DNA of 21,395 bases from a virus. The notes under the pieces are model-generated. The model was not told the origin of the DNA. It did no database searches and saw nothing but the letters and a program-made list of their open reading frames with translations. A program made the position numbers and the translations under genes. Every line of letters starts with the position of its first letter. The first letter of the stretch is position 1. Of the stretch, positions 1 to 21,395 are shown piece after piece. The stretch covers positions 1 to 21,395 of the IMG/VR virus record IMGVR_UViG_3300025695_000114. The stretch is one strand, 5' to 3'.

Positions 1-2
1 AC

Positions 3-53
3 AATAAGATAGATGAGTTGTATCTGCATTACTTTAACAAACGTAATGAATAA
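3..53 (+). CDS. C-terminal end of an upstream gene (5' truncated)
   Basis: An open frame runs in from the left edge and stops at TAA 51-53. The visible residues read NKIDELYLHYFNKRNE, a charged tail like that of a small phage protein. It ends 29 bp before the terS-like start on the same strand, as expected for the previous gene of the packaging operon. Only 16 residues are visible, so no function can be given, and a chance open frame is possible. Confidence 0.45.
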   Translation, partial: NKIDELYLHYFNKRNE

Positions 54-82
54 ACAAAACTATTGATTTTTAGTTATATAGT

Positions 83-469
83 ATGGATAACAATAATAAG
101 AGGCAGAACGATGGGCGCAAGTATAACAAGCGCAAGGGTCGAGTCAAGATAATTAAGAACGAAGGTCAAGTATCAAAACCACAAGTGAACAGAGCAAAGA
201 AAGATAGGGCAAAGCAATTATCACAGAAAGCCATTAAGAATATATTTGGTAGTGAAGATGCTATATGGGATGAGGTTGCTAAAGCGGCAAAGGATGGTAG
301 TTATAAGCATTTAGAGATGCTTATGAACTACACATACGGTAAGAGTGGAGAGAACAGAGCAGAGGCAAAGCCACAACTAAAAGCACCAGTTATTCAATTC
401 ATCAATAATACTGGGGAGCAGCCAAAGCAGATTGATAATACCATTGATGTAGACCACGAAGAAGAATGA
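83..469 (+). CDS. Terminase small subunit-like protein
   Basis: A 128-residue basic protein directly before terL. Residues 1-50 are rich in Lys, Arg, Asn and Gln and probably disordered. The middle (about 50-90) looks helical, with a segment around WDEVAKAAKDGSYKHLEMLM. The C-terminus is acidic (DVDHEEE). TerS proteins bind the packaging site on phage DNA and hand it to TerL. Here the role rests mainly on position and charge, since no helix-turn-helix is obvious by eye. Many Bacteroidota phages carry a similar short basic protein at this spot. The stop overlaps the terL start by ATGA (466-469), which suggests translational coupling. No Shine-Dalgarno is visible. TATAGTATG spans the start codon, a string that recurs at the start of the gene at 16303. 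Confidence 0.6.
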   Translation: MDNNNKRQNDGRKYNKRKGRVKIIKNEGQVSKPQVNRAKKDRAKQLSQKAIKNIFGSEDAIWDEVAKAAKDGSYKHLEMLMNYTYGKSGENRAEAKPQLKAPVIQFINNTGEQPKQIDNTIDVDHEEE

Positions 470-1683
470 GCGGTACAAAGATAAATGTACACGAGAAGTA
501 CATACCATTATTTCAAGGACAAACAAGATATTACATTGTAACTGGAGGTAGAGGTAGCGGCAAGTCTTTTGCCGTTAACCTCTTTTTAAATTCCTTAACC
601 TATGAAGATGGACATAAGGTTCTGTTTACCCGTTACACAATGACATCCGCACACACATCGATTATCCCAGAGTTTGTAGATAAGATAGACCTAATGGGTG
701 CAAGTGATGACTTTAGGGTCACAAGAGACGAGATAATCAATATGCACACCAATTCCCTTATAATGTTCAAAGGGATAAAGACATCAAGTGGTAACCAAAC
801 TGCGGCACTTAAATCATTGGCTGGTGTAACTACATTTGTTGTCGATGAGGCAGAGGAACTTGTAGATGAAGAGATATTTGATAAGATAGATTTATCTGTC
901 CGTTCTAACAAAGCCTTCAACAGAGTGGTGCTAATCCTTAACCCAACTACTAAAGAGCATTGGATATACAAAAGGTTCTTTGAATCAAGGGGTATAGAAG
1001 CTGGATGGAATGGTGTCCACACAGACACCACTTACATCCATACAACCTATAAAGATAATAAAGGAAACCTACCAGATAGTTTTCTGCATAGCATCTACGA
1101 GATGAAACTTAAAAGACCAGAGAAGTATGAACATCAGATATTAGGTGGATGGGTTAATCAGCAAGATGGGGCGGTCTATACAAATTGGAAGACGGGGAAC
1201 TATATAGAACTCAATAAAACTTGCTTTGGTCAAGACTTTGGATTTTCTACGGATTTATCTACATTGGTAAAAGTCTCTGTGGATGATTTTAAGAAGGAAA
1301 TATATGTTAAGGAGATATATGGTAAGGCTGGGATGAGTACGAGCGATATAGCGTCTAAAAACAAACAATACGCTGGTCTTGACCTAATCATCTGTGACAA
1401 CCACGAACCAAGACTAATAAAAGAACTTAAAGACTCTGGGGTTAATATACAACCAGCGAAGCAAAAGCAAGGGTCGATACTATCTGGTATCGCCCTTGTG
1501 CAAGACTATGATATTATAGTTGATAGGCAGTCTCACGGGATAATTAGAGAACTGAATAACTACACTTGGAAAGAGAAAGGTACTACTCCGATTGATAAAT
1601 ACAATCACTACCTTGATGCACTCCGCTATGCCGTTATGTTTTTAGCAGACAATAAGAATAAAGGTACTTATGTTGTAAGGTGA
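466..1683 (+). CDS. terL: Terminase large subunit (packaging ATPase-nuclease)
   Basis: A 405-residue motor that pumps DNA into the prohead and cuts the concatemer. The ATPase domain comes first: Walker A GGRGSGKS at residues 27-34, Walker B FVVDEAEE with D127/E128, and a coupling motif LILNPTTKEHW near 156-166. The RNase H-like nuclease follows: GQDFGFSTD (D257, D263), IICDN (D311) and HYLDALRY near the C-terminus (D384), the acidic residues expected for two-metal catalysis. Order and length match the Terminase_3/Terminase_3C (PBSX-like) type. The start overlaps the terS-like stop by ATGA. The stop TGA at 1681-1683 abuts the stop of the minus-strand gene, so the two genes are convergent with no gap. 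No truncation or missing motif is seen. Confidence 0.96.
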   Translation: MSGTKINVHEKYIPLFQGQTRYYIVTGGRGSGKSFAVNLFLNSLTYEDGHKVLFTRYTMTSAHTSIIPEFVDKIDLMGASDDFRVTRDEIINMHTNSLIMFKGIKTSSGNQTAALKSLAGVTTFVVDEAEELVDEEIFDKIDLSVRSNKAFNRVVLILNPTTKEHWIYKRFFESRGIEAGWNGVHTDTTYIHTTYKDNKGNLPDSFLHSIYEMKLKRPEKYEHQILGGWVNQQDGAVYTNWKTGNYIELNKTCFGQDFGFSTDLSTLVKVSVDDFKKEIYVKEIYGKAGMSTSDIASKNKQYAGLDLIICDNHEPRLIKELKDSGVNIQPAKQKQGSILSGIALVQDYDIIVDRQSHGIIRELNNYTWKEKGTTPIDKYNHYLDALRYAVMFLADNKNKGTYVVR

Positions 1684-1962
1684 CTATCCGTAAATCCAAT
1701 CAAAATTCTTTTCCTTTAACTTAATTAAGTCTTCTCTATACTTTTTTACTTCTTTAGCAAGGTTTAGTGCTTCAGTAAATTCTGGTTCATATCCATCTCC
1801 ATCGCACTCCTCTGCCAATTCAATAGATTCGTTTAATCCTTCTGCTTGATATAGTAGGTCATCATACAGTGCATCAAAAGCATCTAAATCATCTTGATAG
1901 CATAAGTCTATCATTTCCCAGAATAAATCTAACGCCTCTCTACCTAATTTCATTGTTTCCAT
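1684..1962 (-). CDS. Small acidic protein of unknown function, only minus-strand gene
   Basis: A 92-residue protein rich in Asp, Glu and Leu, with several predicted helices (LFWEMIDLCYQDDLDAFDAL, EFTEALNLAKEVKKYREDL). There is no signal peptide, membrane segment or obvious DNA-binding motif. The charge pattern and lack of low-complexity noise suggest a real gene. I do not recognise the family. Two starts are possible, ATG at 1960-1962 or three codons later at 1951-1953. Its stop abuts the terL stop, so it is convergent with the packaging operon. Its upstream side is occupied by the six-copy iteron array starting 10 bp before the start codon, so the array may be its promoter or operator region. 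Acidic composition would also fit a DNA mimic or inhibitor, but that is speculation. Confidence 0.6.
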   Translation of the reverse strand: METMKLGREALDLFWEMIDLCYQDDLDAFDALYDDLLYQAEGLNESIELAEECDGDGYEPEFTEALNLAKEVKKYREDLIKLKEKNFDWIYG

Positions 1963-1971
1963 AATTACTTG

Positions 1972-2089
1972 TGTTTAATATGATGGGGTGTGTTTAATAT
2001 GATGCCCCTCTCTCGTGTTTAATATGATACCCTATGTTTAATATGATACCCTCCCCTATGTTTAATATGAGGGGGTATGTTTAATATGA
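1972..2089. repeat. Six direct repeats (iterons) in three pairs
   Basis: The 12-mer TGTTTAATATGA occurs six times without mismatch, starting at 1972, 1991, 2016, 2035, 2059 and 2078. Start-to-start distances are 19, 25, 19, 24 and 19 bp, so the copies form three pairs with a 43-44 bp higher-order period. The base after the core is T in copies 1-4 and G in copies 5-6, which suggests that pair units were duplicated. Linkers are G-rich or C-rich. Such arrays serve as replication iterons, repressor operators or packaging sites. Position beside terL and upstream of the minus-strand gene allows all three. Confidence 0.9.
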
Positions 2090-2097
2090 GGGGGGGT

Positions 2098-2205
2098 CTG
2101 GGTCTCGAAACCCAGCCCCAACCCTCTATTTAGACCCGTTCTAAATAACCAAATTTTAACATATTTTTTTAGGTTATGTAAAAAATAATTTGTAGGGGCT
2201 ACAAA
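2098..2205. repeat. Three inverted repeats after the iterons
   Basis: Three hairpin-forming sequences follow the iterons. CTGGGT/ACCCAG at 2098-2103 and 2110-2115 is an 18-bp near-palindrome with one imperfect pair. TATTTAGA/TCTAAATA at 2127-2134 and 2140-2147 is a perfect 8-bp stem with a 5-nt loop. TTTGTAG/CTACAAA at 2189-2195 and 2199-2205 is a perfect 7-bp stem with a GGG loop. None has a convincing T-tract on either strand, so they look like protein-binding or structured-RNA elements more than terminators. Confidence 0.6.
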
Positions 2206-2263
2206 AGAGTGATTTTTTGAATATTTTAACAAAATAAATTTGCTCATTTCATTTTTTTTACTT

Positions 2264-2284
2264 GGCTAAAAATTAGCCTTTTTT
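2264..2284 (+). terminator. Rho-independent terminator
   Basis: A GGCTAA/TTAGCC stem (2264-2269 and 2273-2278) with an AAA loop is followed by six T residues (2279-2284). It would stop plus-strand transcription that runs on from terL before the next promoter at 2492. The T-tract is on the plus strand only. Confidence 0.7.
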
Positions 2285-2322
2285 AGAGACTTTAACCCTC
2301 TTTTGGATATAGTATACCTTTT

Positions 2323-2353
2323 TTGCGAGAAACTGCGAGAATCGCAAATTTGC
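2323..2353. promoter_or_regulatory. Operator-like repeats and palindrome
   Basis: TGCGAGAA occurs twice, at 2324-2331 and 2334-2341, exactly 10 bp apart (one helical turn). It is followed by the perfect 10-bp palindrome GCAAATTTGC at 2344-2353. TTGCGA (2323-2328) and TCGCAA (2342-2347) also form an inverted pair around the second copy. Repeats on the same helix face upstream of a promoter suggest a regulator binding site. Confidence 0.45.
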
Positions 2354-2405
2354 CCTATTTTCACAAGTTTTAACATATTTTATTTGGATAATTAAAACCT
2401 ATTTT

Positions 2406-2421
2406 GTACACGCGTACACGC
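2406..2421. repeat. GTACACGC tandem pair
   Basis: GTACACGC is repeated head to tail at 2406-2413 and 2414-2421. TGTAC/GTACA also form a short inverted repeat at 2405-2418. It is a GC-rich island in very AT-rich DNA about 85 bp upstream of the promoter at 2492, and may be a second regulator site. Confidence 0.4.
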
Positions 2422-2491
2422 GCATTTCTTTTATATGTTCAAAGGTCACCCTAACAAAAAAACCTATCAAATAAAAAAAGAGTGGTTTTTA

Positions 2492-2520
2492 TTTGCGTGT
2501 TAATTATTTTCTTATATTTG
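2492..2520 (+). promoter_or_regulatory. Bacteroidota-type promoter of the small-gene operon
   Basis: TTTG at 2492-2495 and TATATTTG at 2513-2520 match the Bacteroidota housekeeping consensus (TTTG near -33, TAnnTTTG near -7). The gap is 17 bp, slightly shorter than usual. Transcription would start near 2524-2528, leaving a leader of about 55 nt before the ATG at 2581. The leader holds a short GAGGG/CCCTC hairpin (2526-2530 and 2545-2549) and a start-stop pair ATGTAA at 2554-2559. The GGAGGGG at 2525-2531 is too far from the ATG to act as a Shine-Dalgarno. Confidence 0.75.
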
Positions 2521-2580
2521 CAAAGGAGGGGAAGTTAAAGGAAGCCCTCAAAAATGTAACTAATTAAAAATCAATAACTT

Positions 2581-2862
2581 ATGAAAACTTTTAATGAATT
2601 AGTAGAGGCGGCACAAAATAAGGGGTTAAACTTTGAATTCTATTCAATGGCTTTTGACCGATGGGATAGCACATTTTTTAAAAATCGTAAAAAGACAAAA
2701 TTTATGTTTGAGTATAAAGGGAATTATTTTTGGTTTGAGGGTTATTCTGAATTGGATTTTGAAATGGTTATGTTTCAAGAAAAATATTTCCCAGTAACTG
2801 GAAAGTCATACAGCACTTGGAAAAAGAAAAATGAAGCCCTAAAGATTTTAGGACTATATTAA
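2581..2862 (+). CDS. Small protein of unknown function (first gene of the small-gene operon)
   Basis: A 93-residue, aromatic-rich and basic protein with many Phe, Tyr and Trp residues, for example YKGNYFWFEGYSELDFEMV. It lacks a signal peptide or clear membrane segment. A short N-terminal helix (TFNELVEAAQNKG) is followed by likely beta strands. I do not recognise the family. It is the first gene after the promoter at 2492-2520, and the leader has no Shine-Dalgarno, as is normal in Bacteroidota. Small proteins under a host-type promoter are often made early in infection and act on host functions, but nothing here shows the role. Confidence 0.8.
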   Translation: MKTFNELVEAAQNKGLNFEFYSMAFDRWDSTFFKNRKKTKFMFEYKGNYFWFEGYSELDFEMVMFQEKYFPVTGKSYSTWKKKNEALKILGLY

Positions 2863-2881
2863 TAAACGTAAACAATTAGAC

Positions 2882-2903
2882 GGGCCGCATGAGGCGGCCC
2901 TTT
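2882..2903 (+). terminator. GC-rich hairpin between first two genes (weak terminator or attenuator)
   Basis: GGGCCGC at 2882-2888 pairs perfectly with GCGGCCC at 2894-2900 around the loop ATGAG. Only three T residues follow, so termination may be partial. It would lower expression of the genes from 2923 on, or protect the 3' end of the first message. It is strikingly GC-rich for this region. Confidence 0.6.
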
Positions 2904-2922
2904 AACACTTAAAACAATAATT

Positions 2923-3228
2923 ATGAAAAAATCAATTGTAAACAAAGTAAACCTAATCAATGAAATGATTTCAGACTTTAAGTCTTTAGACCTTGAAACT
3001 CCAGTAACCTACGATGGCGGGACTTTTCCTTATTATATAGACTTGAATTCTGTATCTATTAAAAATCAATTTGTATACATAGATGAAAATAAAAGCCAAT
3101 ATGGGTATGGGTTTGAAAAACGATATAATACGAATAGAGAATATGGTATCGGGTCAATGGAGGAGTTAAACCATCATTTAAACCTTATTAAAAGAGTATT
3201 GACAAAGTCACTTAAAAACAATAAATAA
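2923..3228 (+). CDS. Small protein of unknown function
   Basis: A 101-residue basic protein. The N-terminal helix (VNLINEMISDFKSL) is followed by a beta-rich middle with GGTFPYYIDL and IKNQFVYIDENKSQYGYGF, then a C-terminal Lys-rich helix (ELNHHLNLIKRVLTKSLKNNK). No catalytic motif or membrane segment is visible, and I do not recognise the family. It follows the GC-rich hairpin at 2882-2900 and is followed 12 bp later by a 40-residue gene, so it probably shares the same message. The start ATG at 2923 sits in an A-rich context without a Shine-Dalgarno. Confidence 0.8.
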   Translation: MKKSIVNKVNLINEMISDFKSLDLETPVTYDGGTFPYYIDLNSVSIKNQFVYIDENKSQYGYGFEKRYNTNREYGIGSMEELNHHLNLIKRVLTKSLKNNK

Positions 3229-3240
3229 ACACTAAACAAA

Positions 3241-3363
3241 ATGAACAAAGAAACAAAGCAAATAATTAAAGACCTTGAAACCTATTCAAGGGTTATGCAA
3301 AACAATTATTTAAAGCATAAAATAAACGAACTGAAACAAACATTAAAAACAGAAACAAAATGA
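3241..3363 (+). CDS. 40-residue helical microprotein
   Basis: A short frame from ATG 3241 to TGA 3361-3363 encodes 40 residues, mostly Lys, Glu, Gln and Asn, probably one or two charged helices (KETKQIIKDLETYSRVMQNN). It fits exactly between its neighbours. It begins 12 bp after the previous stop and its stop overlaps the next ATG by ATGA (3360-3363). This packing is the main reason to accept it despite its size. No function can be inferred. Confidence 0.65.
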   Translation: MNKETKQIIKDLETYSRVMQNNYLKHKINELKQTLKTETK

Positions 3364-3629
3364 AAAATGTAACTTATAACGGCTGGACAAATTACGCAAC
3401 TTGGCGCGTAATGTTAGAGATTTTTGACGGTCAAGATTTTGAGGATAATGACCCCGAAAACATAACACCAGAATTTTGTGAGGATATTGTTGATATACTT
3501 TTTTACGATACTCCAGAGGGATTTGTTGAGGATTACGCCAGAGCTTTCTTAAGTGACGTTAATTATTACGAAATAGCCGAACATATCAAAGATAATATAA
3601 AGGAGATTAACGAATATAAAAACAAATAA
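3360..3629 (+). CDS. NGWTNYATW-motif small phage protein
   Basis: An 89-residue acidic protein. Its N-terminus carries the motif YNGWTNYATW (residues 5-14), recurrent in small proteins of many phages and plasmids, usually as NGWTNYETW and of unknown function. The rest is acidic and probably helical (EFCEDIVDILFYDT, YYEIAEHIKDNIKEINEY). Its start overlaps the 40-residue gene by ATGA, so the two are probably translationally coupled. The family often sits among accessory genes of early phage regions, consistent with this operon. No enzymatic residues are evident, and the function is unknown in this family as far as I know. Confidence 0.85.
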   Translation: MKNVTYNGWTNYATWRVMLEIFDGQDFEDNDPENITPEFCEDIVDILFYDTPEGFVEDYARAFLSDVNYYEIAEHIKDNIKEINEYKNK

Positions 3630-3634
3630 ACAAG

Positions 3635-3847
3635 ATGCAAACAAAACTAAAAATAACGCCGAAATTGTTAGTCTTATTAATGACCACTAAAAAACAATTC
3701 TTGCTATACAATACAGATATTGAAAGTAAAAAGATAGTTAACTATCGGTTAACTGATGATTACGAATTAACTGGTAACAATAGAAACTTTAGTAACTATA
3801 AGGTAATAACTTGTATTAAAAACGAATTAACCAATATAACTTTTTAA
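3635..3847 (+). CDS. Small basic protein of unknown function
   Basis: A 70-residue protein with an N-terminal stretch TPKLLVLLMTTKKQFLLYN that is moderately hydrophobic but interrupted by Lys residues, so it is unlikely to be a true membrane segment. The rest looks like beta strands (KIVNYRLTDDYEL, NYKVITCIKNEL). It begins 5 bp after the previous stop and ends 3 bp before the next ATG, as expected for a compact operon. I do not recognise the family and cannot suggest a function. Confidence 0.65.
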   Translation: MQTKLKITPKLLVLLMTTKKQFLLYNTDIESKKIVNYRLTDDYELTGNNRNFSNYKVITCIKNELTNITF

Positions 3848-3850
3848 GAT

Positions 3851-4048
3851 ATGAAAACAGAAGCACAAAGCCAGTGGGCTAAAAAACACCAGTACAAAGA
3901 GGCACAATTCAATAAGTTAGTAAGGGATACAGATAAGCCATACCAATTTTGCCTTTATGATTACTATGGCAACAAGACAAACTATTTTAGTATTGATGCC
4001 ATACAATTTGAAAAGATTGGCGATATATTAGCAGATATTCCACAATAA
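3851..4048 (+). CDS. Small protein of unknown function, last gene of the operon
   Basis: A 65-residue protein. The N-terminal half is helical and charged (EAQSQWAKKHQYKEAQFNKL), and the second half is aromatic-rich (YQFCLYDYYGNKTNYFSIDA). No signal peptide or membrane segment is present. It starts 3 bp after the previous gene and is followed 24 bp after its stop by a strong terminator at 4072-4100, marking it as the last gene of the unit. I do not recognise the family. Confidence 0.7.
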   Translation: MKTEAQSQWAKKHQYKEAQFNKLVRDTDKPYQFCLYDYYGNKTNYFSIDAIQFEKIGDILADIPQ

Positions 4049-4071
4049 ACAAACAGATAAAAACTATTAAT

Positions 4072-4100
4072 AAAGCACTCTATTTTAGGGTGCTTTTTTT
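4072..4100 (+). terminator. Strong terminator of the small-gene operon
   Basis: An 11-bp stem (4072-4082 with 4086-4096, one G-T wobble) closes a TTT loop, and the T-tract extends to 4100. This is the clearest intrinsic terminator in the window, and it separates the small-gene operon from the non-coding block and the tail genes. Confidence 0.92.
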
Positions 4101-4255
4101 ATGCAATTATTTTTGTAATGCTCTGTAAATATATATAAGTATGAATTGTGGGAATAACACCCCCTTTTAACCCCTTTTAAGCCACTTTCTCCACTCCTAT
4201 ATACTTAAGTGTCACTTACTTATAGATAGGCTCTTATATCGTCTCTAAATAGATA

Positions 4256-4287
4256 TTTGACATATGCAAGTAATTAACGTATTTTTA
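4256..4287 (+). promoter_or_regulatory. Candidate promoter inside the non-coding block
   Basis: TTTG at 4256-4259 and TATTTTTA at 4280-4287, 20 bp apart, match the Bacteroidota pattern TTTG / TAnnTTTG with only the last base wrong. TTGACA (4257-4262) also overlaps. If active, it would give a leader of about 610 nt ahead of the tail operon, or a separate non-coding RNA. Confidence 0.4.
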
Positions 4288-4504
4288 ATATTAGGGTGGT
4301 TGAGTTATTAGGTTTGGTGATTTCAACGTAAATTGAAGGAGGGGTGGGTTGAGTTATTCAATTTTATGTTTTCATTAATTTTGATTAGTTGTATGGTTAA
4401 TGCCTCGAAGCCTCAAAGCGAGAGAGGCATTTAACAATTGTGATAAAGGGGTTATTTGTTTATAGTTGTGATTGTGTCTGCCTCTTTGGGAGGGCAGCCC
4501 CAAC

Positions 4505-4542
4505 ATTATTATATGTGTTATATATTATTATAGGTGTTATAT
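4505..4542. repeat. 19-bp tandem repeat, two copies
   Basis: ATTATTATATGTGTTATAT (4505-4523) is followed immediately by a second copy (4524-4542) differing at one base (T to G at the tenth position). The 19-bp period equals the spacing inside the iteron pairs at 1972-2089, and both contain TGTT followed by A/T-rich bases, but the match is too loose to call one family. Confidence 0.7.
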
Positions 4543-4768
4543 GCACCCCCCTATTTGTTTTAGAATGTCTTTGCTAATAGACTTGTTAGCGTCTGTGGTA
4601 CGGTTGGGTGAATAGTTACTGGGGTGCTACGAAAACAACAAAGGATGTAACTGCAATTCCAACGGATAGATTTATCTGAACCAACAAGTGTGTAAGTTAC
4701 TCGAACTATCTTGAAGTTTATAGGGGTTTATCCCGTCTGTAGATTGAGGTCTATTTAACCCCCTACAT

Positions 4769-4780
4769 TATAATACCAAA
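4769..4780 (-). promoter_or_regulatory. Inverted copy of the TTTGGTATTATA element
   Basis: TATAATACCAAA on the plus strand is the exact reverse complement of the first 12 bases of the element at 4876-4891 and 16289-16304. The two copies in this block face each other across about 95 bp. Confidence 0.45.
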
Positions 4781-4875
4781 AAGTTACGATTTTGTTTTTA
4801 TTATTCATATTAGTATTGATAGATATTTCTTATAGTGGTATAAGGGAAACTTATAGGAGAACAAAAACAGTTTAA

Positions 4876-4891
4876 TTTGGTATTATAGTAT
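4876..4891 (+). promoter_or_regulatory. 16-bp element TTTGGTATTATAGTAT before the tail operon
   Basis: This 16-mer lies 12 bp upstream of the chaperone start (4904) and is repeated exactly at 16289-16304, directly at the start of the gene at 16303. Two exact copies in front of structural genes suggest a phage promoter or operator. It lacks the host TAnnTTTG box. Confidence 0.5.
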
Positions 4892-4903
4892 AAATAAAGA
4901 AAT

Positions 4904-5620
4904 ATGGGTGAGTTTAAAATTTCATTGCCTCTGTCTATTAACGATATTAAGTTAAAGGACTATCAAGAGTATATGAAAGTTTATGATGCGAACAAGGATG
5001 TTGATGACGCTAATTTCCTTGAGTTAAAGTTACTGGAGATAATATGTAAGATTGAATTGTTGGAGGCGAATAAAATGCCTTTTGAAGCATTTAATTCAAC
5101 TCTTGAGTATATGTCAGAAATATTCCAAGAGAAGACTCCATTGGTTAGGAGGTTTAAGTTAAGGGGGTCTGATGATGTGACTGCTGAATTTGGTTTCATA
5201 CCAAACTTGTCAAAGATGTCATTAGGGGAGTATGTTGATTTAGACACTTACATTGGCGATATGCAGACAATGCACAAGGCTATGGCTATATTATTTAGAC
5301 CAGTACATAAGTCTTGGGATGGTAAGGAGCATTATAGGATTGCAGAGTATGAAGGGACAGAGAAGTATGCGGAGGTAATGAAGGAGATGCCATTGGGGAT
5401 TGCATTAGGGGCGATGGTTTTTTTTTATCGTTTAGGAATGAAATTGTCGAAGCATATGATGAGTTATTCTCTTCAACTTCTGGAGAAGGAGGAGTTATCG
5501 GAGGAGCAGAGTCAGCGTTTGCGGAGAGATATGGATGGTATCAAAGCCTCTATGCCCTTGCTGGAGGAAATGCACTCCGATTTGGGAAGGTTACCAATTT
5601 ACAGATACACGAGGCGTTAA
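4904..5620 (+). CDS. Tail assembly chaperone, short form (gpG-like)
   Basis: A 238-residue protein that would bind the tape measure and recruit tail tube subunits, like lambda gpG. Identification rests on position at the head of the tail operon, the mixed charged-helical character, and a -1 extension with a typical chaperone ending. The N-terminal region (LKDYQEYMKVYDANK) is followed by a mostly helical middle with SKMSLGEYVDLDTYI. Codons 172-174 (GTT TTT TTT) lie in a run of nine T. After it this frame gives a charged helical tail (LEKEELSEEQSQRLRRDMDG) ending in RYTRR, while the -1 frame stays open to 5691. No Shine-Dalgarno is present, and the 16-bp element at 4876-4891 lies just upstream. 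The product family is inferred, not matched by a database search. Confidence 0.75.
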   Translation: MGEFKISLPLSINDIKLKDYQEYMKVYDANKDVDDANFLELKLLEIICKIELLEANKMPFEAFNSTLEYMSEIFQEKTPLVRRFKLRGSDDVTAEFGFIPNLSKMSLGEYVDLDTYIGDMQTMHKAMAILFRPVHKSWDGKEHYRIAEYEGTEKYAEVMKEMPLGIALGAMVFFYRLGMKLSKHMMSYSLQLLEKEELSEEQSQRLRRDMDGIKASMPLLEEMHSDLGRLPIYRYTRR

Positions 5621-5691
5621 CTTGGTTGCAGTTTGAGAAAGAGAAGAATAAATTAGAATCAGATAGGATTAAAAAAGCAAGTAGAAGATGA
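4904..5691 (+). CDS. Tail assembly chaperone, frameshifted long form (gpGT-like)
   Basis: A predicted -1 shift at TTT (5423-5425) joins residues 1-174 to a second frame read from 5425 to TGA 5689-5691, giving 262 residues. The 88-residue extension contains ERYGWYQSLYALAGGN and ALTWLQFEKEKNKLESDR. This is the G-W-Y ... LA-G-G ... LTWL-EKEK pattern I recognise from phage tail chaperones that follow gpG. The stop overlaps the next ATG by ATGA (5688-5691), just as real gene ends do elsewhere here. The two frames overlap for about 195 nt, so this stretch would code for two different C-termini. The alternative is an extra T in the homopolymer, in which case only the long form exists. Confidence 0.75.
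5418..5426 (+). other. T9 slippery run, -1 frameshift site
   Basis: Nine T residues include the ideal heptamer T TTT TTT (5419-5425) in the zero frame of the chaperone gene. P-site and A-site codons would both be TTT and re-pair perfectly after slipping back one base. Transcriptional slippage on the same run could also give mixed products. Confidence 0.75.
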
Positions 5692-6146
5692 GACAAGTAT
5701 ATAATGTGTTAGATGCCATTAAGGGTCATTTTGATAATGACCCAAATGTCAATCACGTTTCCTTTGGTGACTTTAGGAATGTAGACATTGATAAGACTAC
5801 AATATTCCCCGTATCCCACTTTTGGATGAATAAGGCATCTATGGAGGGCAGCACTATTCGTTTCACCATAGACCTTATGTGCTTGGATGTAGTTGACCAG
5901 ACTAAAGAGTATGAAAACTCATTCTATGGGGCTGACAACTTACAAGATGTCTTAAACACACAATTACAAGTTGTTAATGGGCTGATAGAGTCTGTTAGGG
6001 GCAATAGAGGTGCATTGGCGGAGCAACAGTATGTTTTGGTTAATAATCCAGAGGCAGAGATGTTGTATGAGGAGTTTGAGAATAAGTTAGCTGGGTGGGG
6101 AATATCTTTTGTTATAGATGTCCCTAATGATATAAGTAGCTGCTAA
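5688..6146 (+). CDS. Tail terminator or completion-like protein
   Basis: A 152-residue protein. It begins with a helix (VYNVLDAIKGHFDNDPNVN) followed by beta strands with FGDFRNVDIDKTTIFPVSHF, then TIRFTIDLMCLDVVD, a DNLQDVLNTQLQVVNGLIE helix and a strand near the C-terminus (GISFVIDVPND). This small alpha/beta layout recurs in Bacteroidota siphophages between chaperone and neck genes and resembles tail terminators such as lambda gpU, which cap the tail tube at the neck. The assignment comes from layout and position. The start overlaps the end of the frameshifted chaperone by ATGA, and the stop overlaps the next start by TAATG, so coupling on both sides is likely. Confidence 0.6.
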   Translation: MRQVYNVLDAIKGHFDNDPNVNHVSFGDFRNVDIDKTTIFPVSHFWMNKASMEGSTIRFTIDLMCLDVVDQTKEYENSFYGADNLQDVLNTQLQVVNGLIESVRGNRGALAEQQYVLVNNPEAEMLYEEFENKLAGWGISFVIDVPNDISSC

Positions 6147-6664
6147 TGGACTTTAAGGGTGTAAGCGCAATATTAAATAAGTATGGGGAGCAGATAACTG
6201 ACTCCATACAAGCCAAGCTGCGCCAAGATAAAACTTACGCATCTGGGAAGACCTACAACTCTGTTGACTACAAAGTAAAAAACAACAATGAACTTGAAAT
6301 ATATTATAGTGGCATTGTTAATGTTCTTGATGAGGGGTTGTCACCAAAACAATCCTATCCGTCAATAACATCCATAGTGAGGTGGATGGAGGCAAAGAAC
6401 ATCCAGCCAAGAAACTTAAAGACGGGTCGCTTTGTTAAAAAGACAAGGTCGTATATGCGGAGAACCGCTTTTGCCATTAGAAGTGCGATTGTTGAAAGGG
6501 GTACAATAAGGAGATTTGGTTATATAGGTACTGGAGTGATTGATTTTGCATTTAATGATAAGATTAAAGATAATATGATAAAAGAAGTTTCATCGGAAGT
6601 TTATGATGAAATAGATGAACAAATAACAAGAATATTTACTGGCTATGGCTTTACCATCGAATAA
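6146..6664 (+). CDS. HK97 gp10-like neck or tail-completion protein
   Basis: A 172-residue basic protein. Residues 1-55 include an N-terminal helix and SGKTYNSVDYKVKNNNELEI. The middle has a strand and a Gly-Leu-Ser turn (NVLDEGLSPKQSYPSITSIV), and the C-terminal half is helical and charged. Small basic proteins with SGxTxxSxxYK near the N-terminus next to a tail terminator resemble the gp10 family of neck proteins that help join head and tail. The match is by eye and modest. TAATG joins it to the previous gene, and its last 20 bp overlap the next gene, which starts at 6645 in another frame. Confidence 0.5.
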   Translation: MDFKGVSAILNKYGEQITDSIQAKLRQDKTYASGKTYNSVDYKVKNNNELEIYYSGIVNVLDEGLSPKQSYPSITSIVRWMEAKNIQPRNLKTGRFVKKTRSYMRRTAFAIRSAIVERGTIRRFGYIGTGVIDFAFNDKIKDNMIKEVSSEVYDEIDEQITRIFTGYGFTIE

Positions 6665-7745
6665 AATCTTTTTACGCTCTCCATATTGGATTAGCAAGAC
6701 AAGAACGAACCTCAACTATATATTAGTTGACTTATATGTCTGGAATGGGGACTTAACTTTAGACATCCCTACTTCACCGAGCATACAACTCCGCTCAACT
6801 GCATTTGATGGCTATGCCTCTATTGATATTGCAGAATTTGCAAGGGACTTGGTAGAGGTCACATTTAATGGCACACAAGACAGTAATGCGGTGTGGGTTA
6901 AATATCAGATAACTTGGGTTGATAACGATGAGACTACGGGTACAGATACTGCCGTTGAGTTAACGGGGTTAGACGGGTTTAGTTACTTTGAAGATGGTAT
7001 TAACTATCAGTATGCAAGTAATGTTCTTATGGGTCAAGACACAATTAGAACATCTCAAGACACAACTGTTAAAGTCCCAATATTACAAGATAAGTTAATC
7101 GGTTATGGATTGCAGACTTATTCTGCTGGGGTGTACACCCAATTCCATACGGTTACTGGGCTTACTCCTACGGAGGACACAGATAGTGTTATTCAGTATA
7201 TCAGTTCTTCTTATGGTGGCACATATGCCGACAGAATACAATTTAACTTCTCTTCTGGCTCCCCAGAGTATGTTTACATACAGTACGAGGATTGTACAAG
7301 ATATGGGGTTCAAGAGGTGTTCTTCGTCAATAGATATGGGGCAACTCAAGAGGTAAACACATTTGGTCGTTTTGATGTGTCTTTAAGCACAGAAGACGAT
7401 AAGTACAAGAGAAATTTACTTGTCAATGGTAATTATGATGCTACAAGGCATCAGAATACCATATTGAATAAGAATGGCAAGATTATGATGACCTTAAATA
7501 CTGGTTGGTATTTAGAAGAGGACAATGACATATTCATCGAAATGATGTTAAGTGAGCAGATATGGATTAGGGTAGATAGGTCTACTTTAGGGATTGGGTG
7601 GCTACCCAAGACATCATCATCATTTATTGTTCCAGTTAACTTGACTTCACAACAGATGCAAGTCAAAAACAAACTTAACGACAAAATGATTAATTATACA
7701 TTTGAATTTGAGGCTGCTGCTGACCGAATTAATACCGTAAGATAG
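6645..7745 (+). CDS. Structural protein, probable distal tail or baseplate component
   Basis: A 366-residue, strongly beta-rich protein with many aromatic and Thr/Ser residues. The opening IFLRSPYWISKTRTNLNYI and a later RYGVQEVFFVNRYGATQEV are typical of Bacteroidota siphophage baseplate proteins as I know them. The C-terminal part ends in strands (MINYTFEFEAA). There is no signal peptide or membrane segment. It sits between the neck-like gene (20-bp overlap) and the 761-residue tail protein, which it abuts exactly (TAG 7743-7745, ATG 7746). The order suggests a tail-tip role, perhaps a Dit-like hub, but homology to any defined protein is not proven here. Confidence 0.6.
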   Translation: MALPSNKIFLRSPYWISKTRTNLNYILVDLYVWNGDLTLDIPTSPSIQLRSTAFDGYASIDIAEFARDLVEVTFNGTQDSNAVWVKYQITWVDNDETTGTDTAVELTGLDGFSYFEDGINYQYASNVLMGQDTIRTSQDTTVKVPILQDKLIGYGLQTYSAGVYTQFHTVTGLTPTEDTDSVIQYISSSYGGTYADRIQFNFSSGSPEYVYIQYEDCTRYGVQEVFFVNRYGATQEVNTFGRFDVSLSTEDDKYKRNLLVNGNYDATRHQNTILNKNGKIMMTLNTGWYLEEDNDIFIEMMLSEQIWIRVDRSTLGIGWLPKTSSSFIVPVNLTSQQMQVKNKLNDKMINYTFEFEAAADRINTVR

Positions 7746-10031
7746 ATGATTCAAGTATCACTTTACATAAACAGTGCCATCCTTAATAGTGATGACACAA
7801 TCACAGACAACTGGATTAACGCTGATTTAGACCAAGATGTTAATATTGTCTTAAACGACTCTATTAAAGACGCTAAAGATGTGGGTAAAGTGATGACGGC
7901 TTACACAAACCAATTTAAACTACCAGCGTCAAAGAAGAATAACAGAATATTTAAGTATTTTCATAATCATAGTGTTTTAAACGGCTTCGATGCTCGTAGG
8001 AAGCACGAAGCCATTATTAAACTTAATGGATTTGATTACAAGAAGGGCTATATAAAGCTAAATAAGGTTGATTTAAAGGACAATTCCCCTTTAGCGTATA
8101 ACATTCAGTTTTTTGGCGAATTAGCATCCCTAAAAGACATTTTGGGGAATGCGGATTTAAAAGACCTAACTTCTTTAGCTAAATACAACCACGAGTACAA
8201 TATTGCTAATGTTAGAAGTGGATTTGAAGAAGGTTTGGCATTTAATTTTGCCACAGACCCCCCGACAATCACAGAAAGTGTTGATGGTGACATTAAGTAT
8301 CCTTTAATATCACACACAAGATTATTTGAATACGACAACCAAAAGTTCCATAGGCTTCTATCTGTTGAAGAGGCTGGTCAGCCAGTTTCCGCTGACGATA
8401 GACTTAAGTATTCAGACCTTAAGCCAGCAATTAGAGTTGCAAGGGTATTTGATGCGATTGAGGAGACATTCCCACAAATACAATTCGATAAGACTTGGAT
8501 AGAATCGGAAGAGGCTAAATTCGGCAGTCCTTTTGATGATTTGTTTATGTGGCTGCATAGAGACAAAGGCTATATTACATATGGTCAAGGAGACGAAAAC
8601 AATGACTTTTGGGCAAACTTAAAAGATGGGACTGGAGAGTACGAGTATTCTGCCCCCGTAAGCGGTGACGAATTAAGACCCATACAGACAACATCATCTC
8701 CATTAAACATAGTATCGTACAAGGGTGACTTTACTGTTGAAACCATTGGTACTGGAAACTGCCAAGTCGTTGTAACACTTCTTAAAAATGGATTCCCATA
8801 TGAAACACCATATATAGAGACTGGTAGCGGAACTATAACTGTCGAGTGGGAGATACCTATTTTAGTAAGCGGCACTTGGGAGATAATAACGCAAGTCTAT
8901 GCGGATAATAGTATAGGGGCTATAACGCCAACATTAAATATCACAAGAAAAGCTGGAGGCACAGAAGAACTGACTGTTTATGGTGGATATACGACAAGTC
9001 TTGTGAAAAACATCCTCGTTCCGTTATTAATGCCTAAAAAGAAAATAATTGATTTCTTATCAGACTTGTTTAAAATGTTCAACCTTGTTGCATATGAGGA
9101 CAGACAATTAGACGGGTCTTATAAAATATTCATCGAATCTTTAGATAGTTATTACAGAAACGGAATTTCATACGATATAACTCAATATATAGACATCTCT
9201 GATTCTAATGTAGAGAGGATTGCCCCGTATAGCTATGCGAAATTTGCCTTCCCAGAGCCAAAGACTTTTTTAGCTATTAATCAAAGACAGATTACTGGCG
9301 ATGATTTTGGTGATGTATCTTTTAGGGTTAGTGATTTTGACGAAGGCACTAATAGTTCGACTTCCTTGCTATTTGATGGTGGGGAGTATAGTGTAGAGCC
9401 GAAGTTTGAGAAGATGATGTACGAGCGTTTAATAAATGGGTCAAGCAGTCAGCAGACAAACATACAATTAGGCTTATATGTTAACGACAACAAGGAGAAT
9501 GTGCCAGAGCCAGTAGTTGGCGAGGCATTATTATTTTACACATTTAGTCAAAACACTTCTTCCGCTTCCGAATACATAGAGTGGAGTGATGGCAATAATA
9601 GTTTAAAATACAACAAGCCATCAAGTGTGAAGAAAGATAATTCACAAACGCTTCACTTTAATGAAGAGTTTGATGAATGGACTTTAGACACAAACCCTAA
9701 TTCACTATTCAATAATTTCTATAAGAATTATATTGCTGGTATATATTCTCCTTATGCAAGGAGGATTACTGTCACTTGCTACCTACCGCCTTTAATATTC
9801 TCAAAGGTTAAGTTGAATGACACCATAATTATTGACAGAATACCGTTCTTAATAGAGAAAATCAAGACCAACTTCAAGAATGGCAAGACTTCTCTTGACT
9901 TGTTACGGGTTACAGACATCGAGACCAAATATATTGTGCCGTCTGAAGGGCAGTTGAAGTTTAACACAGATGAGGTATTATGGCAAGATAGGGAAGAAGA
10001 TTGGGATGAAATAATTGATGCACCATTATGA
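7746..10031 (+). CDS. Large tail protein, baseplate or hub candidate
   Basis: A 761-residue protein. The first 150 residues contain DAKDVGKVMTAYTNQFKLPA, NGFDARRKHEAIIKLNG and YNIQFFGELASLKDILGNA, which I recognise as conserved in flavobacterial siphophage tail proteins. The centre is beta-rich with Ig-like character (TVETIGTGNCQVVVTLLKNG). Toward the C-terminus comes LIFSKVKLNDTIIIDRIPFL and an acidic end (WQDREEDWDEIIDAPL). No peptidase or lysozyme motif is seen. Its length and place before the tape measure gene suggest the tail tip, perhaps a Tal-like hub. The stop overlaps the start of the next 46-residue gene by ATGA (10028-10031). Function is inferred from position and family resemblance. 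Confidence 0.65.
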   Translation: MIQVSLYINSAILNSDDTITDNWINADLDQDVNIVLNDSIKDAKDVGKVMTAYTNQFKLPASKKNNRIFKYFHNHSVLNGFDARRKHEAIIKLNGFDYKKGYIKLNKVDLKDNSPLAYNIQFFGELASLKDILGNADLKDLTSLAKYNHEYNIANVRSGFEEGLAFNFATDPPTITESVDGDIKYPLISHTRLFEYDNQKFHRLLSVEEAGQPVSADDRLKYSDLKPAIRVARVFDAIEETFPQIQFDKTWIESEEAKFGSPFDDLFMWLHRDKGYITYGQGDENNDFWANLKDGTGEYEYSAPVSGDELRPIQTTSSPLNIVSYKGDFTVETIGTGNCQVVVTLLKNGFPYETPYIETGSGTITVEWEIPILVSGTWEIITQVYADNSIGAITPTLNITRKAGGTEELTVYGGYTTSLVKNILVPLLMPKKKIIDFLSDLFKMFNLVAYEDRQLDGSYKIFIESLDSYYRNGISYDITQYIDISDSNVERIAPYSYAKFAFPEPKTFLAINQRQITGDDFGDVSFRVSDFDEGTNSSTSLLFDGGEYSVEPKFEKMMYERLINGSSSQQTNIQLGLYVNDNKENVPEPVVGEALLFYTFSQNTSSASEYIEWSDGNNSLKYNKPSSVKKDNSQTLHFNEEFDEWTLDTNPNSLFNNFYKNYIAGIYSPYARRITVTCYLPPLIFSKVKLNDTIIIDRIPFLIEKIKTNFKNGKTSLDLLRVTDIETKYIVPSEGQLKFNTDEVLWQDREEDWDEIIDAPL

Positions 10032-10168
10032 TAAAGAATATACTTAAAATGCTGAACACTAACGATTGGTTAGTTGGCGATGAAGACATAAACATTGCAA
10101 AGGGGAAGTATGAAGCCCCTACACAATGGAGCGAGATTAAACAACACATTAAACGCAATAAAAACTAA
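10028..10168 (+). CDS. 46-residue protein between tail hub candidate and tape measure
   Basis: A short frame from ATG 10028 to TAA 10166-10168 encodes 46 residues with NDWLVGDEDINIAKGKYE and a basic C-terminus (EIKQHIKRNKN). It overlaps the previous stop by ATGA and ends 2 bp before the tape measure start, so packing strongly supports translation. The charged, partly helical make-up resembles small tail accessory proteins, but I know no family for it. Confidence 0.7.
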   Translation: MIKNILKMLNTNDWLVGDEDINIAKGKYEAPTQWSEIKQHIKRNKN

Positions 10169-10170
10169 TT

Positions 10171-12348
10171 ATGGCTTTGACTAATGAACAAAAGACATTA
10201 AGGCTAAAAGTAGAACTTGAAATAGCCCAAACTAATGCAAATGCTCAAAAACTTAAAGAAAGTTTAGGTAAGTTAGACTCTGGCTCAAATAAATATAAGG
10301 CTACCCTTGCGAAATTAAATCTTGAGGTACAGAAAAATATTAATGCGAATCAGCGGCTAAACCAAATGATGTTTAAGGTCAAGCAGACCCAAGAGACTCT
10401 TGATGTTAGCACCAAAGAAATGATAAATGGGAAAGACGGCAAAGGCGGTCTTTCTGGTGTTTCTGCTGCAAGTGGTAGTGCGTCTGCCGCAACTTTAGAG
10501 CTCGGTAGGGTTATTTCTGATGCACCATATGGTATTCGTGGGGTGGCAAATAACGTGTCACAGTTAGCATCAAACCTTGTTTATGCTTCAACAACAATCG
10601 ACGCTGCAACACAAAAAGCTATTGGCTTTAGTGGAGCGATGAAAGCAATGTGGGCATCTATAAAAGGGCCGCTTGGTATTTTGCTCGCTATTCAAGCGGC
10701 AGTTGCGGCATTAGATTACTTTTATGGTAGTACATCAAAAGCAAATGATGGGGCTTCTGAATTGGCTGATTCTGGAGTTACTGATATGACGGTAAAACTT
10801 GGCGTTCTTAAAAAAGCACTAAATGACACAAACCTTTCTTTAGATATTAAAAAAGAATTAGTTTCTGATGCTAATTCAGAAATAAAAGACTTAAACTTAA
10901 CATTAGATGAAAATGAACAATTAACCACAGCCTCTTCTGATGCTCTTGATGCTTATGTAGATAATCTAATGAAGGCTGCCCAAGCAGATGCTCTTGTTGA
11001 ACTAATGAAAGAGCAAGTAAAGGAGCAAATGAAGATAATGGCTTTAGGTGAAGATTCTTTAACTTGGTATGAATCACTTGGTGCGGTTGTGAGTAAGTTG
11101 GGTGGTGGTTTTGCTACGGCTCAATCCCAAGTGGCTCAAAACTTTAAATCTTCATTAGAAATATATAATAAATTCTATAAAACATTAACAGAAGGGGAAA
11201 ACCCAATCATAACGGGTCTTTTGGGAAAAGGCGGCAAGGATGGCAATGGAAAGAACAAAATAAAAAGGGAATTTAGGCAATTATTCCTTGACTTGGAAAA
11301 GGATATATTATCATTCCAAAAAAGAACAGAGCAAATAGACGAAAGGGGAGAGATAAAAAGACTTGAATTAAAGCATAAATATGAGCAAAAGGATTTAGAC
11401 TTAAAAAGGGATGCTTTCATTGAAAAGATGAATCAATCAAGAGCGCAGCAAGACGAATTGTTGGCTTTAGGCAAAATAAAATCTACTCAACACGGCAGAG
11501 CAATAGCAAAGATTGAGGAGTCTATTGCCGCTGCGAGTCTGGAACACGAAAGAGCGACTAATGAATTGTCTCTGGCTCAAATAGCTGAATATAATAATTT
11601 AAGGTATGATTTGATGATAGAGCAAAACTCAAGAGCAGCACAAGCTACTTTTGAGCGTGATGCTGCTGAAAACTCTTTAGAGCAAGAAAAGACCTTAAAT
11701 TCTTTAGAAAGAATAGACTTAAAAAGACAAGCCGAAGAAGATAGCTGGGCTAATGAGCAAAGAATATTTCAAGAAAGAATAGATGCGGCAGTTCGAAATA
11801 ATGAAGACATAAGCGTAATACAACAAGAGTCTGAAGCTGGTCTTGCTGAACATCAAGCAAATATGGTTGCTATTGATGAGTCTGCAATACAAGCAAGAAT
11901 TAACGCACTTGGTCATTATGGGGATGCTGCAAAAGGGCTATCAACTCTTCTTGGAGAACAGACGGAAATAGGAAAGATGTTTGCGATTGCTGCTGCAACA
12001 ATTGACACATATGCTGCTGCAAACAAAGTTCTTAATGACGAGACAATACCGAGTACGGCAGCAAGAGTTGCTGCTATGATTGCAGTAATATCTACTGGTA
12101 TTGCTAATGTTAGAAATATATCAAAGACAGAAGTGCCAACAAAAGGCGCTGGTGGCGGTGTCTCTCAAGCTGCTGGGGCAACAACCTTCAACCCAAACTT
12201 TAACATAGTGGGGGCGAGTGGTAGAAACCAATTAGCGGAAACAGTAGCTGGTCAAGTCGGTGAACCAACAAGAGCGTATGTTGTTTATGACGATATAGCG
12301 ACTGCTGGTGAGATAGAGGCAAATGCCATTCAAGCATCTGGAATATAA
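10171..12348 (+). CDS. Tail tape measure protein
   Basis: A 725-residue protein. Residues 1-80 form a charged coiled-coil start, followed by a Gly/Ser/Ala-rich linker (about 85-110) and LGRVISDAPYGIRGVANNVS, a motif common near the start of tape measures. A hydrophobic segment, GPLGILLAIQAAVAALDYFY (166-185), could insert into the host membrane. Long Glu/Lys/Gln-rich coiled coils follow (about 370-560), then an Ala-rich hydrophobic stretch (IAAATIDTYAAANK ... AAMIAVISTGIANV) and a Gly-rich C-terminus. This is the usual design of a tape measure, which sets tail length and is ejected with DNA. At about 0.15 nm per residue it predicts a tail near 110 nm. The gene lies after, not before, the tail-tip candidates. 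Confidence 0.85.
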   Translation: MALTNEQKTLRLKVELEIAQTNANAQKLKESLGKLDSGSNKYKATLAKLNLEVQKNINANQRLNQMMFKVKQTQETLDVSTKEMINGKDGKGGLSGVSAASGSASAATLELGRVISDAPYGIRGVANNVSQLASNLVYASTTIDAATQKAIGFSGAMKAMWASIKGPLGILLAIQAAVAALDYFYGSTSKANDGASELADSGVTDMTVKLGVLKKALNDTNLSLDIKKELVSDANSEIKDLNLTLDENEQLTTASSDALDAYVDNLMKAAQADALVELMKEQVKEQMKIMALGEDSLTWYESLGAVVSKLGGGFATAQSQVAQNFKSSLEIYNKFYKTLTEGENPIITGLLGKGGKDGNGKNKIKREFRQLFLDLEKDILSFQKRTEQIDERGEIKRLELKHKYEQKDLDLKRDAFIEKMNQSRAQQDELLALGKIKSTQHGRAIAKIEESIAAASLEHERATNELSLAQIAEYNNLRYDLMIEQNSRAAQATFERDAAENSLEQEKTLNSLERIDLKRQAEEDSWANEQRIFQERIDAAVRNNEDISVIQQESEAGLAEHQANMVAIDESAIQARINALGHYGDAAKGLSTLLGEQTEIGKMFAIAAATIDTYAAANKVLNDETIPSTAARVAAMIAVISTGIANVRNISKTEVPTKGAGGGVSQAAGATTFNPNFNIVGASGRNQLAETVAGQVGEPTRAYVVYDDIATAGEIEANAIQASGI

Positions 12349-12392
12349 AACAAAAACCAATAAATCAAGTGTTATAATATAATTCTTTCCTT

Positions 12393-13295
12393 ATGAGAAA
12401 TTTAGATGATTTAGAAACAATAGAGTTATTCATCGATGATGAAGACAATAGTGGGATAGAGGCAATCTCTTTGGTTGAATTTCCAGCCATAGAAGAGAAT
12501 TTTATTGCTCTGTCGGAGCATAAAATTGAATTAAAGACTATGGATGAGGAGAAACGCCTTGTTATTGGTCTTGCTCTTGTCCCAGATAAGAAGATTTACC
12601 GCAACAACGGTGGGTTTGAGTATAATATAACATTTAGTAAAGATACTGTCCGTAAAGCGTCTGAAAAGTACCTTAAATCACTTAAAATACATAATGCAAC
12701 CATTGAACACGAAATGGAAGTCGATGGGGTGTTTTTAACGGAGTCTTGGATTGTAGAAGACAATGCTAAAGACAAGACTGCCTTATATGGCTTGAATGCG
12801 GTTGAAGGTTCTTGGGCGGTTGCTATGCGAGTTGAGAATGATGAGGTTTGGGAAGATGTTAAGGCTGGTCGCTATTTAGGTTTCTCTATTGAGGGCATAT
12901 TCAATGAGAATAAAGGATGGGATGAGGCAGATTTATCTGCTATGAGCAAAATAAATCAATTATTAGACGAGTTAAAGTCCTATGAGGAGTTGGCTTCATA
13001 TAGTGACTATCCAGAGGCTGCTAAAAATAACGCCAAGAGAGCGTTGAAATGGGCAGATGAAAATGGCTGGGGAAGTTGTGGAACTGATGTCGGTAAGCAA
13101 AGAGCAAATCAATTGGCTAAAGGAGAGGCAATCACAAGAGATACTATTGCTCGTATGGCAAGTTTCAAGCGTCATCAACAACACAAAGATGTTGCCTATT
13201 CAGAAGGATGTGGTGGACTTATGTGGGATGCTTGGGGCGGAAGTGCTGGCGTTGAATGGGCTATCCGCAAATTAGAACAGATAGACAATGAGTAG
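12393..13295 (+). CDS. XkdF-like prohead protease with an extra C-terminal domain
   Basis: A 300-residue protein with two parts. Residues about 20-170 match the XkdF/S78-type prohead protease pattern: ISLVEFPAIEENF, IGLALVPDKKIYR, TIEHEMEVDGVFLTESWI (H106 a candidate catalytic His), GSWAVAMRVENDEVWEDVKA and RYLGFSIEGIF (S165 a candidate nucleophile). It would cleave scaffold and capsid parts during maturation. Residues about 203-298 form a separate domain, YPEAAKNNAKRALKWADENG ... CGTDVGKQRANQLAKGE ... GCGGLMWDAWGGSAGVEWA, that I recognise from other phage head proteins but whose function is unknown to me. A helical linker joins the parts. The gene lies upstream of the scaffold and major capsid genes, as expected. 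The next gene starts at 13288, inside its end. Confidence 0.8.
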   Translation: MRNLDDLETIELFIDDEDNSGIEAISLVEFPAIEENFIALSEHKIELKTMDEEKRLVIGLALVPDKKIYRNNGGFEYNITFSKDTVRKASEKYLKSLKIHNATIEHEMEVDGVFLTESWIVEDNAKDKTALYGLNAVEGSWAVAMRVENDEVWEDVKAGRYLGFSIEGIFNENKGWDEADLSAMSKINQLLDELKSYEELASYSDYPEAAKNNAKRALKWADENGWGSCGTDVGKQRANQLAKGEAITRDTIARMASFKRHQQHKDVAYSEGCGGLMWDAWGGSAGVEWAIRKLEQIDNE

Positions 13296-13932
13296 TAAAA
13301 CCAACACTTCATACCGAGTACACGTTCAAAGTGAAACAGAATCTCGTTTACCAGAATTAAACACCGAGCAAGGTGCAATGATGGTTACAGATGAAGCCCT
13401 TTATATGGGCTTCAATGATGAGAAGGTTATTGTTTACCCTCCGCAGACAGACGCTATGGGTCTTGGGTGGGCGAGATATGATGGCACAGAGTTTACTTCA
13501 TTAAACAAAAAGTCATTAGTTAACGGTGTTACAATCACCCTACCAAATAATGCTGGCAATGTAATTAACGAGCATATTCATTCTCCAAAGGCATTCTACA
13601 ACGGTGTGACACAGAAGATACAAGCAGTTAATGATGCTGATGTATATGTAATGACTGTTGTGTTTAAATATTCCTCTGCCAACGCTAATCAGACCTATTT
13701 GGAGTTAAAGTTAGAGGCACTTAACGGGACTCCTTACGACAGATTATCAGCGGACATTGTTTTCCCTAAAGGGAATGATGCCTCACATAATTATCACGGG
13801 GTATTTCAATATTATTCAGATAGTGCATTTGTTACAAGCGGTTCTGAATTACAGATTACTGCAATAGGCGGTACTGCAAAGATTTGGGATGTAATATATT
13901 TTATTCAGAGAACACAAAATCATTCATCATAA
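13288..13932 (+). CDS. Probable virion decoration or fibre protein
   Basis: A 214-residue protein. The N-terminus contains ESRLPELNTEQGAMMVTDEA and LYMGFNDEKVIVYPP, a segment seen in attachment stems of phage fibre or decoration proteins, where it would dock onto the particle. The C-terminal 120 residues are a beta-rich sandwich-like region (DVYVMTVVFKYSSANANQTY, SADIVFPKGNDASHNYHGVF, AKIWDVIYFIQR), reminiscent of C1q/TNF-like heads of virion fibres. Its place between protease and capsid genes suggests a head fibre or decoration protein. It starts within the end of the protease gene (8-bp overlap) and its TAA overlaps the next ATG by one base (TAATG). Fold assignment is by impression, not alignment. 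Confidence 0.55.
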   Translation: MSSKTNTSYRVHVQSETESRLPELNTEQGAMMVTDEALYMGFNDEKVIVYPPQTDAMGLGWARYDGTEFTSLNKKSLVNGVTITLPNNAGNVINEHIHSPKAFYNGVTQKIQAVNDADVYVMTVVFKYSSANANQTYLELKLEALNGTPYDRLSADIVFPKGNDASHNYHGVFQYYSDSAFVTSGSELQITAIGGTAKIWDVIYFIQRTQNHSS

Positions 13933-14084
13933 TGGCAAATAGAAAATATAAAGACCCTAAAGATGTCGGCTCTTATTCATCCCCAAAAGGAGGTAAGAGA
14001 GGGTGTCTGTGTAAGGATGGAAAGACCTACTCAAGCAAGTGTTGCAAGGGTGAGTTAATCAATCAAGGTATCGGAAAAATCTGA
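13932..14084 (+). CDS. Cys-rich microprotein
   Basis: A 50-residue basic protein starting at ATG 13932, chosen over the in-frame ATG at 13884 because 13932 gives the TAATG overlap with the previous stop that is common in this cluster. It contains CLCKDGKTYSSKCCKGELI with four Cys residues, and ends in NQGIGKI. The pattern CLCKDG-TYS-KCC-G-LI-QGIG is one I recognise from small proteins in Bacteroidota phages and prophages, of unknown function. Four closely spaced Cys residues could bind zinc or form disulfides. Position between a decoration candidate and the scaffold gene suggests a virion or assembly role, without further evidence. Confidence 0.75.
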   Translation: MANRKYKDPKDVGSYSSPKGGKRGCLCKDGKTYSSKCCKGELINQGIGKI

Positions 14085-14137
14085 AAATAAGACAAAAGGA
14101 TTTATAATTAGTATTAATATAAAATGTTTAATTTATT

Positions 14138-14623
14138 ATGAGAACACCAAAACAACTTTTCAATGAAATCGTAAAGTTGGCTGAAGATGCTTTAAAAGCA
14201 GATTCTGTCAACGAAGTAGAAATCCAAGAAGAAGAAGTTGTTGTTTCTGAAGAACTTGCGGCTCAAGAAGAGATTGAGGATAAGCAAGAGGAACTTGCCG
14301 AAGAACCTATCTCTGAAGAAGCACCAATGGAAGCACCTTCTATGGACTATGTTTCAAGAGAGGAATTTGAGTCTGCTATGAAGGAGATGAAAGAGATGTA
14401 CACTAAAGTGCTTGAAGTAATGTCGCCAGAGGACTCGGAAGATGTCCCAGTTGATTTACCGCAAGACGAGTCTATGAATGAAGAATTATCTTCACAAGAG
14501 AACACAGACACTTTGGTTCACACTCCAGATGCTCAATTAGAGGAGAAGCAACTTCATCTTTATGCTCAAGGGCGCAAAAGAACAACAGAAGATTATGTCT
14601 TCGCATCACTATTTAAAAAATAA
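14138..14623 (+). CDS. Acidic scaffolding protein candidate
   Basis: A 161-residue, very acidic and helical protein. Residues 30-70 are almost a run of Glu, Val, Pro and Ala; residues 75-97 form a coiled-coil (REEFESAMKEMKEMYTKVLE); the C-terminus turns basic (GRKRTTEDYVFASLFKK). This is the usual design of phage head scaffolds, which assemble inside the prohead and bind the capsid protein through a basic helical C-terminus before being degraded by the protease. It lies 24 bp upstream of the major capsid gene, in the same position as known scaffolds, and the protease is encoded nearby. The 53 bp upstream have no Shine-Dalgarno. Confidence 0.8.
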   Translation: MRTPKQLFNEIVKLAEDALKADSVNEVEIQEEEVVVSEELAAQEEIEDKQEELAEEPISEEAPMEAPSMDYVSREEFESAMKEMKEMYTKVLEVMSPEDSEDVPVDLPQDESMNEELSSQENTDTLVHTPDAQLEEKQLHLYAQGRKRTTEDYVFASLFKK

Positions 14624-14647
14624 TACAAACAACAAAATCAATTAAAA

Positions 14648-15583
14648 ATGGCTACAACCACAAACGTTACAACTACTTATGCTGGTGAATTTGCTTTACC
14701 GTATCTTCAAGCAGCGTTACTAAACCCAAGCACTATCCGTAATGGTGGTGTTACTGTTAAACCAAATGTAAAATTCAAGCAAGTATTGAAGAAAGTTGCT
14801 ATGAGCGACCTAATCAAAGACGGTTCTTGTGATTTTACTCCAACTGGAACTGTTACCTTGACTGAAAACATCCTTCAACCAGATGAGTTTCAAGTAAACT
14901 TTACCTTGTGTAAGCAAGATTTTCGTGATGATTGGGAAGCAATCGCTATGGGTCTTTCTGCTCACGACAACCTTCCTCCAAACTTGGCTGATTTCATCAT
15001 CGCTAAAACTGCTGCTGAAGTTGCTACTGCTAACGAAACTATCATCTGGCAAGGTGTAGGAACTGGGCCAAGTGCAGTTGATGGTGAGTATGATGGGTTC
15101 TTGGCTCGTTTCGCTGCTGATGCTTCTGTTCTTGACGAAACTGGTACTACTGTTACTGCTGCTAACGTAATCACTGAACTTGGAAAAGTTGTTGATAAAA
15201 TCCCAGCCGCTATCTACGGAAAAGAAGACTTGTTCATCTACGTCCCACAAAATGTATATCGTGCTTACGTTCGTGCATTAGGAGGATTTGGTGCTTCTGG
15301 TCTTGGTGCTAATGGTTTCGAAGGGCGTGGAAACAACCAAATTCTTGGGGACTTGGCTTTTGACGGAGTTAAATTGTTCTTGGCTGAAGGTCTTCCTTCT
15401 AACGAGATGGTTGCTGCTCAAGCCTCTAACTTGTTCTTCGGTACATCTTTGATGTCTGATTGGAATGAGGTCAAGGTTCTTGATATGGCTGATTTAGACG
15501 GTTCGCAAAATGTACGTTTCGTAATGCGTTACACTGCTAACGTAAACTACGCTTACGGTTCTGAAATCGTATACTACTCTTAA
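14648..15583 (+). CDS. Major capsid protein
   Basis: A 311-residue protein with the features of an HK97-fold capsid subunit of Bacteroidota phages. There is a Thr-rich N-terminus, AGEFALPYLQAALLNPSTIR, a central helical region (FIIAKTAAEVATANETIIWQ, a likely spine helix), then YDGFLARFAADASVLDETGT and a Gly-rich strand region (GGFGASGLGANGFEGRGN). Position right after the scaffold candidate and before the tail tube gene supports the call. Codons differ from those of its neighbours: there are many GCT, AAC, ATC, TTC and GGA codons, as expected for the most abundant protein. No signal or membrane segment is seen. A hairpin at 15598-15619 follows the stop. Confidence 0.85.
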   Translation: MATTTNVTTTYAGEFALPYLQAALLNPSTIRNGGVTVKPNVKFKQVLKKVAMSDLIKDGSCDFTPTGTVTLTENILQPDEFQVNFTLCKQDFRDDWEAIAMGLSAHDNLPPNLADFIIAKTAAEVATANETIIWQGVGTGPSAVDGEYDGFLARFAADASVLDETGTTVTAANVITELGKVVDKIPAAIYGKEDLFIYVPQNVYRAYVRALGGFGASGLGANGFEGRGNNQILGDLAFDGVKLFLAEGLPSNEMVAAQASNLFFGTSLMSDWNEVKVLDMADLDGSQNVRFVMRYTANVNYAYGSEIVYYS

Positions 15584-15597
15584 TAAGATTTGATAAC

Positions 15598-15619
15598 GGG
15601 GGTGTTTAATAGCACCCCC
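15598..15619 (+). terminator. Hairpin after the capsid gene
   Basis: GGGGGTG (15598-15604) pairs with CACCCCC (15613-15619) around an 8-nt loop, and TTGAT/ATCAA outside it can extend the stem. It is followed by TTAATC and an A-run rather than T, so it is a weak terminator, or a stem that stabilises the capsid mRNA. Confidence 0.6.
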
Positions 15620-15668
15620 TTAATCAAAAAAAACTGAATTAATAATAATATAAAACCCAAACATAATT

Positions 15669-16205
15669 ATGGCTTGTGAAAATTTATCATTAGGGAGATT
15701 GAAGCCTTGTAAGGATACGGTTGGGGGTATTAAGAACATCTACTTCGTTGACTACGGAGATATTCCTTCATCGGGATTCGTATACAATGCAACAGACACA
15801 GATGTAATTGACACCCTTGCTGGAACTTTCAGTGCGTACAAGTATGAAGTACATTTCTCTTCATCTTTCACGCAAAACATTCAATCCTCTATGGAAAACG
15901 GGACTACTGCTTTCGAGCAAGTCCTTGAAGTTACATTACCAAAACTAACAAAAGAAGACCACAAAGAACTTAAATTGATTTCTTTCGGTCATCCTCACGT
16001 TATCGTAGAAGACCAAAATGGCAACTTCTTCGTATCTGGGCTTTTGAATGGTATGTCAGTTACTGGCGGAACAATCGTTACTGGACTTAATATGGGAGAT
16101 TTAAGCGGATATACTCTTACCTTGACTGGTATGGAGAAAGTACCAGCAAACTTCCTTGACACCAATATCGTTGACGCTGGTGGAACAATCGTTTCTGGAA
16201 CGTAA
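15669..16205 (+). CDS. Probable major tail tube protein
   Basis: A 178-residue beta-rich protein. It starts with ACENLSLGRLKPCKDTVGGI and continues with IYFVDYGDI, TDVIDTLAGTFSAYKYEVHF and ENGTTAFEQVLEVTLPKL. The last third contains HPHVIVEDQNGNFFVSGLLN and GDLSGYTLTLTGMEKVPANF. This set of motifs is one I recognise as a conserved structural protein of flavobacterial siphophages, and its size, the TGGTI and GYTLTLTG strands and the two hairpins that isolate it fit an abundant tail tube subunit. It lies directly after the capsid gene, far from the rest of the tail module at 4904-12348. Codon use resembles the capsid gene in part (ATC, AAC, CTT). The exact role is inferred. Confidence 0.65.
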   Translation: MACENLSLGRLKPCKDTVGGIKNIYFVDYGDIPSSGFVYNATDTDVIDTLAGTFSAYKYEVHFSSSFTQNIQSSMENGTTAFEQVLEVTLPKLTKEDHKELKLISFGHPHVIVEDQNGNFFVSGLLNGMSVTGGTIVTGLNMGDLSGYTLTLTGMEKVPANFLDTNIVDAGGTIVSGT

Positions 16206-16231
16206 TTCATAGTTTCTTTATTTATGATGAG

Positions 16232-16260
16232 GGGGGTGATTAGTCACCCCCTTTGTTGTT
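16232..16260 (+). terminator. Terminator after the tail tube gene
   Basis: GGGGGTGA (16232-16239) pairs perfectly with TCACCCCC (16244-16251) around a TTAG loop and is followed by TTTGTTGTT. It is a good intrinsic terminator, and the next gene has its own upstream element at 16289-16304. Confidence 0.8.
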
Positions 16261-16288
16261 TTATATAAAAAAAACAAAAATATACTTT

Positions 16289-16304
16289 TTTGGTATTATA
16301 GTAT
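16289..16304 (+). promoter_or_regulatory. Second copy of the 16-bp element
   Basis: TTTGGTATTATAGTAT matches 4876-4891 exactly. It lies between the terminator at 16232 and the gene at 16303, and its last two bases are the first two of that gene's ATG. If it is a promoter, the message would be leaderless or start downstream at another codon. Confidence 0.5.
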
Positions 16305-16650
16305 GAAAAGAGTAAATCCTTCTTTATCTACTAACACACTTTACGTTATAACAAGGGATTATAGCGTTCTGACACCAGTTAGTGTGACTATTAGACAAGA
16401 TGGTACTTACGCATCAGAGACAATAAGCGTTACTCCTTCTTACACACAGAATTATTGCCAATTAGATTGTGATTTTACAATATTGGAAGAGGATAGTGTG
16501 TATTTTATGGATGTAAAGAATGGCTCTGAATTGCTATATAGAGACAAGTTATATGCTTCATCATCTACTGACTACGTTCATAGTTTAAACACTAATGAAT
16601 TTGCTATTAGCACAGAGGGTGAGAATGAAGAGTATATTATATTAGAATAA
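16303..16650 (+). CDS. Beta-rich protein of unknown function
   Basis: A 115-residue protein rich in Thr, Ser and Tyr with likely strands (TLYVITRDYSVLTPVSVTIR, CQLDCDFTILEEDSVYFMDV) and an acidic C-terminus. It looks like a small Ig-like or fibre-associated virion protein. I do not recognise a family. It starts at ATG 16303 inside the 16-bp element, with no other ATG in frame until residue 67, and ends 1 bp before the portal ATG (stop TAA 16648-16650, portal ATG 16652). It lies with the portal and adaptor genes, so a head or neck accessory role is possible. Confidence 0.6.
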   Translation: MKRVNPSLSTNTLYVITRDYSVLTPVSVTIRQDGTYASETISVTPSYTQNYCQLDCDFTILEEDSVYFMDVKNGSELLYRDKLYASSSTDYVHSLNTNEFAISTEGENEEYIILE

Positions 16651-16651
16651 T

Positions 16652-18367
16652 ATGGACAAGAATAGAAATATAAGAGTAGTTAATCTTGCCGATTATGAGA
16701 GACCTAACATTTATGAGGTTAATCATAAGGAATGGGTTATGTATGGTGACGGGAATGACTATTTCGATGTCATTATCGAGAGGTATTTAGGGTCACCAAC
16801 CAATGCTCGATGTGTTAACGGGATTAGCGATATGATTTTCGGGCGAGGTCTTGAAGCCGTAGACCGAAATATCAATAGAGATTCTTATATTGAAATGAAG
16901 CGTCTTATAGACGAGAGAGAATTAAGAAAGATTGTAGGGGATAGAAAGTTATTGGGTCAAGGGGCTATTAAAGTTGTCTATAACAAGACCAAAACAAAGG
17001 TTATTGCTATTAAGCATCACCCTATGGAGACTCTTCGGGCTGAAAAGACTTCTGACGGTTGCATTAAGGCTTATTACTATCACCCCAAGTGGGCTGAAAT
17101 CAAGCCAAGTGAGAAGCCAAAGCGCATCCCTACATTTGGCAACGGTAGCAAGAGTGATACAGTTGAATTATACATTGTAAGACCATATATTAGTGGTTTT
17201 TACTACTATTCACCTTGTGATTACCAATCTTCATTACAATATAGTCAATTAGAGGAAGAGGTATCAAATTATCACCTCTCAAATATAGAAAATGGTCTTC
17301 AGCCTTCACTTTTAATCAACTTTAACAATGGGCAGCCTTCAGAGGAGGTTCAAGAGATGTTAGAGAGAAAGATTATGGAGAAGTTTAGCGGTTCTTCTAA
17401 TGCTGGTAAGTTTATATTGGCATTTAACGAGGATAAAGATGCCGCAGCGACTGTTGATGCGGTGCATTTACCAGATGCACACGCACAATATCAGTTTTTA
17501 GCTGATGAGAGTCGTGAAAAGATTATGTTAGGTCACGGGATTGTTTCCCCTATCCTTTTAGGGATTAAAGATAATACTGGTTTTGGTAATAATGCCGAAG
17601 AATTGCGTACTGCGTCTATTCTGATGGATAATATCGTTATCAGACCATTCCAACAGAACATTATTAATGCTTTAGATGACATTTTAGCGTTCAATAACAT
17701 CTTTTTATCACTTTACTTTGTTACTCTTCAGCCAATCGAGTTTGTTGAGTTAGATAATATCTCTACAAGTGTTGTAAAAGAGCAAGAAACGGGTGAAAAG
17801 TTGTCTTCAGACAAGAATGACCTAACAGACGAGCAGTTTGATGACCTATTTAGCCAATTAGAGGCGTTAGGAGAGAAGATTGATGACTCTTGGGAGTTAG
17901 TACACAGTTGTGATGCTGAAACGGGCGTAGAACTCGCTGATGCGAATCCAGATGCCTCGTCTATTGAAGACAAAGGCATCTATAAGGTGAGATATGCTTA
18001 TGTACCCGTTAGACAGTCGAATGGAAGCCGACAATTCTGCAAAAGAATGGAAGGCTTAACATCAAGTGACATAGTTTTCCGCAAGGAGGACATCAATCAA
18101 ATGTCTTTTAGGGGTGTAAACAAGAAATTTGGTCATAACCAACAGAACTATTCACTTTTAAAGTACAAGGGCGGTAAAAACTGTCATCATTTCTGGGAAT
18201 TGAGAGTTTACAAGAAGATTGGTAGTGGTGAGATTAATATTGACGAGGCGGTAGAGAATGGTTTGATTTTACCAAACAATCCAGAGGAAATGGGTGTTAG
18301 ACCAATCGATATGCCAGAAGGTGGGGCTTTTTTGAAGCGGATGTTTAACAAAATACTTGGGAAATAA
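16652..18367 (+). CDS. Portal protein with a C-terminal extension
   Basis: A 571-residue protein. Residues 1-390 look like a portal: NARCVNGISDMIFGRGLEAV near the start, LGQGAIKVVYNKTKTKVIAI, then FYYYSPCDYQSSLQYSQLEE, VSNYHLSNIENGLQPSLLIN and GHGIVSPILLGIKDNTGFGN, typical of Bacteroidota phage portals. Portals form the dodecameric ring through which TerL packs DNA. Residues about 413-571 are an added part containing YKVRYAYVP (444-452), RQFCKRM, FRKEDINQMSFRGVNKKFG and KGGKNCHHFWELRVYKK (C511, H512, H513), a domain I associate with other phage head proteins, of unknown function. The adaptor gene starts at 18367, overlapping the stop by 1 base (TAATG). Confidence 0.8.
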   Translation: MDKNRNIRVVNLADYERPNIYEVNHKEWVMYGDGNDYFDVIIERYLGSPTNARCVNGISDMIFGRGLEAVDRNINRDSYIEMKRLIDERELRKIVGDRKLLGQGAIKVVYNKTKTKVIAIKHHPMETLRAEKTSDGCIKAYYYHPKWAEIKPSEKPKRIPTFGNGSKSDTVELYIVRPYISGFYYYSPCDYQSSLQYSQLEEEVSNYHLSNIENGLQPSLLINFNNGQPSEEVQEMLERKIMEKFSGSSNAGKFILAFNEDKDAAATVDAVHLPDAHAQYQFLADESREKIMLGHGIVSPILLGIKDNTGFGNNAEELRTASILMDNIVIRPFQQNIINALDDILAFNNIFLSLYFVTLQPIEFVELDNISTSVVKEQETGEKLSSDKNDLTDEQFDDLFSQLEALGEKIDDSWELVHSCDAETGVELADANPDASSIEDKGIYKVRYAYVPVRQSNGSRQFCKRMEGLTSSDIVFRKEDINQMSFRGVNKKFGHNQQNYSLLKYKGGKNCHHFWELRVYKKIGSGEINIDEAVENGLILPNNPEEMGVRPIDMPEGGAFLKRMFNKILGK

Positions 18368-18873
18368 TGACTGCGTTATTTATATCACCTAAATATGTAA
18401 AAAGGAAGTCCATTATTGATGGGGAGTTGGATTCTGACAAGTTGATTCAGTTTATTGAGACGGCTCAAGATATTCACATCCAAAACTATTTAGGGACTAA
18501 CTTATACAAGAAATTACAGACATTAATCATCAATAACACAATTAATGATGCTATTAATGCTGATTACAAGTTATTATTAGAGGATTACATTAAACCAATG
18601 TTGGCTTGGTACACTCAAGCAGAGTATATTCCTTTTGCAGCTTACACAATAAGCAATGGGGGTGTTTACAGACATCGTTCTGATAATAGTGATGCAGTTG
18701 ACTATGGTGAGATTGCTGGGTTAACAACAAGAGCAAGTGACAAGGCTACTTTTTATACTAATAGGTTTTTGGATTATATGAATTTCAATTCTGAATTATA
18801 TCCAGAGTACATTACTTCTTCGGAGGCTATGTATCCAGACAGAGACGCTAACAATATTGGTTGGGTGCTTTGA
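18367..18873 (+). CDS. Head-tail adaptor candidate
   Basis: A 168-residue protein that is largely helical. The start TALFISPKYVKRKSIIDGEL is followed by DKLIQFIETAQDIHIQNYLG, then a long helical middle and a region with SNGGVYRHRSDNSDAVDYGE and ATFYTNRFLDYMNFN. The order portal then a 160-180 residue helical protein fits the head completion adaptors (gp6-like) that sit under the portal, and the opening motifs recur in Bacteroidota phages. TAATG joins it to the portal stop. It ends with a TGATG overlap (18871-18875) with the next small gene. The adaptor role is from position and shape. Confidence 0.65.
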   Translation: MTALFISPKYVKRKSIIDGELDSDKLIQFIETAQDIHIQNYLGTNLYKKLQTLIINNTINDAINADYKLLLEDYIKPMLAWYTQAEYIPFAAYTISNGGVYRHRSDNSDAVDYGEIAGLTTRASDKATFYTNRFLDYMNFNSELYPEYITSSEAMYPDRDANNIGWVL

Positions 18874-19004
18874 TGAAGGAAATCAACAAGTATAAGTTAA
18901 AAGATAATTATGTTAGTTCGTTAGACCGTTTTATAAGACGGCTAACGAACGAAGAAAAAAAGATAATAGATAATGGGGACAACTCTAACGGGAACAAGAA
19001 TTAA
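18873..19004 (+). CDS. 43-residue basic protein containing a strong hairpin
   Basis: A short frame from ATG 18873 to TAA 19002-19004 encodes 43 residues with KEINKYKLKDNYVSSLDRFI and RRLTNEEKKIIDNGDNSNG. It overlaps the adaptor stop (TGATG), and its last 32 bp overlap the next gene in another frame. That packing supports translation, but the central codons lie in a strong stem (18916-18950), so it may be a coupling device or RNA element instead. The function is unknown. Confidence 0.5.
   Translation: MKEINKYKLKDNYVSSLDRFIRRLTNEEKKIIDNGDNSNGNKN
18916..18950 (+). repeat. Long hairpin before the fibre-like gene
   Basis: GTTCGTTAG (18916-18924) pairs perfectly with CTAACGAAC (18942-18950), and after one bulged A a further stem of about six base pairs (CCGTTT with AAGACGG, one wobble) continues to a small loop. 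There is no T-tract. It lies 23-57 bp upstream of the ATG at 18973, so it may affect translation or mRNA processing. Confidence 0.7.
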
Positions 19005-19629
19005 GGACACTTACGACGGGTTGATTAAGATTGATGATAATCAACCCCTTAATGCAAGTGCGGTTAAGCGGCTCAATGATGGGTTAGGCAACCCTTCCCC
19101 TATTTATTTATCACAAGATGCAGTTGAGATTGACAATGGTTCTTTGAAAGTTGGTGGTGAATTACTTGATGGAGATGGAGATGTCGGGACAAGTGGGCAA
19201 ATATTGTCTTCTACTGGCAGCGGAGTCAATTGGGTTAGCGGTGGTGGACTTACGGTTATTGAGAGTGTTACACATCACAATTTCACAGTAGGAACGGGTG
19301 TAGATGTTTATGTACCTATCAATACTACTGTTGAGACAACTTCTCGTAGTGTTGAGAATTACATCATTCCTATCTATAATGGACAGATTGCAAGGATTTT
19401 GATTATGACGAGTTCTTCTGCAACGGGGAACAGATTGTATATGTACAATGGGACATCTTTAATAGGTACTGTTGGGACATTTAGCACAACGGCTAATACT
19501 GCAACCTCATTGTCTTTAGATGTCTCTGCTTTCAGTCTTGGTGACAGAATTAACTTTAGATATAGTTGTGACACAACGGCTAATGATGTTCAATTATCTA
19601 TATTATGGGAATATACAAGACCAGTTTAA
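18973..19629 (+). CDS. Fibre-like structural protein
   Basis: A 218-residue Thr/Ser/Gly-rich protein. The N-terminus has GTTLTGTRIKDTYDGLIKID and ASAVKRLNDGLGNPSPIYLS. Next come DNGSLKVGGELLDGDGDVGT and SGQILSSTGSGVNWVSGGG, a segment common in phage fibre shafts. The C-terminal 110 residues are strand-rich with GIDV-like turns and YIIPIYNGQIARILIMTSSS, SLDVSAFSLGDRINFRYSCD. It has the look of a trimeric fibre or head decoration subunit. It follows the adaptor and precedes the membrane protein and tail fibre genes. The start at 18973 overlaps the 43-residue frame. No chaperone-like C-terminal domain is seen. Confidence 0.65.
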   Translation: MGTTLTGTRIKDTYDGLIKIDDNQPLNASAVKRLNDGLGNPSPIYLSQDAVEIDNGSLKVGGELLDGDGDVGTSGQILSSTGSGVNWVSGGGLTVIESVTHHNFTVGTGVDVYVPINTTVETTSRSVENYIIPIYNGQIARILIMTSSSATGNRLYMYNGTSLIGTVGTFSTTANTATSLSLDVSAFSLGDRINFRYSCDTTANDVQLSILWEYTRPV

Positions 19630-19640
19630 ATATAATTAAA

Positions 19641-19796
19641 ATGATGAACTTAACCGACTTGAAAATATACGCACTTAACACAACGGTATTGGCTATAAAC
19701 TTTACCAACATAGAATTAGGGTTAAAGATTATTTTAACGATTGTCGCTATTGGGTATACCGCTCATAAATGGTGGTTAATGATAAAAAACAAATAA
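19641..19796 (+). CDS. Small membrane protein, holin candidate
   Basis: A 51-residue protein starting at ATG 19641 (19644 is equally possible). An upstream in-frame ATG at 19605 lies within the fibre-like gene and adds a hydrophilic stretch, so it is less likely. A weakly hydrophobic first part (IYALNTTVLAINF) is followed by a clear membrane segment (LGLKIILTIVAIGYTAHKWW) and a basic tail (MIKNK). Similar short proteins occur near tail fibre genes in flavobacterial phages. The layout fits a holin that opens the inner membrane at lysis, but no endolysin gene is visible in this window, so the role is a suggestion. The next gene starts right after its stop. Confidence 0.65.
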   Translation: MMNLTDLKIYALNTTVLAINFTNIELGLKIILTIVAIGYTAHKWWLMIKNK

Positions 19797-19961
19797 ATGG
19801 CAGATATATATCACAGAACTTGGTGGGGCAACGCTACTAATTTAATTTATTGGGGTGATGTTTACTATGCTCCTTATACAACAAACAAGTTATATGTAAG
19901 GGTAGACTACTATGAGAATAGTGGGGAGACTGAAAAATTGTTGAATGATTTAATTTGCTAA
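19797..19961 (+). CDS. 54-residue aromatic-rich protein
   Basis: A short frame from ATG 19797 to TAA 19959-19961, directly after the membrane protein stop (TAA 19794-19796), encodes 54 residues very rich in Tyr and Trp (MADIYHRTWWGNATNLIYWG, VYYAPYTTNKLYVRVDYYEN). The next ATG lies one base after its stop. The tight packing supports it. It looks like a small strand-rich virion or fibre accessory protein, with no recognised family. Confidence 0.7.
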   Translation: MADIYHRTWWGNATNLIYWGDVYYAPYTTNKLYVRVDYYENSGETEKLLNDLIC

Positions 19962-19962
19962 T

Positions 19963-21395
19963 ATGAGTTTATTAAAGAAAGCGAATATTATAACGACCCC
20001 TACTGCTTATTCAGATGGTAAACTACATAGTGTAAAGCCAGAGATTGCTTTAGGGCCAGAACTTGTAACAAATGGTGATTTTGCAACGGATAGTGATTGG
20101 GATGAAACAGGAACTTGGAGTATAGAAAATAATTATGCAACTGCTAGTGGAAATGGTACATCTCAATATATACAACAAGACTTTACTATTACAAATGGAA
20201 AAGCATATTTATTTACTTATGAAATAAAAGAAAATACTTTAAATGGTGCTGGCTCGTCTTTAAGTGGTTCAGGTGGTTTTGTTCAAATATTTTTAAGTAA
20301 TGTAATAGGAACTCATCAAGTATATATAACTGCTGATGATTCAGGTGCTGCTTATGCTTTAAAAATAGGTGTATCAGCAACTGCAACAACAGGAACAATA
20401 AAAATAGACAACGTATCAATAAAAGAGGACATCTCCGCTGATTTCGATTTCACAAGAAATTCCTCAGCGACAAGAGTAAACGAATTAGGGTACATTGAAG
20501 ATGTTCAGATAATCGGGGGAGAGTTAGTATCTAATGGTGATTTTGAGGAAGTAGGAAGTGAGAAGGTTACTAATGGTGATTTTGCTACTGATAGTTATTG
20601 GTCGTTTATAGGGACTGCAAATATTAGCGGAGGTACTGCAAATTTCCCAGATACAACTAATAGTTATATTATTCAATCAAGTGTCGTTCCTTTATCAGTA
20701 AAACAATATCGCTTACAATATGAAGTAACTGATACAAATGGTGGCGGTTTGAAATTATCTGGCGGAAGTAGTGCTTTTGGCATTGTTAATTTACCTAGCA
20801 CTTTAGGTGTGCATACTGTGTATTTAACATCTAACGGCACAAGAAGTAATTTACAATTTAACAATATTGCTGCTTTCGCTGGCTCAATAGACAACGTATC
20901 GGTTAAAGAAGTCGGTCAGAATTGGAGTTTTATTGGAGAGGCAGAATTTATTGAAAGTGCTGCAAGGATTTATTCAAGTTCTGGTAGTGTTTCTGGCATT
21001 AACCAAAGTAGTGTTCTTACAATATCAAATAAGTATAGAATACAATACGAAATTGTTTCAAATACCAATGGAAGTCTTAAAATACAAGGTGTTCAAATAC
21101 CTTCAAGTGTTGGCACACATAGTTACGATTTTATCGCATCTTCAGCGGGTTTAGAAATATTAAGAGATAGCGGTGTAACAGACATCACAATAGACAACGT
21201 ATCAGTCAAAAAAATAACAGACGATACAAACCTACCAAGAATAAACTATGAAGGGGGTAAAGGGCATTTATTGCTTGAGGGGCAGTCAACGAATCTTGTG
21301 CCTTATTCAGAAGATTTTAGTCAATGGACTGCTGGCGGTGATACAACTATTGAAAGCGGTTATTTAGCACCAGACGGTACTAACAATGCCTACAA
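19963..21395 (+). CDS. Tail fibre or receptor-binding protein with repeated modules (3' truncated)
   Basis: An open frame from ATG 19963 reaches the right edge without a stop (477 complete codons). The first 30 residues (SLLKKANIITTPTAYSDGKL) look like a virion-attachment start. Three beta-rich, carbohydrate-binding-like modules follow at about 31-156, 200-316 and 320-417. The first two start with ELVTNGDFATDSDW or EKVTNGDFATDSYW, and all three end in IDNVS[IV]K. Between modules 1 and 2 sits ADFDFTRNSSATRVNELGYI, and after module 3 comes LPRINYEGGKGHLLLEGQST, two segments normally adjacent in phage fibres of this kind. The protein probably binds a host surface glycan. The C-terminal part lies outside the window, so any peptidase or depolymerase domain there cannot be seen. 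Confidence 0.8.
   Translation, partial: MSLLKKANIITTPTAYSDGKLHSVKPEIALGPELVTNGDFATDSDWDETGTWSIENNYATASGNGTSQYIQQDFTITNGKAYLFTYEIKENTLNGAGSSLSGSGGFVQIFLSNVIGTHQVYITADDSGAAYALKIGVSATATTGTIKIDNVSIKEDISADFDFTRNSSATRVNELGYIEDVQIIGGELVSNGDFEEVGSEKVTNGDFATDSYWSFIGTANISGGTANFPDTTNSYIIQSSVVPLSVKQYRLQYEVTDTNGGGLKLSGGSSAFGIVNLPSTLGVHTVYLTSNGTRSNLQFNNIAAFAGSIDNVSVKEVGQNWSFIGEAEFIESAARIYSSSGSVSGINQSSVLTISNKYRIQYEIVSNTNGSLKIQGVQIPSSVGTHSYDFIASSAGLEILRDSGVTDITIDNVSVKKITDDTNLPRINYEGGKGHLLLEGQSTNLVPYSEDFSQWTAGGDTTIESGYLAPDGTNNAY

Follow-up and report, generated by a model that had tools for sequence, protein, structure and literature searches.

An oriented array of iterated sites behind terL in marine phages, and its possible role as a one-way transcription barrier at an operon boundary

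What is the role of six perfect copies of a 12-base sequence, TGTTTAATATGA, lined up beside the terminase gene of a virus? The window analysed here spans an entire IMG/VR virus record (21,395 bases; record and window are identical), and the phages that carry such arrays are a little-known marine group. The original prediction had described six perfect copies at alternating steps of 19 and 24-25 bp next to terL, took them for a selected array of protein-binding sites and named three roles: replication iterons, an operator for the neighbouring minus-strand gene, or a packaging site bound by the terminase. The array and its surroundings in the window are as follows.

83-469, plus strand: TerS-like gene (family 1)
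466-1683, plus strand: terL (Terminase_3); the array lies right after terL in most relatives
1684-1962, minus strand: small gene between terL and the array, also present in loci L049 and L064
1972-2096, plus strand: array of six units, each a TGTTTAATATGA core and a G- or C-run linker (exact matches)
1972-2002, plus strand: pair 1, cores 1972-1983 and 1991-2002
2016-2046, plus strand: pair 2, cores 2016-2027 and 2035-2046
2059-2089, plus strand: pair 3, cores 2059-2070 and 2078-2089
2098-2115, no strand: GC-rich inverted repeat CTGGGT-N6-ACCCAG, directly 3' of the array
2125-2300, no strand: AT-rich stretch beyond the array (24% GC; window, 37%)
2127-2147, no strand: dyad TATTTAGA-N5-TCTAAATA, read from the sequence
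2264-2286, plus strand: intrinsic-terminator-like hairpin with a T-run (one found vs 0.5 expected in shuffles)
2490-2520, plus strand: possible Bacteroidota-type promoter of the small-gene operon (TAnnTTTG at 2513-2520, which we take to be the Bacteroidota promoter consensus)
2581-4048, plus strand: small-gene operon of five ORFs, 3' of the array

The six exact copies start at positions 1972, 1991, 2016, 2035, 2059 and 2078, all on the plus strand, with successive start-to-start steps of 19, 25, 19, 24 and 19, as predicted, and the whole record contains no further exact copy outside 1972-2089. In 60 dinucleotide shuffles, no 12-mer occurred more than twice per 150 bp, compared with six times in the real sequence. 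With up to two mismatches allowed, TGTTTAATATGA is matched 13 times in the window, the six exact copies among them (mean expected, 6.2), and the two-mismatch copies elsewhere are at chance level. A full unit measures about 19 bp and consists of the 12-mer followed by a run of G or, less often, of C; the linkers in the window read, in order, TGGGGTG, TGCCCCTCTCTCG, TACCCTA, TACCCTCCCCTA, GGGGGTA and GGGGGGG. Across loci with this core (type I), 178 of the 298 neighbour spacings of at most 60 measure exactly 19, and the linkers of 164 distinct units (those with at most one mismatch, from 80 type I loci) contain GGG in 142 cases, CCC in 20 and neither in two. The linkers had been called diverged, which is correct as far as it goes, but the near-constant G- or C-run (162 of the 164 distinct units) had been overlooked, and with it the composite nature of the unit, as had its fixed orientation, its placement at operon ends and the exchange of cassettes across it.

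A search of relatives for the 12-mer and its spacing, suggested at the outset, recovered a TGTTTAATATGA pair with a 7-base gap in 79 virus contigs (exact scan), one of them from the same phage (L049 in record G009, which matches the window at 99.9% identity across 16,044 bp and reaches 3,956 bp further left). That the pair is kept in so many contigs supports the original view of a selected array of iterated sites, which are probably bound by a protein. In TerL relatives, the same place is occupied by drifted cores, namely TTAAACATAGTA (type II), TTAAACGCAGTA (type III), TTTAACATAGTA (type IV) and TGTTTAACATGA (type V), the type II and type III cores each being present in at least 120 contigs; G035 likewise retains the place with a drifted core. 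No array was seen in the relatives G033, G027, G032 and P12024L or in four named cultured phages that were checked (one in part), and BLAST searches for arrays in named phages returned weak, short matches only; a match in Marine virus AG-345-E15 lies inside coding sequence and was set aside as apparently due to chance. The idea of a host chromosomal motif was also dropped, a scan of species genomes having given four places (L085-L088) with other linkers, which we judged unrelated or chance. One of these, at 2606-2659 of L088 (a Neisseriaceae bin), comprises three 21-bp repeats with the core GTTTAATATGAC and a different linker, located just upstream of a gene that, in our own reading of the protein, resembles a plasmid replication initiator; these repeats are probably unrelated iterons. 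Separately, L355, a stretch of a 193.7 kb virus contig, contains a cluster of TACTGCGTTTAA-like repeats, which correspond to the type III core in reverse complement. In the literature outside subscription papers, we found no description of the motif or of such arrays, and searches on flavobacterial phages (iterons, direct repeats) and on DnaA-like phage proteins likewise gave nothing relevant. The array is best placed among oriented, iterated, probably regulatory sites, a kind already known.

The orientation of these sites is fixed. All 114 type I matches lie on a single strand per record (17 records; four of the 114 are away from the array), and so do all 89 matches of types II-IV (11 records). 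TerL shares the strand of the array in 77 of the 80 type I loci, the other three being without TerL in the fetched stretch, and the position beside terL noted at the outset is the usual one: the first unit begins at most 22 nt past the terL stop codon in 60 of the 77 type I loci with a usable TerL 3' end. For types II and III, among the matches listed, a same-strand gene precedes 266 of 286 arrays, 63 arrays start on, or overlap, the stop codon that ends the upstream gene, and terL accounts for 120 of the 233 upstream genes that end within 150 bp, the others including genes that we read as tail-protein-like, lysin-like and tape measure. Also among the matches listed, the gap to the next gene is 60-600 bp in 196 of the 223 type II and III arrays with a same-strand downstream gene. 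Type I arrays are confined to the terL/small-gene region (one region per record, 17 of 17); types II and III have multiple arrays per genome, at several operon ends, some of them in short gaps without an AT-rich stretch, and some lone type II and III sites lie inside ORFs. In G010, where terS/terL (16.3-17.9 kb) and the array (28.6-29.1 kb) are about 11 kb apart, the array still precedes an AT-rich gap and small genes despite the relocated terL, and in L038 and L068 only minus-strand genes come before the second array. Like the window (dyad at 2127-2147), many relatives have a second conserved element after their arrays, a dyad like TTATTTAGA-N-TCTAAATAA, which is sometimes present in multiple copies (three in L145).

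Repeats resembling AACAAAA-N-GTATTATAGTAT stand before late genes (window positions 4860-4903, 16273-16302, 49-82 and 12349-12392), and in relatives AACAAAA-N-GTTATC precedes tail, TerS-like, protease and pre-portal genes; these motifs are possibly promoters for the ECF-like sigma factor of the phages (family 4, in 28 of 32 genomes). The late-promoter-like motif was considered as the meaning of the array itself and dropped. Direct repeats are also found in the tail-fibre-like gene at 19963-21395 (IDNVSVKE and GDFATDS stretches).

In many of the phages, two arrays in the same orientation flank variable small genes, type I phages often having two arrays kilobases apart; the region equivalent to the small-gene operon of the window differs among relatives, and single-array relatives show fusion of the paired arrays. 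Five locus pairs (L012 vs L026, L057 vs L026, L012 vs L009, L036 vs L026 and L021 vs L005) differ by array-bordered indels, in which the alignment runs through array A and resumes in array B, skipping 1.0-2.2 kb; the L012 and L057 events are hardly independent, since the two are alike in the array. When L003 and L059 are compared with L070, a crossover is found at a unit, TerL DNA being 72-73% identical and the sequence from the unit onward 92-94%, and between L004 and L023, which share 98.7% identity across 6.9 kb, the array varies by two units. These comparisons together indicate that units are added to and lost from the arrays, which also serve as borders for recombination. Array-bordered transfers between clades were sought with a strict filter, which yielded no more than eight hits, two of which start at a unit, and the notion that exchange between distant clades is common is therefore unsupported. 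In addition, the G025 contig (L200/L201) wraps around the genome and contains the same array in 3- and 4-unit versions, which suggests copy-number variation within one population.

Sites that keep one orientation where transcription units end are reminiscent of stoperators, and for this reason we favour, with a probability of roughly 0.4, a reading by analogy in which the array is an operon-boundary element that would act as a stoperator-like, one-way transcription barrier, with cassette exchange as a by-product. In the proposed model, the tandem asymmetric sites, each an AT-rich 12-bp core with a G- or C-run, would be read as double-stranded DNA, because the G-run is exchangeable for a C-run (142/20/2) and RNA folding is not conserved. 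The sites point with transcription where the terL (late) unit ends, ahead of the AT-rich zone with the putative promoter of the small-gene operon; a protein would bind to them, and the bound sites would stop or insulate RNA polymerase travelling from left to right, as repressor-bound stoperators do in mycobacteriophages, while homology between the repeats would allow cassettes to recombine in and out. In the published account (PMC9283540), the stoperators of the cluster A mycobacteriophages L5 and TipsytheTRex are asymmetric, are set along the direction of transcription and no longer work in the reverse orientation, and the arrays share with the sites described there their asymmetry, near-equal length, location in intergenic gaps and transcription-linked orientation (within each record a single strand carries every match, 114 of 114 and 89 of 89).

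The likeness to stoperators has limits. Stoperators are single sites, whereas the arrays are tandem and placed at operon ends; as to a genome-wide distribution over gaps, types II and III have sites at several operon ends and some inside ORFs, and type I is limited to one region. Nor do these phages look like temperate phages with a repressor, as both an HTH_3 repressor over the cut-off and a tyrosine integrase (Phage_integrase) were found in 0 of 22 genomes, so that a lysogenic repressor of the stoperator type is not in sight. Further points against a barrier are the second arrays of L038 and L068, which are not behind a same-strand gene, the lone type II and III sites inside ORFs and the terminator-like hairpin downstream in the window, which would make a roadblock there partly redundant.

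Which protein might bind? The leading phage-encoded candidate is a stand-alone DnaA-type DNA-binding domain, and the evidence on it points both ways. A DnaA box occupied by DnaA can act as an orientation-dependent block to RNA polymerase. The candidate, a protein of 178 residues encoded at 2723-3256 of G009, some 0.7-1.2 kb left of where the window begins, exceeds the DnaA C-terminal domain cut-off, and its predicted structure (mean pLDDT 85) has the DnaA DNA-binding domain as best match (probability 1.00, target TM 0.75, E 0.012), with no structure match at E below 0.001. By BLAST clustering, the family occurs in 28 of 32 genomes, but the protein is also present in the array-less G032, G033 and P12024L. 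By eye, the cores of types II-IV share six of the eight fixed positions of the DnaA-box consensus TTWTNCACA, the type I core only four; the window has no exact TTATCCACA, and its one-mismatch matches number 12 against 7.5 expected. The recognition helix varies among phages sharing an identical core and does not track core type, which leaves the protein unsupported as a proven binder, and we do not regard it as one. We think it quite doubtful that, in full, lytic marine phages use an ATPase-less stand-alone DnaA domain on diverged DnaA-box-like arrays, serving as one-way operon-end barriers and as homology for cassette swaps, in a stoperator-like system without lysogeny.

A replication origin, with the repeats as iterons that a phage initiator would recognise and the AT-rich stretch as the unwinding element, appears somewhat unlikely. 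Iteron origins are known from plasmids and phages, for example lambda ori and RSF1010 oriV, and the arrays share with them direct repeats spaced by about 20 bp and an AT-rich neighbour: in the window, the repeats adjoin the stretch of 24% GC and the dyads. Moreover, type I has one array region per record (17 of 17), the phages encode a RepA-like AAA_25 helicase (in 18 of 18 array-bearing and one of four array-less genomes, the exception being G033) as well as the DnaA-type domain, and the bacterial L088 match, for all its other linkers, places similar repeats upstream of what we read as a plasmid-initiator-like gene. However, in types II and III several arrays are spread over different operon ends, that of a late tail-protein-like gene among them; some arrays, type III examples among them, have no AT-rich segment beside them, others overlap stop codons, and type I itself often has two arrays. 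G033 has both the helicase and the DnaA-type gene without an array, and the missing exact TTATCCACA also counts against an origin. GC skew, proposed earlier as a comparison, tracks gene strand and does not switch at the array; confounded in this way, it was discarded as a test and lends no support to an origin here. A unique origin would suit the window and type I, though not the multi-array types II and III, and the iteron role first suggested, while possible, sits poorly with arrays at the operon ends of those relatives.

An operator for neighbouring promoters, those of the early operon and of the minus-strand gene of the window, bound by a phage or host regulator, is in our view unlikely. 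The start codon of the minus-strand gene is 9 nt from the first unit, promoter-like boxes follow at 2235 and 2513, and, as noted above, type II and III arrays with a same-strand downstream gene mostly have it at a distance of 60-600 bp (196 of 223 among the matches listed). These boxes, the nearest ones, are nevertheless about 145 and 420 bp past the array, the overlap with upstream stop codons is not needed by an operator, and most relatives are without the minus-strand gene at the terL-array junction, so that the operator originally proposed for this gene, though conceivable, was too narrow a reading. At 2235-2286 of the window, a promoter-like box is followed within 50 bp by the terminator-like hairpin, a possible source of a short leader RNA.

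It is decidedly unlikely that the repeats are retained solely as borders for the exchange of small-gene cassettes. Cassette indels do have their ends inside arrays for the five locus pairs, and a unit is the site of one crossover, but the fixed orientation and exact placement at stop codons need another cause, arrays also stand behind conserved late genes without a cassette, and the strict search between clades gave its eight hits only. T4-like phages have promoter-early-stem-loop cassettes, in which, as here, a repeated intergenic motif borders exchangeable small genes; unlike that motif, the array unit is without an internal stem-loop or promoter.

An RNA element, that is, hairpins in the transcript or a family of 3'-end terminators, is very improbable. 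The array region of the window folds with a z-score of -3.7 on the plus and -2.6 on the minus strand, the inverted repeat at 2098-2115 is paired in the predicted RNA fold, and in one clade the G-run of the first unit forms, in our own reading, the 5' arm of a terminator-like hairpin. Fold scores are uneven, however, with 12 of 20 arrays above -1 and seven below -2, and on these scores a conserved RNA structure was rejected; G-run and C-run units are interchangeable, and the window contains no match to an Rfam family and no tRNA.

A packaging (pac or cos) site bound by the small terminase, the last of the roles first put forward, is extremely improbable: the array adjoins terL in most relatives and the TerS-like family is present in 18 of 18 array-bearing and one of four array-less genomes (again G033), but the array is not kept with its cognate terminase either in G010, where it was left behind by a terL now about 11 kb away, or in G033, a close relative without an array, an absence that the original prediction had named as counting against it, even though the TerL and TerS-like proteins of G033 are 91% and 83% identical to those of the window; types II and III have multiple arrays per genome, and the model of the TerS-like protein shows a small helical core only, at modest confidence (mean pLDDT 70).

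For the phages themselves, the arrays offer a visible record of the gain and loss of small accessory genes. If the arrays are indeed transcription barriers, control of the stoperator type would extend to phages without an integrase, and the arrays would provide a handle for locating, among uncultured genomes, the operons and accessory genes of phages.

Follow-up and report, generated by a model that had tools for sequence, protein, structure and literature searches.

A putative phage tail gene family with a conserved T9–T10 run, a −1 frame switch and selection on two overlapping C-termini

Here we report a large, unannotated family of putative phage tail genes that appear to encode two isoforms diverging at a run of nine or ten Ts. 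In our overall reading, RNA polymerase slippage at the T9–T10 run sets the isoform ratio, at least one lineage has switched to a heptamer and both C-termini are selected over about 190 nt; taken as a whole, we give this reading an even chance. For the agent of the frame change, we favour transcriptional slippage, with ribosomal frameshifting a close second.

Frameshifted tail chaperones are generally treated as the textbook example of frameshifting by the ribosome in phages. Both tail chaperones with two isoforms and slippage on runs of nine nucleotides have been described before; as far as the open-access literature shows, what is new here is their likely combination, the strict T9–T10 rule, the heptamer lineage and the long, doubly selected overlap. 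A search of that open-access literature turned up no account of a phage tail chaperone that uses transcriptional slippage. If our reading is correct, RNA polymerase, rather than the translation machinery of the seemingly Flavobacteriia hosts, would set the isoform ratio, and the lineage that went from T9 to a heptamer would illustrate the replacement of one mechanism by another. The family also provides a clean case of a long same-strand overlap with measurable selection on both frames, and its frame-switched gene appears as two separate entries in the records of cultured phages.

Anatomy of the frame-switched gene

The window (the whole stretch of 21,395 nucleotides analysed here) contains one member of the family. 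Around positions 5418 to 5426 its sequence is GCGATGG-TTTTTTTTT-ATCG, and the codons at the T9 run are GTT (5417), TTT, TTT and TAT, which places a T TTT TTT heptamer in frame. The gene and its surroundings comprise the following features.

4904..5620, + strand: zero-frame gene (ORF, 238 residues; PHROG 32199 match), encoding the gpG-like short isoform of an inferred tail assembly chaperone
5418..5426, + strand: T9 frame-switching run, with the in-frame T TTT TTT at 5419–5425; present as T9 or T10 at 315 of the 316 distinct sites compared
5425..5691, + strand: −1 extension of 88 residues and a stop codon, the gpT-like domain of the 262-residue fusion; present in all 434 two-domain loci
5427..5617, + strand: dual-coding stretch, covering the second half of the predicted zero-frame hairpin and the first part of the −1 domain; constrained in both frames relative to controls
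5688..6146, + strand: next gene, whose ATG overlaps the −1 stop codon (ATGA); PHROG 30964, unknown function

The fusion consists of 174 shared residues followed by the 88 residues of the extension, and its TGA stop codon (5689–5691) lies within the ATGA at 5688–5691. The T9 run is the sole homopolymer of at least eight nucleotides within any long plus-strand ORF of the window. A preliminary description of this DNA had located the T9 run and its in-frame heptamer, had read the zero frame as open to 5620 and the −1 frame to 5691, had derived C-termini of 64 and 88 residues and products of 238 and 262 residues, and had noted that the −1 product ends in an ATGA overlapping the next gene; the window sequence bears out all of these coordinates and lengths. 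The approximately 850 bases 5′ of the gene (4049–4903) contain no long ORF, and a search of the window against Rfam gave no matches.

A conserved −1 relation and T9–T10 rule

Relatives were collected by protein scans of IMG/VR and of a genome collection, in which the N-domain and the −1 domain were each detected by their own profile. At least 434 loci carry both domains, the family itself being larger, and 316 distinct sites were compared among the loci listed. In all 434 of the two-domain loci listed, profile comparison finds the second domain to be read in the −1 frame, and the +1 frame closes within eight codons at all sites (median of three). The run is T9 at 256 of the 316 distinct sites listed and T10 at 59, whereas T7, T8 and runs longer than T10 are found at none, and across the sites it takes three phases relative to the codons. 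A search through all IMG/VR contigs for T7 or T8 preceding the commonest downstream context, ATCRTTTAGG, returned nine matches, none of them in this gene family. The −1 relation and the T9–T10 rule are thus conserved across the sequences compared.

Homopolymers are error-prone and hypermutable, and the frame change could on that account reflect a sequencing or assembly error, phase variation or a pseudogene. The preliminary description had itself named T8, T10 or a plain single frame as findings that would speak against a frame switch; T10 does occur in relatives, yet the relation is −1 in every one of the 434 loci, which come from many independent assemblies and include complete genomes of cultured phages. 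We regard error, phase variation and pseudogene as ruled out, with a negligible residual probability, because no related locus listed has both domains in one frame.

The sole lineage without a T-run among the 316 distinct sites listed comprises L086 and its near-twin L205, a contig from another metagenome. L086 (3502–3516) reads ATA AAT TTT ATG, in which A AAT TTT forms a heptamer at the codon of the usual switch and there is no homopolymer, and L205 (1305–1319) has A AAT TTT as well. At the protein level, L086 has N-F-M-K where V-F-F-Y is usual.

The nearest cultured relatives among the matches listed are the Nonlabens (Persicivirga) phages P12024S and P12024L. As in the window, their second domain lies in the −1 frame of a T-run, which here reads CTT TTT TTT TAT; unlike in the window, the zero-frame tail extends just about 25 codons past the run. 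In both records the locus is annotated as two hypothetical proteins, P12024S_38/_39 (L039:5881-6575) and P12024L_40/_41 (L040:2881-3575), each pair of which looks like one frame-switched gene. Bacterial assemblies contributed three further loci, under the labels Bacteroidetes, Flavobacterium and Winogradskyella. These labels, together with the Nonlabens phage relatives, suggest that the hosts of the phage family are probably Flavobacteriia. Cultured phages picked by terminase similarity (Riemerella and Bacteroides phages) differ in gene order and lack an annotated counterpart beside the terminase.

Polymerase slippage and ribosomal frameshifting

Either of two mechanisms could produce the −1 isoform, namely programmed transcriptional slippage on the T-run or programmed −1 ribosomal frameshifting at T TTT TTT, in the manner of lambda gpG/gpGT. 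A ribosomal T heptamer requires just seven Ts in one phase. The run in this family is never shorter than nine at the 315 sites that have it, even where the flanking codons vary, and the absence of T7 and T8, both from the 316 sites and from the hits of the targeted IMG/VR scan in this gene, argues against the ribosome as the agent. Baranov et al. (2005) give nine as the usual threshold for slippage, and regard nine-nucleotide runs whose length is conserved among homologues as a sign of purposeful slippage (PMC1088944). The combination described there, an A or T run of at least nine nucleotides with conserved length and the same ORF arrangement, is found at 315 of the 316 distinct sites.

The edges of the run point in the same direction. 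In the clade of L274 (AGT TTT TTT TTT CGT), a change from V to S drops a T and a change from Y to F restores the run, and in L237, L276 and L279 (TTT TTT TTT CTG), a change from Y to L drops a T and a change from V to F restores it. Leucine after two TTT codons is encoded by TTR (TTG or TTA) at 34 of 34 sites, whereas a CTN codon (CTG) is confined to sites with three preceding TTT codons (3 of 3; Fisher p = 1.3e-4, although these Leu sites fall into 8 clusters, so that the counts overstate independence); the expectation from the same genes is a CTN share of 41% of Leu codons. Run length, as judged from these substitutions, is maintained by compensation at its edges. Both the compensation and the TTR-only leucines weigh against the ribosomal reading, although the compensation cases may reflect few independent events.

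We also compared the run with 796 other ORFs (634 kb) of the related loci, using synonymous codon shuffles as the expectation. T9 or longer is absent from these ORFs (about 8 expected), A9 occurs 6 times (39 expected) and T8 occurs 4 times in all (0.11 of expected). By contrast, there are 33 instances of T7 with the heptamer in frame (0.54 of the expectation), so T TTT TTT in frame is tolerated in other ORFs, and T7 without the heptamer stands at 0.40 of expected. Off-phase T7 is therefore avoided at least as much as in-phase T7, which indicates that the avoidance tracks length and not frame. Replication slippage could, however, also explain the avoidance of long runs.

We did not find a stimulatory RNA structure downstream of the run, which further weakens the case for the ribosome. 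For stem-loops, to which the analysis was limited, the mean z-score over 60 sites is about −0.1 to −0.25 relative to shuffles, and in the window z is about 0 to 0.3, with no excess stability over shuffles.

On the other side, the frameshifts so far characterised in tail chaperones are made by the ribosome (PMC5009743), and an in-frame heptamer is present at 315 of the 316 distinct sites. Any run of at least nine Ts holds an in-frame ribosomal heptamer, so this heptamer is always present. The extra Ts could, under ribosomal frameshifting, reflect a constraint on the protein (hydrophobic before, aromatic after) or some unspecified aid to the ribosome; the protein can, however, do without V-F-F-Y, as shown by N-F-M-K in L086. 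The exception lineage also weighs against slippage, as its two contigs have, in place of a homopolymer and at the corresponding codon, the canonical X XXY YYZ heptamer A AAT TTT; the ribosome is thus apparently able to do the job in this family. In L086 and L205 the frame change is probably ribosomal. Polymerase and ribosome slippage could also act together.

Given at least nine Ts, compensation at the edges and no downstream RNA structure, transcriptional slippage fits better, and from the sequence comparisons we consider it somewhat the likelier agent; ribosomal frameshifting is a serious contender that we rate below even. The preliminary description had proposed two products made by −1 ribosomal frameshifting. 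The conserved −1 change holds in 434/434 loci, whereas the ribosome as its agent is not established, with a T-run of at least nine and no RNA structure.

Under transcriptional slippage, most transcripts would yield the 238-residue form, which would end in a helical hairpin. Some transcripts would gain one U (or lack two) through slippage of RNA polymerase at T9, and an ordinary ribosome reading the slipped transcript would enter the −1 frame to make the 262-residue form, with a different helical domain. After loss of one U or addition of two, translation would soon terminate, at most eight codons on. The two forms would probably act like the lambda gpG/gpGT pair, as tail assembly chaperones, and the replacement of the T-run by A AAT TTT in L086/L205 would represent a switch to ribosomal frameshifting. 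We infer the slippage at the polymerase level, the product ratio and the chaperone role.

Transcriptional slippage has been described for Shigella mxiE (a run of Us), in which an added nucleotide joins two overlapping ORFs, for Thermus dnaX (A9) and for IS elements with nine-nucleotide runs (PMC1088944). These systems share with the present family a length-conserved A or T run inside a coding region, whereas here the run belongs to a phage structural gene family, in which the un-slipped product is conserved through a long overlap. The dnaX homologues use ribosomal frameshifting in E. coli and transcriptional slippage in Thermus (PMC1088944). The T9 majority and the A AAT TTT lineage would parallel this pair, except that the switch proposed here from the sequences would have occurred inside one phage gene family.

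Selection on both C-termini

The zero-frame tail has a median length of about 57 codons. In principle it could be a passive by-product of the −1 frame with no function of its own, and substitution patterns in the overlap bear on this. In the overlap, changes among 81 independent sequence pairs fall at zero-frame positions 1, 2 and 3 in the proportions 0.21, 0.41 and 0.38, compared with 0.22, 0.11 and 0.68 in the upstream single-frame part. Position 2 in the overlap, equivalent to position 3 of the −1 codons, changes at 0.108 per codon, and third positions read in a single frame change faster (0.25 upstream and 0.155 in the −1-only end). Where a change is silent in the −1 frame, its effect on the zero-frame protein is conservative (BLOSUM −0.05 versus −0.92 expected), and such changes create few zero-frame stops (8 versus 51 expected). 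Reciprocally, changes silent in the zero frame create 15 stops in the −1 frame (46 expected). The upstream control for stop avoidance shows almost no effect (592 versus 610).

Open-frame length gives a similar result. The zero-frame tail has at least 50 open codons in 85 of 88 clusters, where synonymous resampling of the −1 codons predicts 14.8 ± 3.4. For the window alone, the probability that the zero frame would be open that far, given the −1 protein, is about 0.09, which is compatible with a passive tail, as are the short tails of some relatives: about 25 codons past the run in P12024S and P12024L, and only 6 in L198. Given these short tails, not every lineage needs the zero-frame tail. The conservative −1-silent changes, the scarcity of zero-frame stops, the long tails of most clusters and the confident helical model of the tail described below nevertheless make a passive tail improbable. 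As judged from these alignments, both C-termini are under purifying selection, and this constraint in both frames, together with the 85 long tails, shows that dual coding is real and typical of the family. The codon-substitution comparison with homologues suggested in the preliminary description thus finds constraint in both frames and a conserved zero-frame tail.

That description had also considered the overlap unusually long. The overlap is about 190 nt here, whereas in the SEA-PHAGES genomes analysed with PRFect the slip site and the in-frame stop are 26 nt apart on average (PMC10885494), and the long overlap is the rule rather than the exception within this phage family.

Structure predictions were made from alignments from which a phage-record sequence had been left out. 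AlphaFold models the 238-residue form with a mean pLDDT of 89.6 and a pTM of 0.82, in which residues 164 to 195 and 200 to 228 form two long helices that run into and through the overlap; the zero-frame tail is thus confidently predicted to form a helical hairpin. The −1 domain modelled alone is also helical, with lower confidence (pLDDT 77.6, pTM 0.49). PDB matches to the 238-residue model are generic helical hairpins, those to the −1 domain are at chance level only, and matches in BFVD are to uncharacterised phage proteins only, P12024S among these.

Identity and gene neighbourhood

The preliminary description had called the gene a tail chaperone gene. This identity is plausible and comes from anatomy rather than homology, because the gene, which belongs to a tailed phage, would produce a short and a −1-extended isoform of a protein that is mostly helical; as to named families, the one hit is PHROG 166 ('tail protein'), which matches 11 of 69 aligned members weakly (best E 0.0015). 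PHROG 32199, of unknown function, matches the zero-frame protein (E 7.8e-12) and all 69 of the aligned members. The window protein has no match in Pfam or NCBIfam at E thresholds of 0.01 and 0.05, and comparison of the zero-frame protein with Pfam, NCBIfam, PHROGs and the PDB, by sequence and by fold, found nothing specific to named tail chaperones.

The arrangement resembles lambda gpG/gpGT in having a short isoform and a −1 extension on a shared N-terminal part, in the structural module of a tailed phage, with an in-frame X XXY YYZ heptamer. It differs in that a sequence relation to the lambda proteins is undetectable, that 9–10 Ts rather than a heptamer are conserved, that both frames are selected over a long dual-coding overlap and that the gene does not adjoin the candidate tape measure gene. 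Genes of the structural module and candidate tail genes of the window are as follows.

466–1683: terminase
10171–12348: candidate tape measure gene, four genes further downstream of the frame-switched gene
12393–13295: head maturation protease-like gene
15669–16205: tail tube candidate
16652–18367: portal

Between 83 and 18873, the window has an unusual order, in which the terminase is followed by the frame-switched gene and presumed tail genes, and then by the protease, capsid and portal. Just past the terminase, the minus strand carries a 92-residue ORF without a PHROG match (1684–1962). At the other end, an ORF of at least 480 codons (19954–21395) runs off the window, with a match to the tail protein family PHROG 5939 near the end of the ORF.
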